This document shows, piece after piece, positions 1 to 57,956 of a DNA stretch of 57,956 nt (within the stretch, counting starts at the first letter, position 1; the number at the start of each line of letters is the position of its first letter). The DNA comes from Tidjanibacter sp. (GTDB taxonomy: Bacteria > Bacteroidota > Bacteroidia > Bacteroidales > Rikenellaceae). Position numbers and translations under genes: made by a program. The stretch spans positions 1-57,956 of the forward strand of contig JAGCJH010000073.1 in the NCBI GenBank assembly GCA_017648105.1, read 5' to 3'. The notes under the pieces are model-generated. The model was not told the DNA's origin and searched no databases. It saw only the letters and a program-made list of their open reading frames with translations.

Positions 1-277
1 ATTGTAAAAAAAGTTTTGTTAATATCTTGGCTTGTTTCTCAAAGGCATTGAATTCAAAAACCTTGAATATTTTTGAACGTATTTAGCTGCTTCATTACTT
101 CAAAGAACATATTGTTCGTGATTCATCCTTGCGATTTGTCACGCCACTTATCTTTCAAAGCGGACTGCAAAGGTAAGGACTTTTTTTGAACTTCCAAATT
201 TTCTCAACATTTTTTTGAAAAAATTTTTCGTTTCAATTATTTCTCAGAACTCGTGTGCTTTCATTATTTCTTGAAAG
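1..277 (-). other. Probable rRNA operon leader, leftward
   Basis: No open frame is supported in 1-500. Read on the minus strand, the stretch starts at two strong promoters (boxes 284-291 and 168-175). It then carries a GAACA-tat-TGTTC inverted repeat (105-117) overlapping a GTTCTTTGAAG element (98-108), like the boxA-type antitermination signal that precedes 16S rRNA in Bacteroidetes, and an AT-rich tail running off the left edge. The layout matches an rrn leader, so the 16S gene should lie just beyond position 1. The rRNA itself is not visible, so this is inference from architecture. Confidence 0.68.
168..197 (-). promoter_or_regulatory. Downstream tandem promoter (rrn P2-like)
   Basis: On the minus strand TTG (197-195), 19 nt, TACCTTTG (175-168). 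Box and flanks (gcggac-tgCAAAGGTA-aggactttttt on the plus strand) closely resemble those of the promoter at 284-313, so the two form a duplicated pair. Confidence 0.8.
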
Positions 278-283
278 CGGATG

Positions 284-313
284 CAAAGGTAGCGACTTTT
301 TTCAATCCTGCAA
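284..313 (-). promoter_or_regulatory. Upstream tandem promoter (rrn P1-like)
   Basis: On the minus strand TTG (313-311) is followed by exactly 19 nt and then TACCTTTG (291-284), the full Bacteroidetes sigma-70 consensus. The downstream flank (GCATCCGC) resembles that of the second promoter 116 bp on. Confidence 0.8.
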
Positions 314-548
314 GCGTTTCTCCAAAAAATTTTCAGGGTATTTTTTAAGAAATTTTATAAACTCCTCTGTATGCGCATTTTATGTTTTTGGGCGATTTTC
401 ACTTTTAACATTTGCTTAACATTGGGTTTTTACAATCACACCACACCACCCCACTCGCTCCCTCTATATAATATATAGGTATATATTAAGCACCCTAAAA
501 TAAGTGCATCCATCCCGAGATTGGGGATACAAAAAAGTGTCAAATTAT

Positions 549-579
549 TTGTTCCCTTTGCACATTATCCGTACCTTCG
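549..579 (+). promoter_or_regulatory. Promoter of the barrel-like protein gene
   Basis: TTG at 549-551, 20 nt, then TACCTTCG at 572-579, one mismatch from TAnnTTTG. The predicted start near 586 leaves a leader of about 20 nt before the ATG at 606. Confidence 0.6.
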
Positions 580-605
580 CCTATCAACAAAAACAAAAAA
601 AGAGA

Positions 606-1280
606 ATGAAACAGGTAAAACGATACACTCTTACATTGTTGCTGCTCTGCATTGCGGGCGCAACATTTGCCCAAGAGGGGTCAATTTTAGTTGGTGTGAG
701 AGGGGGATACAATGAAACATTTGGCAATTTTTCTGCCATATCATTGGAGGCACAGCACACATTTAGCGAACATTTTGCCCTCGAAGGCGGCTTTCAACAG
801 AACACCTATGAGCGTTTTGTTGCCGAAGTGCGCCCCTCCTATCATCACAAATTAGAGTTTGGCGACTTACAAGTGGAGGCTCTTGCGCACTACACCACCC
901 TTCAAAGCATACAAACCTGTGCGCTGGGCATAGGCGTGGGACTTACCACTTCCCACCTTTTTGCAACGGTTGGCTACTACTTCCGCACACTACAAGGCTC
1001 ATCCACTCTACTCACAGAGCCATTCAATCTTCTCTATGAGTTTGGTGTAAGTTGCCTGCCCAAACTCGATGATTGGGCGCTGAAAATTGCCCTTACCAAC
1101 TGTCGCAACTTCGATTTGGACCGTCACTACCAGCCCTCGCTCTACATCGACGGATGGTGGTACCCCTCCGAGAAGATAGGTGTAATGCTTGGTGCAAGCT
1201 ACAAGCCAACAGGCGTATTCCACATTTCGAGTACATTTTATCAATTTTATGCAAACTTCGGCGTATGTTACAGATGGTAA
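606..1280 (+). CDS. Secreted protein, probable outer-membrane beta-barrel
   Basis: 224 residues from the ATG at 606. The frame is open further upstream, but only this ATG gives a typical signal peptide (basic MKQVKR, hydrophobic core, AGATFAQ cleavage site) and it lies downstream of the promoter at 549-579. The mature part alternates polar and aromatic residues in strand-like stretches and ends in an aromatic-rich segment finishing at Trp (CYRW), as small outer-membrane barrels do. No family recognised. The stop overlaps the start of the next gene, a phosphoesterase lipoprotein, so the two are probably cotranscribed and translationally coupled. Function unknown. Confidence 0.6.
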   Translation: MKQVKRYTLTLLLLCIAGATFAQEGSILVGVRGGYNETFGNFSAISLEAQHTFSEHFALEGGFQQNTYERFVAEVRPSYHHKLEFGDLQVEALAHYTTLQSIQTCALGIGVGLTTSHLFATVGYYFRTLQGSSTLLTEPFNLLYEFGVSCLPKLDDWALKIALTNCRNFDLDRHYQPSLYIDGWWYPSEKIGVMLGASYKPTGVFHISSTFYQFYANFGVCYRW

Positions 1281-2137
1281 GTAGAAAAATAGGCATCTTG
1301 GGAGCAATCATTTTGTTCGTAGGATGCGACAAGGTGGATTTCAAGGGTTTCTTTGTCCCCACTGGCGATATTGTCAACAAGCGCTTTGAACAGAGTTTCG
1401 ACCTCCACGGCGGCAAACCCATTGCACAGATTGAGGCGGCGGATAGTTATCTTTTCTATGTCTGCACCGACCCCCACATCGGTGGCACAACCAATAACCT
1501 CAGCTCTTTTGTAGCCGACTTGCGAAGCGACCCTTTGGCAAGTTTTGGTCTTGTATTGGGCGACTGCATAGACAGACTAAACTGTATGCCCATATATGCC
1601 GAAGCAATCGCACCCAAAGACCCCGAGAAAGATGTGCCCATTCTCTCCGTTTTGGGCAACCACGACACATATTTCTCACAGTGGGATAAGTTCAGGGAGG
1701 AGGTAGGTCCTTCGGTCTATTGGTTTGAGGTCACACACCCTTCGGGCAAAGACCTTTTCATCTCGCTCGACTCGGCAAATGGCACCCTCGGTTCGCTCCA
1801 AATGGAATGGCTCAGGGGGTTCCTGCCCCAGCAGCGCAACACCTATCGTCACTGCATAATCATCACTCACACAAACATTTTCTACACCGACAATTCACAA
1901 GTAACCTCGGGCAACTACCCCTATGATGAAACGATGGCACTCATTGAGCTCTTCGCCAAGAACAACATCCTGCTCTGCTTGCAAGGTCACGACCATCATC
2001 GTGAAGATCTCACATTCGATGGTGTGCGCTACACCATCGTGGGCACACTCCGTGATGAGGTATCCGACCCAGAATATTTGTGCGTGCGCATATCCTCCGA
2101 GGGTACAGAGTATGAGTGGAGGGAAATTGGAAATTGA
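1274..2137 (+). CDS. Metallophosphoesterase lipoprotein
   Basis: 287 residues. The ATG at 1274 overlaps the previous stop and yields a lipoprotein signal with lipobox LFVGC (Cys18); an in-frame ATG at 1265 is possible. Calcineurin-like phosphoesterase motifs occur in order: DPHIGG, GDCIDR, GNHD, THTN and GHDHH, which supply the two-metal site. The lipobox predicts a periplasmic or outer-membrane enzyme that hydrolyses phosphomonoesters or diesters; the substrate cannot be read from sequence. Cotranscribed with the barrel-like protein upstream. The polyprenyl synthase downstream has its own promoter overlapping the 3' end of this gene. Confidence 0.85.
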   Translation: MVSRKIGILGAIILFVGCDKVDFKGFFVPTGDIVNKRFEQSFDLHGGKPIAQIEAADSYLFYVCTDPHIGGTTNNLSSFVADLRSDPLASFGLVLGDCIDRLNCMPIYAEAIAPKDPEKDVPILSVLGNHDTYFSQWDKFREEVGPSVYWFEVTHPSGKDLFISLDSANGTLGSLQMEWLRGFLPQQRNTYRHCIIITHTNIFYTDNSQVTSGNYPYDETMALIELFAKNNILLCLQGHDHHREDLTFDGVRYTIVGTLRDEVSDPEYLCVRISSEGTEYEWREIGN

Positions 2138-2157
2138 AAATTTAATCGGTATCTTTG
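2127..2157 (+). promoter_or_regulatory. Promoter of polyprenyl synthase
   Basis: TTG 2127-2129, 20 nt, TATCTTTG 2150-2157. It begins inside the last codons of the phosphoesterase gene. Predicted start near 2164, 29 nt before the ATG. Confidence 0.7.
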
Positions 2158-2192
2158 CACAACATTTGCTACCCAAATCATAAAAAAGAGAG

Positions 2193-3182
2193 ATGGAAAA
2201 ACGACCTACAACACTCGAAGCGATAAAGGCTCCCATTGCCGATGAAATGGCTGCATACGAGGGTTTCTTGCGTGAGGCACTCCACTCAGAGAGTCGCTAC
2301 TTCGATGACATTCTGAAATATATCTTTGAAAATAGAGGTAAGGGTGTGCGCCCAACGCTCGTAATGTTGTGGGCTAAACTTCTGTCAGGTGGCAAGGCTT
2401 TCGGCAAGAGAGTATTGCTCTCGGCTTCGCTCATTGAGCTCATCCACACCGCCTCGCTCGTACACGACGATGTGATTGACCGTGCAGATGTGCGTCACGG
2501 CAAGGCGTCAATCAACGAGCAATTTGGTCGTCGCAATGCCATTCTTACGGGCGATTTCATCCTCTCTCGCATCTTTGAGCTCGGTATGGAGAGTCTTGAA
2601 TTTGACATTCTCACCTATGTATCCCACTCCATCAAATGGCTCTGTGAGGGCGAGGTTATCCAAGATGAGCAGACCAAAACGCTCGGTATGACCCACGAGA
2701 AATACTACGATATTATCGACAAAAAGACCGCCTCACTCCTCGCCATCGGCTGTGGTGTGGGCGCAGTTGCAGTGAAGGCTCCCGCCAAGGAGGTCGATGC
2801 AGCCTATGAGTTTGGTCGTAATATTGGTATGGCTTTCCAAATCAAAGATGACATTCTCGATTACGCAGCCACCGACCAGACCGGCAAACCAATGTGTGCC
2901 GACCTTCGTGAGCACAAAATCACTCTTCCACTCTTGGAGGCGCTCGAAGATATGAGTCCCGAGGAGCAGAGCACCATTAGAGCGCTTGTGGGCAAGGCTG
3001 ACGATGAAGCCATTGCCCAAATTCGTGAGCAGATTATCGCCCACAAAGGTATTGAACGAGCAGAAGCGATTATGGCAGAGTATATTGCCAAGGCAAAAGA
3101 GGCACTTGCCCACCACGACGAGAGCCCCTATCGCACCTCTCTTGAAATGATGTGCGACTTTTTGGCAGAGAGGAAACACTAA
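2193..3182 (+). CDS. Long-chain polyprenyl diphosphate synthase
   Basis: 329 residues, the usual length of the trans-isoprenyl synthase family. Both aspartate-rich motifs are intact: DDVID at residues 92-96 (HDDVIDRADVRHG) and DDILD in the second half (QIKDDILDYA). The enzyme condenses isopentenyl diphosphate with an allylic primer to make the C40-C50 side chain, which in this phylum is normally used for menaquinone. Product length cannot be fixed from sequence, so IspB-like (octaprenyl) or a longer-chain synthase are both possible. It has its own promoter and a terminator at 3201-3247. Confidence 0.92.
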   Translation: MEKRPTTLEAIKAPIADEMAAYEGFLREALHSESRYFDDILKYIFENRGKGVRPTLVMLWAKLLSGGKAFGKRVLLSASLIELIHTASLVHDDVIDRADVRHGKASINEQFGRRNAILTGDFILSRIFELGMESLEFDILTYVSHSIKWLCEGEVIQDEQTKTLGMTHEKYYDIIDKKTASLLAIGCGVGAVAVKAPAKEVDAAYEFGRNIGMAFQIKDDILDYAATDQTGKPMCADLREHKITLPLLEALEDMSPEEQSTIRALVGKADDEAIAQIREQIIAHKGIERAEAIMAEYIAKAKEALAHHDESPYRTSLEMMCDFLAERKH

Positions 3183-3200
3183 GGTACCATACAGACCAAC

Positions 3201-3247
3201 AACACCCATTCCATTCGGCTTTGTCGCAAGGAATGGGTGTTTTCTTT
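3201..3247 (+). terminator. Terminator of polyprenyl synthase gene
   Basis: AACACCCATTCC (3201-3212) pairs perfectly with GGAATGGGTGTT (3230-3241), followed by TTTCTTTT. Confidence 0.85.
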
Positions 3248-3279
3248 TGCATTAGGCGCAAGATTTGCAGAAAAAGTAT

Positions 3280-3287
3280 TATATTTG
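3280..3287 (+). promoter_or_regulatory. -7 element directly before zeta-like gene
   Basis: TATATTTG at 3280-3287. Using the spacing seen at the SRP RNA gene, transcription should start near 3294, two bases before the ATG at 3296. No TTG lies 19-20 nt upstream. Confidence 0.55.
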
Positions 3288-3295
3288 CACTTAAT

Positions 3296-3865
3296 ATGCG
3301 AAAACTCTACATCATAGCTGGTTGCAACGGAGCAGGAAAAACCACTGCTTCCTATACGATGTTGCCCGAAATGCTCGATTGTCGTGAGTTCGTCAATGCC
3401 GACGAAATCGCCAAGGGTCTTTCGCCATTTAACCAAGAGCGTATGGCTATCGAGGCGGGAAGGATTATGCTCCAGCGTATGGAGGACCTACTGAGCCAAG
3501 ATGAGGATTTTGCCTTCGAGACAACCCTCGCATCACGCTCCTACACACAGTTCATCGAGAAGGCACACGCCAAGAATTACTTTGTGACCTCGCTTTTCTT
3601 CTGGCTCCCATCGCCAGAATTAGCAATCGAAAGGGTGGCAACTCGTGTGGCAGAGGGTGGACACAACATTCCAGAGGATGTCATCCGTCGTCGTTATGAT
3701 AGTGGCATCCGCAACTTTAAGGCTCTTTATATGCACTCCTGTGACTTCTGGACCATCTATGACAATAGTGGCACCAATGAGGTTAAGCGCATCGCTTGGG
3801 GAACAGGCGATACCGTGAAGGAGGTTTTGGAGCCTGAGTCGTACCAAAAAATTATGGAATTATGA
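3296..3865 (+). CDS. Zeta-toxin family P-loop kinase
   Basis: 189 residues from the ATG at 3296; upstream codons in this frame belong to the preceding terminator region. Walker A is AGCNGAGKTT (residues 8-17), followed by FVNADEIAKGL and FETTLASRSY, the typical order in chromosomal zeta-like kinases. Zeta toxins phosphorylate UDP-N-acetylglucosamine and block peptidoglycan synthesis; other relatives are harmless kinases, so toxicity is not proven. The stop overlaps the start of a 59-residue gene (ATGA), suggesting a two-gene unit with reversed toxin-antitoxin order. The mRNA may lack a 5' leader. Confidence 0.85.
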   Translation: MRKLYIIAGCNGAGKTTASYTMLPEMLDCREFVNADEIAKGLSPFNQERMAIEAGRIMLQRMEDLLSQDEDFAFETTLASRSYTQFIEKAHAKNYFVTSLFFWLPSPELAIERVATRVAEGGHNIPEDVIRRRYDSGIRNFKALYMHSCDFWTIYDNSGTNEVKRIAWGTGDTVKEVLEPESYQKIMEL

Positions 3866-4041
3866 GCGATTTGGAACTTCAACAACTTCAAGAGAAGATC
3901 GATAGTGGTGTGCGCCTTGCACAACGCCGCCTGATTGAGCGAACCATCAAGGAGAATGGTGACCTTGTTGTGGAGCACGAAGGCGAGATTATGCACATCA
4001 AAGCCGAGGAGCTTGAAGAGATGAGAGTGGAGATTCAATAA
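3862..4041 (+). CDS. Small acidic protein, possible zeta partner
   Basis: 59 residues, mostly helix-forming and highly charged (begins MSDLELQQLQEKIDSG, ends EELEEMRVEIQ). The ATG at 3862 overlaps the stop of the zeta-like kinase by four bases, so translation is coupled. I recognise no named family. Its size, charge and coupling would suit an antitoxin or subunit that binds the kinase, but it is not an obvious epsilon antitoxin homologue, and epsilon genes normally precede zeta. A strong terminator follows. Confidence 0.7.
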   Translation: MSDLELQQLQEKIDSGVRLAQRRLIERTIKENGDLVVEHEGEIMHIKAEELEEMRVEIQ

Positions 4042-4102
4042 CCCCCACCCTACCCGTACGCTCCGAGCTGTGTGGAGAAGGAGTGGAGAGATAAGAAAAT
4101 GC

Positions 4103-4149
4103 CGAGTGGCGCATCTTGAATGATAACAAGATGCGCCACTCGTGTTTTT
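4103..4149. terminator. Bidirectional terminator, zeta unit / GNAT cassette
   Basis: A 16-bp perfect inverted repeat, 4103-4118 with 4127-4142 (core GAGTGGCGCATCTTG), loop AATGATAA. It is followed by TTTTT on the plus strand and a looser T-run on the minus strand. It lies between convergent transcription units. Confidence 0.8.
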
Positions 4150-4165
4150 ATGTAGAGCCACCACT

Positions 4166-4738
4166 CTACGCTTCTCGCTGTAAGTGCCACATCTGGTGGT
4201 GAAAAAAGGTGCAGGGATTCTTACGCACAAAACCCAATGAAGCGTAGAGGCTCTCTGCTGTGGGATTGGCAAAATCGACAATCAAGCCCACACATCTATG
4301 CCCCTCCTCAAAGACCTTTTGACAGAAGCTATCTACCAACTTGCGTCCCACTCCCAGCCCACGAAATTGGGGCAGGATACCCACCGAGTCGAGGTAGTAT
4401 TCGCCCGCCTCGGTTTCATCGACAATATTGGGGGTGCGCCCAACAAGTTCCCTCAGAACCTCAAAAGTCCCCTCTCTCAATTGCTGCAACTCTGCGCCAT
4501 CGTAGCCCACAATCGCCCCCGCAACGACACCATTAACCTCCGCAACGAGCGCACGCTCCCAACTATACTGTGTACCCTTCCGGTAGGCAATCTCTCCCAG
4601 CACCGCCAGGTAATCATCGCCACAATATGCCCTAAGCGCACTTTCATCGCCAATAGCCATAGCCACCGCCTGGGCAATAATCTCGGCATCTACACTCGTT
4701 GCCCTACGCACCACAACCATCAACTCACTACTTTTCAT
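4166..4738 (-). CDS. GNAT family N-acetyltransferase
   Basis: 190 residues from the ATG at 4738; Met7 (4720) is a plausible alternative start that removes the 11-nt overlap with the AraC-type gene. The N-terminus VVVRRATSVDAEIIAQ and the acetyl-CoA loop motif FRGLGVGRKLV are classic GNAT features, preceded by SVGILP. It transfers acetyl from acetyl-CoA to an amine, substrate unknown. It is the last gene of the lipoprotein - radical SAM - AraC - GNAT cassette and overlaps the gene before it, so it probably serves the same process. Confidence 0.85.
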   Translation of the reverse strand: MKSSELMVVVRRATSVDAEIIAQAVAMAIGDESALRAYCGDDYLAVLGEIAYRKGTQYSWERALVAEVNGVVAGAIVGYDGAELQQLREGTFEVLRELVGRTPNIVDETEAGEYYLDSVGILPQFRGLGVGRKLVDSFCQKVFEEGHRCVGLIVDFANPTAESLYASLGFVRKNPCTFFHHQMWHLQREA

Positions 4739-5360
4739 AACGCCTCTTTGCCGACAAAAGGATTGTCTTTCCTTGTTTTATGTGTTTCTGACCGAGAGGA
4801 TAGGTCTGAAAGTCGATAATATCAAAAGGAGCCACACCCTCAAATGTACCCATAAGTGTAGAGATGTCAGGATTGGGATTTGGCGTGAAGCTCACAGAAA
4901 GGCAAGTTACTGTACCTTCACCGAAATCTCTTGCACGATACTCCTCTGGCGTACATTTATAGGCACACTTGAACGCCCTCGAAAAGTTGGAGGGTGTGGA
5001 AAAATCGCATCGATAGCAAATCTCCTTTATGCTCAGTGAGGTATATTTCAGCAGTCGGGATGCGTGACCGAGGCGTTGTTTGAGAAGCCACCGATGGGGT
5101 GGCTCGCCATAGATTTGCAAGAATTTGCGCTTGAAAGTCACAGGGGTCATATAGCACTGTGCCGCCATCTCAGCTATGGAGTAGTTCTTGAACTCTACAT
5201 CCTCTCCAAGATAGTGAAGGGACAATTTACGAAACTCCTCCATACTCTCTACTACCTCACGCTTGGAATCCTCGGGCGCTTGGCAGCACGACAAGATATA
5301 AGCCCTCACAAAGCGCCAGTTTATCAGATCTCCGGGCTTCTGCTCCAATATTACTCGCAC
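4728..5360 (-). CDS. AraC-type transcriptional regulator, GTG start
   Basis: 210 residues. The frame is open only from 5372 and its first usable start is GTG at 5360, so it overlaps the end of the radical SAM gene by 10 nt. Residues about 60-140 form the double helix-turn-helix AraC domain (YSIAEMAAQCYMTPVTFKRK, then SIKEICYRCDFSTPSNFSRA and CTPEEYR). There is no N-terminal sugar-binding cupin, only about 60 residues, plus an unusual C-terminal extension of about 65 residues. It probably regulates the cassette it sits in; the ligand is unknown. GTG start plus overlap predicts low, coupled expression. Confidence 0.85.
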   Translation of the reverse strand: MRVILEQKPGDLINWRFVRAYILSCCQAPEDSKREVVESMEEFRKLSLHYLGEDVEFKNYSIAEMAAQCYMTPVTFKRKFLQIYGEPPHRWLLKQRLGHASRLLKYTSLSIKEICYRCDFSTPSNFSRAFKCAYKCTPEEYRARDFGEGTVTCLSVSFTPNPNPDISTLMGTFEGVAPFDIIDFQTYPLGQKHIKQGKTILLSAKRRYEK

Positions 5361-6427
5361 AGCCTCTGGTAGTTACAATGTAATAGCTCGTGATTATCGT
5401 CATAGAGGTGCATACCATTGCCCTCGCAGAATTTCCACACTTTACAATCCTTACATTTACCCTTGCGTGCCCACTGGCGATTACGGAAGGGCTCAAAGCG
5501 ATTTTGCCAAACATCCCAGATATTGTCGGTGTAGATATTGCCCTGATCGAAGCTCGCACGAATGCTCGTACAGCCCGATATTGCGCCATCAATCTTGATG
5601 CCCACAATACCAACGCCCGCCATACAGCCAAAGAAATTATCCCTAACCTCAGCCTCATAACCTCCGAGGAAGCCCTCACAGGCGTAGTTACACTTGATGC
5701 GCCCCTCCTTGCGAGTAGCCTCAATAAAATCCATCAGCCCACGATACTCCTCCGAAGGAAGTTGAAGCGCCTCATCATCGGCAGCCCTACCCACTGGGAA
5801 GATTGTGAACAAGCGCCAAGCCTTACAGCCGTGTGCAATCAGAAATTCCTTAAAATCAGCAAGTTGCCTATAATTATCCCTATTCACGCAGGTCACAACA
5901 TCATAGGCAATACCCTCCGTAGAGGTTATAACATCGAGCGCACGAATAGCATTTTTCCAACTATTAGGGTTTTGGCGAATGTAATTGTGCTGCTCCTCAA
6001 AACCATCAATAGAGAGGGTTATGGAGCGCAAGCCCGCAGCCAAGAGCGAACGCATACGCTCCTTCGTGAGAAGCATACCATTGGTCACAATTCCCCAAGG
6101 GTAGCCACGCTTGTGGAGCTCCCTACCAACCACTTCGAGGTCTTTGCGACATAGCGCCTCGCCACCAGTGATGACAACCATCACCTTATTGGGATTGACA
6201 TTGGGCGTAATTTTATCCACCGCACCCAAGAAATCCTCTATGGGCATATCGGGCGTAGCCGATGAGGCACGACAATCACTACCGCAATGGCGACAGTTAA
6301 GGTTGCAGCGCAAGGTCGATTCCCAAAAAATCTCCCTCAACTCGTGCTTCTCAGCCATATCGTGCTTGATGCTTGCAAAGAGTCCGAGCGCAAGGCGTTT
6401 GCGGAGTCCTATTTTGATGTTTGCCAT
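5351..6427 (-). CDS. Radical SAM/SPASM enzyme of the rSAM/lipoprotein system
   Basis: 358 residues. The radical SAM cluster motif CNLNCRHC gives Cys41, Cys45 and Cys48; GGE is at 88-90 and a TIM-barrel core follows. A C-terminal SPASM region carries many cysteines (CKDCKVWKFC and a final pair near the end) that should bind auxiliary 4Fe-4S clusters, as in enzymes that modify peptides or proteins. Its gene starts 15 nt after the small lipoprotein gene. From memory this pairing matches the rSAM/lipoprotein system (TIGR04133 with TIGR04134), whose reaction is not known. The lipoprotein is the natural candidate substrate, but that is inference. Confidence 0.88.
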   Translation of the reverse strand: MANIKIGLRKRLALGLFASIKHDMAEKHELREIFWESTLRCNLNCRHCGSDCRASSATPDMPIEDFLGAVDKITPNVNPNKVMVVITGGEALCRKDLEVVGRELHKRGYPWGIVTNGMLLTKERMRSLLAAGLRSITLSIDGFEEQHNYIRQNPNSWKNAIRALDVITSTEGIAYDVVTCVNRDNYRQLADFKEFLIAHGCKAWRLFTIFPVGRAADDEALQLPSEEYRGLMDFIEATRKEGRIKCNYACEGFLGGYEAEVRDNFFGCMAGVGIVGIKIDGAISGCTSIRASFDQGNIYTDNIWDVWQNRFEPFRNRQWARKGKCKDCKVWKFCEGNGMHLYDDNHELLHCNYQRLCE

Positions 6428-6442
6428 AAGCGCTATTGGGGT

Positions 6443-6823
6443 CTATTTCTTCGACATCACGACACTCACACGCTCGTGATTCTCGCTTGTAACATCTACA
6501 TATACAGAACCATAATAACCACCATTAGCCTCTCCATCCTTATCCTCAGCACGGAGCATCTGGTTGTGATACATTGGATAGTCGGGGGTCGCAATGTGGA
6601 AATAACCCTCCTCATCTGTGGTCGTTACAGCACCATTCACCGCAACCTCAATATCCTTGATTGGCTCCAACTCGGTATTGACAACATAGCCTTTCACTTC
6701 GGTAAAATCCTCTCCTTGGTCGGGATCATAGTAATCATAGGGGGTGCCATAGCAAGCCGTCAAGATGGGGGCTGCCGAGAAGCCCACAAGACTCAGTAAG
6801 ATGTTCTTAATTTTGCGTTTCAT
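6443..6823 (-). CDS. Small lipoprotein of the rSAM/lipoprotein system
   Basis: 126 residues from the ATG at 6823; earlier codons in the frame run through the upstream hairpin. Lipobox ILTAC gives an acylated Cys near residue 24, followed by a Tyr/Asp-rich segment (YGTPYDYYDPDQGEDF). Then comes a beta-sandwich of the carboxypeptidase-regulatory-like type (VKGYVVNTELEPIKDIEVAV, TTTDEEGYFHI). The YGTP motif just after the lipid anchor is, from memory, typical of the lipoprotein partner family TIGR04134. Probably envelope-anchored. It directly precedes the radical SAM gene and lies downstream of a GC-rich hairpin. Confidence 0.85.
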   Translation of the reverse strand: MKRKIKNILLSLVGFSAAPILTACYGTPYDYYDPDQGEDFTEVKGYVVNTELEPIKDIEVAVNGAVTTTDEEGYFHIATPDYPMYHNQMLRAEDKDGEANGGYYGSVYVDVTSENHERVSVVMSKK

Positions 6824-6864
6824 AGTCGTAGTAGTTTTGTCCGCTTTCTTATATAGATGCACAA

Positions 6865-6890
6865 AGGGGGCGAAATGTTGCACGCCCCCT
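6865..6890. terminator. GC-rich hairpin before the rSAM/lipoprotein cassette
   Basis: AGGGGGCG (6865-6872) pairs with CGCCCCCT (6883-6890), 10-nt loop. On the plus strand it is followed by ATTTTTTCTTTTTT. On the minus strand, the direction of the flanking genes, only TTT follows. It may act as a leaky terminator or RNA-end stabiliser separating the pseudouridine synthase from the cassette. I find no TAnnTTTG promoter between it and the lipoprotein start. Confidence 0.55.
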
Positions 6891-6905
6891 AATTTTTTCT
6901 TTTTT

Positions 6906-7598
6906 CTATGACTGAGATTCTTCAAAGAAAGACCAGAGGGGGTCGCCAATAGGAACTGGCGCAACAATTTTCAGTGGCTCTTTCCTCACAGGGTGTATGA
7001 ACTCCACACTGCGAGAGTGGAGCGAAATACCACCTCCTTGATTTGAGCGTTTTGCTCCATATTTAAGATCTCCCTTAATGGGGCAGCCCACCTTCGAGAG
7101 CTGGCAACGAATCTGATGGTGGCGACCTGTGATAAGTTCCACTTCGAGGAGTTTGTAGTTCTTACTACCGCCCAGCATCTTATAGCGCAGTTCGGCACGC
7201 TTTGCATCGCCCTTCTGGGAGTTATATGCCACAGCCTTATTGGTCTTACCATCACGAGTGATGAAGTGAATGAGCGTGCCCTCCAACTCCTCGGGAGCCT
7301 CCTCACACACAGCCCAGTAGCGTTTGTCAATCTTCCTATCCCTCACCATCTCATTGAGCCTCACGAGGGCTTTGCTGGTCTTAGCAAAGATTACCACACC
7401 ACTCACGGGTCTATCAATTCTGTGCACCACACCGAGGAACACATCCCCGGGTTTCTCGTCACGCACCTTGATGAACTCCTTGATTTCATCCTCCAAGCCG
7501 AGCGTTCCCTCGGAGTCGGACTGCACCAAATCGCCCGAGTGCTTATTCACAGCAATGATGTGATTATCTTCGTAGAGTATGTCTTGTTTCTTAAACAT
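6906..7598 (-). CDS. RluA-family pseudouridine synthase
   Basis: 230 residues. The catalytic motif HRIDRPVSG contains the conserved Asp, followed by RYWAVCE and a C-terminal TGRHHQIRCQL segment typical of the RluA/RluC/RluD family. There is no S4 domain in front, and length fits the short single-domain members (about 220-240 residues). It isomerises specific uridines in rRNA or tRNA; the site cannot be assigned. It starts 35 nt after the cytidine deaminase stop, so it is probably in the same leftward transcript. Confidence 0.9.
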   Translation of the reverse strand: MFKKQDILYEDNHIIAVNKHSGDLVQSDSEGTLGLEDEIKEFIKVRDEKPGDVFLGVVHRIDRPVSGVVIFAKTSKALVRLNEMVRDRKIDKRYWAVCEEAPEELEGTLIHFITRDGKTNKAVAYNSQKGDAKRAELRYKMLGGSKNYKLLEVELITGRHHQIRCQLSKVGCPIKGDLKYGAKRSNQGGGISLHSRSVEFIHPVRKEPLKIVAPVPIGDPLWSFFEESQS

Positions 7599-7633
7599 TT
7601 CGTAGTTTGGAATTATGTGTATATACTTAATTA

Positions 7634-8089
7634 TTAGAGTTCAAAGGTAAATGGGAGCAGGTCGCTTGCCCTCTCCACAACGGTAGCCGTACCCGCACCA
7701 CTCATAATGATACGGAAGGGATGACCTTGGCGCTTCTCCACATCGTAGAGCACCTGACGGCACTGACCACAAGGGTAACACTCTCGGTGGCTGGGGTCGG
7801 AAGCGATAGCCAAAGCCACGATGCGATCCTCGGGAGTGGAGGCCTGATGGTGGTAGAGAAGTGTGCGCTCGGCACAAAGACCTGCGGGATAGACCTCGCT
7901 CTCCACATTACTACCCGTGATAATCTTACCACTTTCGAGCCTTGCAGCTGCGCCAACGTGAAAGTTGGAGTAGGTAGCTACCGCCTTACCACACGCCCTT
8001 TCTGCCGCCTCAACAAGTTCCACATCCTCCTTTGCCATATCGCCAATAGCCTCAAAGTGGCGATATTCCAATATCATTTTCTTCTCCAT
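7634..8089 (-). CDS. cdd: Cytidine deaminase
   Basis: 151 residues from the ATG at 8089 (MEKKMILEYRHF); two ATGs further upstream in frame (8128, 8122) give tails not seen in the family. Zinc-site motifs are CAERT, with Cys and the catalytic Glu, and PCGQC. Three Cys ligands mark the tetrameric cytidine deaminase type. It converts cytidine and deoxycytidine to uridine forms in pyrimidine salvage. Neighbours are the M23-like gene (46 nt upstream) and the pseudouridine synthase downstream. Confidence 0.92.
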   Translation of the reverse strand: MEKKMILEYRHFEAIGDMAKEDVELVEAAERACGKAVATYSNFHVGAAARLESGKIITGSNVESEVYPAGLCAERTLLYHHQASTPEDRIVALAIASDPSHRECYPCGQCRQVLYDVEKRQGHPFRIIMSGAGTATVVERASDLLPFTFEL

Positions 8090-8135
8090 AGTAGTAGGAA
8101 TTTTATTATTTCTCTCCGTCATACACACCCATTGC

Positions 8136-8735
8136 CTACTCCCAGAACCAGCACCAAGTGCGAGCCTTCACAGTGTAAGCTCCGCCGTCCAAGAGCATCA
8201 CTTTACACTTACTCTTGGTCGTAAAGATGGGGTTGATGTACTTCACCAAGTGTTCATACTTGCCATTGCGGGCAGGAGTACCATAGTTGGGATTACTTTC
8301 GAGGTAATAGGTTGCCATCCACACCCTCCAAGAGCCATTCGAGGAGGCGCTTGCCAAGCCAACCTTATCGCCCTTTTCGAGCCTGTCGCCCACAGATACC
8401 GACACACCCTCCACCAACATCAATTTGGTATAGAGTCCATCGGGGTGGAGAATCACAACCTCATCGCCCACAACACTCTCCACCACACCTTCACGAGGTG
8501 CCACCACCTCACTTGTGCGTGTTGCCGAGAGTTCCCAAGCACAGAAATCAATCTGATTGAGGGACATAGAAACACCAAGATTAACTGGCGTCAGCGCCCT
8601 TGCCACAACAGCCACGCCACGCTCCATAGGCAGACGATAGACTGCATCGGTTGCGGGACTCTCCACAATGGTATTTTCAGCAACCATCGAAAAGGATGCC
8701 ACAAGTGCTACAAGCAGAACAAAAAGTCGTTTCAT
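8136..8735 (-). CDS. Secreted M23-like protein, probably not a peptidase
   Basis: 199 residues with a signal peptide (MKRLFVLLVALVASFSMVA). The central part resembles the LytM/M23 fold: VVAPREGVVESVVGDEVVIL, HPDGLYTKL, VSVGDRLEKGDKVGLA. The metal-binding residues are incomplete: the HxxxD site is not visible, and the usual HL after the glycine loop reads KLMLVEG. It is therefore likely a non-catalytic LytM protein, perhaps an envelope or amidase-activator type. Its ATG overlaps the rlmD stop by four bases, so it is translationally coupled to rlmD. Confidence 0.7.
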   Translation of the reverse strand: MKRLFVLLVALVASFSMVAENTIVESPATDAVYRLPMERGVAVVARALTPVNLGVSMSLNQIDFCAWELSATRTSEVVAPREGVVESVVGDEVVILHPDGLYTKLMLVEGVSVSVGDRLEKGDKVGLASASSNGSWRVWMATYYLESNPNYGTPARNGKYEHLVKYINPIFTTKSKCKVMLLDGGAYTVKARTWCWFWE

Positions 8736-10135
8736 CGTTTTATGAGTTTTACAACATTCTCAACGTGGTGGGTGTGGGGGAACATATCCACAGGTTGGAT
8801 AGCCACAACCTTATAGTAGTCGTTCATCAACGCCAAGTCACGAGCCTGAGTTGCAGGGTTGCAGCTCACATAGACAATTCTCTCGGGAGCTGCACGAAGG
8901 ATTGTGGCAATAACATCCTCGTGAACACCCGCCCTTGGGGGGTCGAGGATAACCACATCGGGGCGACCATTGCGCTCCACAAACTCATCGTTCATCACAT
9001 CCTTCATATCGCCCGCATAGAAGGTCGTATTGGCAATATTGTTGATTGCCGAATTAACCTTTGCATCCTCAATAGCCTCCTCGACATACTCCACGCCCAC
9101 AACACTCTTTGCCTTCGACGCCACGAAGTTAGCAATCGTACCCGTACCTGTGTAGAGGTCATAGACCACCTCATCGCCCGTAAGGTCGGCGAAGTTGCGA
9201 GTTACCTTATAGAGTTCGTATGCCTGCTCAGAGTTAGTTTGGTAGAACGACTTGGGACCAATCTTAAATTTAAGCCCCTCCATCTCCTCGAAGATATGGT
9301 CACGACCCGAGTAGAGAATTGGCTCCCTATCACCGAGCGAGTCATTGAGTTTATCGTTGATCATATAGACAAGCGAAGTAATCTCGGGGAAGGTCACCTT
9401 CAAGTGCTCCATAAGAGCCTCAATGCGCTCCTTGTCATCCACAGCAAAGACCACAATAACCATCACCTCACCCGTTGAAGCGGTGCGAATTACAATATTA
9501 CGCATCAAGCCAGAGTGCTGACGGATATCGTAGAATGGATAGGAGTGCTCAATACACCACCTGCGCACCTCGTTGCGAATTTCATTCGAGGGCGAAGGTT
9601 GGAGGTGGCAATAGTCGATGTCGAGAATCTTATCAAACATCGATGGGATGTGGAAACCAAGTGCGGGAACATCGCCAATCTCCTCGCCACGAGCGATCTC
9701 CTCATAGGTCTTCCAACGCTTGGGGGCGAAGGTAAATTCGAGTTTATTGCGGTAATGGTCGGTCTTCTTTGAGCCGAGAATGGGGCTCACTTCGGGCAGG
9801 TCGAGGTGTCCAATGCGAGTGAGTTGATCGACAACCTGTTGCTGCTTGAAGGCAATCTGTTCGCTGTATGGGATGTTCTGCCATTTGCAACCGCCACACA
9901 CGCCAAAGTGGGCACAGAAAGGCTCCACCCTCAGGGGCGAACGCTCTACATACTCAGTCACATATCCCTCCATATAGCGACGACGCTTGGTGCGAATCTG
10001 CACATTGACAACATCGCCCGGAACAGTCATAGGCACAAAGACTACAATATCGTTCCACTTGCCCATCGCATTACCCTCTGCTGCCAGAGAGGTTATTTTC
10101 AATCCCTCCAAACGAGGGTGTCTATTTCTTGCCAT
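8732..10135 (-). CDS. rlmD: 23S rRNA (uracil-C5)-methyltransferase RlmD
   Basis: 467 residues from the ATG at 10135 (MARNRHPRLEG); an in-frame start at 10159 is less likely because it sits almost on the predicted transcription start. An N-terminal TRAM domain is followed by cluster cysteines 74, 80 and 83 (CAHFGVCGGCKW) and a later Cys (DIDYC) for the 4Fe-4S site. The SAM domain has YDLYTGTGT and VILDPPRAG, and the catalytic Cys is in VSCNPATQARD. The family methylates U1939 (RlmD) or U747 (RlmC) of 23S rRNA, or tRNA U54 (TrmA). The iron-sulfur site favours RlmD. Confidence 0.85.
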   Translation of the reverse strand: MARNRHPRLEGLKITSLAAEGNAMGKWNDIVVFVPMTVPGDVVNVQIRTKRRRYMEGYVTEYVERSPLRVEPFCAHFGVCGGCKWQNIPYSEQIAFKQQQVVDQLTRIGHLDLPEVSPILGSKKTDHYRNKLEFTFAPKRWKTYEEIARGEEIGDVPALGFHIPSMFDKILDIDYCHLQPSPSNEIRNEVRRWCIEHSYPFYDIRQHSGLMRNIVIRTASTGEVMVIVVFAVDDKERIEALMEHLKVTFPEITSLVYMINDKLNDSLGDREPILYSGRDHIFEEMEGLKFKIGPKSFYQTNSEQAYELYKVTRNFADLTGDEVVYDLYTGTGTIANFVASKAKSVVGVEYVEEAIEDAKVNSAINNIANTTFYAGDMKDVMNDEFVERNGRPDVVILDPPRAGVHEDVIATILRAAPERIVYVSCNPATQARDLALMNDYYKVVAIQPVDMFPHTHHVENVVKLIKR

Positions 10136-10160
10136 AAAATACTTTGTGTAGTTAATCAAA

Positions 10161-10168
10161 CAAAGGTA
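10161..10168 (-). promoter_or_regulatory. -7 element for rlmD
   Basis: Reads TACCTTTG on the minus strand (10168-10161). Predicted start near 10154, leader about 19 nt. It is divergent from the MBL hydrolase promoter at 10192. Confidence 0.6.
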
Positions 10169-10191
10169 CTAAATTTCTCAAAAAAACTCAC

Positions 10192-10199
10192 TATATTTG
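10192..10199 (+). promoter_or_regulatory. -7 element for MBL hydrolase - trmD
   Basis: TATATTTG at 10192-10199. Predicted start near 10206, 32 nt before the ATG at 10238. Confidence 0.6.
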
Positions 10200-10237
10200 C
10201 CTAAAATAATGAATACAGGTAGTAACATATTACAGAT

Positions 10238-10912
10238 ATGACCAAAATAGCTCGTTTTACATTCAACCACTTCGGCACAAACTCCTACATTGTGTGGAGC
10301 GAAGGTGGCGAGGCGCTCATCATCGACCCCTCGTGCGTGACTGACGCTGAGCGCAAAAGACTCACGGACTTCATCTCGGAGCACTCGCTCACACCCATAG
10401 CAACCATTCTCACACACGCCCACCCCGACCATATGGGTGGCGTGGAGTATGTGAAGAGTACCTACAACATCCCTCTGGCACTCCATTCGGCAGATAGCGA
10501 CCTTCTGACAGCTGCGCCCGCCTATGGAGCCTCAATGGGTTTCACAATCCCCCACCTTGTGGCAGAAATTGACCTTGCCGAGCAGACAACCCTCACCTTT
10601 GGCAGTAGCACTGCGGAGGTCATCCACACGGCTGGTCACTCCCGAGGTGGCGTCTGCCTCTACATTGCCGATGCAGGCATCCTCATCTCGGGCGACACCC
10701 TCTTTGCAGGTTGCATCGGTCGCACCGACCTCCCAGGGGGTGACTACGACGAACTTATGCGTGGCATCATCGAGAAACTTTTGCCCCTCGGTGGTGGTGT
10801 AAAGGTATTCCCAGGTCACGGTGGCGACACCACACTTGGCGAGGAGATGGGCTCCAACCCCTTCATCGGGGAGGTGCTCGATGGTGGTTTCAATAAAGAT
10901 ACAACACTATGA
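10238..10912 (+). CDS. Metallo-beta-lactamase fold hydrolase, glyoxalase II-like
   Basis: 224 residues. Zinc motif HAHPDH places His60, His62, Asp64 and His65; later ligands are in [14 protein letters not shown] (Asp) and PGHGG (His). Length and motif spacing fit the short hydroxyacylglutathione hydrolase-like or persulfide dioxygenase-like branch. Which thioester or sulfur substrate it uses cannot be decided; Bacteroidetes generally lack glutathione. The last codons overlap the trmD start (ATGA), so the two are coupled. Confidence 0.85.
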
Positions 10913-11586
10913 GAATAGACATCCTTACGGTCGTACCCGACCTTCTGACTTCGCCCCTCAATGAGTCAATCTTGCGTCGTGCGCAGGAGAAGGGGCTCGC
11001 TGAAATCGTTGTACACAACATCCGAGATTATACCCCCTATAAGCACGGTCAGGTGGATGACTATCCATTTGGTGGTGAGGCAGGTATGGTAATGATGGTG
11101 GAGCCAGTCTTCCGCCTCATCGAGAAGCTCAAAAGCGAGCGTGACTACGACGAAATCATCTTTACTTCACCCGATGGTATAACCTACAACCAGCAGGAGG
11201 CAAATCGCCTCTCCACGCTCGGCAATATCATCATCCTCTGTGGTCACTACAAGGGCATCGACTACCGCATCCGTGAACACCTCATCACAAGGGAAATCTC
11301 GGTTGGCGACTATGTCCTCACTGGTGGCGAGCTTGCAGCAGCCATCATCGCCGATAGTGTTGTGCGACTTCTTCCTGGTGCTATTGGCGACGAGGAGTCG
11401 GCACTCACAGACTCTTTCCAAGACAACCTTCTTGCGCCCCCAATCTACACCCGCCCCGCCGAGTTCAATGGCTGGCGTGTGCCCGAGGTACTCACCTCTG
11501 GCAACTTTGCAAAGATTGAGGCGTGGCGTGAGGAGCAGGCATACGAGCGCACCAAACGCCTCCGCCCCGACCTCTTGGGAGAGTAA
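10909..11586 (+). CDS. trmD: tRNA (guanine-N1)-methyltransferase TrmD
   Basis: 225 residues, normal length. Characteristic segments: [13 protein letters not shown] at the N-terminus, [12 protein letters not shown], the trefoil-knot SAM site [12 protein letters not shown] and [10 protein letters not shown]. It methylates N1 of G37 in tRNAs with G36, preventing +1 frameshifts. Start overlaps the MBL hydrolase stop by four bases. It is not linked here to rpsP, rimM or rplS as in many other bacteria. Confidence 0.97.
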
Positions 11587-11673
11587 AATCGTGTAAAGCA
11601 AAGACTACACTAAAAGTTTTTAGCGCATCTTTTTACAAAAAGGTGCGAAAAAAGATGTTAGAAAAAAAAAGGA

Positions 11674-12804
11674 ATGAAGTACTACTTAATTGCAGGCGAG
11701 GCGAGTGGCGATTTGCACGGCTCAAATCTAATGAAAGGACTCCTGAAAGCCGACCCCGAGGCTCAGTTTCGCTTCTGGGGTGGTGATCGTATGGCGGAAG
11801 TAGGAGGCAAGGAAAACCTTGCTAAACACTATCGCCAGACCTCCTTTTTTGGCGTATCAGAGATTCTCTGCAACCTGCGCACCATACTCTCGCAACTCTC
11901 GGAGTGTCAGAGGGATGTGATGGCATACAAGCCCGATGTACTCATCTGCATAGACTACCCTGGATTTAACTTCAAGATGGCGAAGTTCGCCCACGCACAA
12001 GGCATCCGCACCTTCTATTACATCTCTCCCAAAGTATGGGCGTGGAAGGAGCGCAGGGTGGAACGCATCCGTAGGTATGTCGATAAACTTTTCATCATCT
12101 TCCCCTTTGAGGTGGAATATTTCCGTGAGAAGGGCATCGATGCAATTTATGAGGGCAACCCAATCGTCGATTCCATAGCCCAGACCCTCGCAGTTCTCCC
12201 CGAGGAGAGCACATTTAGACGAGAGAATGGACTTGACGAACGCCCCATTGTGGCACTCTTGGCAGGCTCACGCAAAAGTGAGATTGGTCGTAATCTGCAC
12301 TTTATGGCTTCTCTTGCCGAGGCACACAAAGAGTACCAATTTGTAGTGGCGGGCGTGTCGTGGCAACCCGAGGAGTTGTACAAGAATTTGCTTGGCGAAA
12401 GTCCAGTTAAGGTTCTGACCGACAAGACCTACGGACTACTGAAATACTCCTCTGTGGCAGTTGTTTGCTCGGGTACTGCAACCCTCGAAACAGCCCTCAT
12501 CGGCACACCCGAGGTGGTTTGCTATCGTATGGATGAGTTCTCCTACCGTGTGGCGAGGGCTTTCGTGAAGATTGGCTTCATTTCGCTCGTGAACATCATT
12601 ATGAAACGGGAGGTTGTCCGAGAACTCATACAGCACGAAATGACCGTAGAGAACGCCTCCGAGGAGCTCCAAAAAATCATATCTGGCGGCTCCAAGCACG
12701 AGAAAATGATGTCAGACTATGCCGAACTTAACACCATAGTCGGTGGCGAAGGTGCATCCGACAGGTTTGCAAGTCGTATGGTGGAACTGCTTAAAAACAA
12801 GTAA
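11674..12804 (+). CDS. lpxB: Lipid-A-disaccharide synthase LpxB
   Basis: 376 residues, full length. The N-terminus MKYYLIAGEASGDLHGSNL is diagnostic, followed by FWGGDRM, ICIDYPGFNFK, KVWAWKERR and the C-terminal nucleotide-sugar site SGTATLETAL. It joins UDP-diacylglucosamine and lipid X to make the lipid A disaccharide at the inner membrane. A good RBS (AAAAAGGA) lies just before the ATG. The 87 nt after trmD contains only an A-rich hairpin (11624-11647) without a plus-strand T-run. Confidence 0.97.
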   Translation: MKYYLIAGEASGDLHGSNLMKGLLKADPEAQFRFWGGDRMAEVGGKENLAKHYRQTSFFGVSEILCNLRTILSQLSECQRDVMAYKPDVLICIDYPGFNFKMAKFAHAQGIRTFYYISPKVWAWKERRVERIRRYVDKLFIIFPFEVEYFREKGIDAIYEGNPIVDSIAQTLAVLPEESTFRRENGLDERPIVALLAGSRKSEIGRNLHFMASLAEAHKEYQFVVAGVSWQPEELYKNLLGESPVKVLTDKTYGLLKYSSVAVVCSGTATLETALIGTPEVVCYRMDEFSYRVARAFVKIGFISLVNIIMKREVVRELIQHEMTVENASEELQKIISGGSKHEKMMSDYAELNTIVGGEGASDRFASRMVELLKNK

Positions 12805-12813
12805 ATTAGAACA

Positions 12814-13434
12814 ATGAAGATAATCTGCATAGGTCGCAACTACGCCGACCACATCCAAGAGTTCGACAACGGTGTGCCCGATGCCGAACCTCTCTATTTC
12901 ATCAAACCCGACACATCGCTTCTGCGCAACAACGACCCATTCTTCATCCCCTCATTCTCCTCACAGGTGGATTACGAAACAGAACTCGTGGTGAAGATTT
13001 GCCGTGTGGGCAAGTGCATCGAAGAGCGCTACGCACACCGTTACTACGACGAAGTGGGTTTGGGTATCGACTTCACGGCTCGTGACATCCAGCGTGAGGC
13101 GATAGCCAAAGGACTACCCTGGGAGCGTGCAAAGGGTTTTGATCGTTCGGCAGCCATATCGCCCCGCTTCATTTCTCTCACTGAGATGGGCAAAAAGGTG
13201 GAGGATTTGAGGTTTGAGATGACGCTTAATGGCGAACTCCGACAAGTGGGCGAAGTGAAAAATATGCTCTTCTCGGTGGATAAAATCATCGCTTCCATCT
13301 CTCGTTATATGACCCTCCGAATGGGCGACTACATATTCACAGGCACCCCTTCGGGCGTTGGAGCCGTAAAGAAGGGCGATGTACTGAGGGCATCTTTGGA
13401 AGGCGAGGAATTGCTCAATTTCGACATCAAATAA
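12814..13434 (+). CDS. Fumarylacetoacetate hydrolase family protein
   Basis: 206 residues, the short single-domain FAH type. Hallmarks are IICIGRNYADH at the start, PLYFIKPDTSLL, the metal ligands in DYETELVVKI, GLGIDFTARDIQ, KGFDRSAAISP and IFTGTPSGVG. Relatives act as acylpyruvate hydrolases or oxaloacetate tautomerases or decarboxylases, so the metabolic role is not fixed. It sits 9 nt after lpxB and 6 nt before maf, in one compact operon. Confidence 0.88.
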   Translation: MKIICIGRNYADHIQEFDNGVPDAEPLYFIKPDTSLLRNNDPFFIPSFSSQVDYETELVVKICRVGKCIEERYAHRYYDEVGLGIDFTARDIQREAIAKGLPWERAKGFDRSAAISPRFISLTEMGKKVEDLRFEMTLNGELRQVGEVKNMLFSVDKIIASISRYMTLRMGDYIFTGTPSGVGAVKKGDVLRASLEGEELLNFDIK

Positions 13435-13440
13435 AAGCCT

Positions 13441-14031
13441 ATGTTACTGACAGATAGACTCAAAAATCATCGCATACTCCTTGCAAGTAAGTCGCCTCGT
13501 CGCAGGGAACTTCTGGCAGGCTGTGGTATCGCCTTTGAGATTACCGAAGGCAGGGATGCCGAGGAGTGCTTCCCAGCAGATATGCCCCTCGGAGAGGTGG
13601 CAGAGTATCTCTCGAAAATCAAGAGCGACGCCTATGCCGACACACTCACGGAGGGCGACATCCTCATCACTGCCGATACGGTAGTGATTGCCTCGGACGA
13701 AATTCTCGGTAAGCCAAAAGATCGTGAGGATGCAGCTCGTATGCTCCGCCTGCTCTCCGGCGCTGAACACGAGGTTGTGACCGGCGTGACACTCCGTGCG
13801 ACAGGTAAGTGCGAGAGTTTTTCTTCGGTTAGCAAAGTCCGCTTCCGTGGGCTCACCGAAGAGGAGATATACCACTACATAGACACCTACAAGCCCTATG
13901 ACAAAGCGGGCGCCTACGGCATACAAGAGTGGATAGGTTATGTGGCAATCTCGGGCATCGTGGGGAGCTTCTACAATGTTATGGGGCTACCTGTGCAAAG
14001 GCTTTGGGTGGAACTCGAAAAATTCGTATAA
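13441..14031 (+). CDS. maf: Maf-like nucleotide pyrophosphatase
   Basis: 196 residues. The Maf signature ILLASKSPRRRELL is at the N-terminus; ITADTVV and KPYDKAGAYGIQ follow. Maf proteins hydrolyse non-canonical or modified nucleoside triphosphates (dTTP/UTP or m7GTP, depending on the branch) and were first linked to septum inhibition. Spacing in the operon is tight: 6 nt after the FAH-family gene and 21 nt before the S46 peptidase. Confidence 0.95.
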   Translation: MLLTDRLKNHRILLASKSPRRRELLAGCGIAFEITEGRDAEECFPADMPLGEVAEYLSKIKSDAYADTLTEGDILITADTVVIASDEILGKPKDREDAARMLRLLSGAEHEVVTGVTLRATGKCESFSSVSKVRFRGLTEEEIYHYIDTYKPYDKAGAYGIQEWIGYVAISGIVGSFYNVMGLPVQRLWVELEKFV

Positions 14032-14052
14032 TCTAAACTATATCAACCTATT

Positions 14053-16074
14053 ATGAAAAAGTTTTTCTTAACACTAACACTCCTTTGTGGCTCCCTCGGG
14101 CTCTTTGCCGATGAGGGTATGTGGCTCCCCTCACTCATTGGCGAGCGCATAGACGATATGCGTGCAAAGGGGTTTGAACTCACAGCCGAGGATATTTATA
14201 GCGTCAATCAGGCTGCCCTCAAAGATGCCATTGTGCTCTTTGGCAGGGGTTGTACTGGCGAACTCGTTTCGGCTGAGGGTCTGCTCTTCACAAACCACCA
14301 CTGCGGTTATGGTCAGATTCAGGCGCACAGCAGTGTGGAGCACGACTACCTCACAAACGGCTTCTGGGCAATGAGTCGTGCTGAGGAACTCCCCAACCCT
14401 GGGCTTACCGTGTCGTTCCTCGTAAAGATGGAGGATGTAACCTCCCGTGTGGAGGCTGGCGAGAAGATCGAAAAGATTGCCAAAGAGGCTGAGGAGGGTG
14501 GCAAATACTCTGCCTCCGTCGAGAGCCTCTACTACAATAATAAGTATTACCTCTTTGTATATCAGGTGTATAGGGATATTCGCCTCGTAGGTGCTCCCCC
14601 ATCGAGCATTGGTAAGTTTGGTGGCGACACGGACAACTGGATGTGGCCTCGTCACACGGGTGACTTCACAGTCTTCCGCATCTATGCCGACAAGGACAAC
14701 AACCCCGCAGACTACTCGCCCGAGAATGTGCCCTACACCCCCAAGCGCCACTTTGCAATCTCCACAAAAGGCGCTGCCGAGGGCGACTTCACATTTGTCT
14801 ATGGTTTCCCTGGTAGCACTCGTGAGTATGTAACAAGCGACTTTATCGACTACACGCTCAACCACTCCAACCCTGCCAAAATCCATCTCCGCACTATCCG
14901 TCTTGACATCATCGCCGAGGCACAGAGCAAAGATGTAGCAACACGCATTATGTATGCATCCAAACACGCATCCATTGCCAATGCGTGGAAGAAGTGGCAG
15001 GGCGAGAGCCTCGGTTTGGCACGCAGGGCTACGGTTGCAAAGAAACAGGCATACGAGGCTGAGTTTGAACAGTGGGCAGCGGGCACCGAGTATGAGGGTG
15101 TGCTCCCCGTGCTCCACACGAAATATGCCGAACTCCTCCCCTACGCAATCACTCGTGACTACTACAACGAGGCTATCTATGCCATTGAGCTTATGGGACT
15201 TGCATCAACCAAAAAGCTCTATGCCGAGGATGTGGAGCCCCACTACAAGGACTACTCTCCCGCTATTGACCGCCTCATTGCTGTCGAAATGCTCCGTGAG
15301 TTTGGCGAGAATGTTGCGCCCGAGTTTGTGCCCGAGTGGTACACCCAGAAGCTCGCAGAGTGTGGTTCAGTGGAGGCTTTCGTAGAGTGGCTCTTTGGCT
15401 CCTCACGCATCACTTCGGCTACCGACCTGAAAGAGGCACGACTTGCAGGCTACGACTTTGAGTCTGACCCCGCAAAAGCTATGCTCAATGCTTTCAACGC
15501 ACTCTACACCGAGAAGATTGCACCTCACTACACCTCTCTGAATAAAGAGATTACCGAACTCTACAAAAACTATATGCGTGGTCAAATGGCACATCAGTCC
15601 GAGCGCACATTCTACCCTGATGCAAATCTCACACTCCGTGTGGCATACGGCTCAGTGGCTGGTTATGAGGCTGCGGATGGTATATACCACAAACCCTACA
15701 CCACCCTCGACGGTATCATCGAGAAGGACAACCCAGAGATTTACGACTACGATATTCCCCAGAGCCTTAGGGACTTGTATGCCTCGAAAGAGTATGGTCG
15801 TTGGGGTGTGGAGATGAATGGTCACTACACAGTGCCCGTTGCATTCCTCGCCAAAAACCACACCACTGGTGGCAATAGCGGCAGTCCTATTATAAATGGT
15901 AAGGGCGAACTTCTGGGTATCAACTTCGACCGCACGTGGCTCAGCACAATGAGCGATTTGGACTACGATCCCGATATCTGTCGCAACATCTCGGTCGATA
16001 TCCGCTATGTTCTGTTCGTAATCGACAAGATTGGCGGCGCAGGCTATCTACTTGATGAGATGACGATTAACTAA
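14053..16074 (+). CDS. S46 dipeptidyl peptidase, DPP11-like
   Basis: 673 residues with a signal peptide (MKKFFLTLTLLCGSLGLFA), so periplasmic. Catalytic His lies in LFTNHHCGYGQ (82-83), Asp in GGDTDNWMWPRHTGDF, and Ser in TGGNSGSPI. The S1-pocket position reads FDRTW (Arg627). In the family, Arg there marks DPP11, which removes Asp/Glu-Xaa dipeptides, whereas Gly marks DPP7; that assignment is inference. It supports peptide uptake in asaccharolytic or proteolytic Bacteroidetes. Followed by a strong terminator. Confidence 0.93.
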   Translation: MKKFFLTLTLLCGSLGLFADEGMWLPSLIGERIDDMRAKGFELTAEDIYSVNQAALKDAIVLFGRGCTGELVSAEGLLFTNHHCGYGQIQAHSSVEHDYLTNGFWAMSRAEELPNPGLTVSFLVKMEDVTSRVEAGEKIEKIAKEAEEGGKYSASVESLYYNNKYYLFVYQVYRDIRLVGAPPSSIGKFGGDTDNWMWPRHTGDFTVFRIYADKDNNPADYSPENVPYTPKRHFAISTKGAAEGDFTFVYGFPGSTREYVTSDFIDYTLNHSNPAKIHLRTIRLDIIAEAQSKDVATRIMYASKHASIANAWKKWQGESLGLARRATVAKKQAYEAEFEQWAAGTEYEGVLPVLHTKYAELLPYAITRDYYNEAIYAIELMGLASTKKLYAEDVEPHYKDYSPAIDRLIAVEMLREFGENVAPEFVPEWYTQKLAECGSVEAFVEWLFGSSRITSATDLKEARLAGYDFESDPAKAMLNAFNALYTEKIAPHYTSLNKEITELYKNYMRGQMAHQSERTFYPDANLTLRVAYGSVAGYEAADGIYHKPYTTLDGIIEKDNPEIYDYDIPQSLRDLYASKEYGRWGVEMNGHYTVPVAFLAKNHTTGGNSGSPIINGKGELLGINFDRTWLSTMSDLDYDPDICRNISVDIRYVLFVIDKIGGAGYLLDEMTIN

Positions 16075-16082
16075 GCAACTAC

Positions 16083-16119
16083 AGAGCTGACCTTTTATTT
16101 CGGGTCAGCTCTTTTTTTC
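16083..16119 (+). terminator. Terminator of the trmD-S46 strand
   Basis: GAGCTGACC (16084-16092) pairs with GGTCAGCTC (16103-16111), then seven T. Confidence 0.88.
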
Positions 16120-16162
16120 ATTTAGTGGAAAGTTGAGAGTTAAACATTAGCCAAAAGCCAAA

Positions 16163-16201
16163 AAAGAGAGAGAAGAATGAATAACATTCTTCTCTCTCTT
16201 T
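16163..16201. terminator. Terminator after tRNA-Arg (bidirectional)
   Basis: A 17-bp perfect inverted repeat, 16163-16179 with 16185-16201 (core GAGAGAGAAGAATG), 5-nt loop. On the minus strand it is followed by TTTTTTGGC, which ends the plsX/tRNA-Arg transcript right after the tRNA. Confidence 0.85.
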
Positions 16202-16202
16202 G

Positions 16203-16274
16203 TAGTCCCACCGGGAATCGAACCCAGATTTACAGTTTAGGAAACTGTCGTTCTATCCGTTGAACTATGGAACC
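16203..16274 (-). tRNA. tRNA-Arg(CCT)
   Basis: Full cloverleaf on the minus strand. Acceptor GGTTCCA/TGGGACT (G1-U72 wobble), D stem GTTC/GAAC, anticodon arm ACAGT-TTCCTAA-ACTGT with anticodon CCT, T arm CTGGG-TTCGATT-CCCGG, discriminator A, CCA not encoded. There is no TAnnTTTG box between it and the plsX stop 30 nt upstream, so it is probably cut from the plsX mRNA. Confidence 0.95.
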
Positions 16275-16304
16275 AAGCGGTCTTCTCTTCCAAGACCCTG
16301 TGCC

Positions 16305-17270
16305 TTACTCGGCAGTTTTCCTTGCTGCAAATGCCTTGCGGATATCCTCTGCGTAACCCGACTTGATACTGAGCTCGGTCTGATGTACCATATTCCTCAG
16401 TGCCAATACTGTCGAGGAGCCGTGACCCACAATCACCACATCATTCACACCCAACGCAGGAGTACCACCCTTAATCTCATAGTTGAGATTATCGAGGAAC
16501 TCATCGTCAATCTTGCGTGCCTTTGCGATGTAGCGGAGGCTCTCGGAGAGTTTCAGGAGGACATTACCCATAAAGCCGTCGCACACAACGACATCCGCTT
16601 TACCGAGATAGAAGTCCTTACCCTCAATATTGCCCACGAAGTTGATATCCTTCTCCTGGGCAAGCATCTGGTATGCTGCCTTTGCCGCAGCGTTACCCTT
16701 ACTCTCCTCCTCGCCGATGTTGAGCAGACCTACCTTAGGATTTTTAAGTCCCCAGAGGTCTTTGGCATAGATGCTACCCATAATGCCATACTGGTGGAGC
16801 ACCTCGGGTTTGCAATCTACATTCAGACCAGCATCCAACAGGAGCGTATATCCTCCACGAACATTTGCGATAGCTGCCGACACTGCGGGGCGGATAACAC
16901 CTTCGGTGGTACCCACCGTAAACATTGCGCCAGCCATCATTGCGCCAGTCGAACCAGCGCTTGCGATGCCATCAATCTTCCCAGCTTTGAGGTACTCGAA
17001 ACCCTTGCGGATACTCGAATCGGGCTTTGCCTGAAACGCCTTTGCGGGGTGGTCGTTCATTGTGATAACCTCAGTGGTAGCCACAATCTCGATTCTCTCA
17101 CCCTTATAGCCCTCTGCCTCCAAGCACCTCTCGATTGCCTCCTTGTCGCCAAAGAGAACAACGGTGGTACTTTCATCGAGCAGAGGCATTGCCTCAACAA
17201 CGCCCTTGATGACTGCGTCGGGAGCATAGTCGCCACCCATCGCATCAACACCTACTCGAAGATTACGCAT
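16305..17270 (-). CDS. plsX: Phosphate acyltransferase PlsX
   Basis: 321 residues from the ATG at 17270; an adjacent GTG at 17273 is unlikely. The N-terminal VGVDAMGGDYAPDAVI is diagnostic, and SAGSTGAMMAGAMF follows. PlsX makes acyl-phosphate from acyl-ACP for PlsY in phospholipid synthesis. It follows rpmF by 17 nt, the widespread DUF177-rpmF-plsX arrangement. fabH does not follow; tRNA-Arg(CCT) closes the unit instead. Confidence 0.97.
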   Translation of the reverse strand: MRNLRVGVDAMGGDYAPDAVIKGVVEAMPLLDESTTVVLFGDKEAIERCLEAEGYKGERIEIVATTEVITMNDHPAKAFQAKPDSSIRKGFEYLKAGKIDGIASAGSTGAMMAGAMFTVGTTEGVIRPAVSAAIANVRGGYTLLLDAGLNVDCKPEVLHQYGIMGSIYAKDLWGLKNPKVGLLNIGEEESKGNAAAKAAYQMLAQEKDINFVGNIEGKDFYLGKADVVVCDGFMGNVLLKLSESLRYIAKARKIDDEFLDNLNYEIKGGTPALGVNDVVIVGHGSSTVLALRNMVHQTELSIKSGYAEDIRKAFAARKTAE

Positions 17271-17287
17271 CACGCTCGTAGTTTGAT

Positions 17288-17470
17288 TTACTCAGCTTTT
17301 TTCTCGATTGCCAATTTACCACGATAGAAGCCACACTCGGGGCATACACGGTGGTACTGAACAGGCGAACCGCAGTTCGAGCAAACTGCTACGGTAGGAA
17401 CAGCAGCAACATAGTGAGTTCTGCGTTTGTCTCTTCTGGTGGACGAAACCTTGTGTTTAGGATGTGCCAT
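17288..17470 (-). CDS. rpmF: 50S ribosomal protein L32
   Basis: 60 residues beginning MAHPKHKVSSTRRDKRRTHY, with the zinc-binding pairs CSNC and CPEC, so this is the zinc (C+) form. It lies between the DUF177 gene and plsX, a conserved link between ribosome and membrane lipid synthesis. Confidence 0.97.
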   Translation of the reverse strand: MAHPKHKVSSTRRDKRRTHYVAAVPTVAVCSNCGSPVQYHRVCPECGFYRGKLAIEKKAE

Positions 17471-17498
17471 AATTTATTGTTGTTTTATAAGTTATTAT

Positions 17499-18074
17499 TT
17501 ATTCGTTCTTTTTTCCTTTCTCACTCTCTTCCATTTGGCGTTTGAGAGCCGCAAGTGCATCTCCATTTTCGCCACCCGCAAGGGAGTTCTCTTTGGGCGC
17601 TGCAATCTCCTCGAATTCCTCCTCGCTAACAATCCTAAAACGAGCGATCATCTCCTGATTGCAATCCTCCAAACTCTCGTGCACCCTCTGGTATGGGAGC
17701 GAAAGAAGGAGTGTCTCGTAGATGTAACCCGACAAATCCAACTCTTCGTCGGCTGGGTTGAGCCACATCACCTCGCCATCGAACTCTATCTCCTCTTCGC
17801 TGAACTTCACATAAAGAGTGTCGTCAGCCTCTACGGGGTATTCGAGTTCATCCAAGCACCTATCGCACTCAACATAAGCCGTGCCATCAATAGCAAACTG
17901 AAAGGTGAGCATCTGCGCCGATTTGGTCATCAAGACCTCCACATCTGCCTCTACATCAATGAGTTCCTCATCGCCAATAGCCTCCAAAAAAGCCTTATCC
18001 AACTTAAACTCAAAGCGATGTTCGCCCGCCTTCAAGCCCTTAAAAGGGATACAAAATTCACTAAGTAACTCCAT
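17499..18074 (-). CDS. DUF177/YceD family protein
   Basis: 191 residues, acidic. The central ECDRCLDELEYPV and later WLNPADEELDLSGYIYETLLL are characteristic of the YceD/DUF177 family. That family is almost always encoded before rpmF and is thought to act in 23S rRNA accumulation or ribosome assembly. The promoter box TATATTTG (minus strand, 18102-18095) gives a leader of about 14 nt. Confidence 0.88.
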   Translation of the reverse strand: MELLSEFCIPFKGLKAGEHRFEFKLDKAFLEAIGDEELIDVEADVEVLMTKSAQMLTFQFAIDGTAYVECDRCLDELEYPVEADDTLYVKFSEEEIEFDGEVMWLNPADEELDLSGYIYETLLLSLPYQRVHESLEDCNQEMIARFRIVSEEEFEEIAAPKENSLAGGENGDALAALKRQMEESEKGKKNE

Positions 18075-18094
18075 AAGTGCCCAAAATTAGTCCG

Positions 18095-18102
18095 CAAATA
18101 TA
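18095..18102 (-). promoter_or_regulatory. -7 element for DUF177-rpmF-plsX-tRNA-Arg
   Basis: TATATTTG on the minus strand. Predicted start near 18088, 14 nt before the ATG at 18074. Confidence 0.6.
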
Positions 18103-18154
18103 CGAATAAAATTGAGAATTGAAAATTAAGACTTGAAAAAAATCTCTTTTTACC

Positions 18155-19174
18155 CTATTTTCTCGCAAAGCCAGGAGCAGTGAGAGGAAGCTCGCCACCC
18201 TCGGGTGTTACGAGCACTGCGCCACCCTTTGTGATGTGACCAATAACATCCACTCCACCGAAGTGCAACACCTTATCCTTCATCTCCAAAGGCACAGTAA
18301 AGAGCAATTCGTAGTCGTCGCCACCATTGAGCATTGCCACAATAGGATCGGCGTGGAGTTCCTCCGCCATAGCCCTTGTCTCGGCAGCAATCGGAATACG
18401 CTCCAAGTAGAGCCTAATACCACAGTTCGACGACTTGCAGATTTGCAGCGCATCGGATGCCAAACCATCCGTAATGTCAATCATTGCCGAGGGAACAATA
18501 CCCTCCGCCTCCAAAGCCTTCACGATATCCAACCGAAGATCGGGTTTGAGCCAACGACGAAGTATATATTCGTGTCCCTTGAAGTCGGGGTTAGGGTTGG
18601 GGTGACCATCGAGTGCAATGCGCTCACGCTCCAAGAGATGCAAGCCCATATAGGCAGCACCCAAGTCGCTCGTAATGCAGACCAAATCATTCTCCTTTGC
18701 GCCCGAGCGTCGCACGAGTTTATCCTTTGCAACCTCGCCAACAGCACTCACACTGATAGCAAGACCATTGACCGAGGCAGTCGTATCGCCACCCACAAGA
18801 TCTATGGAATACTCCTTGCAGGCAGCCTTCACACCCTCATAGAGCTCTTCGAGGTGCTCGACAGCAAAGCGTGCCGACACGCCAAGCGACACAGTCAGCT
18901 GACGAGGCGTACCATTCATAGCAATAATGTCGCTCATTGCAGCAACTACTACTTTGTAGCCGAGGTGTTTGAGAGGGAAATATGTGAGATCGAAATGGAC
19001 ACCTTCGAGCAACAACTCGGTGGAGAGGAGGAGGTATTTATCGCCCGCATCAATCACTGCGGCATCGTCACCAACGCCCACCACACTACTCTCATTCACA
19101 CACTCCACCCCACTTGTGAGGCGGTCGATGAGTCCAAAATGACCTACTTCGGATATCTCTGTACGCTTACTCAT
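18155..19174 (-). CDS. thiL: Thiamine-monophosphate kinase ThiL
   Basis: 339 residues from the ATG at 19174 (MSKRTEISEVG); the longer frame to 19201 would start upstream of the predicted transcript. Motifs: VVGVGDDAAV near the start, STELLLEGVHFDL, VGGDTTAS, DITDGLASD and NGGDDYELLFTV. It phosphorylates thiamine monophosphate to the active diphosphate. Divergent from adk. The start region shows no THI-box structure. Confidence 0.93.
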   Translation of the reverse strand: MSKRTEISEVGHFGLIDRLTSGVECVNESSVVGVGDDAAVIDAGDKYLLLSTELLLEGVHFDLTYFPLKHLGYKVVVAAMSDIIAMNGTPRQLTVSLGVSARFAVEHLEELYEGVKAACKEYSIDLVGGDTTASVNGLAISVSAVGEVAKDKLVRRSGAKENDLVCITSDLGAAYMGLHLLERERIALDGHPNPNPDFKGHEYILRRWLKPDLRLDIVKALEAEGIVPSAMIDITDGLASDALQICKSSNCGIRLYLERIPIAAETRAMAEELHADPIVAMLNGGDDYELLFTVPLEMKDKVLHFGGVDVIGHITKGGAVLVTPEGGELPLTAPGFARK

Positions 19175-19198
19175 AACTATACCTATATCAATTTGGCA

Positions 19199-19206
19199 CA
19201 AAGATA
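19199..19206 (-). promoter_or_regulatory. -7 element for thiL
   Basis: TATCTTTG on the minus strand. Predicted start near 19192, leader about 18 nt. Confidence 0.6.
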
Positions 19207-19251
19207 ATAAAAAATTTTACTAATTAGGTGGTAAATTTGCACATAAATATA

Positions 19252-19259
19252 TATATTTG
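19252..19259 (+). promoter_or_regulatory. -7 element for adk
   Basis: TATATTTG. Predicted start near 19266, 27 nt before the ATG. A second similar box (TAAATTTG, 19232-19239) lies just upstream. Confidence 0.6.
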
Positions 19260-19292
19260 CACTCGTGAAAAAAGTCACACATTTCGGCGTTA

Positions 19293-19865
19293 ATGAAAAA
19301 CATTGTATTATTTGGAGCTCCTGGGGCTGGCAAAGGTACTCAGGCAGTGAAACTTGTGGAGAAGTATGGCTTCAACCATATATCTACAGGTCAGGTTATT
19401 AGGAACGAAATCCAAGCACAGACACCCGCTGGTAAGTTGGTGGAAGAGTGCATCGCTCGTGGCGAGTTTGCACCCGACGACTTGGTTATCACTATCGTAA
19501 AGAACTTTATGGCGACCCATCAGGATGTGGCAGGCAGCATCTTCGATGGCTTCCCTCGCAATACCTATCAGGCAGAACAGTTTGACTTACTGATGAAGGA
19601 GTGGGACAGCGAGGTGGATGTTATGCTCTCGCTCGAAGTACCCGAAGAGGAACTCGTGGAGAGGCTTCTTCTTCGTGGCAAGGAGAGTGGTCGTGCAGAC
19701 GACGCCTCGGAAGAGGTTATCCGCAACCGCATCCGCATCTACAACGAGCAAACAGCCGTTGTTGCAGATTACTACGCACAGCAAGGCAAGCACATCGCCA
19801 TCAATGGCGTGGGCACCGTAGATGAAATCTTCGAGCGCCTATGTGAAGTGGTAGATAAACTCTAA
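19293..19865 (+). CDS. adk: Adenylate kinase
   Basis: 190 residues, the short form without the zinc LID insert. P-loop GAPGAGKGTQ at residues 8-17; FDGFPRN motif and the C-terminal NGVGTVDEIF follow. It interconverts AMP and ATP with ADP. It has its own promoter, divergent from thiL, and a strong terminator. Confidence 0.97.
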   Translation: MKNIVLFGAPGAGKGTQAVKLVEKYGFNHISTGQVIRNEIQAQTPAGKLVEECIARGEFAPDDLVITIVKNFMATHQDVAGSIFDGFPRNTYQAEQFDLLMKEWDSEVDVMLSLEVPEEELVERLLLRGKESGRADDASEEVIRNRIRIYNEQTAVVADYYAQQGKHIAINGVGTVDEIFERLCEVVDKL

Positions 19866-19888
19866 TATTGATTTAGCGAACAAACCAC

Positions 19889-19929
19889 CAGCGGACACTT
19901 CCACAAAGGAGTGTTCGCTGTTTTTTTTT
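19889..19929 (+). terminator. adk terminator
   Basis: CAGCGGACACTTCC (19889-19902) pairs with GGAGTGTTCGCTG (19908-19920) with G-U pairs, then nine T. Confidence 0.88.
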
Positions 19930-19954
19930 GCGAATTAAGAGTTGGAAATCAACA

Positions 19955-20000
19955 GACCTCTCCCGCCCTTCGGGCACCCTCCACTAACTTAGGGGAGGGA
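19955..20000. repeat. Two-hairpin intergenic repeat, copy 1
   Basis: Hairpin A is GCCC-TTC-GGGC (19965-19975). Hairpin B is CCCTCC (19977-19982) with GGAGGG (19994-19999). The same layout, with different but still paired stem bases, recurs at 46065-46109. The region 19866-20251 has no gene; besides the adk terminator it holds only this element and the long repeat at 20032-20255. Confidence 0.6.
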
Positions 20001-20031
20001 TGAGAGAACTGAAAATTCCCAGTAGTCCCAG

Positions 20032-20255
20032 AACAAAAAAAGTCGATTGACGGTAGTCGGTAAAACGCAGATAGTGGAGGAAATTTTGCCCCAAACAAGA
20101 AGGCGAGTCCGCAGTTTGCCATTGAAAGAAAAACGCAGAGAATCGAGCGAGTTCTATGTTCACAAGAAAGCGGAGTCCGCAGTTTGCTAATCGCAAATGA
20201 GGAACTCCGCTTTTCGCAGTGCAACGACCTAATCGCCGATTATATGCGTTTTTAC
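20032..20255. repeat. Long intergenic repeat, copy 1 (with internal duplication)
   Basis: Bases 20162-20255 are identical to 22428-22521 (94/94 by eye), and homology continues to about 20032. This copy carries an extra segment of about 70 bp that partly duplicates the core (gcgagtccgcagtttgc). The core folds as GCGGAGT/ACTCCGC with a symmetric internal loop, inner stem GTTTGC/GCAAAT and loop TAATC. The repeat begins exactly within the stop codon of the PPi-PFK gene (minus strand) and continues downstream of it. It may work as a 3'-end or termination element. Confidence 0.85.
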
Positions 20256-21484
20256 CAGTTGAGGATCTTCTTGAAATCGTAATCCTCAGGATTGGGAAGG
20301 TATGCTTTCGCTGCCTCGTAATCCTCGGGGGTGATGTAGCAGAGGATGTTGTTTACCAAGCCCTGGAACTGATCGCCATCGGGATTAACCAGACGGGGAG
20401 GAATCTTACCTGTGGTAGGATCTTGGAGATCTTTCAGGTAGAGCTGGCTAATCTGACCATCCTGTGCAACATATACCATACAGCCGGTCTTACCCTCGCT
20501 GAACAGTTTATATACACCCATACCGAGGGTAGTGCAGTAGAGCAAGTCGCTCGCAATGGGGGTCTGGCAACGCACCTCATAGCCAATCTCTACGGGGCGA
20601 GATTTAACTTTGATTTTGAGAGCTTTGAGTTTGTTCTCCAAAATCTCGTTGAAGACGTGAGCTTTCGACACCTTACCAAGCTCGGGGTGACCGTGCTCAT
20701 CGTAGGAGAAGTGAACGCCTGCATTCTTAATCTCCTCGTCGCTAAGGCTGTGGAATACGCCCTCGGATACCATAGCAACACCGAAGTCCATACCCATAAG
20801 TTTGCGTTTGATGATCGACGAGATGGTGAGGTTTACAATCTTGTCGATGGTAATCTCAGTCTTATTGAACATCTCGGGGATAACAATCATAGGATAGTGG
20901 CAAGCAGCACCAATACCGCAAGCGAGGTGACCTGCCGAACGACCCATAGCTGCAACGATAAACCAGTTACCGCTGGTGCGTGCATCTACATACACTGCAC
21001 GACCGATCACTGCACCCTTCTCCATTGCCGACTCATAGCCGAAGGTAGGAGCACCTGCGGGAAGAGGAAGGTCGTTATCAATAGTCTTGGGAACGTGGAT
21101 ATTTGCGATGGGGTACTGCTTAGCTTCGAGGAACTTAGCGATGCGGTTTGCAGTCGAAGCAGTATCGTCGCCACCTACGGTTACGAGCAACTTGATGTTG
21201 TTCTCCTGGAAGAATTTGAGGTTAAAGTTGTTCTCAAAGTCTGCATCGGTGGGTTTGAAACGGCTCATTTGAAGGTAGGAGCCACCCTGATTGAAGATGT
21301 CATCTGCCAAACGGAAGGAGATATCCTCGTGGCGAGCGTTCTCTTTGAAAAGACCGCTATAACCCTCGTGCAAACCAATTACACGGTAACCTTTGGTAAG
21401 GAAAGTTTTGGCAACCGAGCCCACAACAGTGTTCATACCAGGTGCGGGACCGCCACCTGTCAAAATAGCAATTGCTTGTTTCAT
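20252..21484 (-). CDS. pfp: PPi-dependent 6-phosphofructokinase
   Basis: 410 residues. Two hallmark positions favour pyrophosphate over ATP as phosphoryl donor: GGDD (104-107) where ATP enzymes have GGDG, and PKTIDND (132-138) with Lys where ATP enzymes have Gly. It catalyses the reversible fructose-6-phosphate/fructose-1,6-bisphosphate step. Promoter box TACTTTTG (minus strand, 21559-21552) gives a leader of about 60 nt containing a GTGCGCA/TGCGCAC palindrome. The stop codon is the first base triplet of the 94-bp repeat. Confidence 0.92.
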   Translation of the reverse strand: MKQAIAILTGGGPAPGMNTVVGSVAKTFLTKGYRVIGLHEGYSGLFKENARHEDISFRLADDIFNQGGSYLQMSRFKPTDADFENNFNLKFFQENNIKLLVTVGGDDTASTANRIAKFLEAKQYPIANIHVPKTIDNDLPLPAGAPTFGYESAMEKGAVIGRAVYVDARTSGNWFIVAAMGRSAGHLACGIGAACHYPMIVIPEMFNKTEITIDKIVNLTISSIIKRKLMGMDFGVAMVSEGVFHSLSDEEIKNAGVHFSYDEHGHPELGKVSKAHVFNEILENKLKALKIKVKSRPVEIGYEVRCQTPIASDLLYCTTLGMGVYKLFSEGKTGCMVYVAQDGQISQLYLKDLQDPTTGKIPPRLVNPDGDQFQGLVNNILCYITPEDYEAAKAYLPNPEDYDFKKILNW

Positions 21485-21551
21485 AGAAATTTATGTTTAG
21501 AGTTTAACCTGTCCAACCTTTGCCTCGTGCGCACTGCGCACAAAAGGCTGA

Positions 21552-21559
21552 CAAAAGTA
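21552..21559 (-). promoter_or_regulatory. -7 element for pfp
   Basis: TACTTTTG on the minus strand. Predicted start near 21545. Confidence 0.5.
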
Positions 21560-21669
21560 CAACTATTTTTTCAAATTAGACATCATCTCCACCACAAAAA
21601 GTATGATTTTCCGCCCTTTGGCATCCCAAACTTTTCAGGAAAGGGAAATATCGTATCGGAAAAATGCGT

Positions 21670-21677
21670 TATATTTG
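21670..21677 (+). promoter_or_regulatory. -7 element directly before DUF4294 gene
   Basis: TATATTTG. The predicted start near 21684 falls one base before the ATG at 21685, so the transcript may be leaderless. No TTG lies 19-20 nt upstream. Confidence 0.55.
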
Positions 21678-21684
21678 CACGACT

Positions 21685-22299
21685 ATGAAGAGGTGGTTAT
21701 TGATAATCGTGCTTCTTGGATGTGTGGTTGGAGAGATTTCGGCTCAGCGATCACGCACTTGGCGTCGTGTGCCCTACTCCAAATATGGGGGTGGTTACAT
21801 CGCAGGTACTGAGGTCGATCCACAGACCCTCGACACCGCCTATGTGGTGCAACTCTCGGAGGTCATAGCGTTCCGTAGTCTGGGGGATATCAAGCGATAT
21901 AAGAAGCTCATACGCAATGTCAAAGCCGTCTATCCCTATGCTGTCGATGCCCGCAACCTCTTCAATAGTCTTACGGCACAGCTCGACACCATACCCTCAC
22001 AGAAGGAGCGTGACAAGATTACCAGAGCGCTCGAAAAGGAGATTGTGGAGCGCTACACACCCGTATTGGAGAAGATGACCTACACGCAGGGTAAGATACT
22101 CATCCGCCTCATAGACCGTGAAACAGAACGCACTTCCTACCAGATATTGGAGGAGTTCAGGGGCAAGTTTGCAGCCAAGTTCTGGAACACCATCGCCCGC
22201 ATCTTCCGAGCCAACCTCAAACAAGAGTACGACCCCACGCAGGGCGAAGACAAGCTCATCGAACAAATCATCATCCTCTACGAAGCAGGATTGTTGTGA
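21685..22299 (+). CDS. DUF4294-like exported protein
   Basis: 204 residues from the ATG at 21685; the ATG at 21664 precedes the promoter box and is rejected. A signal peptide (MKRWLLIIVLLGCVVGEISAQ) is followed by a Tyr/Arg-rich stretch and a helical, highly charged body (YPYAVDARNLFNSL, KDKI-type repeats). Length and the VKAVYPYAVDAR segment match the Bacteroidetes DUF4294 family as I remember it; no function is known. Monocistronic. Confidence 0.72.
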   Translation: MKRWLLIIVLLGCVVGEISAQRSRTWRRVPYSKYGGGYIAGTEVDPQTLDTAYVVQLSEVIAFRSLGDIKRYKKLIRNVKAVYPYAVDARNLFNSLTAQLDTIPSQKERDKITRALEKEIVERYTPVLEKMTYTQGKILIRLIDRETERTSYQILEEFRGKFAAKFWNTIARIFRANLKQEYDPTQGEDKLIEQIIILYEAGLL

Positions 22300-22364
22300 T
22301 AATTCAAGATTGTTTTGATAAGGGCATTAGAGGCTTTAAGGACTCTAAGGGAAATTACACCCAT

Positions 22365-22521
22365 AACAAAAAAGTCGATTAACGAAAAATCGGTAAAACG
22401 CAAATAGTGGAGGAAATTTTATACCAAACAAGAAAGCGGAGTCCGCAGTTTGCTAATCGCAAATGAGGAACTCCGCTTTTCGCAGTGCAACGACCTAATC
22501 GCCGATTATATGCGTTTTTAC
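22365..22521. repeat. Long intergenic repeat, copy 2
   Basis: Simpler copy of the element at 20032-20255. Bases 22428-22521 are identical to 20162-20255, and the distal part (gtcgatt...ggtaaaacgca, atagtggaggaaattt) is similar. It starts within the yebC stop codon (22518-22520) on the minus strand. No gene lies in 22300-22517. Confidence 0.85.
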
Positions 22522-23243
22522 TCTTCTTCGGGCGACATCGTGGTATAAACATTAGTCACATCGTCATCCTCTTCGAGCTTCTCAATGAGCTTGTTGAGTG
22601 CCTCACGCTGCTCGGGGGTAACATCCTTAGTGTCGGTGGGGATGCGTACAAACTCACCGCTGACAATCTCCATATTGTGATCATCGAGGTAGGACTGAAT
22701 AGCACCAAATGCCTCATACTTAGCGTAGATGTTGATAATATTTTCATCATCAACGAAGAGCTCGGTCATATCGAGGTCAATAAGTTCCAATTCGAGCTCG
22801 TCGATGTCGATACCCTCCTTCATTGCGGTTTTGAATACGCAGAGGTGGTCGAACATAAAGGTAACGCTACCGCTGGTACCGAGGGTACCACCACACTTAT
22901 TGAAGTAGCTGCGCACATTTGCAACAGTACGGGTGGTGTTGTCGGTTGCGGTCTCCACGAGGACAGCAATACCGTGAGGACCATAGCCCTCATATACCAT
23001 CTCTTTGTAGTCGGATGTATCTTTGGAGATTGCACGCTTGATTGCACGCTCTACATTCTCTTTGGGCATATTCTCCGCCTTTGCGTTCTGCAACAAGACA
23101 CGCAGACGAGTGTTACCCGAGGGATCGGGACCACCTGCCTTTACTGCAATTTCAATCTCTTTACCAATCTTAGTAAACGTGCGAGCCATATTGCCCCAGC
23201 GTTTCATTTTTCTCGCTTTGCGATACTCAAAAGCCCTTCCCAT
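22518..23243 (-). CDS. yebC: YebC/PmpR family regulatory protein
   Basis: 241 residues. The N-terminus WGNMARTFTKIGKEIEIAVK and the conserved AKAENMPKENVERAIKRA followed by YEGYGPHGIAVLVE are diagnostic. Family members were described as transcriptional regulators, and more recent work ties them to translation of difficult (polyproline) stretches. Its promoter is TTG-N20-TACTTTTG on the minus strand (box 23300-23293). Confidence 0.95.
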   Translation of the reverse strand: MGRAFEYRKARKMKRWGNMARTFTKIGKEIEIAVKAGGPDPSGNTRLRVLLQNAKAENMPKENVERAIKRAISKDTSDYKEMVYEGYGPHGIAVLVETATDNTTRTVANVRSYFNKCGGTLGTSGSVTFMFDHLCVFKTAMKEGIDIDELELELIDLDMTELFVDDENIINIYAKYEAFGAIQSYLDDHNMEIVSGEFVRIPTDTKDVTPEQREALNKLIEKLEEDDDVTNVYTTMSPEEE

Positions 23244-23292
23244 AGTAGTGGATGTTGTTTTATGTTTTTCGTTATATAATTTTCAAAGTGCG

Positions 23293-23323
23293 CAAAAGTA
23301 ATAAAACCCATTAGGATAACCAA
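23293..23323 (-). promoter_or_regulatory. Promoter of yebC
   Basis: TTG (23323-23321), 20 nt, TACTTTTG (23300-23293) on the minus strand. Leader about 43 nt. Confidence 0.6.
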
Positions 23324-23406
23324 ATTTGCAAGGAAAAATTTGAGAGTTGGGAGTTTTTTCTCGCAATCATCATAGGTTCAAAGTTCTAAGGTATCTCGCA
23401 ACAAAT

Positions 23407-23970
23407 CTACCTCAGTATTTTGAACTCCCCATCCTCTTTGATAATCATTATTGAGGAGGCTTTGCGGGTGGGCTTACCCTCAAACTTGGGATTTATGACC
23501 ATATCCACACCCTCTTTTATGCCCTCAACAATCTCTTTGAAGGTAGTGGGTGTTGCCTCGCCCGAGAAGTTTGCGGATGTCGATACGAGGGGTCTGCCGA
23601 GGCGTCCCACAACCCTACGACAAAAGTCGTGGTCGGACACACGCACTGCGAGTGAGCCCTCTTCGGGTATAAGGTTTTCGGCTACGCCTACACCACCATC
23701 AAGTATGAGCGTCAATGGTTTATCAGTCAGTTCCATCAGGTCGTATGCAACCTCTGGAACTCGTCGGATGTAGCGTCCGACAGCTGCGGGTGTATCCAAA
23801 AGGACAATCATACCCTTCTTATTGACCGACCCTTTGAGTTTATAGATGCGCTCCACCGCCTCCGAATTTGTCGCATCACATCCAATACCCCACACCGTAT
23901 CTGTGGGATAGAGGATAATTCCTCCCCTGCGGAGCACCTCCACAGCCTTATTTACCTCTTCCTGCATCAT
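23407..23970 (-). CDS. tsaC: Threonylcarbamoyl-AMP synthase (TsaC/Sua5 family)
   Basis: 187 residues, the TsaC length without the Sua5 extension. YrdC-fold motifs: GGIILYPTDTVWGIGCDAT near the N-terminus, SLAVRVSDHDF, and VSTSANFSGEATP near the C-terminal half. It makes threonylcarbamoyl-AMP for the t6A37 modification of ANN-decoding tRNAs. A second YrdC-fold gene lies at 55779-56387; this one looks like the canonical enzyme. It is 21 nt downstream of the S4-domain gene. Confidence 0.88.
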   Translation of the reverse strand: MMQEEVNKAVEVLRRGGIILYPTDTVWGIGCDATNSEAVERIYKLKGSVNKKGMIVLLDTPAAVGRYIRRVPEVAYDLMELTDKPLTLILDGGVGVAENLIPEEGSLAVRVSDHDFCRRVVGRLGRPLVSTSANFSGEATPTTFKEIVEGIKEGVDMVINPKFEGKPTRKASSIMIIKEDGEFKILR

Positions 23971-23991
23971 ATCTTTTGATTATTTCATTTC

Positions 23992-24369
23992 TTAAAATTG
24001 TTCCCAGAGGGCGTCGAGGTCACGACGCTCTTTTTTAGTGGGGCGTCCTGCGCCTCGGTCACGAGTGATGAAGATGGTTTCCTTCGGGGGATTGAGCTTT
24101 GCCATCTCCTCGGGGGATGTAAGGTCTGTGCAGTAGGTGGGCACATCTTTTGCGGGCAGGCGACGCTCCACAATGCCCTCCACCTTGTATGTAAAGCGCA
24201 TCACTGGCACTTTCTTAACCGTGAGAATATCGCCCTCCTTGACCTCTTTGGAGGGTTTTGCCTCTGTGCCATTTATCGTAACCTTACCAGTGCGACACGC
24301 CTCTGCCGCATCGCTGCGGGTCTTATAGATTCTCACCGCCCACAGCCATTTATCTACTCTTGTCTGCAT
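23992..24369 (-). CDS. S4-domain RNA-binding protein (Hsp15-like)
   Basis: 125 residues. The S4 domain covers residues 1-60 (RVDKWLWAVRIYKTRSDAAE, VTINGTEAKPSKEVKEGD), followed by a basic tail rich in RxxGRPTKKERR. It resembles Hsp15 (HslR), which binds 50S subunits carrying stalled nascent chains. The promoter box TAATTTTG (minus strand, 24396-24389) overlaps the divergent galM promoter region. Followed closely by tsaC. Confidence 0.85.
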   Translation of the reverse strand: MQTRVDKWLWAVRIYKTRSDAAEACRTGKVTINGTEAKPSKEVKEGDILTVKKVPVMRFTYKVEGIVERRLPAKDVPTYCTDLTSPEEMAKLNPPKETIFITRDRGAGRPTKKERRDLDALWEQF

Positions 24370-24451
24370 AAACTCGCCATAAATTTTCCAAAATTACGAA
24401 TTTTTGTGCTAACTTCGCAAACAATTTTTGAATTAGTTTAGAACTTACACT

Positions 24452-25513
24452 ATGGATATCGAACAGAAAGTTGCGGGTTTCACACCCGAAGGAGATGTTG
24501 TTGTGGTCTATACGATGCGCAACTCAAAGGGTTACGAGGTGGAGCTCTGTAATGCGGGCGCCGCTATTGTATCTGTCAGGGTGCCCGACAAGAATGGCAA
24601 GGTGGGCGATGTTGCGCTCGGCTATGAGAATCGTATGGATTATGTGACCGAAGGTGCGTGTATGGGCAAAGTGCCAGGTCGCTATGCCAACCGCATCGCC
24701 AAAGGTTGCTTCACACTCGACGGCAAGGAGTACCGCCTTGCTGTGAATAATGGTCCCAACGCCCTTCACGGTGGTCCCACAGGATTTCACCAGAGTCTTT
24801 GGGAGGGTCGTGTGGAGGAGAATCGTGTAATCTTCGCCTTCGACTCGCCCGCAGGTCACGAGGGCTACCCCAGCGACCTCTATGTAGAGGCTGTCTATGA
24901 CTGGGACGACGACAACCGCTTGGAACTCACACTCCTTGCACAGACCAATGGCGCCACCGTCATCAACCTCACATCCCACGCATACTTCAACCTCGCAGGC
25001 GAGGGCGACATCAAGAGCCACACCCTGCGTCTTGCATCGTCCAAATACCTCCCGACAGATCCCACGCTCATTCCTAAGGGTGAGCTTGCCGATGTAGAAG
25101 GTACGCCTATGGATTTCCGTACTGCCAAACCCCTCGGCAGGGATATTGATGCCGATTTCCCCGCCCTGCTCTTCGGCAAGGGCTACGATAACTGCTGGGC
25201 ACTGGATGGCTGGCAGGAGGGCATTATGCAGGAGGCAGCACTCCTTGCCGACCCCACCACAGGTCGCACTATGCGTGTGCTGACCGACCAGCCTGCCGTG
25301 CAGGTCTATACCGGCAACTGGCTCTCGGGCATACCTATGGGTAAGGGCGGTGTGCGCTACGAGGACTACGGTGGCGTGGCTATCGAGTGTCAGGGCTACC
25401 CCGACGCTCCCAACAAGCCCCACTTCCCCTCACAGGTACTTCGCAAGGGCGAGCGCTATGAGCGCCATATCGTCTTTGAGTTTGGCGTGGAGGATAGTGT
25501 GGAAAATTGTTAA
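24452..25513 (+). CDS. galM: Aldose 1-epimerase
   Basis: 353 residues. Conserved features are PGRYANRIAKG, NGPNALHGG, the catalytic His in LTSHAYFNLAGEG, and Glu in VAIECQGYPDAPN. It interconverts alpha and beta anomers of aldohexoses. There is no lipobox or signal, so it is cytoplasmic. It lies alone, not in a galactose operon. A weak promoter box TAACTTCG (24410-24417) precedes it. Confidence 0.93.
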   Translation: MDIEQKVAGFTPEGDVVVVYTMRNSKGYEVELCNAGAAIVSVRVPDKNGKVGDVALGYENRMDYVTEGACMGKVPGRYANRIAKGCFTLDGKEYRLAVNNGPNALHGGPTGFHQSLWEGRVEENRVIFAFDSPAGHEGYPSDLYVEAVYDWDDDNRLELTLLAQTNGATVINLTSHAYFNLAGEGDIKSHTLRLASSKYLPTDPTLIPKGELADVEGTPMDFRTAKPLGRDIDADFPALLFGKGYDNCWALDGWQEGIMQEAALLADPTTGRTMRVLTDQPAVQVYTGNWLSGIPMGKGGVRYEDYGGVAIECQGYPDAPNKPHFPSQVLRKGERYERHIVFEFGVEDSVENC

Positions 25514-25532
25514 TAACTCTTCGCATACCCAC

Positions 25533-25563
25533 TTGGAAAGTCGGACACAAAGAGTTACTTTTG
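25533..25563 (+). promoter_or_regulatory. Promoter of tdk
   Basis: TTG 25533-25535, 20 nt, TACTTTTG 25556-25563. Predicted start near 25570. Confidence 0.65.
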
Positions 25564-25610
25564 CCAAAGAAATTTACAGAAAAACTAACCACCTATAACA
25601 GTATAAACTT

Positions 25611-26174
25611 ATGTTTTTGGAAACCAGCAAACCAGGTTGGATTGAGGTTATTTGCGGCTCGATGTTCTCGGGCAAAACCGAGGAGCTCATCCGCCGTATG
25701 CGCCGTGCGGTATTTGCCAACCAGCGTGTCGAGATATTCAAGCCCCAAGTGGATGTACGCTACTCGGTAGATGAGGTAGTGTCGCACAACGCCAACGCTA
25801 TCCAGTCCACCCCCGTAGAGTCGTCGTCGCAGATTTTGCTGATGGCTACCGATGTGGATGTTGTCGGCATCGACGAGGCACAGTTCTTCGATGAGGGTAT
25901 CGTGGATGTATGTATGCAGCTCGCCAATCGTGGTGTGAGGGTCATCGTTGCAGGTCTTGATATGGACTACCTCGGCAACCCCTTCGGTCCTATGCCCCAG
26001 CTGATGGCTCGTGCGGAGCTTGTGGATAAGGTACACGCAATTTGCGTGCGCTGTGGCAACATTGCCCACCACTCCCACCGCCTCACCAAGAACGACAAAC
26101 TCGTGGTGCTCGGCGAGAAGGATACCTACCAGCCCATCTGCCGTCACTGCTTTAATCAGTTGATGAACGAATAA
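25611..26174 (+). CDS. tdk: Thymidine kinase (type II)
   Basis: 187 residues. P-loop [14 protein letters not shown], the DEAQFF motif, and a zinc-binding pair CVRCG/CRHC in the C-terminal lasso region mark the human TK1-like class. It phosphorylates thymidine in salvage. It has its own promoter and a strong terminator. Confidence 0.95.
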
Positions 26175-26218
26175 GAAAAACACACATATAGACAGCGTCT
26201 TTGGCGTTGCTCTATGAT

Positions 26219-26265
26219 AAATCTCCCCCTCATTTACGGTTGTAAACTGTGGGGGAGATTTTTTT
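26219..26265 (+). terminator. tdk terminator
   Basis: AAATCTCCCCC (26219-26229) pairs with GGGGGAGATTT (26251-26261) followed by further T. The 21-nt loop contains a small ACGGTTGT inner region. Confidence 0.8.
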
Positions 26266-26321
26266 GTGCGACTAAAACACACTCGCCTATATGCGTTTTT
26301 TTGGTAGAGTGCTCTTGGGCA

Positions 26322-26990
26322 TTACTTGCTCACGCTACGCTGCACAAGGTGGGTAACATAGACTGTCAGCAGAGGAAAGAGAATCATACCCAACCCAGGT
26401 AGGATAACTGTGAGTATTTTACCAATGGTAGTTGTGGCAAACATCGGGGCGCCAACGGTCGTAACATTAAGTCCTGCCCACCAGAGAGCCGTACCGAAGC
26501 CCTCAATAGCGTGATTTACGAGTTCCTCAAAGGCATAGAAGATAAGTGCCGACAGATAGGTAACAATCACAATGAGGGCTATGTAGCTCCACAATATGGC
26601 GCTCACTCGGGATGGGGTGATGTAGCGGATGAGTTGATAGACACCCACACTCCCTCGCACCATTGGCAGGCATTTGAGGAAGATGTAAAGCCCCTTAGGG
26701 AGCATCACACCACCCCACTCCAACATATTAAGATATGGTATCGACACGAGAAGTACAAGGATATTGCGCACAAGATAGCGCTGAGGATTGCGTGAAGACA
26801 TCATCTGCACGAGGAAATCCGTGACAAAAATCATACAGACGACAAGTTGCAACTCCTCAACTCCTGCGGAGAGAATATAGGTTTTGCGCCTTGTGATGTC
26901 GAGCGAGATGGATATCAAAAGAATCAGGCTTGCGAAGATTGCCACCCCATCGAAGATGCGTGAGAGGCGTGATGTAGCGTCGTTTTTCAT
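26322..26990 (-). CDS. Ion-channel-like membrane protein with atypical pore motif
   Basis: 222 residues from the ATG at 26990. About six hydrophobic segments (near 15-32, 47-62, 76-90, 101-124, 132-153, 192-213) follow the voltage-gated-like S1-S6 plan. The pore loop between the last two reads NVTTVGAPM (about 176-183) where K+ channels have TVGYG. The S4-like segment lacks the regular Arg/Lys array. It belongs to the ion_trans superfamily by layout, but selectivity cannot be assumed. It is monocistronic on the minus strand. Confidence 0.75.
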   Translation of the reverse strand: MKNDATSRLSRIFDGVAIFASLILLISISLDITRRKTYILSAGVEELQLVVCMIFVTDFLVQMMSSRNPQRYLVRNILVLLVSIPYLNMLEWGGVMLPKGLYIFLKCLPMVRGSVGVYQLIRYITPSRVSAILWSYIALIVIVTYLSALIFYAFEELVNHAIEGFGTALWWAGLNVTTVGAPMFATTTIGKILTVILPGLGMILFPLLTVYVTHLVQRSVSK

Positions 26991-27040
26991 ATCAAAATCA
27001 ATTTTTCTACCCCTTATGCAAAAAAAATACCTCGGAAAGT

Positions 27041-27070
27041 TTGCAAGGAAAAAATTTTGGACTACCTTTG
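27041..27070 (+). promoter_or_regulatory. Promoter of tRNA-Met/Ile2
   Basis: TTG 27041-27043, 19 nt, TACCTTTG 27063-27070. Predicted start near 27077, 13 nt before the tRNA. Confidence 0.75.
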
Positions 27071-27089
27071 CAACGCTTTTCAGCAAAGC

Positions 27090-27166
27090 GGCGAGATAGC
27101 TCAGCTGGTTAGAGCGCATGATTCATAATCATGAGGTCCCCGGTTCAATCCCGGGTCTCGCTACCA
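27090..27166 (+). tRNA. tRNA with CAT anticodon (Met or Ile2)
   Basis: Acceptor GGCGAGA/TCTCGCT (G1-U72), D arm GCTC/GAGC, anticodon arm CATGA-TTCATAA-TCATG with anticodon CAT, normal T arm CCCGG-TTCAATC-CCGGG, discriminator A and encoded CCA. Elongator Met versus lysidine-modified Ile2 cannot be separated by eye; a second CAT tRNA lies at 43295-43368. Confidence 0.93.
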
Positions 27167-27167
27167 G

Positions 27168-27201
27168 AAGCGGTAATCCACACGGGTTACCGCTTTTTTT
27201 T
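27168..27201 (+). terminator. Terminator after tRNA(CAT)
   Basis: AGCGGTAATCC (27169-27179) pairs with GGGTTACCGCT (27184-27194), loop ACAC, then a run of T. Confidence 0.88.
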
Positions 27202-27256
27202 ATCTCCCCTCCCCGCCACTATCATTTTACCTTATGGCGCCATCAAAATTTCCGAT

Positions 27257-27287
27257 TTGACTTTTGGGTTCGGTGGTATTATCTTTG
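27257..27287 (+). promoter_or_regulatory. Promoter of superoxide reductase gene
   Basis: TTG 27257-27259, 20 nt, TATCTTTG 27280-27287. Predicted start near 27294, leader about 40 nt. Confidence 0.7.
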
Positions 27288-27333
27288 TACTAACAAACAC
27301 AACAAAGAAAGTTTAACATAAAAAAATACAACT

Positions 27334-27708
27334 ATGGCAACTAAATTCTATAAATGTAACCACTGTGGCAATGTAATCATCAAGGCTGTCGATGGTGGCG
27401 TGACCCCCTTCTGTTGTGGCGAGAAGATGACCGAACTTACAGCAAACACCATCGAGGCAAGCGTGGAGAAGCACCTCCCCGTAGTGGAGAAAATCGACAA
27501 CTGCCGCCTCCGCATCAAGGTGGGCAGCGTGGAGCACCCTATGCTCCCCGAGCACCACATCGCCTTTGTCTATGTAGAGTTTGAGGATGGAGGCATCAGA
27601 ATCGACCTCAAAGAGCACCCCATTGCCGAGGTCTGCGTATGCAATCGCAAACCCATTGCAGTCTATGAATACTGCAACCTTCACGGACTCTGGAAAACTG
27701 AGTTGTAG
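27334..27708 (+). CDS. Desulfoferrodoxin (2Fe superoxide reductase)
   Basis: 124 residues. The N-terminal desulforedoxin domain has Cys8, Cys11, Cys27 and Cys28 (KCNHCG, FCCGEK). The catalytic domain has EKHLP (His47), EHP (His68), HH at 74-75 and the C-terminal CNLHGLW (Cys114, His117), the His4Cys iron site. It reduces superoxide to peroxide in anaerobes. It has its own promoter and terminator. Confidence 0.95.
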   Translation: MATKFYKCNHCGNVIIKAVDGGVTPFCCGEKMTELTANTIEASVEKHLPVVEKIDNCRLRIKVGSVEHPMLPEHHIAFVYVEFEDGGIRIDLKEHPIAEVCVCNRKPIAVYEYCNLHGLWKTEL

Positions 27709-27730
27709 AGTTGAAAGTTGAAAATGATTG

Positions 27731-27760
27731 CGGTCGCCTTTTGGGGCGACCGTTTTTTTT
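27731..27760 (+). terminator. Terminator of superoxide reductase gene
   Basis: CGGTCGCC (27731-27738) pairs with GGCGACCG (27745-27752), then eight T. Confidence 0.9.
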
Positions 27761-27785
27761 GCATAAAAAAGCCACAGGCAACTCT

Positions 27786-27849
27786 CTTTTGAATTCAAAG
27801 AGGGAACTTTATTGAGCAAGCTCAACAGTTCCCTCTTTGAATTCAAAAG
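27786..27849. repeat. Perfect 23-bp inverted repeat with inner stem
   Basis: 27786-27808 and 27827-27849 are exact reverse complements (start CTTTTGAATTCAAAGAGGG). The 18-nt loop holds a further TTGAGC/GCTCAA stem. Each arm also contains the 12-nt palindrome TTTGAATTCAAA. There is no T-run and no gene; it lies between the superoxide reductase terminator and the tRNA-Pro terminator, overlapping the latter by a few bases. Confidence 0.8.
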
Positions 27850-27880
27850 GTCACTCGCATCAGCGAGTGACCTTTCTTTT
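27846..27880. terminator. Terminator of tRNA-Pro (bidirectional)
   Basis: AAAGGTCACTCGC (27846-27858) pairs with GCGAGTGACCTTT (27863-27875), loop ATCA. T-runs are present in both directions. Confidence 0.85.
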
Positions 27881-27888
27881 ATTCTCAG

Positions 27889-27963
27889 TCGGGGTGAAGT
27901 GATTCGAACACTCGACCCCCTGCTCCCAAAGCAGGTGCGCTAACCGGACTGCGCTACGCCCCG
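27889..27963 (-). tRNA. tRNA-Pro(TGG)
   Basis: Minus strand. Acceptor CGGGGCG/CACCCCG, D stem GCGC/GCGC, anticodon arm CCTGC-TTTGGGA-GCAGG with anticodon TGG, T arm GAGTG-TTCGAAT-CACTT, discriminator A, no CCA encoded. Confidence 0.95.
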
Positions 27964-27974
27964 AATTGATGCCA

Positions 27975-28005
27975 CAAAGATAAGGTAAATTTATCTCCTC
28001 CCCAA
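27975..28005 (-). promoter_or_regulatory. Promoter of tRNA-Pro
   Basis: TTG (28005-28003), 20 nt, TATCTTTG (27982-27975) on the minus strand. Predicted start near 27968, five bases before the mature tRNA. Confidence 0.75.
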
Positions 28006-28035
28006 ATATCTCACAAAAAAATTTCACTACACCTA

Positions 28036-28065
28036 TTGCATAATCAAAAATTTGCCCTACCTTTG
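28036..28065 (+). promoter_or_regulatory. Promoter of the SPFH-Arc-CPBP genes
   Basis: TTG 28036-28038, 19 nt, TACCTTTG 28058-28065. Predicted start near 28072, leader about 83 nt beginning with a CAAAAT/ATTTTG hairpin. Confidence 0.75.
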
Positions 28066-28154
28066 TGATATCAAAATGATACTATTTTGAAAATGCACAA
28101 CAAAAAAAACGACTAATTAAAAGTATAATTTCTAACTAAAAACTTAATAACACT

Positions 28155-29111
28155 ATGGAAAAGAAAGAGTACAAATTTGATGGCTTTAAGATGAATGGCT
28201 TTGCAATGCTTTTCGCCATCCTCATTCTCACAGGTGCAGCCATCTGGTTCCTTACCAAAGCCCCCGAAGCAAACCTCAACATTGCAGTATTCGTAGTAGA
28301 GATCTGCCTTGCGTCGATTATGTGCGCTGGCTTCCGCACAATCGAGCCCAACAATGCAAAGGCTATGGTCTTCTTCGGCAAATATAAAGGCACACTTACC
28401 AATGAGGGTTTCTGGTGGACCAACCCCTTCTACACCGTTAAGAGTATCTCCTTCCGTGCTCGCAACCTCAACCCCGATGCCATCAAGGTCAATGACAAGA
28501 ATGGCAACCCCATTATGATTGGCGTAGTGGTAGTTTGGAGAGTTAAAGACACCTACAAAGCTCTCTTTGAAATTGACTCTCAGACAATGGTTTCGAGCGT
28601 TAAGATCGACAAGAAGGGTGAGATTGAGGGCGTAGGTGCTCTCGCTGGTCGTATGATGGCATTTGAGAGTTTCGTGGCTGTTCAGTCCGATGCAGCACTC
28701 CGCCAAGTGGCAGGTATGTACGCCTACGACAACCGTGGCGACAATGAAGAAGTAACACTCCGCAGTGGCGCTGCCGAAATCAACGATTTCCTCCGCCAGA
28801 CCCTCAATGATAGGCTCTTGATGGCAGGTATCGAGGTTGTGGAGGCTCGCATCAACTACCTCGCCTATGCTCCTGAGATTGCAGCCGTAATGTTGCGTCG
28901 CCAGCAAGCCGACGCCATCATCAGCGCAAGGGAGAAGATTGTGGAGGGTGCTGTATCGATGGTGCAGATGGCTCTCGACAAACTCAAAGAGGAGGGCGTT
29001 GTGGAGCTCGACGAGGAGCGCAAAGCTGCAATGGTTAGCAATCTCTTGGTAGTCCTCTGCTCCGATGAGAATGCCCAGCCCGTAGTAAACACTGGCTCGC
29101 TCTACAACTAA
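28155..29111 (+). CDS. SPFH (band 7) membrane protein
   Basis: 318 residues. Two hydrophobic segments near the N-terminus (residues about 15-32 and 42-58) are followed by the SPFH domain ([47 protein letters not shown]) and a helical C-terminus rich in Ala/Glu. SPFH proteins form membrane rings or microdomains that scaffold proteases and other partners. A ribbon-helix-helix protein gene follows at 103 nt, and a CPBP protease gene after it. The same neighbourhood occurs in other Bacteroidetes from memory. Confidence 0.9.
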
Positions 29112-29213
29112 TTCAAAACTACACAACACTAAGGATATTATGTAGCGTTGGGCGCATCCACAGCCCACAAAGCACAAGGATGCCCACAATACAAAACCGA
29201 GAAAAAATCCCCT

Positions 29214-29390
29214 ATGGCGAAGGATAACACTACAAAAAGTTTTGTGCTGCGTGTAGATGCCGAGACTATGGACGCTCTGGAAAAATGGGCGGCAGATGAG
29301 TTTCGCAGCATCAACGGTCAGTTGCAGTGGATTATCGCCGAGGCACTCCGTAAAAGCGGGCGCAAGACAAAAAAGAAGTCGAACGAATAA
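29214..29390 (+). CDS. Arc-like ribbon-helix-helix protein
   Basis: 58 residues from the ATG at 29214 (MAKDNTTKSFVLRVDAET); an earlier in-frame start at 29148 gives an implausible tail. KSFVLRVDAETMDALEKWA and the following FRSINGQLQWIIAEALRKSG match the beta-strand plus two-helix Arc fold, and the Lys-rich tail suits DNA binding. It may repress its own SPFH unit or act with the SPFH protein. No toxin partner is adjacent. Confidence 0.8.
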   Translation: MAKDNTTKSFVLRVDAETMDALEKWAADEFRSINGQLQWIIAEALRKSGRKTKKKSNE

Positions 29391-29438
29391 CCCTCGTTCG
29401 GCTTCTTCCAATTCAAATAAAACAACGAGTTGAAAATT

Positions 29439-30422
29439 ATGAAAAAGGCTATTATCTATTCGGTGGCAGTGTGTGCCGTGAGCTGGATTGCCGCCCTCCT
29501 GTTCTACCTTTCGACTGGCTACAATGGCACATCCGTGAGCGACTTGGAGGCAACTACCAAGTTCCGTTCGTTCGGAATGCTCTATATGTTCTTTCCTATG
29601 ATTGTAGCAGCGGTTATGCAACTCATCTCGGGCGAGGCAAAGTTTGAGCGCAGAAGGGCTATGAATTACAGGCTCAGCACCAAGAGTAACCCCATCTATA
29701 AGTTCCGCCCACAGAAGAGTTGGCTTGTAGCCATTGGCACAACCCTTGCCATTACAGCACTCTCCATCCTCTTCTCGACACTCTTTGCAGAGGTCAAACC
29801 ATTGAAGGAGGGCATAATGGCAACCTACGCCAATATGGGCATTGACCTCAACACTCTACCCGAGAAGGATTTGGCAATGCTGAACAAAATACCCTCGTGG
29901 GTTATGCTCCTTGGCACCGTTCTGTCGGGCATATTGGCTGGCGTGACAATCAATGCTCTGTTTGCCTATGGCGAGGAGTATGGTTGGAGAGGTTATATGG
30001 TAACATCGCTGAAAAACACCAAGTTCCTCCCCTCTGCACTCCTTATTGGTTTCGTATGGGGCATTTGGCACGCACCATTGATTCTTATGGGTCACAACGG
30101 TTATCACAATCGCCCATTAGGCATCCTGCTGATGGTTATCTTCTGCATCTTGGGTGGCATCGTGGAGCTCTACTTCACCTGCAAGAGTGGCTCCGTATGG
30201 GCTGCGGTCTTCATTCACGGCACCATCAACGCAATTGCAGGACTTGGTGTGCTGATGATACCCGACGGCAACGCAATGCTCACGGGTATGACTGGCGTAG
30301 CGGGTTTCTTGGCTCTCATATTCGTGATTGGACTCCTCTACATCTACGACTCCACCCACGATCGCATCTTCCACACCACCCTCGGCACATCACTCTCACG
30401 CAAGCACACCACAGAGGCATAG
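29439..30422 (+). CDS. CPBP family intramembrane protease
   Basis: 327 residues from the ATG at 29439; the TTG at 29430 is an alternative. Eight or so hydrophobic segments. The CPBP/Abi motifs are present: GEEYGWRGY (EExxxR), FVWGIWHAP (FxxxH) and FIHGTINA. These form the glutamate/histidine site of intramembrane endopeptidases related to the CAAX protease Rce1. The substrate is unknown; bacterial relatives serve in bacteriocin immunity, peptide maturation or signalling. It ends at a bidirectional terminator. Confidence 0.9.
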   Translation: MKKAIIYSVAVCAVSWIAALLFYLSTGYNGTSVSDLEATTKFRSFGMLYMFFPMIVAAVMQLISGEAKFERRRAMNYRLSTKSNPIYKFRPQKSWLVAIGTTLAITALSILFSTLFAEVKPLKEGIMATYANMGIDLNTLPEKDLAMLNKIPSWVMLLGTVLSGILAGVTINALFAYGEEYGWRGYMVTSLKNTKFLPSALLIGFVWGIWHAPLILMGHNGYHNRPLGILLMVIFCILGGIVELYFTCKSGSVWAAVFIHGTINAIAGLGVLMIPDGNAMLTGMTGVAGFLALIFVIGLLYIYDSTHDRIFHTTLGTSLSRKHTTEA

Positions 30423-30433
30423 CGAATACACAT

Positions 30434-30473
30434 ATAAGAGAAAAGAGCGTCGTTTGACGCTCTTTTCTCTTAT
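30434..30473. terminator. Bidirectional terminator, CPBP / thioesterase
   Basis: An 18-bp perfect inverted repeat, 30434-30451 with 30456-30473 (core AAGAGCGTC), loop GTTT, between convergent genes. Confidence 0.88.
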
Positions 30474-30475
30474 TC

Positions 30476-31219
30476 TTAGAATTCCAACCTTACGATGAAC
30501 GAGTTTTTACCATCGACCTTACCATCGACATAATAGGTATTGCTCTCGGGCAAGCGATAGACACCAAGCTCCACCTCATCATTAGGGCGAATCTCATTGT
30601 TGAAGTTAATCTCCAAAGCCCTGAGCGCCAACTCCTCAGTGACCTCCAAGCCCACAGCATCCATAGCCCACACGGTGTACATCACATTATTGACGTGGTG
30701 GTTCATATCCAAGTCGGAGTATGACGCCCTGTGTGTAACGCTCCTTTGGAGCTCCACGCCCTCAGGGAGCACAACCTTCTGTGCGGGCTCCTCGATGACA
30801 TCCTCACAAATACACTTCTCCTGATTGGTTGCAAACTCTGTAAAAGCGCCCCTGCGTGCAAGCCTACGGGTAGTCATATCCACCACAAGCCACGAAGAGG
30901 TCGCCTTCACGAGAGCCTCGCCCTCGCTGTCCGTAAGGATAAAATCACGCAGAAACATAAAGCCCGCAGTACCCTTGTGCCACGATTGGAGATTGACCTT
31001 CTCACGCCACATCGGGAGCCTCAAAAACTCCACCTTCATTCGTGACATCACCCACGCCTGCTTGGTTTCATCGAGGGTGTCATAACCCACACCGAGATAG
31101 TCTGCGTGGGAATTTGCAGCCTCCTGAGCCATATTCAGGAACGCCGAAGGACGCAAACGCATCTGATGATCCGCATCATAACAAGTAACCTTGTACTCGG
31201 CACTAAACTTCTCTACCAT
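30476..31219 (-). CDS. Acyl-ACP thioesterase
   Basis: 247 residues, double hotdog fold of the FatA/FatB-like bacterial family. Segments: YDADHQMRLRPSAFLNMAQE, WVMSRMKVEF, the active-site region SDLDMNHHVNN, and ALEINFNNEIRPND. It releases free fatty acids from acyl-ACP. Single gene; the -7 box TATTTTTG (minus strand, 31269-31262) gives a leader of about 36 nt. Confidence 0.92.
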   Translation of the reverse strand: MVEKFSAEYKVTCYDADHQMRLRPSAFLNMAQEAANSHADYLGVGYDTLDETKQAWVMSRMKVEFLRLPMWREKVNLQSWHKGTAGFMFLRDFILTDSEGEALVKATSSWLVVDMTTRRLARRGAFTEFATNQEKCICEDVIEEPAQKVVLPEGVELQRSVTHRASYSDLDMNHHVNNVMYTVWAMDAVGLEVTEELALRALEINFNNEIRPNDEVELGVYRLPESNTYYVDGKVDGKNSFIVRLEF

Positions 31220-31261
31220 AATATCTTGATTTTTATATTATTTCATTGCGTTGTGACTTCA

Positions 31262-31269
31262 CAAAAATA
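31262..31269 (-). promoter_or_regulatory. -7 element of thioesterase gene
   Basis: TATTTTTG on the minus strand. Predicted start near 31255. Confidence 0.45.
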
Positions 31270-31314
31270 GTGTTTTATTTCGACTTTCCATTTCCAACTC
31301 TCAATTTTTATTTA

Positions 31315-31322
31315 TACCTTTG
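31315..31322 (+). promoter_or_regulatory. -7 element for the 31363 gene
   Basis: TACCTTTG. Predicted start near 31329. The leader begins with TTGGTC (31331-31336), which can pair with GACCAA (31358-31363) overlapping the start codon. Confidence 0.6.
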
Positions 31323-31362
31323 TCTATATATTGGTCGTGCGGAACTATTTTTGAAGTGACCA

Positions 31363-31773
31363 ATGAGCGATATGAAACGAAGGATTAAGAGCTTTTACAG
31401 TGGGCTATTATGCCTATTTATGGCGTTAATCGGAACGCACCTTACCGACCATTTGCAAAGTAACGCAAATGGCGAAGGGGATGTTGTGTCGGTCATCACT
31501 GATGCCAACCACGAGCGCAACTATTTCTCCGAGCGAGCCATCAACACAGCACTCATTCCCGAAGTTTCACACTCCATTATTCCCTCCATTTCTCGCACTA
31601 CCACTGGGCGACAGCGCACATCCGCAAGCGACTACAGCAATTACCACATCTCAAATGTGACAAAAACCACAAATTGTCACACAACCACAAATGGGGCTAT
31701 GCGCTGTGGGCACATCTACACCTCTCGCACAAAGGATTTCTATGTCTTTGCGCTGCGCCACATTATAATTTAG
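31363..31773 (+). CDS. Small secreted protein of unknown function
   Basis: 136 residues from 31363, or 133 from the ATG at 31372 (MKRRIKSFYSG). The N-terminus is signal-peptide-like (YSGLLCLFMALIG). The rest is rich in Ser, Thr, Asn and His (SISRTTTGRQRTSASDYSNY, KTTNCHTTTNG) and ends in a conserved-looking FYVFALRHIII. No family recognised. A short hairpin could cover the first start codon, leaving 31372 free. Confidence 0.55.
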   Translation: MSDMKRRIKSFYSGLLCLFMALIGTHLTDHLQSNANGEGDVVSVITDANHERNYFSERAINTALIPEVSHSIIPSISRTTTGRQRTSASDYSNYHISNVTKTTNCHTTTNGAMRCGHIYTSRTKDFYVFALRHIII

Positions 31774-31814
31774 CGCCACAAGCCCCTGATTTTCTTTATT
31801 TTCAACATCCAATC

Positions 31815-31849
31815 CACGAAAGGCACTTCCCCAGAAAACACCTTTCGTG
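31815..31849. other. Intergenic hairpin
   Basis: CACGAAAGG (31815-31823) pairs with CCTTTCGTG (31841-31849), 17-nt loop, no T-run. It lies between two small unknown genes and may be a processing or stability element. Confidence 0.45.
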
Positions 31850-31893
31850 TGACTGTACATATAAACCCCAGATAATATTTCGACCAAAGAACA

Positions 31894-32379
31894 ATGAAAA
31901 ACATATTTAGCAAAGAATCCCTTTGCACCCACTTTCCACAAGTAGAGATGAGGCAAAAAAGCAGACTCATACCCACGCTGATAACTCTTATCGGCATCAT
32001 CATTATCTCACTTTCCATATCAATCAAAGAAGTCGAGAACCTAAGCACCATCCTCCTAACCATTGGCATTATCATTTCTGCCTTTGGCATCGTCAAACTC
32101 TTTCGCCCCTCGCAAGAGATGGTCTATATTACCACTGGCGAAAAAGTCTTACGCCATATAAAAGGACACAAGCAGGAGGTCAAAGCCGAACTTGAAGAAA
32201 CTCTCTGCAATGGCAACTTCGAGGCACTAACACCCCTTATTTCAGAAAGCAGCTGCGCTCCCATTGTGAGTGTAACATACACCACGACATCGGGCAGCCT
32301 ACAAATCGGACAACTTCTACACTATGTACCATACGAATATGAGCCTCTTTCGGAGGTCTATGTACACATTAAAAAATAA
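31894..32379 (+). CDS. Small membrane protein of unknown function
   Basis: 161 residues. Two hydrophobic segments (LIPTLITLIGIIIISLSI and ILLTIGIIISAFGIV) lie in the N-terminal half, followed by a soluble C-terminal domain of about 85 residues (MVYITTGEKVLRHIKGHK, LLHYVPYEYEPLSEV). No recognised family. It ends 18 nt before the antiporter gene, so it may share its mRNA and membrane role. Confidence 0.65.
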   Translation: MKNIFSKESLCTHFPQVEMRQKSRLIPTLITLIGIIIISLSISIKEVENLSTILLTIGIIISAFGIVKLFRPSQEMVYITTGEKVLRHIKGHKQEVKAELEETLCNGNFEALTPLISESSCAPIVSVTYTTTSGSLQIGQLLHYVPYEYEPLSEVYVHIKK

Positions 32380-32397
32380 CCATTATTAACCCAATTT

Positions 32398-33360
32398 ATG
32401 TACATTATCGAGATTATCTTGGGAGCCGTATTACTCTCACTGGGCGCAAATTTCCTGACAGACGGTGCATCAGCTATCGCTAAAAGGTTGAAAGTATCGG
32501 AGTTCCTCATTGGCGCAACGATTGTAGCGGTAGGCACCTCCACCCCAGAGTTTGTCGTGAGCGTTATGAGTGCCATTGGAGGTCAGAGCGATGTGTCGAT
32601 TGGCAATGTTGTGGGCTCCAACATCTTCAACATCTACGCCATATTGGGCATCACAACCATCATTTCACCCCTTGTGCTAACTCATAAGAACATCCGCCGT
32701 GATATTCCACTCTGCCTCATAACAACTCTCCTTCTCTGCATCCTCGCCCTCGACAGCACACTTTGGGGAGCAGAGAGCAACATTCTCGGGCGTGGCGACG
32801 GCATATTACTGATTGTTCTCTATGGTCTGTTCCTGTGGTTTATGATTCGCTCGGGCAAGCAAGAGGCATCCCCCTCGCCCGAACAGCCTACCACCGAGCA
32901 AGCCAAAAGTACTCCACTATGGCTCTCCATCGTTATGGTCATAGGTGGCTTGGGAGGTCTTGTTTGGGGCTCCGACCTCTTTTTGGATGGCTCTATAATC
33001 CTCGCCCGCAAGGTTGGTCTTAGTGAGGCTGTCATTGGCATTGTGCTCGTTGCTGCTGGCACATCACTCCCCGAGTTCTTTGCCTCCTTCATCTCCGCCC
33101 TAAAAGGCAACACGGAGATTGCATTGGGCAACATCCTCGGCTCCAACATCGCCAATATTCTCCTAATCCTCGGCACAAGTGCAACTATTACCCCTCTGCG
33201 CTTAGGGGGTATCACTCCTGTGGATATGGCTATTATGCTCTCAGCTGTGCTGATGATACTTTTCGCAGCCTTCACTCTTCGCAGCAAACGCATCGACCGC
33301 ATCGAAGGTCTGCTCTTCTTCGCCATCTATGTAACCTACACAATCTACCTGCTCCGATAG
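32398..33360 (+). CDS. Calcium/sodium antiporter (CaCA family)
   Basis: 320 residues, about ten membrane segments in two inverted halves. The two alpha-repeats are clear: GTSTPEFVVSV with GNVVGSNIFN, and GTSLPEFFASF with GNILGSNIANI. The central loop is acidic and polar. It exchanges Ca2+ for Na+ (YrbG/ChaA-like). Followed by two hairpins, the second a terminator shared with the convergent tRNA-His unit. Confidence 0.93.
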   Translation: MYIIEIILGAVLLSLGANFLTDGASAIAKRLKVSEFLIGATIVAVGTSTPEFVVSVMSAIGGQSDVSIGNVVGSNIFNIYAILGITTIISPLVLTHKNIRRDIPLCLITTLLLCILALDSTLWGAESNILGRGDGILLIVLYGLFLWFMIRSGKQEASPSPEQPTTEQAKSTPLWLSIVMVIGGLGGLVWGSDLFLDGSIILARKVGLSEAVIGIVLVAAGTSLPEFFASFISALKGNTEIALGNILGSNIANILLILGTSATITPLRLGGITPVDMAIMLSAVLMILFAAFTLRSKRIDRIEGLLFFAIYVTYTIYLLR

Positions 33361-33375
33361 GTTTCACACATAACA

Positions 33376-33440
33376 ATGCTCCCGATTGTCGGTCGGGAGC
33401 ATAGCACAAAAAAGTCCCATCATTTCTGACGGGACTTTTT
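33376..33440. terminator. Paired hairpins ending antiporter and tRNA-His units
   Basis: Hairpin 1 is ATGCTCCCGA (33376-33385) with TCGGGAGCAT (33393-33402). Hairpin 2 is AAAAAGTCCC (33409-33418) with GGGACTTTTT (33431-33440), plus an inner TCA/TGA. The second has T-runs in both directions. Confidence 0.82.
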
Positions 33441-33447
33441 CTTTTGG

Positions 33448-33521
33448 GGTGACTGATGGGGCTCGAACCCACGACATTTGGAACCACAATCCAACGCTCT
33501 GCCAACTGAGCTACAGTCACC
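33448..33521 (-). tRNA. tRNA-His(GTG)
   Basis: Minus strand. The eight-pair acceptor GGTGACTG/CAGTCACC includes the G-1:C73 pair specific to tRNA-His. D stem GCTC/GAGC, anticodon arm TTGGA-TTGTGGT-TCCAA with anticodon GTG, T loop TTCGAGC. No promoter lies between it and the rpsT stop 48 nt upstream. Confidence 0.95.
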
Positions 33522-33568
33522 ATTTAAGGTCTGTCATCTACCTTGTAGCGCAGACCTGTAACGAACTA

Positions 33569-33820
33569 CTACAAACCGTTTACGTGAACCTGCAAGCCAC
33601 TTTTGAGGTTGGCTGCTTTGTTCTTGTGAATGATGTTGCGTTTAGCAAGTTTGTCCAACATTGCTGCTACTTTGGGAAGAAGAGCCTCAGCAGCTGCTTT
33701 ATCGGTTGTGCCACGCAATGCCTTCACAGCGTTACGGGTTGTTCTGTGGTAGTACTTATTCGCAACCCTGTGTGTTTCGGTTTGGCGAATACGCTTCTTT
33801 GACGACTTGTGATTTGCCAT
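33569..33820 (-). CDS. rpsT: 30S ribosomal protein S20
   Basis: 83 residues from the ATG at 33820 ([18 protein letters not shown]). Basic helical protein with conserved [16 protein letters not shown] and the C-terminal [20 protein letters not shown]. It lies between tRNA-Glu and tRNA-His on the same strand, with the only clear promoter upstream of tRNA-Glu. Confidence 0.97.
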
Positions 33821-33854
33821 AATTTTATACTTTTTTAATTTTTTTACACTCTTG

Positions 33855-33926
33855 CAGCCCATAGCAGAGTCGAACTGCTCTTTCAAGAATGAAAATCTTG
33901 CGTCCTAACCGATAGACGAATGGGCC
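33855..33926 (-). tRNA. tRNA-Glu(TTC)
   Basis: Minus strand. Acceptor GGCCCAT/ATGGGCT (G1-U72), anticodon arm CAAGA-TTTTCAT-TCTTG with anticodon TTC, T arm AGCAG-TTCGACT-CTGCT, discriminator G. First element of the tRNA-Glu - rpsT - tRNA-His unit. Confidence 0.95.
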
Positions 33927-33960
33927 CCGCCTACTAAAAGTAGGTTGCTTTTTAGCGGTG

Positions 33961-33990
33961 CAAAGGTAACTAAAAAATCGTGAATTGCAA
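33961..33990 (-). promoter_or_regulatory. Promoter of tRNA-Glu - rpsT - tRNA-His
   Basis: TTG (33990-33988), 19 nt, TACCTTTG (33968-33961) on the minus strand. Predicted start near 33954, followed by a CCTAC/GTAGG hairpin before the tRNA. Confidence 0.78.
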
Positions 33991-34007
33991 ACTATTTCTT
34001 TGTTTTT

Positions 34008-34790
34008 TCACTTTTTTAGTCGCACATTTCCCCTTTCTCTATCAAATTCTATCTGTGTACGCTCGAAAATGCGCCCCATAGCGCCACTCTCGATGAGCAT
34101 TTCGGCTGTGCCGTAGTGAAACTCACCACCCTCAATCATCGCTATCGTATCACACAATTCGATAGCAATCGACAAGTCGTGGGTCGAGAAAAGAATTGCC
34201 TTGCCCTCCTTATGCGCAAGTTTGCGAAGCAGTAGGCAAATCTCATACTTATTGGGCAGGTCGAGGAATGCCGTAGGCTCGTCGAGCAGGATGATGGGGG
34301 TATCTTGCGCCAGCGCTCGGGCAATCATAACCCTCTGCCTCTCGCCATCGCTGAGGCTATCCATCGCAGCATCCGCAAATCCATCCATACCGACCAACGA
34401 GAGCGCCTCTCGCACCTTTGCTCTATCCTCCTCGGCGAGTCTGCCGACCCAGTTGGTATAGGGAGCCCTACCGAGCGAAACGACATCCCAAACGTGGAGA
34501 TTCTGCACCCTCACATCGTCGGTCGAAACGAAGGCTATCTGGCTCGCCACCTCCTTCATAGTGAGTGACGCAACATCTCTGCCATTGATTGTCACCACGC
34601 CCTTCTGTGGCTTAGCAAGGGCAGCAATCGTACGCAAAAGCGTACTCTTACCCGTACCATTACGACCTATCAGGGCGGTCAATTCGCCCCAACCGAAGCC
34701 CACATTGGCATCTGCCACAAGCACCCTATCGCCATAGCCGAGGGTCACATCGTGTAGTTCAATCGTATATATGCGCTCCATCTCTGCCAT
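34008..34790 (-). CDS. ABC transporter ATPase, metal-chelate (FecE/BtuD type)
   Basis: 260 residues. Walker A GRNGTGKSTLL, Q-loop region, signature LSDGERQRVMIARAL, Walker B IILLDEPTAFLD and the H-loop STHD are intact. It energises the importer formed with the adjacent permease and binding protein; gaps are 3-4 nt, so this is one operon. Iron-siderophore, heme or cobalamin are all possible substrates. Confidence 0.92.
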   Translation of the reverse strand: MAEMERIYTIELHDVTLGYGDRVLVADANVGFGWGELTALIGRNGTGKSTLLRTIAALAKPQKGVVTINGRDVASLTMKEVASQIAFVSTDDVRVQNLHVWDVVSLGRAPYTNWVGRLAEEDRAKVREALSLVGMDGFADAAMDSLSDGERQRVMIARALAQDTPIILLDEPTAFLDLPNKYEICLLLRKLAHKEGKAILFSTHDLSIAIELCDTIAMIEGGEFHYGTAEMLIESGAMGRIFERTQIEFDRERGNVRLKK

Positions 34791-34793
34791 TGC

Positions 34794-35813
34794 CTACATC
34801 ATCATTTTACGGTTACGGAAAATCACAACCACAACGACTGGGATGCCCACAAGAGCCGAGATGGTATTTATGGGTAGCGCAAGGTCGCTGGCGGGAAGCC
34901 CAGAAGCGATATCGCAGAGAAGCATAATGGTCGTACCGCACAACATCGTAGCGGGAACGAGCACTCTATGGTCTGCCTCACGGAAGAGCATCCTTGCAAT
35001 GTGTGGTACAGCCAAGCCCACAAAACCGATAGGTCCGCAGTATGCCGTAATCGTACCTGCCAACATCACGGTAGTGATAGTAACCATCAGTCGTGTGCGC
35101 TTTATATTGAGTCCCATTGTGCGAGCGTAGTTCTCGCCCAGCAGGAGAATATTCAGGGGTTTAATCAGAAGTACCGAGATGACCAAGCCCACCAAGATAA
35201 TGGGCACCACAATCCAGAGTTGCGAAAGGGTAACACCTCCAAGCGAGCCCATAGTCCACACCACAAAAGATTTAACAGCTCCCTCGGGCGAAAGGTACTG
35301 CATAATCTCCACAAGTGCAGTTGCGGCACTGCCAAACATCATACCGAGAATCAACACGGTCATAATATTCTTAATGCGTGAGGTCACAGCCATAACTACG
35401 AGCATAATGGCTGCCGAGCCAATCCACGCAGCACCCGCCACGCCTACGCTCTGCACCACAGGATCGGAGGCAGAAATACCAATAAGGGGCAAACCCATAA
35501 GCATAACCGACACACCAAGACTTGCACCCGAACTCACACCAAGCACATAGGGACCTGCCAGAGGGTTGCGGAAGAGGGTCTGCATCTGCAAACCGACCGT
35601 CGAGAGTGCAGCACCCGCAAGGATTGCCATCACAGCCTTTGGCAGTCGGAAACCTCTGACAATCATACCCATAGTCGCATCGCCCTCGCCCAGCAATCCA
35701 TTCCACACCTCACGGGGAGATATAGCGACACTACCCACCACCAAGTCCACAAAGAACAGGAGGATGGTTGCAACAACAAGGAGCACGAAGAGTATGGTAT
35801 TTCGTTTTGTCAT
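34794..35813 (-). CDS. ABC transporter permease, FecCD family
   Basis: 339 residues with about ten membrane segments. FecCD landmarks: RLPKAVMAILAGAALSTVGL, NPLAGPYVLGVSSGA, and the C-terminal GPIGFVGLAVPHIARML and CDIASGLPASDLALPINTIS. It forms the transmembrane channel of the metal-chelate importer. Single permease gene, so presumably a homodimer. Confidence 0.93.
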   Translation of the reverse strand: MTKRNTILFVLLVVATILLFFVDLVVGSVAISPREVWNGLLGEGDATMGMIVRGFRLPKAVMAILAGAALSTVGLQMQTLFRNPLAGPYVLGVSSGASLGVSVMLMGLPLIGISASDPVVQSVGVAGAAWIGSAAIMLVVMAVTSRIKNIMTVLILGMMFGSAATALVEIMQYLSPEGAVKSFVVWTMGSLGGVTLSQLWIVVPIILVGLVISVLLIKPLNILLLGENYARTMGLNIKRTRLMVTITTVMLAGTITAYCGPIGFVGLAVPHIARMLFREADHRVLVPATMLCGTTIMLLCDIASGLPASDLALPINTISALVGIPVVVVVIFRNRKMMM

Positions 35814-35817
35814 TCGC

Positions 35818-36960
35818 CTATTTCAGTTGTTCGTAGTAATACAATTGGTGACCATTTGCCCTCTCGGGATGGAGGATGGAGATAAGGTCTGCCAAGACCA
35901 CATCCGCCCTCAGTGCGCCACTCTCCCAGAAGTCACTACCACCCGCCGAGGTGCTTCGTGCGGTGCAATTATAGACCTTGCCATTGAGCACCACCGAGGT
36001 GGTTGCAAACTTTGGATTCTCGCCCACAAGGTGCGCCATTGTGCGTGCAGCATTGGGGTGAAGCCAGTAGTCCGCTTGCGAGAGATAGACAAAAGCACTC
36101 TCGCCACTAATGGGGCGTGAGATTTTACTCCCGCTGCCACCACAAGCATACCTACCGCCCGCATCCTCAATAAGCCTCACGACATAACTATTATCGGCAG
36201 GTACAAACCACATATCCTTATATGGCGAGTTGAGCATAACCCTTGGGCGCTCGCTCACATCGAGCATTGCAAGACGCAGGCTCTCATATCTCTCGGCAAT
36301 CTCGCCAAAGAGTTCCTCAGCCTCCTCCCTAAGTCCCAGAATTTCGCCAAAAGCCACCACCCACTCGCTCTTACCCAGAGGCGAAAGCTCTGCGTGGTCG
36401 GCTACATAGAGGTAGGGAATGGCGAGCTCTTCGAGTTTTGAGGAGAGCGCATCGTTCTCGCCCGCTGTGCCATAGATAAAGACCACATCAGGTTGAAGGG
36501 CTGCCAGCACCTCAAAGTTTATATTCGTATCATAGCCCACCTCACGCACGCCTCCCGAGGCGAAGGCTTCGGCTATGTGATGGTTGGAGATATACTCCTT
36601 GCCACTCACGCCCACAATCTTCTCCACCTCGCCAAGCGCATCAATGAAGGCTATGTGGCTCGACGAAAGGCACACAATCCTCTCGGGCTCGGAGGCTACA
36701 ACAGTCCCCTTAAAACCCTCGGGAGCACTCTCGCCATTGCGAGCGATGAACACCTCCTTAACCACACCCTCAGCGCCCTGCCACGGTGTCAGCACACGCA
36801 ACACAGTGGATGCACCCTCGGTAGCGACAATCTCAAAACCCTTCGCCTCGTGGGGCACATAGACCACCTCGCCCCACTCCACCGCTGAGTGCCCCGCAGG
36901 GCAACCCCACAGCCCCAAGAGCAGAGCCACAGACAAAAGGTATGTAAAGATTTTCGACAT
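35818..36960 (-). CDS. Metal-chelate ABC substrate-binding lipoprotein
   Basis: 380 residues. Lipobox LLGLWGC gives acylated Cys19. Two lobes of the helical-backbone binding-protein fold: PERIVCLSSSHIAFIDALG and the downstream VREVGYDTNINFEVLAALQPDVVF. It delivers an iron or cobalamin chelate to the permease. First gene of the three-gene operon. Its -7 box TACCTTTG (36974-36967) puts the predicted transcription start exactly on the A of the ATG. Confidence 0.92.
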   Translation of the reverse strand: MSKIFTYLLSVALLLGLWGCPAGHSAVEWGEVVYVPHEAKGFEIVATEGASTVLRVLTPWQGAEGVVKEVFIARNGESAPEGFKGTVVASEPERIVCLSSSHIAFIDALGEVEKIVGVSGKEYISNHHIAEAFASGGVREVGYDTNINFEVLAALQPDVVFIYGTAGENDALSSKLEELAIPYLYVADHAELSPLGKSEWVVAFGEILGLREEAEELFGEIAERYESLRLAMLDVSERPRVMLNSPYKDMWFVPADNSYVVRLIEDAGGRYACGGSGSKISRPISGESAFVYLSQADYWLHPNAARTMAHLVGENPKFATTSVVLNGKVYNCTARSTSAGGSDFWESGALRADVVLADLISILHPERANGHQLYYYEQLK

Positions 36961-36966
36961 AGACTA

Positions 36967-36974
36967 CAAAGGTA
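36967..36974 (-). promoter_or_regulatory. -7 element of the ABC importer operon
   Basis: TACCTTTG on the minus strand; six nt separate it from the ATG. Predicted start at 36960 is the first base of the start codon. No TTG at 19-20 nt; the AGTTGAAAATTGA-type intergenic sequence occupies that place. Confidence 0.6.
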
Positions 36975-37015
36975 CGAATAAAGTTGAGAATTGAAAGTTG
37001 AACAAAAAGAAAATT

Positions 37016-37038
37016 CCCCTCTCTATTTTAGAGAGGGG
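37016..37038. repeat. Intergenic hairpin related to the two-hairpin repeat
   Basis: CCCCTCTCTA (37016-37025) pairs perfectly with TAGAGAGGGG (37029-37038), loop TTT. On the minus strand the sequence (CCCCCTCTC...GAGGGGAATTTT) resembles hairpin B of the repeat at 46065-46109. Confidence 0.5.
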
Positions 37039-37061
37039 GCATATTGACAGTGGATTATCAG

Positions 37062-37091
37062 TTGGCGGTTGTGAAAAAAATCCTACCTTTG
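37062..37091 (+). promoter_or_regulatory. Promoter of gtrA-like gene
   Basis: TTG 37062-37064, 19 nt, TACCTTTG 37084-37091. Predicted start near 37098, leader about 20 nt. Confidence 0.78.
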
Positions 37092-37117
37092 CGCCGAGAA
37101 ACAAAAACAAGACTACT

Positions 37118-37528
37118 ATGAAGAACAACCGCAAAGAGTTTTTGAGAGTATTCAAATTTGTACTCTTCTCGGCAAGCGCAGGCATCATCCAAATGGGCTC
37201 CTTTGCGCTCCTCACAGAGCTTACCTCGTGGCGCTACTATGCTTGCTACCTATCCTCGCTATTGCTCTCCATTTTATGGAACTTCACGCTCAACCGCAAA
37301 TTTACCTTCCATTCGTCGGCAAACATCCCCGCTGCGATGTTGAAGGTGCTCGGTTACTACTGCATATTCACCCCCACCACAACCATCCTCGGTAATTTTT
37401 TGGCGGAGGATTTACTCTGGAACGACTACATCGTCACGGGACTCAATATGCTCCTCAACCTCTCGACCGAGTACCTCTTTCAGAGATTTGTGGTCTATCG
37501 AGGCAAAATTGACAACGCAAGCAAATAA
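37118..37528 (+). CDS. GtrA family membrane protein
   Basis: 136 residues from the ATG at 37118, just after the promoter; the longer frame from 36998 is upstream of it. Four hydrophobic segments, with FVLFSASAGIIQMGSFALL, LSSLLLSILWNFTLNRKFTF and the terminal YLFQRFVVYR typical of GtrA. Members are thought to flip or organise lipid-linked sugars for surface glycans. A GT2 glycosyltransferase that could be a functional partner is at 54259-55188, not adjacent. Confidence 0.85.
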   Translation: MKNNRKEFLRVFKFVLFSASAGIIQMGSFALLTELTSWRYYACYLSSLLLSILWNFTLNRKFTFHSSANIPAAMLKVLGYYCIFTPTTTILGNFLAEDLLWNDYIVTGLNMLLNLSTEYLFQRFVVYRGKIDNASK

Positions 37529-37535
37529 TAGACAA

Positions 37536-37563
37536 AAAAAGGTATGCTTCGGCATACCTTTTT
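37536..37563. terminator. Bidirectional terminator, gtrA-like / rmuC
   Basis: AAAAAGGTATGC (37536-37547) pairs with GCATACCTTTTT (37552-37563), TTCG tetraloop. Confidence 0.9.
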
Positions 37564-37569
37564 CATTTC

Positions 37570-38913
37570 CTAAGCCTCCGTATCTGCAGGTAGTTGTTTG
37601 GCGGTCTTGATACCCAACGACTTGATATCCTCCGCTTTTTTCAGCAAGTTACCTCTACCAGTGGAGAGCTTGCCGTATGCCTCGTTATACTTCTCCTGCG
37701 CCTTTGTGAGCGACGAGCCAACATCCTGCAAATCCTTCACAAAGCTACAAAGTTTATCATATAGCTTACCCGTCTCCTCGGCAATCATCAGGGCATTTTT
37801 GGTCTGCTTATCACGAGTCCATAGTTGATACATAAGTTTCAGTACGGAGATAAGGTGGGTAGGACTTATGATGACAATATGCTGTTGGTATGCCTTCTCC
37901 CAGAGAGTCGTATCGGCATTCATTGCAGCCATATATGCGCCCTCGTTGGGGATGAACATCATCACAAAATCCGCAGCGTCCTTCACATAGCGCTGATATT
38001 GTTTTGCAGTAAGTTCCTTGACGTGATTGGTAACGGAGAGAAGGTGTGCTGCGAGTTCTCTCTCACGCTCCTCCTCGGTAGTAGCATTGACATAATTGAC
38101 ATAAGCAGTGAGCGACACCTTCGAGTCGATAACAATATGCTTACCCTCGGGCAGGTGGAAAATCACATCGGGTCGCAAGAGATTGCTCTCCTCGCCCACA
38201 ATCTTCGTACCGTCGGCATTGTGGGTCGCCTGCATCGTAAAGTTCACACCCTCCTCCAAACCCGACTTTTCGAGTATCTGGCGGAGAATCATCTCGCCCC
38301 AGTCGCCCTGCACCTTGCTATTACCACGCAGTGCATCCGTCAATTCTCGTGCCTCACGAGAGATGGTAGCATTGAGTTCGGTAAGCTGTCGCAGGCTCTC
38401 ACGCAGCGACTTAACCTCCACTGCCTCATTGGTGTAGCACTCGTCGATTTTCTTTTGCAGACCCTCCAAATTTGCCTTAAAGGGAGCGAGAATCTCGCCC
38501 AAGCGCTCCTCGTTGTTCTTCTTGAAACTCTGCGACTTCTCTTCGAGGATTGCGGAGGCGAGTTCTTTGAAATTTTGTTCGCTCTCCTTGCGCATAATGG
38601 CACGCTGCTCGCTCTCCTGACGGAGTTGTTCGCCCAAGCGAGCATTCTCAGCACGGAGTTTTGCAATCTCCTCCTGCTTTGCCCTATCACTCTCCACGAG
38701 GGGTTCAAGCACCGCCACACGCTCCTGCAAACGAGCACGCTCCACACTCACTGCGGAGTTCTCACCACGCAGAGCCACATTCTCCTCCTCCAAGGCTTTA
38801 TTACGAGCAGTCTGTGTGCCCAGAGCGTGACGATTGGGGTGAAGATAGAGCATCACAACGATGCCAAGCGAGAAAGCCACCAAGAGGGCTATTGCGATAT
38901 AAAGTGTCTGCAT
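37570..38913 (-). CDS. rmuC: RmuC family DNA recombination protein
   Basis: 447 residues. One N-terminal membrane segment (LYIAIALLVAFSLGIVVMLYL), a long coiled coil (about 35-200), then the RmuC nuclease-like domain (KVQGDWGEMILRQILEKSGL, LRPDVIFHLPEGKHIVIDSK, FVMMFIPNEGAY). RmuC limits rearrangements at inverted repeats in E. coli. It starts 25 nt after glpC, so it is likely cotranscribed with glpABC, an unexpected pairing. Confidence 0.93.
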   Translation of the reverse strand: MQTLYIAIALLVAFSLGIVVMLYLHPNRHALGTQTARNKALEEENVALRGENSAVSVERARLQERVAVLEPLVESDRAKQEEIAKLRAENARLGEQLRQESEQRAIMRKESEQNFKELASAILEEKSQSFKKNNEERLGEILAPFKANLEGLQKKIDECYTNEAVEVKSLRESLRQLTELNATISREARELTDALRGNSKVQGDWGEMILRQILEKSGLEEGVNFTMQATHNADGTKIVGEESNLLRPDVIFHLPEGKHIVIDSKVSLTAYVNYVNATTEEERERELAAHLLSVTNHVKELTAKQYQRYVKDAADFVMMFIPNEGAYMAAMNADTTLWEKAYQQHIVIISPTHLISVLKLMYQLWTRDKQTKNALMIAEETGKLYDKLCSFVKDLQDVGSSLTKAQEKYNEAYGKLSTGRGNLLKKAEDIKSLGIKTAKQLPADTEA

Positions 38914-38938
38914 ATTATTACTATTTGGGTTTTATTTT

Positions 38939-40192
38939 CTATTTCAAATCATTCAACTTTCGTGTTGCCTCAACATCTATCGCCTCGGCAAGTATGTTTA
39001 TCGGGTGGAGCACCTTCACAGAGGTGGACATCTCAATCTGTCCCTTACAAGTCTCGCAGTCGGTAGCCACACAATCCACTCCGAGCGACTCAATGTGGGC
39101 AAAGAGGCTCTCACCTATCGCCTGCGAGTAGTTGTAATTCTCCCGTTTGAGTCCGTATGTTCCCGCCATACCGCAACACTGCGAGGGGAGCAAGAGGAGT
39201 TCCAAACCCTCTATCATCCTCAGCAGAGATGTGGAGTATATCGACCATCCGAGTTTCTCGATGTGGCAAGCGAAGTGATATGCCACCCTCATCTTAAAGT
39301 CCTTACGGAAAGCGAGTTTTATATTTCCACGCTCCATCTGGCGGTAGATAAATCGTGTGGCTAGCGAAATGGAGCTTCTCACATCGTGATTGTCGAGCCC
39401 CAAGATATGTTCATACTCATCCCTCAGTGCAAAGGCACAACTCGAAGAGGTTGCAATCACTCGCCTACCCTCGCCCACCTCACGGCGAATCTCCGCAAGA
39501 TTGCGCTTTGCATCCGCAGTTGCCTGCGAGAGCATACCACTCGCAATTTTGGTCATACCGCAGCACCTCTCGCCCTCCATAAGCCTCACGCCAAAGCCCA
39601 CAGCATTGAGCACCTTTACGAGATCTTTGCCGAGCTGGGGGTCGTTGTAGTTGGCATAGCAACCGTGAAAATAGGTCACGCTCCTGCCATACTTACTCTG
39701 CTCCGCAAGGGCATTTTTCGCAAACCAAGTTGTGAATTTCTCCTCGGCATAGCGAGGTAGGATGCGACGGTGGTCAATAGCAAGCAGCGTATCCATAGCC
39801 CCTCTAATGGGTTTCGACTCCAAAGCCCTATTGAGCATAGGTGCCACCCTCGTAGCCACCGAACCCACAAGGTCGGTATTGGCAAAGAGCACATCCCTCA
39901 GTTTGGGCACGCCTCGGCTATTCTTCGCACGAGCCAGCGCAATAATGTCGCCAATCCTCACTCCCGAGGGACACGACACCTCACAGCGTTTGCAGTTGAG
40001 GCAATACCTCAGCGCCTCGTCGTAGTATTTGGGCTCTTTGAGACGATAGCGCTCGCCATCGGCACCAGCCTGTTTGGGACCCGGGTAGAAGGGATTGACC
40101 TCCAACATTGGGCAATAGACAGTGCAAATTGTACACTTGGTACACTGCTCGAAGTTGCCAGCACTTATGTTTCTACTCTCCTGTTTTTTCAT
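38939..40192 (-). CDS. glpC: Anaerobic glycerol-3-phosphate dehydrogenase subunit C
   Basis: 417 residues. Two N-terminal 4Fe-4S motifs (CTKCTICTVYC and CLNCKRCEVSC) are followed by two CCG domains (YFHGCYANYNDP with ERCCGM, and YHFACH with QCCGMAGTYG). GlpC anchors the GlpAB dimer at the membrane and passes electrons to menaquinone. Starts 3 nt after glpB. Confidence 0.93.
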   Translation of the reverse strand: MKKQESRNISAGNFEQCTKCTICTVYCPMLEVNPFYPGPKQAGADGERYRLKEPKYYDEALRYCLNCKRCEVSCPSGVRIGDIIALARAKNSRGVPKLRDVLFANTDLVGSVATRVAPMLNRALESKPIRGAMDTLLAIDHRRILPRYAEEKFTTWFAKNALAEQSKYGRSVTYFHGCYANYNDPQLGKDLVKVLNAVGFGVRLMEGERCCGMTKIASGMLSQATADAKRNLAEIRREVGEGRRVIATSSSCAFALRDEYEHILGLDNHDVRSSISLATRFIYRQMERGNIKLAFRKDFKMRVAYHFACHIEKLGWSIYSTSLLRMIEGLELLLLPSQCCGMAGTYGLKRENYNYSQAIGESLFAHIESLGVDCVATDCETCKGQIEMSTSVKVLHPINILAEAIDVEATRKLNDLK

Positions 40193-40195
40193 AGC

Positions 40196-41431
40196 CTACT
40201 TATGCTTATAAGCCAGTATATTCTCGGCAACCATCAGTGCCGTAGCAATCACAACGCCTGCACCACATCCCTCCTTCACAGCATCTGCGCCCGAGAGAAT
40301 AGAGCCCACAGCATAGAGGTTTTCGACCACCCTACCATCAATCATAGGGTGTAGTTCCGAATCGGTAGCGACACCAAACTTCTGGAATGGCTGAGCATCC
40401 AAAATATCGTCGGCATACCACTCCTTGCGAGCCATCTGTGGCACAACATCGAGTCCCAAGATAGGCTCATAGACCTCCTCGGGGGTTGCAACAATGCCCC
40501 TTCCGAAAAAGCTGCCCGTGGCAAGGATGTAATTTTCCGCCACAAACTCCTCCTCTTCGTGGTTGGCAGTATTGAGGCTCACAATCCTACTCTCATCAAT
40601 CGTGCATCCCACAACCCTATCGCCACCGATAAAGACACCACCGAGCGACTGGAACGCATCCGTGAGGCGCTTTTGCATCCTCACACCCGACGCCGAGGCA
40701 GACACCGTAGCCGCAACCTTAACCTTGCGACCAACAATCTCCTCAACAATTTGAAGTCCTCGCTCCTCACCAAGTCCAAAAATAGCGGGCAGGAGCACAA
40801 GGTCTTCATCCTCCACAAGAGCCTTAACCCTCTGGGCAAACTCCCTGAGAGGCGAGCCTTTGAGTGTGCGAGAGAGATTCACGGCACGCATCTCCGTAGC
40901 ACTCTGTCGGAGCCTATTGAACTCCGCAAGCGAAATCTCCCTAATGTGGCACTCCAAGCCCATCTGCTCCAAACCTTTGGCAATAAACTCGGGATAGAAA
41001 TCCAAATATCCCTCGATAGCCACAATTACCACACTCCTATACTCCGACACGCCCACAGCCTCAAATGTCACATACTCATCCATTGTGAGCCAAGCGGGTT
41101 TGAGCGCACCAAGTGGAGTGAGGCGCAGATGATTTGCCTCAGCACTACCCACAAGGGGCATTCCCGCACGAGCGAAAATATCCTTTGTCTGTTCCGTATA
41201 GCGAGCAATCTTCTTGGGGTCAATCTTACTATAAGGATGGTCGGGGTTATGCTCCGCAATCGAGCCCACTGCCGCCATACCCTCCGACCAGAACTCAAAC
41301 GAGCCCGAGCAGAAGTGAAGCGCACTCTTACCCGACGAGATGATAGCCACACGAGAGCCACTGCGAGCCAGCTCTATACCACTCACAAGACCTGCAAGTC
41401 CGCCTCCTATGATGATGGTATCGTATCTCAT
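40196..41431 (-). CDS. glpB: Anaerobic glycerol-3-phosphate dehydrogenase subunit B
   Basis: 411 residues. N-terminal FAD-binding motif TIIIGGGLAGLVSGIELA, LHFCSGSFEFW near residue 40, and the C-terminal NLYAVGSILSGAD match GlpB. It is the FMN/FAD subunit linking GlpA and GlpC. The ATG overlaps the glpA stop by four bases. Confidence 0.92.
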   Translation of the reverse strand: MRYDTIIIGGGLAGLVSGIELARSGSRVAIISSGKSALHFCSGSFEFWSEGMAAVGSIAEHNPDHPYSKIDPKKIARYTEQTKDIFARAGMPLVGSAEANHLRLTPLGALKPAWLTMDEYVTFEAVGVSEYRSVVIVAIEGYLDFYPEFIAKGLEQMGLECHIREISLAEFNRLRQSATEMRAVNLSRTLKGSPLREFAQRVKALVEDEDLVLLPAIFGLGEERGLQIVEEIVGRKVKVAATVSASASGVRMQKRLTDAFQSLGGVFIGGDRVVGCTIDESRIVSLNTANHEEEEFVAENYILATGSFFGRGIVATPEEVYEPILGLDVVPQMARKEWYADDILDAQPFQKFGVATDSELHPMIDGRVVENLYAVGSILSGADAVKEGCGAGVVIATALMVAENILAYKHK

Positions 41432-43071
41432 ATCATCTCCTCCCTATCTTTCTTATCTACGATTTCGCCCAGACCACACACGCCCTCATAGAACCACTGC
41501 GTGAACTGAGCCTCCACGAGCGAGTCACCCCAAGCAATAGGGCACACACCACGCCAGCGCTCATTGACAAATGAGGCTACATCCGAGAGTGCCCCCTCGC
41601 TATCGCCCGAAGCCCTACCCAGCAGACCCGCAGCCCTAACTGCACAGATGTGTCCCTGGCAAGTACCCATACCGAGTCTTGTGCGCCTCTTCAAATCCAC
41701 GAGAGTCGTAGCATCGAGGCTCTCTATGGCATATTTAATCTCCGCAACCGACACCTGCTCACACTCACACACGAGCGCTGCATCGGTGGGTTTGTCAAAC
41801 GAAATTTTCTCTACTCTATCTCCGTGCCTACCCTCTGCACCCTTCTCGCCTGCACGCATAGAGATAAACTCCCTGCGACCTCGACGACTCTCACGCTTTG
41901 ACTCACTCTTTGAGCCAGGAAGGGGTGTGGTTGCTGTGGTGCAAAATGCCGTGCGCCCGAGTTTGCGACAGATAAGATCGGTAGCCATCTCTGCCATAAG
42001 TCGGTAGGTCATAAGTTTACCACCCGTAATGGTCACAAAGCCCTCCAAGCCATCTCTCTCGGCGTGGTCGAGGCAGACAATACCTCGTGATACGCTCCTT
42101 CCCGTCGGGTCATCATCTGCCGCCACAAGGGGTCGCACACCCGAATATGCCCTCAGGATGCGAGTAGTCGCAAGTGAAGGTGCGAGCTTGGCGCCCTCAC
42201 GCAAAAGCACATCAACCTCCGTGGAGAGCACCTCATTCTTATCTATATCCTCAAAGGGGATTCTATCCGAAGTTGTACCTATAAGGCAAATCGTGTCGCC
42301 AGGCACCAATATATCCGCATCGGCTGGCTTGCGACAGCGGTTGATGACCATCTGATTGACCCTATGTCCAAAGACCAACAGTGAGCCTTTGGCTGGAATC
42401 ATACCGACTTCCACGCCCGCCTTGCGAGCCAAGAGGTGTCCCCAGATGCCACCCGCATTGACCGTAACCTTCGCCTCCACACGCTTCAACTCGCCCGACG
42501 AAGCATCACGCAATACAACGCCCTCAATGCAATTGCCCGTGCGGATAAAATCCACTACTTCGTGGTATGTGAGCACCTCAGCACCGTGTAGGCGTGCATC
42601 GAGCACATTTGCCGACACCAAGCGGAAGGGGTCTATCGCTGCATCGGGCACCCTCACAGCACCCACCAATGCGGGATTTACAGAGGGTTCGAGCCTCCTT
42701 GCCTCCTCAGGAGAGATTGCCTCTGCCAAGATGCCCGCCCTATGGCAAGCCTCTACAAAGGTAGTCTGATAGCCCAAGTCATCCTCAGGCAGAGAGATGA
42801 AGAGTCCGTCGGTGGGCTCCACGCAGTGGCGTGCAATCGTGCGCAAGATTCTATTCTCGCCTATGCACTCCGCAGCCGACTCTCGATCGGTCACAGCGTA
42901 GCGTGCGCCACTATGCAGAAGTCCGTGATTACGCCCCGTTGCACCCGTCGCAAAATCCTTACGCTCAACAAGCAGCACGCTCAAACCACGCAGGGCGCAA
43001 TCTCGTGCCGTTCCTGCACCAGTTGCACCACCGCCTATGATAATCACATCATATTTTCCGTTACGCTTCAC
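41428..43071 (-). CDS. glpA: Anaerobic glycerol-3-phosphate dehydrogenase subunit A
   Basis: 547 residues from GTG at 43071 (KRNGKYDVIIIGGGATG follows), matching E. coli GlpA length. The frame stays open to another GTG at 43158, which would add a hydrophobic 29-residue head not expected in this protein. FAD motif IIIGGGATGAGTARDCALRG, then the C-terminal BFD-like [2Fe-2S] domain with ALVCECEQV and GTCQGHICA. It oxidises sn-glycerol-3-phosphate to DHAP with menaquinone-linked acceptors. No glpK or glpF is nearby. A promoter lies at 43174-43204. Confidence 0.93.
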   Translation of the reverse strand: MKRNGKYDVIIIGGGATGAGTARDCALRGLSVLLVERKDFATGATGRNHGLLHSGARYAVTDRESAAECIGENRILRTIARHCVEPTDGLFISLPEDDLGYQTTFVEACHRAGILAEAISPEEARRLEPSVNPALVGAVRVPDAAIDPFRLVSANVLDARLHGAEVLTYHEVVDFIRTGNCIEGVVLRDASSGELKRVEAKVTVNAGGIWGHLLARKAGVEVGMIPAKGSLLVFGHRVNQMVINRCRKPADADILVPGDTICLIGTTSDRIPFEDIDKNEVLSTEVDVLLREGAKLAPSLATTRILRAYSGVRPLVAADDDPTGRSVSRGIVCLDHAERDGLEGFVTITGGKLMTYRLMAEMATDLICRKLGRTAFCTTATTPLPGSKSESKRESRRGRREFISMRAGEKGAEGRHGDRVEKISFDKPTDAALVCECEQVSVAEIKYAIESLDATTLVDLKRRTRLGMGTCQGHICAVRAAGLLGRASGDSEGALSDVASFVNERWRGVCPIAWGDSLVEAQFTQWFYEGVCGLGEIVDKKDREEMI

Positions 43072-43173
43072 TGCCGTCTGTCTGCTTAAAGTCCAAGGCA
43101 ACACCTCTGTCACCAAAAATATGCCACCCACCGCCACCACTACGAGCAATAAGGGCACACTACTTCAAAGTAA

Positions 43174-43204
43174 CAAAGATAGACAATTTTTTTCTCACAT
43201 CCAA
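43174..43204 (-). promoter_or_regulatory. Promoter of glpABC(-rmuC)
   Basis: TTG (43204-43202), 20 nt, TATCTTTG (43181-43174) on the minus strand. Predicted start near 43167, about 96 nt upstream of the preferred glpA start or 9 nt upstream of the alternative GTG. Confidence 0.72.
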
Positions 43205-43248
43205 CTGCCACCCCCAGGAGAGAGCGAGGAAAAAAACGCCAAAGAGAA

Positions 43249-43284
43249 AAAATAAAAAGCGGCTATCTGGATAAGATAACCGCC
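43249..43284 (-). terminator. Terminator after tRNA(CAT) 43295
   Basis: On the minus strand GCGGTTATC (43283-43275) pairs with GATAGCCGC (43267-43259), then TTTTTATTTTTT. Confidence 0.8.
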
Positions 43285-43294
43285 TTTGATATTG

Positions 43295-43368
<74 letters not shown>

Positions 43369-43385
43369 ATCGCTTTTTCAGCCCA

Positions 43386-43393
43386 CAAAGATA
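43386..43393 (-). promoter_or_regulatory. -7 element for tRNA(CAT) 43295
   Basis: TATCTTTG on the minus strand. Predicted start near 43379, 11 nt before the tRNA. Confidence 0.6.
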
Positions 43394-43450
43394 GGAAGAA
43401 AATTTGAGAGTTGAAAATTGAAAATTGAAAATTATTATTCCTTAAAGTCT

Positions 43451-44539
43451 TTAACCCAACTCACTCTCTTTGAGCCTCTCCGCATTCTCTGCCACAACCA
43501 ACTGGTCGATGCAATCCTGAATGTCGCCATTCATAAATGCGGGGAGGTTGTAGATAGTGTAGTTGATGCGGTGGTCGGTAATACGACCCTGAGGGTAGTT
43601 GTAGGTACGAATCTTTGCACTCCTATCGCCAGTCGACACCATAGTCTTACGCTTGGAGGCAATCTCATCCATATACTTTGCATATTCGAGGTTGAAGATA
43701 CGGGTACGGAGCTCTTCGAGTGCTTTATCGAAGTTTTTGAGCTGCGACTTCTGATCCTGACACTGAACAACAATACCTGTGGGGATGTGGGTGAGTCGCA
43801 CTGCCGAGTAGGTAGTATTGACACACTGACCACCAGGACCACTTGCGCAGTAGGTATCCTTGCGGATATCGTTCATACTGATTTCCACATCAAACTCGTC
43901 TGCCTCGGGGAGGACTGCAACAGTTGCTGCCGAGGTGTGGATACGACCCTGAGTCTCGGTTGCGGGCACACGCTGCACACGGTGTACGCCACTCTCATAT
44001 TTGAGTGTGCCATAAACACCATCGCCTGTCACCTTCATTACGACCTCTTTGTAGCCACCAGCCGTACCCTCCGAGAAGCTGTTGATTTCGTAGCGCCAGC
44101 CTTTGCTCTCGACATACTTCATATACATACGCAAGAGGTCACCAGCAAAGAGTGCTGCCTCGTCGCCACCCGTACCGCCACGAATCTCCACGATAGCATT
44201 CTTTGCATCTTGGGGATCCTTAGGGATGAGCAGAAGTTTGATTTCTGCTTCGAGTTGCTCTGCGAGTGGTTCGAGCTCGGCAACCTCCTCACGAGCCATC
44301 TCACGCATATCCTCATCTTTCTCATTTGCGAGGATATCCTTTGCGTCGGCGAGGTTGGCGAGAGTTTTTTTGAATTTATCTGCCGCAGCCACGAGTGGTT
44401 CGAGCTCTCTGTACTCTTTGTTGAGCTGCACAAAGCGCTTCATATCGGCAATTACTTCGGGGTCGGTCATCTGCTGACCCATCTCCTCGAATTTGATTTT
44501 CAGACCGTCAAGACGGTTAAGTATTGCGTTATCTACCAT
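43451..44539 (-). CDS. prfA: Peptide chain release factor 1
   Basis: 362 residues from the ATG at 44539. The PAT tripeptide (VPATETQGRIHTS, 192-194) marks RF1, which reads UAA and UAG. The catalytic GGQ is at 236-238 (SGPGGQCVNTT). Promoter TATCTTTG (44567-44560, minus strand) gives a leader of about 13 nt and lies back to back with the xseA promoter in only 55 bp. Confidence 0.97.
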   Translation of the reverse strand: MVDNAILNRLDGLKIKFEEMGQQMTDPEVIADMKRFVQLNKEYRELEPLVAAADKFKKTLANLADAKDILANEKDEDMREMAREEVAELEPLAEQLEAEIKLLLIPKDPQDAKNAIVEIRGGTGGDEAALFAGDLLRMYMKYVESKGWRYEINSFSEGTAGGYKEVVMKVTGDGVYGTLKYESGVHRVQRVPATETQGRIHTSAATVAVLPEADEFDVEISMNDIRKDTYCASGPGGQCVNTTYSAVRLTHIPTGIVVQCQDQKSQLKNFDKALEELRTRIFNLEYAKYMDEIASKRKTMVSTGDRSAKIRTYNYPQGRITDHRINYTIYNLPAFMNGDIQDCIDQLVVAENAERLKESELG

Positions 44540-44559
44540 AAATTTTTCTACTTTGGGCG

Positions 44560-44567
44560 CAAAGATA
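44560..44567 (-). promoter_or_regulatory. -7 element for prfA
   Basis: TATCTTTG on the minus strand. Predicted start near 44553. Confidence 0.6.
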
Positions 44568-44581
44568 GGAAAATTTTTCCG

Positions 44582-44589
44582 TACCTTTG
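44582..44589 (+). promoter_or_regulatory. -7 element directly before xseA
   Basis: TACCTTTG; only five nt separate it from the ATG at 44595. Predicted start about 44595-44596, so the transcript should be leaderless. Confidence 0.6.
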
Positions 44590-44594
44590 TAATA

Positions 44595-45842
44595 ATGACC
44601 CCCGAAAAGCACATAACTCTTTCGGAATTACTCTCCGATGTGAAGCGTACGCTTGCCGAACGCTTCCCAATGAGCGTATGGATATGTGCCGAGATTGGCG
44701 AACTGAAAGAGAATCGCTACTCGGGGCACTGCTATTTGGAACTTATCGAAAAGAGCGAAAAGGACTCCACACCCAAAGCCAAAGCCTCGGCTGCCATTTG
44801 GCGCAGTCGTTGGTCGGGCATTGCTGCCCACTTCCGTATGGCTACGGGATGTGACCTTGCCGCAGGTATGAGCGTACTGCTCAAAGTGGGGGTTACTTTC
44901 CACGAGGCGTATGGATTCTCGCTCGTTGTCAGCGACATAGACCCCGCATATACGCTTGGCGAGAACGAGCGCCGAAAGCGTGAAATCATTGCAGCGCTCG
45001 AAGCCGATGGCGTCATCGACCTCAATCGCTCACTCCCCTTCCCCACCGTCATACAGCGTGTGGCGGTCATCTCGTCGGCTACGGCTGCGGGCTTGCAGGA
45101 CTTCCGCAACCACCTATGCGAATCGCCCTATGCAATCTCCACGACACTCTTTGAGGCTATCGTGCAGGGCTCTTCGGCTGAGGAGTCCATCATTGCAGCG
45201 CTGGACGAGATTGCCGAGCGAGAGGGCGAGTTCGACGCTGTGGCGCTCATTCGTGGCGGTGGTTCACAGAGTGACTTGGAGTGCTTCAACTCCTATGCCC
45301 TCGCTGCCAACATCGCACAATTTCCCTTGCCCGTACTCACGGGTATTGGTCACGACAAGGACACCTCGGTAGCAGACCTTGTGGCGGCTCGTGCGCTGAA
45401 AACACCCACAGCCGTTGCGGACTTCATAACGGCTCTTGCCGAGGGCTACCACAGCGAGGTAGAGGGACGCTATGAGCAGATTGCACAACTCGCAACCCAC
45501 CACCTTACAAACCACTCCAACCGCCTTGCACTCTGCGGTGCAAAACTCGCAGGGGCTACCTCCTCACTACTTGCGACCGCCAACCTCTCGCTCAGTCGTA
45601 GTGAGTTGGCACTCCGCCACTCCTCGCTGCTCGCCATTGAGCGTGCCGAGGCGAGGCTCCGAAATGCCGAGGCGCAGACCAATGCCGCATCGCCCCAAAG
45701 GATACTCTCAATGGGTTTTGCGATGGTGCGCAGAGGTGGCAAGTGCGTGACCTCCCCCGCAGAACTCCACGCTGGCGACCGTGTGGAGATAAGGCTCTCG
45801 GAGGGCACCTCCCACGCAATCATCACAGAGAACGAAAAGTAA
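44595..45842 (+). CDS. xseA: Exodeoxyribonuclease VII large subunit
   Basis: 415 residues from the ATG at 44595; the upstream open frame runs antisense to prfA. N-terminal OB fold (TLSELLSDVKRTL, WICAEIGELKENRYSGHCYLEL) and the central RGGGSQSDLECFN plus GIGHDKDTSVADLVA motifs are diagnostic, followed by a coiled coil. With XseB it degrades single-stranded DNA. Probably translated from a leaderless mRNA. Confidence 0.95.
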   Translation: MTPEKHITLSELLSDVKRTLAERFPMSVWICAEIGELKENRYSGHCYLELIEKSEKDSTPKAKASAAIWRSRWSGIAAHFRMATGCDLAAGMSVLLKVGVTFHEAYGFSLVVSDIDPAYTLGENERRKREIIAALEADGVIDLNRSLPFPTVIQRVAVISSATAAGLQDFRNHLCESPYAISTTLFEAIVQGSSAEESIIAALDEIAEREGEFDAVALIRGGGSQSDLECFNSYALAANIAQFPLPVLTGIGHDKDTSVADLVAARALKTPTAVADFITALAEGYHSEVEGRYEQIAQLATHHLTNHSNRLALCGAKLAGATSSLLATANLSLSRSELALRHSSLLAIERAEARLRNAEAQTNAASPQRILSMGFAMVRRGGKCVTSPAELHAGDRVEIRLSEGTSHAIITENEK

Positions 45843-45863
45843 CAGAAAAATAAACGCAACACT

Positions 45864-46058
45864 ATGGAAACAAAAGAGATAACCTATGCAGACGCTCTTG
45901 CCGAGTTGGAGGAGATTTTGCGCTCCATTGAGAGTGGCAGTGCCGACATCGACACCCTCTCCACGAAGGTCACACGGGCGACCGAACTAATCAAAATTTG
46001 CCGTGCCCGACTGCTGAAAGTCGAGAGCGAAGTGAAAGAGATTTTGGACAAAGAGTAG
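45864..46058 (+). CDS. xseB: Exodeoxyribonuclease VII small subunit
   Basis: 64 residues (YADALAELEEILRSIESG, then STKVTRATELIKICRARL), a helical hairpin that binds XseA. It starts 21 nt after xseA in the same operon. Confidence 0.95.
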   Translation: METKEITYADALAELEEILRSIESGSADIDTLSTKVTRATELIKICRARLLKVESEVKEILDKE

Positions 46059-46064
46059 TTGACA

Positions 46065-46109
46065 GACGCCCCCGGCACTTCGTGCCACCCCCTCTAACTC
46101 AGAGTGGGA
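46065..46109. repeat. Two-hairpin intergenic repeat, copy 2
   Basis: Hairpin A is GGCAC-TTC-GTGCC (46074-46086). Hairpin B is CCCCTCT with AGAGTGGG (46089-46108). Same layout and TTC loop as the copy at 19955-20000, with compensatory stem changes. Confidence 0.6.
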
Positions 46110-46140
46110 ATATTTAGTAAAGAGTAACTACCGGCAAAAA

Positions 46141-46173
46141 AATAAAGTCCCCGAGTTTTTCGGGGACTTTATT
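46141..46173. terminator. Terminator of xseAB and of the surface lipoprotein gene
   Basis: AATAAAGTCCCCGA (46141-46154) pairs with TCGGGGACTTTATT (46160-46173), 5-nt loop, bidirectional. Confidence 0.88.
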
Positions 46174-46201
46174 TATATAATAGGTATTACCCTATTTTGA
46201 A

Positions 46202-48694
46202 CTACTCAACGAAGTTTACGCCGAACAAGATTGCACGAGCATTACTATTCGATGTAGAAGTAAACGACTCATCGGTAACAAACTCAATGGTCGACTCTGC
46301 AGTAAGACCAGTGAAGTTGATAGTGTAGTAGTCAGTTGCCCTTGCAGTAAGACCCACATAGGGAGCATTACCAGATGCACCATCGTGTGCAGCGAGTTTA
46401 ATTGCGTGAGCCTCGCCACCATCTGCACGAACATAAAGAGTAACTTCGGTATCCTTCCAACCTACTGCATAGAAACCGAGAGTCTGATCGCCCTCTACGC
46501 CTACTGCCTCCGAAACGAAGCGACCCGAGTATTTGCCAGTACCGAACTTAACACCCGACACCTCTTTGCCATCAATGACAGTACCATCAAGGGGGTAGAT
46601 CCTCACATCCAAATTTTGAGCATTGCAAACAAATGCGTCTGCGGAGGTGTAAACTGCGGGAGCAGCGGGAGTCTCAGGCTCCTCGGGAGTCTCGGGAGTT
46701 TCGGGCTCCTCAGGCTCGGGAACCTCTACGGTCTCAATAGAAACGAGGTAGTTGCCACTGTTAATCTCGGCGGTGCCATTGTAGTCAATGAGCGCACCAC
46801 AGATAACAACTTTATCGCCAACCTTTACCTGATTCTCTGCTGTGAAGTTTGCCGATTCGAGGTATTTGCCACGGAAAACAGTCAACTCTGCGGCATTGGT
46901 GCCATCAACAGAGATATAATAGGTTGCGTTGCCATACTGCGCATTGTAACCCTCTTTCACACCCGAAACCACACCGGCAGTGTAAACATTCTCGGTGGTA
47001 TATACACCCTTTGCGATGATATCCAAAGCACGGGTTACATCGTAGGGCGAAGCCTCAGTACCCTCACCAGTACCAGCAAGTACTACGGGCTCCTCGGGAG
47101 TTTCAGGCTCCTCGGGCTCTACGGTAGCACCGAAGCGCTCGCCAGTAAGACCATCCATATCGTTCTCCTGTGCGAAGATAATCTGCACAGTGCCATTGTT
47201 GATTGCAGCAATACCTTTGAGAGTACCCGAACCCTGACCTACGGTCTTAGCCAAAGGTTTAGCATATTTCGACGAGAATACGATGAAGGTGTTACCCTCT
47301 GCATCCTCCATATTGATGGAGGTGTGGGAGCTACCGTCCGAAACAGCCCAAGTCTTTGCCAAATCAGCAGCCACAACCTGAACACCCTCGATGGCTACAT
47401 ACTGACCCTCGTATTTGTTTGCGAGGAAGTCTGCAATAGCCACGGTCTTAGCCTCAACAGCATTATCAGTCGAGAGAACGGTTACTTTGCTGGAATCTAC
47501 GCTCACCTGAACAGCACCATTGTATGCACCAAGATTTACACCCGAAAGATCAACTTTCACTTTGGAGCCAAAGGCGATGGTGTGGTCTGCGCTAAGACGA
47601 AGCTGCAAACCTGCGGTTGCGTCCTGAATGTACATACCTTTCTTCGAGGTAAGGTTGTCAAGCTCGCCGTTCGAGATTACAATACCCTCAACATATTTGT
47701 CGCCGATAGCGTTATCCTGACCAACTGCAAGCACATCTGCGATAGTAGCAAGAGTCAACTCAGCGGGAGTCTCGGGCTCCTCGGGAGTCTCAGGCTCCTC
47801 GGGCTCCTCGGGAGTCTCAGGAGTCTCACCACCCTCTTCGCCTGCCTCGGGAGCAGCTACTTTCACATTCTTAATCTCCCAAGTGCAAGCGCCTTCCGAA
47901 GTACTCTTATAGCGCCAGCCGAGCTGAATCTTCTTACCCTTGTATGCTGCAAGGTCAATCTCACCCGACGAAACGAATGTCCAACTATCGCAGTAGGTGG
48001 GGATAGTCAACTGGCTCCACTCGCCACCAAGCTCACGCACCCAGAGGGTTGCATCTTCGGTAACATTAACAAAGTATTTACCAGCGTGATCGAAGGTCAA
48101 AACAGCCTCAGTGCTCATATTCAAGATGGGCGATACGAGGTAGCTCACAGCAGCCTTTGCAGAACCTGCGTAAGCACTTGCCTTCATACCGTAGCTGCTA
48201 TCAAATGCCCATACATAGCTAAGTCCCTCCTCCAACGACTCATCCTCGATGGTAAACATACCCTGGCTCTCTGCGAAGGTCTCCTCGAAGGGAAGTTCCT
48301 GAATGAGTTTCAAAGGATCACCACCCTGGGCAACCTCAATCTCCACATAGTTATCTTTGCTTACCATAAAGGTAATCTTGCCGCTACGGGGTGCTGCCAA
48401 CTCTTCAGGTGCGAGAGGATCCATATTTGCCTCAACAGTAACATTTACGGTAGTGTTGCCAACACCCACAGCAGTATCCAAAGTCATCCACTCCGATGCC
48501 ATAGCCATCCACTGACCATCGCAAGTAACCTCAAACTGCACAGTAGCACCGTTGCCATCTACCTCATCCGCAAGAGTCTCGGGAGTAACGGTAATTGTGG
48601 TACCAAGAGCGGGCTGTGGCTCCTCGGGAGCTGCACACGAGAACATCGCAGCACCAGCCAAAAGGGCACCAATTATCGAAAAAATCTTTTTCAT
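46202..48694 (-). CDS. Multidomain surface lipoprotein (BACON, DUF5689-type OB)
   Basis: 830 residues. Lipobox MFSC gives acylated Cys20, followed by acidic residues (APEEPQP) compatible with surface export. Domains in order: BACON-like (about 33-125), a jelly-roll of the choice-of-anchor-J/MAM type (130-282), a linker, an OB-fold DUF5689-like domain (312-525), a linker, a second OB domain (about 540-650), a linker and a C-terminal beta-sandwich. The linkers are Glu/Pro/Thr repeats (PETPEEPEEPETPEEPETP). It follows the TonB receptor gene by 100 nt and is its likely partner in binding or capture; ligand unknown. Confidence 0.8.
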   Translation of the reverse strand: MKKIFSIIGALLAGAAMFSCAAPEEPQPALGTTITVTPETLADEVDGNGATVQFEVTCDGQWMAMASEWMTLDTAVGVGNTTVNVTVEANMDPLAPEELAAPRSGKITFMVSKDNYVEIEVAQGGDPLKLIQELPFEETFAESQGMFTIEDESLEEGLSYVWAFDSSYGMKASAYAGSAKAAVSYLVSPILNMSTEAVLTFDHAGKYFVNVTEDATLWVRELGGEWSQLTIPTYCDSWTFVSSGEIDLAAYKGKKIQLGWRYKSTSEGACTWEIKNVKVAAPEAGEEGGETPETPEEPEEPETPEEPETPAELTLATIADVLAVGQDNAIGDKYVEGIVISNGELDNLTSKKGMYIQDATAGLQLRLSADHTIAFGSKVKVDLSGVNLGAYNGAVQVSVDSSKVTVLSTDNAVEAKTVAIADFLANKYEGQYVAIEGVQVVAADLAKTWAVSDGSSHTSINMEDAEGNTFIVFSSKYAKPLAKTVGQGSGTLKGIAAINNGTVQIIFAQENDMDGLTGERFGATVEPEEPETPEEPVVLAGTGEGTEASPYDVTRALDIIAKGVYTTENVYTAGVVSGVKEGYNAQYGNATYYISVDGTNAAELTVFRGKYLESANFTAENQVKVGDKVVICGALIDYNGTAEINSGNYLVSIETVEVPEPEEPETPETPEEPETPAAPAVYTSADAFVCNAQNLDVRIYPLDGTVIDGKEVSGVKFGTGKYSGRFVSEAVGVEGDQTLGFYAVGWKDTEVTLYVRADGGEAHAIKLAAHDGASGNAPYVGLTARATDYYTINFTGLTAESTIEFVTDESFTSTSNSNARAILFGVNFVE

Positions 48695-48733
48695 TGTTTT
48701 CTCTTTGTTTATATTGTATATTCTTTTTCAAAA

Positions 48734-48767
48734 GGCGGTGGTGTCCAACACTCTGGGCACCACTGCC
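48734..48767 (-). terminator. Hairpin between TonB receptor and lipoprotein genes
   Basis: GGCAGTGGTGCCCA and TGGACACCACCGCC (minus strand, 48767-48754 with 48747-48734) pair with few mismatches, followed by TTTTG. It is probably a partial terminator or 3' stabiliser that sets the receptor/lipoprotein ratio. Confidence 0.6.
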
Positions 48768-48794
48768 CTATTGTAGTTTTTGCTTTCCTCTCTA

Positions 48795-51700
48795 TTAGAA
48801 GGTTACACGCAAACCAATCTGAGCCCTCCAACGAGAGTAGAAGTCGCTCACATAGATCTCCTTAGGATTGAATGCGTAGGTAGGAGTCATATTACCATCT
48901 GCATCGGGAGTGAGGGCGGTAACATCCAAGATTTGGAGGTTGTAGGTACCATTGTAGTTCACACCCCAGTTAGGATTGATAAGGTTACCAACATTGAGTA
49001 CATCGAAGGTAAGCTGAGCCTTGCGACCATTAACCTTGTCATAGAAGAAGTCCTGAGCGATGTGCAAGTCGAAGTGGTGCTCGAAGGGAGCGATACCACC
49101 GTAGCGTACGCTCCACTCACCACGGTGAGCCGAGAGGTACTTGTCTGCACGGATGTACTCCTCGTATGCAACAGCATCGGTCTGGTTCTTCCAGTTCATC
49201 TTCACAATCTCATCGGTAGTGGGGATGTAGAGCAACGAGTTACCTTTCTGACCGTCACCGTTGAAACCGTTGTTAACACCCTCGTTCATAGTGTAGCAGA
49301 AACGCTGACCGCTCTGACCCTCATACGAAAGCGAAATGCTGGTCTGCATATTCTTATAAACGGGAGTGGTGTAGGTAACCATAGCCGAGATTTTGTGAGG
49401 ACGATCGAAGAGCGAGTAGCTGAGCTCGTCGGACGAGTTGGTATCGTAGGAGTAGTTATACTTCCAGTTGGAGTATGCTACCGACGAAGTACCATCGTTG
49501 ATCGAGTAGGAGTGACCGTAGGTGTACGATGCCATCAGGTCAAGACCGAAGTCGAACGACTTTTTAACCTGACCACTCACCGAGTAGGTATAACCCTTAT
49601 TGGTGTTACCAAGTGCTACGATAGCGCTGTAATCCTTGTTGATAGTGTAGTAGGGAGCGCTCTTGCCAACCTCCTCATTAACAGCATAAACAACATTGTT
49701 GGACTCGATAGCGAGGTTTTTGAAGAACACATTGTTGAGGGTCTTCGAGAAGAGCGCATCAACAGTGAACTGCCAGCCACCCTCGAAAGTCTTATCCAAA
49801 CCGAGGTTCACACGGAATACCTGAGGATATTTGAAGTTCTCGTTGATGGTGTTGATGGTCTGCTTACCACCTGCATCCTTCAAAAGACCACTTTCAACAA
49901 TATCCTGCATAGGAGTCGAAGTCATAGGGAATTTACCACCTGCCAAGTCGGGATTTTCAATGCTCACACCCTTAGTCTCCATACCAGTGTTGTTGTAAAC
50001 ATTCGACAACCATACGAAAGGTACACGACCAGTGAACAAACCAGCACCACCACGAACGAGCAAGGTGTGATCCTCATCTGCCCAGTAGCGGAAACCTACA
50101 CGGGGCGACCAGAGAACCTGAGCTTTAGGCACAGTACCTACATACTCGTTGTTGTTCTGTGCAATCTCAGTAGCGTTGAACACGGGGTTCTCGGTAGGAT
50201 TGTTCAAGAGCAAGGGAAGGTCTGCACGGATACCGTAGGTCAAAGTGAAGTCACGGTTGGGCTTCCACTCATCCTGTGCGTAAAGACCAAACTGTGCTGC
50301 CCAAGTGGTAGCTGCCCAGATGGGGTTGCCACCCGAAAGCTCGGGATCTGCATAGCGATATACATACTCATAGGAGTTGTTGTTAAGGAAGTCTTCAACG
50401 GTATTGAAGTAGTAGCTACCATTTGCACCCTGCAAGAAGATGTTGTTGAACTTGAAGATCTCGTTGTGAGTACCTACGGTGATGTTGTGGTCGCCGAGGA
50501 AAATCGACAAGTTATCCGAAATGGTGTAGTTGTCCGAGTTCATTGCGTTTGCACCCGACGAATACTCAGTACCGATAGCTACGGTGTAGGTCTCGTTGTT
50601 GATGTAAACATTGGCACCTTTGTAGGGTACATCACGGTGGTCACGAACCAACACAGCGGTAGCACGGAACTCGTTGGAGATGTTCTCCGAGATGCGAGAG
50701 TTGAGCTCAGCAACAAACGAGTTGGTGTTGTTTGCCATCCTATACGACGAGTTGTAGAACTTATAGGAACCTGCAGTAGAATCGTATTTATCTGCATAAG
50801 CGTCAGCCAACTGGTAGCGGAACATAAGTTTGTTGTTGTCGTTGATGTTCCAGTCCAAACGAGCCATCAAGTTGATAGCACGGTCGGTAATCTGGTGGAG
50901 GTTGTAGTTCTCCTCAAAGCCCTCAACGCCATCAGCATAGTTCTCTTTGTAGTGATCGATCATAGCCTGTGCAACTGTCTCATTCAAGAGATAGCCAAGA
51001 TCCTGACCTTTATAGATGATGCCCTCTTGGGTCTCTTTGTCACCATCTCTATCCGCAACATTGAGTGCCTTAGTATAGACACCATTTGCGGGCGAGTAGA
51101 TGTTGGGGCGCGATTTGCCGAAGTACTCACCTGCTACGAACAAGAAGAGTTTGTTCTTGATGATAGGACCACCAACAGTGAACGAGTAGGTCTGCGAGTA
51201 CTGCTCATCGTATTTACTACGAATCAAGTTGCCATTCTCATCGGTCTGAGCATTCAAGGGGTGAGTCATACCGATGAAGTCCTGGTTGTTGTAGTAAGCC
51301 GAGAACGAACCTTTAATCTTGTTGGTACCCGATTTGGTAATAGCGTTGATTGCACCACCGGTAAAGCCCGACTGACGAACATCGAAGGGAGCAACAACAA
51401 CCTGAATCTCCTCGATAGCATCGAGCGACACGGGGTTTGCACCTGCCTGAGCACCGTTGGTACCATCGCTCGAAAGACCGAAGGTATCGTTTGCCATAGC
51501 ACCGTCGATCTGGAACGAGTTGTAACGGTTGTTAGAACCAGCGAACGACATACCACCATTCTTGTTCACCGAAGCCTGAGGAGTGAGTTTCACGATGTCA
51601 TACACGCTACGGTTGATGGTAGGCATAGCCTCAACTTTCTCCAACGAGAAGTTGTCGGCAGCACCAGTCTTGCTTGCAGCAAAAGCGTTCTGACCAACAA

Positions 51701-52049
51701 CCGAGATAGCCTCAATCTCAGTACCCTCTACCAAAGTAGCATTCACCTCACCGGGCTCACCGAGTTTGAGGTAGATGTCCGAGTACTTCATAGTATTCAT
51801 ACCGATGTAGGATACCTCTACGGTGTAGGGACCACCAGTACGCATACCATTGATGTTGAAACGACCGCTGACATTGGTTGCAACAGCATACTCAGTGCCA
51901 GAGGGTGCGTGAACAGCAACAACAGTTGCACCAATCACAGGAGCACCATTGTTGTCAGTCACAAAACCAGTCATGCTCGCAGTAGTAACCTGTGCCATAG
52001 CACCGAGGGCTACAAACAACGAAACAATCAATGTGTAGAATTTCTTCAT
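48795..52049 (-). CDS. TonB-dependent receptor, Oar-like
   Basis: 1084 residues. Signal peptide MKKFYTLIVSLFVALGAMAQ, a carboxypeptidase-regulatory-like domain (about 25-105: GFVTDNNGAPVIGATVVAV, GRFNINGMRTGGPYTVEV), a plug domain (about 125-230: SVYDIVKLTPQASVNKNGG, SFQIDGAMANDTFG) and a 22-strand-type barrel to an aromatic C-terminus (IGLRVTF). The layout is that of Oar/OmpA-related receptors rather than SusC, and no SusD follows. It imports or displays an unknown ligand with TonB energy. Transcribed with a long leader containing a small ORF. Confidence 0.92.
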   Translation of the reverse strand: MKKFYTLIVSLFVALGAMAQVTTASMTGFVTDNNGAPVIGATVVAVHAPSGTEYAVATNVSGRFNINGMRTGGPYTVEVSYIGMNTMKYSDIYLKLGEPGEVNATLVEGTEIEAISVVGQNAFAASKTGAADNFSLEKVEAMPTINRSVYDIVKLTPQASVNKNGGMSFAGSNNRYNSFQIDGAMANDTFGLSSDGTNGAQAGANPVSLDAIEEIQVVVAPFDVRQSGFTGGAINAITKSGTNKIKGSFSAYYNNQDFIGMTHPLNAQTDENGNLIRSKYDEQYSQTYSFTVGGPIIKNKLFLFVAGEYFGKSRPNIYSPANGVYTKALNVADRDGDKETQEGIIYKGQDLGYLLNETVAQAMIDHYKENYADGVEGFEENYNLHQITDRAINLMARLDWNINDNNKLMFRYQLADAYADKYDSTAGSYKFYNSSYRMANNTNSFVAELNSRISENISNEFRATAVLVRDHRDVPYKGANVYINNETYTVAIGTEYSSGANAMNSDNYTISDNLSIFLGDHNITVGTHNEIFKFNNIFLQGANGSYYFNTVEDFLNNNSYEYVYRYADPELSGGNPIWAATTWAAQFGLYAQDEWKPNRDFTLTYGIRADLPLLLNNPTENPVFNATEIAQNNNEYVGTVPKAQVLWSPRVGFRYWADEDHTLLVRGGAGLFTGRVPFVWLSNVYNNTGMETKGVSIENPDLAGGKFPMTSTPMQDIVESGLLKDAGGKQTINTINENFKYPQVFRVNLGLDKTFEGGWQFTVDALFSKTLNNVFFKNLAIESNNVVYAVNEEVGKSAPYYTINKDYSAIVALGNTNKGYTYSVSGQVKKSFDFGLDLMASYTYGHSYSINDGTSSVAYSNWKYNYSYDTNSSDELSYSLFDRPHKISAMVTYTTPVYKNMQTSISLSYEGQSGQRFCYTMNEGVNNGFNGDGQKGNSLLYIPTTDEIVKMNWKNQTDAVAYEEYIRADKYLSAHRGEWSVRYGGIAPFEHHFDLHIAQDFFYDKVNGRKAQLTFDVLNVGNLINPNWGVNYNGTYNLQILDVTALTPDADGNMTPTYAFNPKEIYVSDFYSRWRAQIGLRVTF

Positions 52050-52175
52050 ACTTTGTTGTTTTTAGTTTTTGTGAAAATTAGTTGTTAATTGTTATAAATT
52101 TGTTTGTTGTCAAAATTTTCGTCCTAACCTGTTTTCCTAACCCATATAAAACAAAAAGGGAGGGGCGATGATTGT

Positions 52176-52271
52176 TCAACACTCCTCTCTCATTATCGAA
52201 ATCGACACCGCCTTCAATGTCCCTAAACACTGAAATTTCTTCTTAAATAGTTGGAAATTAGCGGTCTTCAT
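52176..52271 (-). CDS. Small ORF in the TonB receptor leader
   Basis: 31 codons from the ATG at 52271 (begins MKTANFQLFKKKFQCLG, ends SIMREEC) to TGA at 52178-52176. It lies entirely between the predicted transcription start (near 52298) and the receptor ATG (52049). It is basic at first and cysteine-ended. It could be a leader peptide controlling the receptor gene, or chance. The region 52050-52405 has no other gene. After the ORF come CCCCTCCC, a T-run (CCCTTTTTGTTTT) and an A-rich stretch. Confidence 0.4.
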   Translation of the reverse strand: MKTANFQLFKKKFQCLGTLKAVSISIMREEC

Positions 52272-52304
52272 TGTTATCTTGTTGCAACGCGTCATTTGAC
52301 AGTG

Positions 52305-52336
52305 CAAATATATGTTATTCTTATGCGATTTCACAA
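52305..52336 (-). promoter_or_regulatory. Promoter of TonB receptor - lipoprotein unit
   Basis: TTG (52336-52334), 21 nt, TATATTTG (52312-52305) on the minus strand. Predicted start near 52298, giving a leader of about 250 nt. Confidence 0.6.
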
Positions 52337-52373
52337 TAAAGAAACTAACATTTTTTCAACATTTCCACTCTTC

Positions 52374-52390
52374 CCATAACTATGTTATGG
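52374..52390. terminator. Short hairpin after radA
   Basis: CCATAAC-tat-GTTATGG lies 15 nt beyond the radA stop. There is no clear T-run, so termination is uncertain. Confidence 0.4.
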
Positions 52391-52405
52391 AATAAGTGAT
52401 GGAAA

Positions 52406-53761
52406 TTAGAACATCGCTCGTGGAAGTTCGGACACAGTGTTTATATACACTACCTCCACACCCTCGGGCACTCTCAATCCACGACCTGCAAGGTAGCCAC
52501 TCACGATGATTTTCTTAAACCCGTGGCGGGCAGCCTCTGCAATGCGTTGCTCGGTGCGGGGTGCGGGGCGCACCTCTCCCGAAAGACCTATCTCGCCAGC
52601 CATACACACACCCTCCTCTATTGCCCTATCGAAGTAGGAGGAGATAACTGCACCCACGACTGCCAAATCCAAACCAGTATCCTGCACCTTGAAGCCTCCT
52701 GCAAAGTTCAGAAAGACATCCTTCTGAAACATCTTCATCCCCACTCTCTTCTCCAAGACTGCCAAAAGCATATTGAGCCTGCGGTTGTCGTAGCCCGTTG
52801 CCGAGCGTTGGGGGGTGCCGTATGCAGCATTGCTAACGAGTGCCTGCACCTCAATCATATAGGGGCGCACACCATCCACCGCTGCACCCACCCCTACGCC
52901 ACTAAGTGGCTCGCCCGAGTGGCTGAGCAGGATCTCCGAAGGGTTGGCAACCTCCACCAAGCCCTCCTCACGCATCTCATAGATACCTATCTCGTAGGTT
53001 GCGCCAAAGCGGTTTTTGATACCCCTCAGCAAGCGATAGACATTATTATTGTCGCCCTCAAACGAGAGCACAACATCCACGATGTGTTCCAAAATCTTAG
53101 GACCCGCAATAGCGCCATCCTTCGTGATGTGACCGATGATGATAACCGAGGTATCACTCTCCTTTGCCATCTTCAAGAGTCGGGCTGCGCACTCCCTAAT
53201 CTGCGATACACTACCCGCCGAGGACTCTATCGCCTCGCTATAAATGGTTTGGATGGAGTCGATGACGACAAGGTCGGGCTGCATTTCGCCCACATAGCTA
53301 AGGATATTTTCCAGCAATGTTTCGGGATAGATGTAGCACTCATCGCTCACCGAGCCGAGCCTCGACGCTCTCATTTTTATCTGCGAAGCGGACTCCTCGC
53401 CACTCACATAGAGGGTCTTGACACCCTCCGTTGCGAGGGCTACTTGGAGGCTCAGGGTCGATTTACCAATACCAGGTTCGCCACCGAGAAGCACCATCGA
53501 GCCCTTCACCAAGCCACCACCAAGCACCCTATTCATCTCCTCCGACGAGAGGGTTATGCGACCGTGATCGGCATCGGCAATCTCAGCAACTCTCTGTGGG
53601 CGACTTTCGCTTGTGCGTGAGAGCTTTACACTATCACTCGCACGAGCAATAACTTCCTCCGAGCAGCTACCCCACGCACCACACGCAGGGCATTGTCCGA
53701 ACCATTTTGGGGACTCATTACCGCACTCTTTGCAGTAGTATGCCTTCTTTACCTTTGCCAT
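52406..53761 (-). CDS. radA: DNA repair protein RadA
   Basis: 451 residues. N-terminal zinc finger (YYCKECG and CPACGAW), RecA-like core with Walker A GGEPGIGKSTL, the RadA-specific KNRFG motif, and a C-terminal Lon-like domain (GLDLAVVGAVISS, GEIGLSGEVRP). It drives branch migration in recombinational repair. Last gene of a leftward run starting at the YciO-like gene. Confidence 0.97.
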   Translation of the reverse strand: MAKVKKAYYCKECGNESPKWFGQCPACGAWGSCSEEVIARASDSVKLSRTSESRPQRVAEIADADHGRITLSSEEMNRVLGGGLVKGSMVLLGGEPGIGKSTLSLQVALATEGVKTLYVSGEESASQIKMRASRLGSVSDECYIYPETLLENILSYVGEMQPDLVVIDSIQTIYSEAIESSAGSVSQIRECAARLLKMAKESDTSVIIIGHITKDGAIAGPKILEHIVDVVLSFEGDNNNVYRLLRGIKNRFGATYEIGIYEMREEGLVEVANPSEILLSHSGEPLSGVGVGAAVDGVRPYMIEVQALVSNAAYGTPQRSATGYDNRRLNMLLAVLEKRVGMKMFQKDVFLNFAGGFKVQDTGLDLAVVGAVISSYFDRAIEEGVCMAGEIGLSGEVRPAPRTEQRIAEAARHGFKKIIVSGYLAGRGLRVPEGVEVVYINTVSELPRAMF

Positions 53762-53791
53762 CTTTCTTACTTCTTGGGGTTAGTTTTCCAC

Positions 53792-54226
53792 CTATCGGAT
53801 TCTATCGAGCGAGCGCACGAGCCTCTCATCTTTCAGGATTGCCCTGATTGCCATAATGGTCAAAATGATACCTATCAGAGGGAAGAATGTGGGGGTTTTG
53901 ATGGTTGCAACCGCAAGGGAGCTCATAGCCTTCACTTCGCCCGTGATGCCGATGGCATACCACAGCGCAAAAATCTGTGCGCCAACAAGCAACACAACCT
54001 CCGCAAAGAGCAACCTTACCTGCAACATCCTATTCTTGAAGAGCCAAATGGTCACAAATGGAAGCAAGGTGCAGAGCGAAAAGAGCGCACCAATCCACCA
54101 GTAGTCAAACGCCACAAGCGTACCCTCCACGCCATCCGCCAAATAGGTTACCATAGGGCAGAGGCAGAGTGCCACCATAAAACCCACAACTGCCAAAAGA
54201 TATAAAGTCTGTCTTCTTTGTAACAT
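53792..54226 (-). CDS. DUF4293-like membrane protein
   Basis: 144 residues with four hydrophobic segments (LYLLAVVGFMVALCL, GALFSLCTLLPFVTIWLF, LLFAEVVLLVGAQIFALWY, FFPLIGIILTIMAIRAIL) and the C-terminal DERLVRSLDRIR. The start MLQRRQTLYLL and the DxxRSLDRIR tail match the Bacteroidetes DUF4293 family as I remember it. Function unknown. Lies between the GT2 gene and radA. Confidence 0.75.
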   Translation of the reverse strand: MLQRRQTLYLLAVVGFMVALCLCPMVTYLADGVEGTLVAFDYWWIGALFSLCTLLPFVTIWLFKNRMLQVRLLFAEVVLLVGAQIFALWYAIGITGEVKAMSSLAVATIKTPTFFPLIGIILTIMAIRAILKDERLVRSLDRIR

Positions 54227-54258
54227 TGTTTTCTCGATTATTTTTTTGTTTTAGTGTC

Positions 54259-55188
54259 TTAAATCTCCTCGTCGATGAAGTAGTGATTGCGTTCGGGAGC
54301 GTTACGATTGATAAGCTCGCCCAAAAAGCCCGCCAAGAACAGCATCACACCCAACACGATAGCCACAAGGCTCAGATAGAAGAGTGGTTGGTTGGTCAGG
54401 GGTCTATCGAGCGTAAATTTCTCCACGATAATCCACACCACTGACACCAAGCCCACAAGGAACATCAGCGTACCCGCACCTCCGAAAAAGTACATAGGCG
54501 AGCGACCATACTTCGACACGAACATCACGGTCACAAGGTCGAGATAGCCTTTCAGCAGACGCTCCCAGCCATATTTCGACACGCCAAACTTACGGGGATA
54601 GTGTTTAACCTCCTTCTCGCCAATCTTACCAAAACCTGCCTTCTTGGCAAGGATGGGGATGTAGCGGTGCATCTCACCATAGACCTCAATACTCTTAATC
54701 ACCTTATTGCGGTAGGCTTTAAGTCCGCAGTTGAAGTCGTGTAGGCGTATGCCCGACACCCAACGACAAGTGGCGTTGAAGAATTTACTGGGGAGAGTTT
54801 TTGCTTTGGGGTCGTGGCGCTCACGCTTCCAGCCCGACACCATATCATACCCCTCCTCCTTAATCATTCGGTAGAGAGCAGGGATTTCATCGGGGGAGTC
54901 TTGAAGGTCGGCATCCATAGTGATAACCACATCGCCTTCGGCACGCTCAAAGCCACAGTAGAGGGCTGCGCTCTTGCCGTAATTCTTGCGAAACCTCACA
55001 CCCTTTACCCTCTCATCGCTCTTTGCAAAGCCCTCCACGAGGCTCCACGACGAGTCGGTGCTACCATCATCCACGAAGATTATCTCATAGCTAAGCCCCT
55101 CGGCATCCATCACACGAGCAATCCACGAGCGAAGTTCGCCAAGCGACTCTTCCTCATTGAGAAGAGGAATTACCACACTTATATCCAT
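54259..55188 (-). CDS. GT2 glycosyltransferase, polyprenyl-phosphate type
   Basis: 309 residues. GT-A motifs: VVIPLLNEEESL at the start, VDDGSTDSS, TMDADLQD, and C-terminal membrane helices (FFGGAGTLMFLVGLVSVVWI, LSLVAIVLGVMLFLAGFLGE). The layout is that of DPM1/GtrB-like enzymes that charge a polyprenyl phosphate with a sugar for envelope glycan modification. It starts 3 nt after the DUF4199 gene. Confidence 0.92.
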   Translation of the reverse strand: MDISVVIPLLNEEESLGELRSWIARVMDAEGLSYEIIFVDDGSTDSSWSLVEGFAKSDERVKGVRFRKNYGKSAALYCGFERAEGDVVITMDADLQDSPDEIPALYRMIKEEGYDMVSGWKRERHDPKAKTLPSKFFNATCRWVSGIRLHDFNCGLKAYRNKVIKSIEVYGEMHRYIPILAKKAGFGKIGEKEVKHYPRKFGVSKYGWERLLKGYLDLVTVMFVSKYGRSPMYFFGGAGTLMFLVGLVSVVWIIVEKFTLDRPLTNQPLFYLSLVAIVLGVMLFLAGFLGELINRNAPERNHYFIDEEI

Positions 55189-55191
55189 AAT

Positions 55192-55755
55192 TTACTCTTG
55201 TTTCATATTATTCTCCTCCTCAATGGGGGCGAAGATGTTGGGCTGACGACGAGTCACAAAGCCCACACAGACACCACAAAGCACACCAAGCAGGGAGTTG
55301 CTAAACACCGACGAAAGGGTCAGCAGCAGAGGACTTGTCAGCCCCTTGCGCATCAGCTCATAGGTCTGTTCAAAGGAGTCAGCAGGGATTGTATCCTGCA
55401 TACCTGCCATCATCTCATCGACTGTCTTCATAAGTTCGTCGTGGATGAAAAAGTTTGCCATCACTGCGGTGTAGATACCTGTGAGCACACCCGAGATTGC
55501 CAACATTGCAACCACAAAGCCCACAGCCCTACCCATCGAGAAACCCTCTCGGGGGTCGCTCTGCATTGCCAAACGGCGTGTAAAACCAAAGGCGAGGATG
55601 ACCATTACCACTGTCGATGCAACATTGAGAATTTTTGTGAGCGTGGTCATCTCACCAGATGCCTGCATAACAATCGAAAATGCTACCGACAACAAACCAA
55701 TAACAGTACCGCCTTTGAGCGCCTCTGTCCAGAATATCTGTTTTTTTCCGTTCAT
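55192..55755 (-). CDS. DUF4199-like membrane protein
   Basis: 187 residues. Four hydrophobic segments (GGTVIGLLSVAFSIVMQ, LNVASTVVMVILAFGFTR, AVGFVVAMLAISGVLTGIY, LSSVFSNSLLGVLCGVCVGFV) separated by a charged helical loop. The pattern and the N-terminal FWTEALKGGTVIGL are those of DUF4199, common next to GT2 genes in this phylum. Function unknown. Confidence 0.8.
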   Translation of the reverse strand: MNGKKQIFWTEALKGGTVIGLLSVAFSIVMQASGEMTTLTKILNVASTVVMVILAFGFTRRLAMQSDPREGFSMGRAVGFVVAMLAISGVLTGIYTAVMANFFIHDELMKTVDEMMAGMQDTIPADSFEQTYELMRKGLTSPLLLTLSSVFSNSLLGVLCGVCVGFVTRRQPNIFAPIEEENNMKQE

Positions 55756-55778
55756 ATCTTTATATTTATATTGTTTTT

Positions 55779-56387
55779 CTACCTCAATTCACCGCCTCCC
55801 TCTCGCAAGATTTCGGGCTCATCGCCCGTGAGATCTACGAGTGTTGTGGGCACAAGCGAACCAAAACCGCCATCAATTACCAAATCGACCTCCCTATCGT
55901 AGCGTTCTGCCAGAAGTTCGGGGTCGGTGGTATATTCCATCACTTCATCAACATCCTTCACGGAGGCAGTCGCCATTGGGAAGCCCAAGCGCTCCACTAT
56001 TGCAAGAGGAATATTGTTGTCGGGGATGCGCACACCCACCGTCTTACGACCTACGAGCGCTTTATCGGGCACTTTGCTCGAAGGCTCCAAGATGAATGTA
56101 AATGGGGCTGGGGTGTTGCGTTTGAGAATTTTGAACTGCGCATTATCGACCCTGGCAAACTTATCGACCATTGATATATCGGAACAGATGATTGTGAGGA
56201 GTTTCTCATCCCTCCCCGAGAGAGCTCGGAGCCTTTCGACCGCCTTTGCACTGCGCAATAGAGCACCAAAAGCATAGACTCCATCGGTGGGATAGATGAC
56301 CACACCGTCGCTTTCGAGCACCTTCACAACCCTCTCAATTTCACGCTCCGAAGGATTTTCCGCATAGATTTTGACCAGTTTTGCCAT
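55779..56387 (-). CDS. YciO-like YrdC-fold protein
   Basis: 202 residues of the YrdC/Sua5 superfamily: DGVVIYPTDGVYAFGALLRS, LLTIICSDISMVDKFA, TPAPFTFIL and VGVRIPDNNIPLAI. It differs from the canonical TsaC in the window (23407-23970) and lacks its STSAN motif (here ATASVKD). It therefore looks like the YciO branch, whose role in tRNA modification is doubtful. First gene of the leftward run to radA. Confidence 0.85.
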   Translation of the reverse strand: MAKLVKIYAENPSEREIERVVKVLESDGVVIYPTDGVYAFGALLRSAKAVERLRALSGRDEKLLTIICSDISMVDKFARVDNAQFKILKRNTPAPFTFILEPSSKVPDKALVGRKTVGVRIPDNNIPLAIVERLGFPMATASVKDVDEVMEYTTDPELLAERYDREVDLVIDGGFGSLVPTTLVDLTGDEPEILREGGGELR

Positions 56388-56556
56388 ATACTCAACTTTG
56401 TAAGGGTCAATGGATTTTTGCTTATTTTGAGTAATTTAGTGGAACTTTTTGGACTTATTTTGCAAATTGCCCGAAGGAGCATAGCGGGACTATGTGACTG
56501 TGGGAACTCTCAAAAAAAAAGACCGAAAAGAACACCAGATAAACAAAATAAAAAAA

Positions 56557-56652
56557 GGGTAAGCTACTCATATCGCACCGCTACAACCACCTACCCTTGC
56601 TCTCTTCCAAGCCTGGGGGATTCAGCAGGAGCTGGTCGTATAAGACTTACCC
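56557..56652 (-). ncRNA. ffs: Signal recognition particle RNA (small, 4.5S type)
   Basis: On the minus strand GGGTAAG (5' end at 56652) pairs with CTTACCC (3' end at 56557). The apical part reads AATCCCCCAGG-CTTGGAAGA-GAGCAAGG-GTAGG, the conserved SRP domain IV with the GGAAG tetraloop region and the asymmetric loop. The promoter box TACATTTG lies exactly six nt before the 5' end, and the 3' stem is followed by TTTTTTT, so the terminal stem may double as terminator. The stretch 56388-56703 holds no other gene. Confidence 0.88.
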
Positions 56653-56658
56653 GAGGTG

Positions 56659-56688
56659 CAAATGTACAATTTTTTCTTATTTTTGCAA
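56659..56688 (-). promoter_or_regulatory. Promoter of SRP RNA
   Basis: TTG (56688-56686), 19 nt, TACATTTG (56666-56659) on the minus strand. The known RNA 5' end at 56652 fixes the distance from the last G of the box to the start at 7 nt, which I use as a ruler elsewhere. Confidence 0.85.
56679..56686 (+). promoter_or_regulatory. -7 element for mltG
   Basis: TATTTTTG; predicted start near 56693, 11 nt before the ATG. It overlaps the upstream part of the divergent SRP RNA promoter. Confidence 0.5.
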
Positions 56689-56703
56689 AAAATTTCTAAC
56701 TTT

Positions 56704-57723
56704 ATGAAAAATTGCAAAAGTTTTTCCAAGTTCCTCGGAGAGGTTGTAGCGCTTGGTGTGGTAGTCATTGTGGGTGCTTTGTGGCTCATAAGTCGCCCTT
56801 GCACCGAGAGCCAGAAGGAACTTTTCATACCCACTGGTACAACCTACGAGGCGCTTTTAGACACTCTGCAAGCCAATGATTTCAAGCATATTAGCACGAT
56901 AGACTTCGTCGGCAAGCTCAAAAAACTAAACCTCAATCCCAAAGCGGGACACTATGTTGTACCCGAGGGAGCAACGGCAATGAAGGTGGTGGGTATGCTC
57001 CGCAGTGGCGCACAGAAGCCCGTAAGGCTCACCTTCAACAACACTCGCACGCTGAGTGACCTTGCAGGTCGCATCGGAGAGCAGATTGAGGCAGATAGTG
57101 CAACACTCTATGCATATTTTATAAATAAAGGTACGGCAGAAAAATATGACATCAAGAGCGAGGAGTTGATTGGTCTTTTTATCCCCAACACCTATGAGGT
57201 GTGGTGGAACATCTCGCCCGAGGCGCTTACGGATCGTATGGCTCGTGAGTGGGAGAAATTCTGGAACGAGGAACGCACCGCCAAACTTGCTCGCACCAAG
57301 CTCAGCAAAATGGAAGTAGTAACCCTCGCCTCGATTGTATATGAGGAGAGCAAAAATGTGGGCGAGATGCCAAAGATTGCGGGGGTCTATATCAACCGCC
57401 TTCGCAAGCGTATGCCCTTGCAGGCGTGCCCTACCGCTAAGTATGCACTCGGCGACTTCTCGATTAAGCGTGTGCTCCACAAACACACGCAGGTCGAATC
57501 GCCCTACAACACATACAAGTATCGTGGTCTGACCCCAGGTCCCATCTGCACACCCTCAATTGCGGCTATTGATGCAGTGTTGAACTACACAGACCACAAG
57601 TATCTCTACTTCTGCGCTCGTGAGGATTTCTCGGGTAGGCACTACTTCTCCTCGACCCTCACGGAGCATAACCGCTACGCCAAACGCTATGCCGACGCAC
57701 TGCGCAAGGCGGGCATAAGATAA
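56704..57723 (+). CDS. mltG: Endolytic transglycosylase MltG
   Basis: 339 residues from the ATG at 56704; upstream codons run through the promoter. One N-terminal membrane segment (VVALGVVVIVGALWLIS), a LysM-like region, then the YceG/MltG catalytic core: TLASIVYEESKN with the catalytic Glu, AGVYINRLRKRMPLQA, YNTYKYRGLTPGPI and YLYFCAR. It cleaves nascent glycan strands and sets their length. The stop shares a base with the next ATG (TAATG). Confidence 0.95.
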   Translation: MKNCKSFSKFLGEVVALGVVVIVGALWLISRPCTESQKELFIPTGTTYEALLDTLQANDFKHISTIDFVGKLKKLNLNPKAGHYVVPEGATAMKVVGMLRSGAQKPVRLTFNNTRTLSDLAGRIGEQIEADSATLYAYFINKGTAEKYDIKSEELIGLFIPNTYEVWWNISPEALTDRMAREWEKFWNEERTAKLARTKLSKMEVVTLASIVYEESKNVGEMPKIAGVYINRLRKRMPLQACPTAKYALGDFSIKRVLHKHTQVESPYNTYKYRGLTPGPICTPSIAAIDAVLNYTDHKYLYFCAREDFSGRHYFSSTLTEHNRYAKRYADALRKAGIR

Positions 57724-57956
57724 TGAAACACAAAGAAGTAATGACAAATAAGACCGATTCGATAATTTCTCGCCCGAGGCTAATAATTGCAGGTGCTTGC
57801 AGTGCCGAGAGCAGAGAGCAAGTCTTGGAGATTGCTCACAAGGTGGCTGCGCTCGGAAGCGTAGATGTGCTTCGTGCGGGCGTATGGAAACCTCGCACAA
57901 ACCCCAACTCTTTTGAGGGTATGGGCGATGTGGCATTGGAGTGGCTCTCGGAGGCG
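57723..57956 (+). CDS. DAHP synthase, N-terminal part (cut by window edge)
   Basis: First 78 codons of an open frame running off the right end. After a short variable head comes RLIIAGACSAESREQVL and RAGVWKPRTNPNSFEG, characteristic of the 3-deoxy-7-phosphoheptulonate synthase type I-beta family. In many Bacteroidetes it is fused to chorismate mutase, which cannot be checked here. First step of aromatic amino-acid synthesis. Start codon overlaps the mltG stop. Confidence 0.88.
   Translation, partial: MKHKEVMTNKTDSIISRPRLIIAGACSAESREQVLEIAHKVAALGSVDVLRAGVWKPRTNPNSFEGMGDVALEWLSEA

Follow-up and report, generated by a model that had tools for sequence, protein, structure and literature searches.

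A radical SAM/SPASM enzyme and its probable lipoprotein substrate in Tidjanibacter, with a predicted Xaa-Tyr-Gly modification site

Introduction

What does a radical SAM/SPASM enzyme encoded beside a small lipoprotein act on, and how many of the genes packed around the two belong to the same system? The question is raised by a locus within the window analyzed here, that is, a stretch of 57,956 nucleotides from contig JAGCJH010000073.1 of a Tidjanibacter sp. genome (assembly GCA_017648105.1). Four genes on its minus strand, encoding a lipoprotein, a radical SAM/SPASM enzyme, an AraC-type protein and a GNAT acetyltransferase, form one tight run with a hairpin at the end (Table 1). A first-pass annotation of this DNA assigned the first two genes to the TIGR04133/TIGR04134 pair, for which neither the model names nor the open-access literature that we searched describes a reaction, and read all four as one envelope-protein modification system, with the AraC-type gene as dedicated control and GNAT performing a second modification.

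Table 1. Coordinates of the features discussed, numbered from the first letter of the window
Feature	Position	Strand	Remarks
Terminator-like hairpin, 16 pairs	4103..4142	both strands	past the GNAT gene
GNAT acetyltransferase gene	4166..4738	-	Acetyltransf_1 47.7 bits, above cut-off
AraC-type gene, HTH at residues 65-144	4728..5360	-	HTH_18 78.7 bits, above cut-off
Radical SAM/SPASM enzyme, TIGR04133	5351..6427	-	358 aa; Pfam Radical_SAM and SPASM above cut-off
SPASM domain	5441..5626	-	Pfam
CEGFLGGYE segment	5654..5680	-	its counterpart in the Nostoc TIGR04103 enzyme is NNIGYYGPYE
CxxxCxxC [4Fe-4S] motif, Cys41/45/48	6284..6307	-	in the enzyme
Small lipoprotein, predicted substrate	6443..6823	-	126 aa; TIGR04134-like
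Cys24-Tyr25-Gly26-Thr27-Pro28, predicted modification site	6740..6754	-	anchor Cys, then YGxP
Lipoprotein signal peptide, residues 1-23	6755..6823	-	lipobox LTA-C

Results

The layout described in the first-pass annotation was confirmed from the coordinates and the family profiles: the radical SAM gene, with its Cys41/45/48, follows the lipoprotein gene after a 15 nt gap, the AraC-type gene has a GTG start and overlaps the radical SAM gene by 10 nt, and the GNAT gene overlaps the AraC-type gene by 11 nt. The hairpin past the GNAT gene fits a putative single transcription unit, although the number of terminator-like hairpins (2 sites found vs. 2.9 expected in shuffles) is by itself not above chance, and no match to the Bacteroidetes-type promoter pattern was found close to the enzyme-lipoprotein pair.

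The family assignment stood for the enzyme, which scores 571.1 bits against TIGR04133 (cut-off 425; model positions 1-349 of 350), and fell narrowly short for the lipoprotein, which reaches 39.0 bits against TIGR04134 (E 7e-10), 0.8 bit under the cut-off of 39.8, and is hence called TIGR04134-like here. The same model is matched at E 0.001 or better by all 40 rows of our lipoprotein alignment A2, the window lipoprotein included. Of the 393 genomes sampled from the order, 87 have a TIGR04133 enzyme above cut-off. Five cysteines of the SPASM domain (Cys268, 286, 325, 328 and 334), and Cys351 beyond it, are invariant across 39 rows. Past its anchor (Cys24 of the lipobox LTAC), the lipoprotein has a weak CarboxypepD_reg match (20.3 bits, under the cut-off of 32.3). 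Among solved structures, there was no close relative of the enzyme (best E 4e-12) or of the lipoprotein (best profile E 7e-9, to part of a 1267-residue chain).

The gene overlaps and the hairpin that terminates the run speak for the four-part system; however, co-occurrence and gene order argue against it. In the genus, tblastn of the locus stretches places neither the window AraC nor the window GNAT beside the enzyme gene at any of the 13 other loci (0/13 for each), these being the genomes of the genus with the enzyme, with some contigs that stop soon past it (~500 nt in L205). Across the 116 loci of a wider set, in which some genomes are present twice, the window AraC matched one ORF as phmmer query (L122, E 7e-7) and the window GNAT matched none. 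Relatives of both genes occur elsewhere in related genomes, and the two genes are apart in the three GNAT loci examined. When the neighbors were clustered, no third gene extended beyond 14 of 121 loci, and one cluster of homologous lipoproteins covered 98-100 of them. The adjacent lipoprotein that goes with TIGR04133 is present at our locus, 15 nt upstream. Because the AraC-type and GNAT genes are not conserved beside the enzyme, an outcome that the first-pass annotation had itself named as refuting, we reject the four-part system as extremely improbable. Judged by these gene neighborhoods, the conserved unit is the enzyme plus its lipoprotein(s), and the other two genes are local neighbors rather than conserved parts of it.

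What the enzyme acts on is suggested by a short motif. An unbiased scan of the ORFs beside 123 related enzymes returned YG.P as the top pattern, and the upstream same-strand ORF carries it for 97 of these enzymes, whereas the three positions used as controls gave 7, 10 and 4. The link holds for 46 of 49 family labels. Among lipoprotein-like ORFs, the motif is found in 103 of 130 located just upstream vs. 8 of 145 elsewhere in the same loci. It is encoded by 26 different codon triples among 119 cases, and is thus conserved as protein. Two to four motifs occur at 34 of the 123 enzymes, and some short lipoproteins carry the motif repeatedly. The residue X before the Tyr varies (E in 35, C in 34, M in 24, K in 18, V in 16, A and L in 8 each, and others in 5 of 148 motifs), and Cys24-Tyr25-Gly26 of the window lipoprotein conforms to the XYG motif of spliceotide substrates.

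In our sorting, the 26 enzymes counted without an upstream YG.P comprise 11 with YG lacking the Pro, six with YG downstream, five with no candidate, three (L038, L043 and L147) that keep the Tyr with Ala or Asp replacing the Gly, and one (L208) where CYGMP is present but masked by ORF extension. Elsewhere in the window's genome (83% complete), the pattern CYGxP gave 8 matches vs. 28 control matches; by eye, a signal peptide precedes the window site only.

As for which residues near the anchor are conserved, a point on which the first-pass annotation had called for a comparison, clustering blind to the motif gathered 120 homologous neighbor lipoproteins, of which 115 have YG and 97 YG.P. Our alignments A2 (40 of 103 candidate lipoproteins, picked by a Tyr-Gly/Ala/Asp requirement) and A4 (17 rows) are weak proof of an invariant Tyr25 because their lipoproteins were preselected for Tyr-Gly/Ala/Asp, and the motif-blind clustering takes their place. 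Together with the upstream YG.P pairing, the 115 of 120 make the lipoprotein very probably the substrate of the enzyme, as had been proposed. The proposed target within it, a Tyr/Asp-rich stretch, held in part: the Tyr adjoining the anchor Cys recurs in relatives, whereas the Asp-rich part does not. We infer with good confidence that the enzyme acts on the Tyr of this XYG site.

The signal peptide may have a second role. All 17 rows of A4 share its Gly14 and Phe15, and an LGF element is found in 54 of 103 substrate signal peptides vs. 10 of 120 control lipoprotein-like ORFs (the window lipoprotein has VGF instead). Hence, the signal peptide possibly doubles as the recognition leader for the enzyme.

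The motif agrees with the Xaa-Tyr-Gly of the spliceases (PlpX). PlpX is IPR026482 in PMC11002830. According to PMC10533398, PlpXY targets XYG, natively MYG and LYG, and accepted tags include a PlpA2-core-derived one that carries YGxP (GGPIRPGYGLPI) and another without it (GAVAAGYGVVFPG); most of the motif-bearing FtsZ tags tried there were not accepted, so the motif by itself appears insufficient to make a substrate. The precursor of the Nostoc TIGR04103 enzyme ends in IALYGLPPELF, an unannotated 35-aa ORF upstream of an Agathobacter enzyme on the splicease side of the tree ends in VMYGTGVRM, and a gene downstream of the enzyme at L233 has six KYGYP copies; what looked by eye like a protease-inhibitor domain in this repeat protein was not confirmed, as Pfam finds no family there. 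No convincing XYG peptide was found at the other nine splicease-side loci of L230-L239 or in Tropicibacter.

In the tree on which we rely, which kept 12 of the 23 TIGR04133 rows of an earlier one, the splicease side plus TIGR04133 (29 rows) is split from 18 other radical SAM rows with support of 100/97. The earlier tree split 36 rows from 5 outgroup rows with 100/100, with an AhbD row that is short at the N-terminus. A test that kept TIGR04133, the spliceases and five of the L230-L239 rows as one group, with the Agathobacter and L233 rows left out of it, had a p-AU of 0.067 and was uninformative. TIGR04133 and the splicease side have Ser50, Trp204 and Gly252 in common. All 13 splicease-side rows have Ser50, just past CxxxCxxC, as does one of the 6 outgroup rows. 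Gly252, in the CEGFLGGYE segment, is present in 21 of 23 TIGR04133 rows and all 13 splicease-side rows and in none of the 6 outgroup rows.

By score, the window enzyme is nevertheless not a member of the PlpX-type family TIGR04103 (IPR026482), with 127.1 bits against a cut-off of 725. Further, for TIGR04133-side enzymes this model scores no better than those of TIGR04053, AhbD or NirJ2. The AhbD, NirJ and TIGR04053 rows differ in having HCY-type motifs or lacking the shared residues and in falling outside the splicease-side split, and AhbD and NirJ act, by their model names, on haem precursors. No PlpY-like partner was found either: no further neighbor is conserved, and the 71-aa Nostoc gene has no relative at E 10 among ORFs of at least 30 aa at these loci; a very diverged or distant partner may exist. 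PlpXY precursors have a Nif11 or NHLP leader, whereas the window lipoprotein, with no Pfam match to Nif11, has a lipoprotein signal peptide in that place. The TIGR03913 GDL-motif peptide maturase is on the same side of the tree and has several adjacent peptides with PYG, but differs in its DUF1843 substrates, some with YA or YM, and in a longer C-terminus.

Discussion

The pairing of the genes, the conserved site, the motif repeats and the placement in the tree are established by comparison of sequences. On this basis, we somewhat favor a two-gene protein-modifying system of the splicease type, composed of a cytoplasmic radical SAM/SPASM enzyme and a dedicated lipoprotein substrate. The enzyme would meet the lipoprotein precursor in the cytoplasm ahead of export, possibly recognizing it through the LGF-type element of the signal peptide, and would work at Xaa-Tyr-Gly(-x-Pro), here Cys24-Tyr25-Gly26-Thr-Pro. 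The reaction is probably excision of tyramine (splicing) that leaves a ketoamide. The modified protein would then be exported and lipidated, displaying a reactive ketoamide at or near the membrane anchor, where it might, speculatively, serve as a covalent protease trap or a reaction handle. For the Cys-Tyr-Gly class, to which the window belongs, the lipid-bearing Cys would itself become the beta-residue, a reading that we consider doubtful; altering this Cys by splicing could hamper lipidation.

Alternatively, the same XYG site might undergo other radical chemistry that does not splice the backbone, such as a crosslink (e.g., a cyclophane on the Tyr ring), epimerization or another change of the Tyr or Gly. 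SPASM enzymes carry out many peptide reactions, the evidence for the site leaves the chemistry unfixed, and TIGR04133 is not within TIGR04103 itself. However, the motif and the tree position fit spliceases best, which makes this alternative rather unlikely. Two of its forms can be further constrained: a thioether from Cys (sactipeptide-like) is ruled out as the general reaction because X is Cys in just 34 of the 148 motifs, and, with Gly as the third residue in 2 of the 148, a crosslink to the beta carbon at that position cannot be general either. It is also conceivable that YGxP serves the structure or export of these lipoproteins and that the enzyme acts elsewhere in the protein or on something else, given that gene neighborhood is what links enzyme and lipoprotein and that the motif sits at the tether. 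Yet the motif is also found in short lipoproteins outside the main cluster, some with repeats, and few of the other lipoprotein-like ORFs at these loci have it, as noted above; we regard this explanation as improbable.

Naming the XYG site together with a specific reaction that has a diagnostic mass makes the pair testable, by co-expression or in existing proteomes. If the splicease-type reading is true, gut-type Bacteroidales would bear reactive ketoamide groups on their membrane lipoproteins, and ribosomal beta-amino acids would be put to use on anchored proteins.

Gene run in the window and its conserved part

Four genes adjoin one another in the window, in the order lipoprotein, radical SAM/SPASM enzyme, AraC-type protein and GNAT protein (spacing of +15, -10 and -11 nt), and the enzyme scores 571.1 bits against the TIGR04133 profile (cut-off 425), which confirms the arrangement described in the first-pass annotation. 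The lipoprotein falls just under the TIGR04134 cut-off (39.0 vs. 39.8 bits). An ORF for a Zeta-toxin-like AAA kinase (42.9 bits with Pfam Zeta_toxin; cut-off 22.3) shares a 4-nt overlap with a 59-aa ORF, and this toxin-antitoxin-like pair faces the four-gene run.

Features of the gene run and its flank in the window
Feature	Coordinates	Strand	Length
Lipoprotein	6443-6823	minus	126 aa
Radical SAM/SPASM enzyme	5351-6427	minus	358 aa
AraC-type protein, GTG start	4728-5360	minus	210 aa
GNAT protein	4166-4738	minus	190 aa
Hairpin past the four-gene run	4103-4142		16 pairs
Zeta-toxin-like AAA kinase ORF	3152-4041	plus	

The further proposal that these genes form a four-part system did not hold among relatives. 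The enzyme is present in 14 of the 23 genomes of the genus (the window's genome counted), and around all 13 others tblastn placed neither AraC (0/13) nor GNAT (0/13) beside it, with some contigs stopping shortly past the enzyme (~500 nt in L205). Run over 116 loci from a broader collection, in which some genomes occur twice, phmmer returned a single AraC-like ORF (E 7e-7) and no GNAT relative; clear GNAT relatives are located elsewhere in genomes of the genus and family, and the three of them compared in their surroundings (53-60% identity) lack an AraC relative as neighbour. The AraC query matches something in 120/120 genomes of the family (Rikenellaceae), as is usual for an HTH domain; beyond the window's own genome, its top match shows 45% identity across residues 33-145. 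By eye, the genes 3' of the enzyme differ among 19 close loci (predicted secreted protein, glycosyltransferase, pseudouridine synthase, excinuclease-like). Judged from these sequence comparisons, AraC and GNAT are outside the conserved system, and in the window they may be co-transcribed with the enzyme-lipoprotein pair.

TIGR04133 scores above its cut-off in 87 of 393 sampled genomes of the order Bacteroidales, and our enzyme set comprised 123 distinct enzymes at 121 loci (phmmer E < 1e-50 against the window enzyme). Clustering of neighbours within 4 kb (ORFs of at least 70 aa or carrying YG.P, i.e., Tyr-Gly-x-Pro) yielded, besides the enzyme, a single large cluster of lipoproteins (100 loci) and two small YG-bearing lipoprotein clusters (9 and 6 loci), with no other cluster in more than 14 of the 121 loci; a motif-blind clustering (ORFs from 40 aa, within 2.5 kb) agreed, with the lipoprotein cluster in 98 loci and the remaining clusters in at most 14. 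Since no other neighbour is widespread, we regard the enzyme together with its lipoprotein or lipoproteins as the conserved unit. These clusterings revealed neither a transporter nor a protease or partner conserved near the enzyme, and none of the ORFs at these loci was a relative, at E 10, of the 71-aa gene 3' of a Nostoc TIGR04103 enzyme. Three YGxP lipoproteins precede a single enzyme at L046, L045, L118 and L117, and therefore one enzyme probably serves several substrates at these loci. L088 and L098 carry two tandem TIGR04133-type enzymes, each with its own YG-bearing lipoprotein.

The Tyr-Gly site

When four-residue patterns were scanned without bias in mechanically called upstream same-strand ORFs (45-260 aa, within 1.5 kb), YG.P ranked as the most enriched. 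It occurs upstream on the same strand of 97 of the 123 enzymes, vs. 7 upstream on the opposite strand, 4 downstream on the opposite strand and 10 downstream on the same strand, the latter control taking in some likely true substrates (Fisher for 97 vs. 10, 1e-31); counted by family labels, the contrast is 46/49 (one label unknown) vs. 7. A motif-blind cluster of 120 lipoproteins carries YG in 115 and YG.P in 97, and lipoprotein-like ORFs carry YG.P in 103/130 cases directly upstream vs. 8/145 elsewhere in the same loci. The motif is written with 26 codon triples over 119 cases, and therefore selection acts on the protein. In all seven below-cut-off TIGR04133 relatives (L240-L246), a lipoprotein with CYGxP or KYGxP lies upstream, and the short lipoproteins of L086, L067, L070, L059 and L071 have little in common beyond the signal peptide and 1-3 KYGxP copies. 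One of E, C, M, K, V, A and L precedes Tyr in 143 of 148 motifs, and 2-4 motifs accompany 34 of the 123 enzymes. An alignment of 40 lipoproteins (28% mean column identity), where invariance is confined to Cys24, Tyr25 and two glycines, adds little because its rows were chosen to contain Tyr-Gly/Ala/Asp. The window lipoprotein also has a second conserved stretch (residues 94-102), with D94, D96, G97, N100 and G102 invariant in a 17-row alignment.

The 26 enzymes counted without upstream YG.P were sorted by hand: 11 keep YG without that Pro (five in the window's genus: L034, L035, L036, L037, L207), six have YG downstream instead of upstream, three retain Tyr, not Gly (L038 YA, L043 YD, L147 YA), one (L208) carries a CYGMP masked by an over-extended enzyme ORF, and five have no candidate, L058 among them lying at a contig edge. 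This pattern makes Tyr the firmest residue, followed by Gly and then Pro. Tyr-Gly is very probably the site of enzyme action.

Since radical SAM catalysis takes place in the cytoplasm, ahead of export, the signal peptide could be the enzyme's recognition leader. LGF occurs in 54/103 substrate signal peptides vs. 10/120 control lipoprotein-like ORFs, mostly 4-11 residues ahead of the anchor Cys; the window lipoprotein has VGF at this element, and every row of the 17-row alignment keeps G14 and F15. LGF is missing from about half of the substrates, and another element is found in the QACYGTP type.

Proposed relationship to spliceases

Passages of PMC10533398 give MYG and LYG as the native sites of PlpX, the splicease of spliceotide systems, and describe a tag derived from the minimal core of PlpA2 and bearing an engineered Gly, GGPIRPGYGLPI, that matches YGxP, another, GAVAAGYGVVFPG, that does not, and a list of FtsZ tags of which two were accepted. 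Going by these passages, YGxP is neither needed nor enough for PlpXY, since GAVAAGYGVVFPG lacks it and most FtsZ tags were not accepted. PlpX is placed in IPR026482 in a passage of PMC11002830.

Beside a Nostoc plasmid enzyme annotated as nif11-class maturase 3, the Nif11 precursor ends in IALYGLPPELF, a YGxP match. The Agathobacter rectalis plasmid enzyme (L250), on the splicease side of our tree, has an unannotated 35-aa ORF (3794-3901 of that locus) ~80 nt upstream of its gene; the ORF ends in GPVMYGTGVRM, preceded by GGGAGGTGG, and is likely an XYG precursor. A 214-aa gene 36 nt downstream of the splicease-side enzyme of L233 encodes KYGYPC five times with KYGYPGC as the last copy, and matched no Pfam family. 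Among DUF1843 peptides beside TIGR03913-type enzymes, several have PYG and others YA or YM. Counting against the splicease link, no convincing XYG peptide was found beside the Tropicibacter enzyme or at nine loci of the L230-L239 group, where the few YG-bearing frames were judged non-coding by eye.

Profile scores of TIGR04133 enzymes do not discriminate among possible kin: the TIGR04053, TIGR04103, AhbD and NirJ2 models all score the window enzyme at 124-129 bits, and all 39 rows of the enzyme alignment match all four. Viewed from the opposite direction, TIGR04133 is the third-best family behind TIGR04103 and TIGR03913 at L229, L230 and L235, and AhbD outscores it at L233 (197 vs. 178 bits). 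A 47-row tree separates 29 rows from 18 (support 100/97), with ten forks open, some inside the 29. The larger side holds the Nostoc TIGR04103, Azospirillum TIGR03913, DUF1843-linked, Tropicibacter, Agathobacter and L233 enzymes, the L230-L239 and L279/L281 group, 12 TIGR04133-type rows, L280 and L284; the smaller holds AhbD, NirJ, TIGR04347, TIGR04053, MftC and others. L280 and L284 are divergent TIGR04133-like enzymes that branch inside TIGR04133, with TCxxx replacing GS after CxxxCxxC. Across 23 TIGR04133, 13 splicease-side and 6 outgroup rows, Ser50 is common to the first two groups (outgroup 1/6), as are Trp204, Cys268, Ala270 and Cys286 (outgroup 2/6 each); Gly252, in the GFLGGYE/GYYGPYE segment, is likewise common to the first two groups (21/23 TIGR04133 rows; outgroup 0/6). 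The window enzyme is under the cut-off of TIGR04103 (which we take to be the same family as IPR026482) and, unlike in spliceotide systems, no PlpY-like partner or Nif11/NHLP leader is in view; hence, we file it as splicease-like in action, not as a TIGR04103 member.

Proposed reaction and role

Under our model, the enzyme would bind the lipoprotein precursor while this is still cytoplasmic and excise tyramine at Cys24-Tyr25-Gly26, and a ketoamide would remain at the residue destined to carry the lipid. Splicing seems to us somewhat probable as the reaction, and a worry for the CYG class is that the lipidation enzymes must accept an altered Cys neighbourhood. A search of open-access papers returned no mention of TIGR04133, TIGR04134 or their product names, and nothing on a system of this kind from Bacteroidetes; Scott et al. 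2022 lies outside that scope and may already cover it. Review and discussion passages (PMC11117315, PMC10373908) state that spliceotide products inhibit proteases and, by analogy with these passages, it is a fair guess that the modified lipoprotein would serve as a protease trap.
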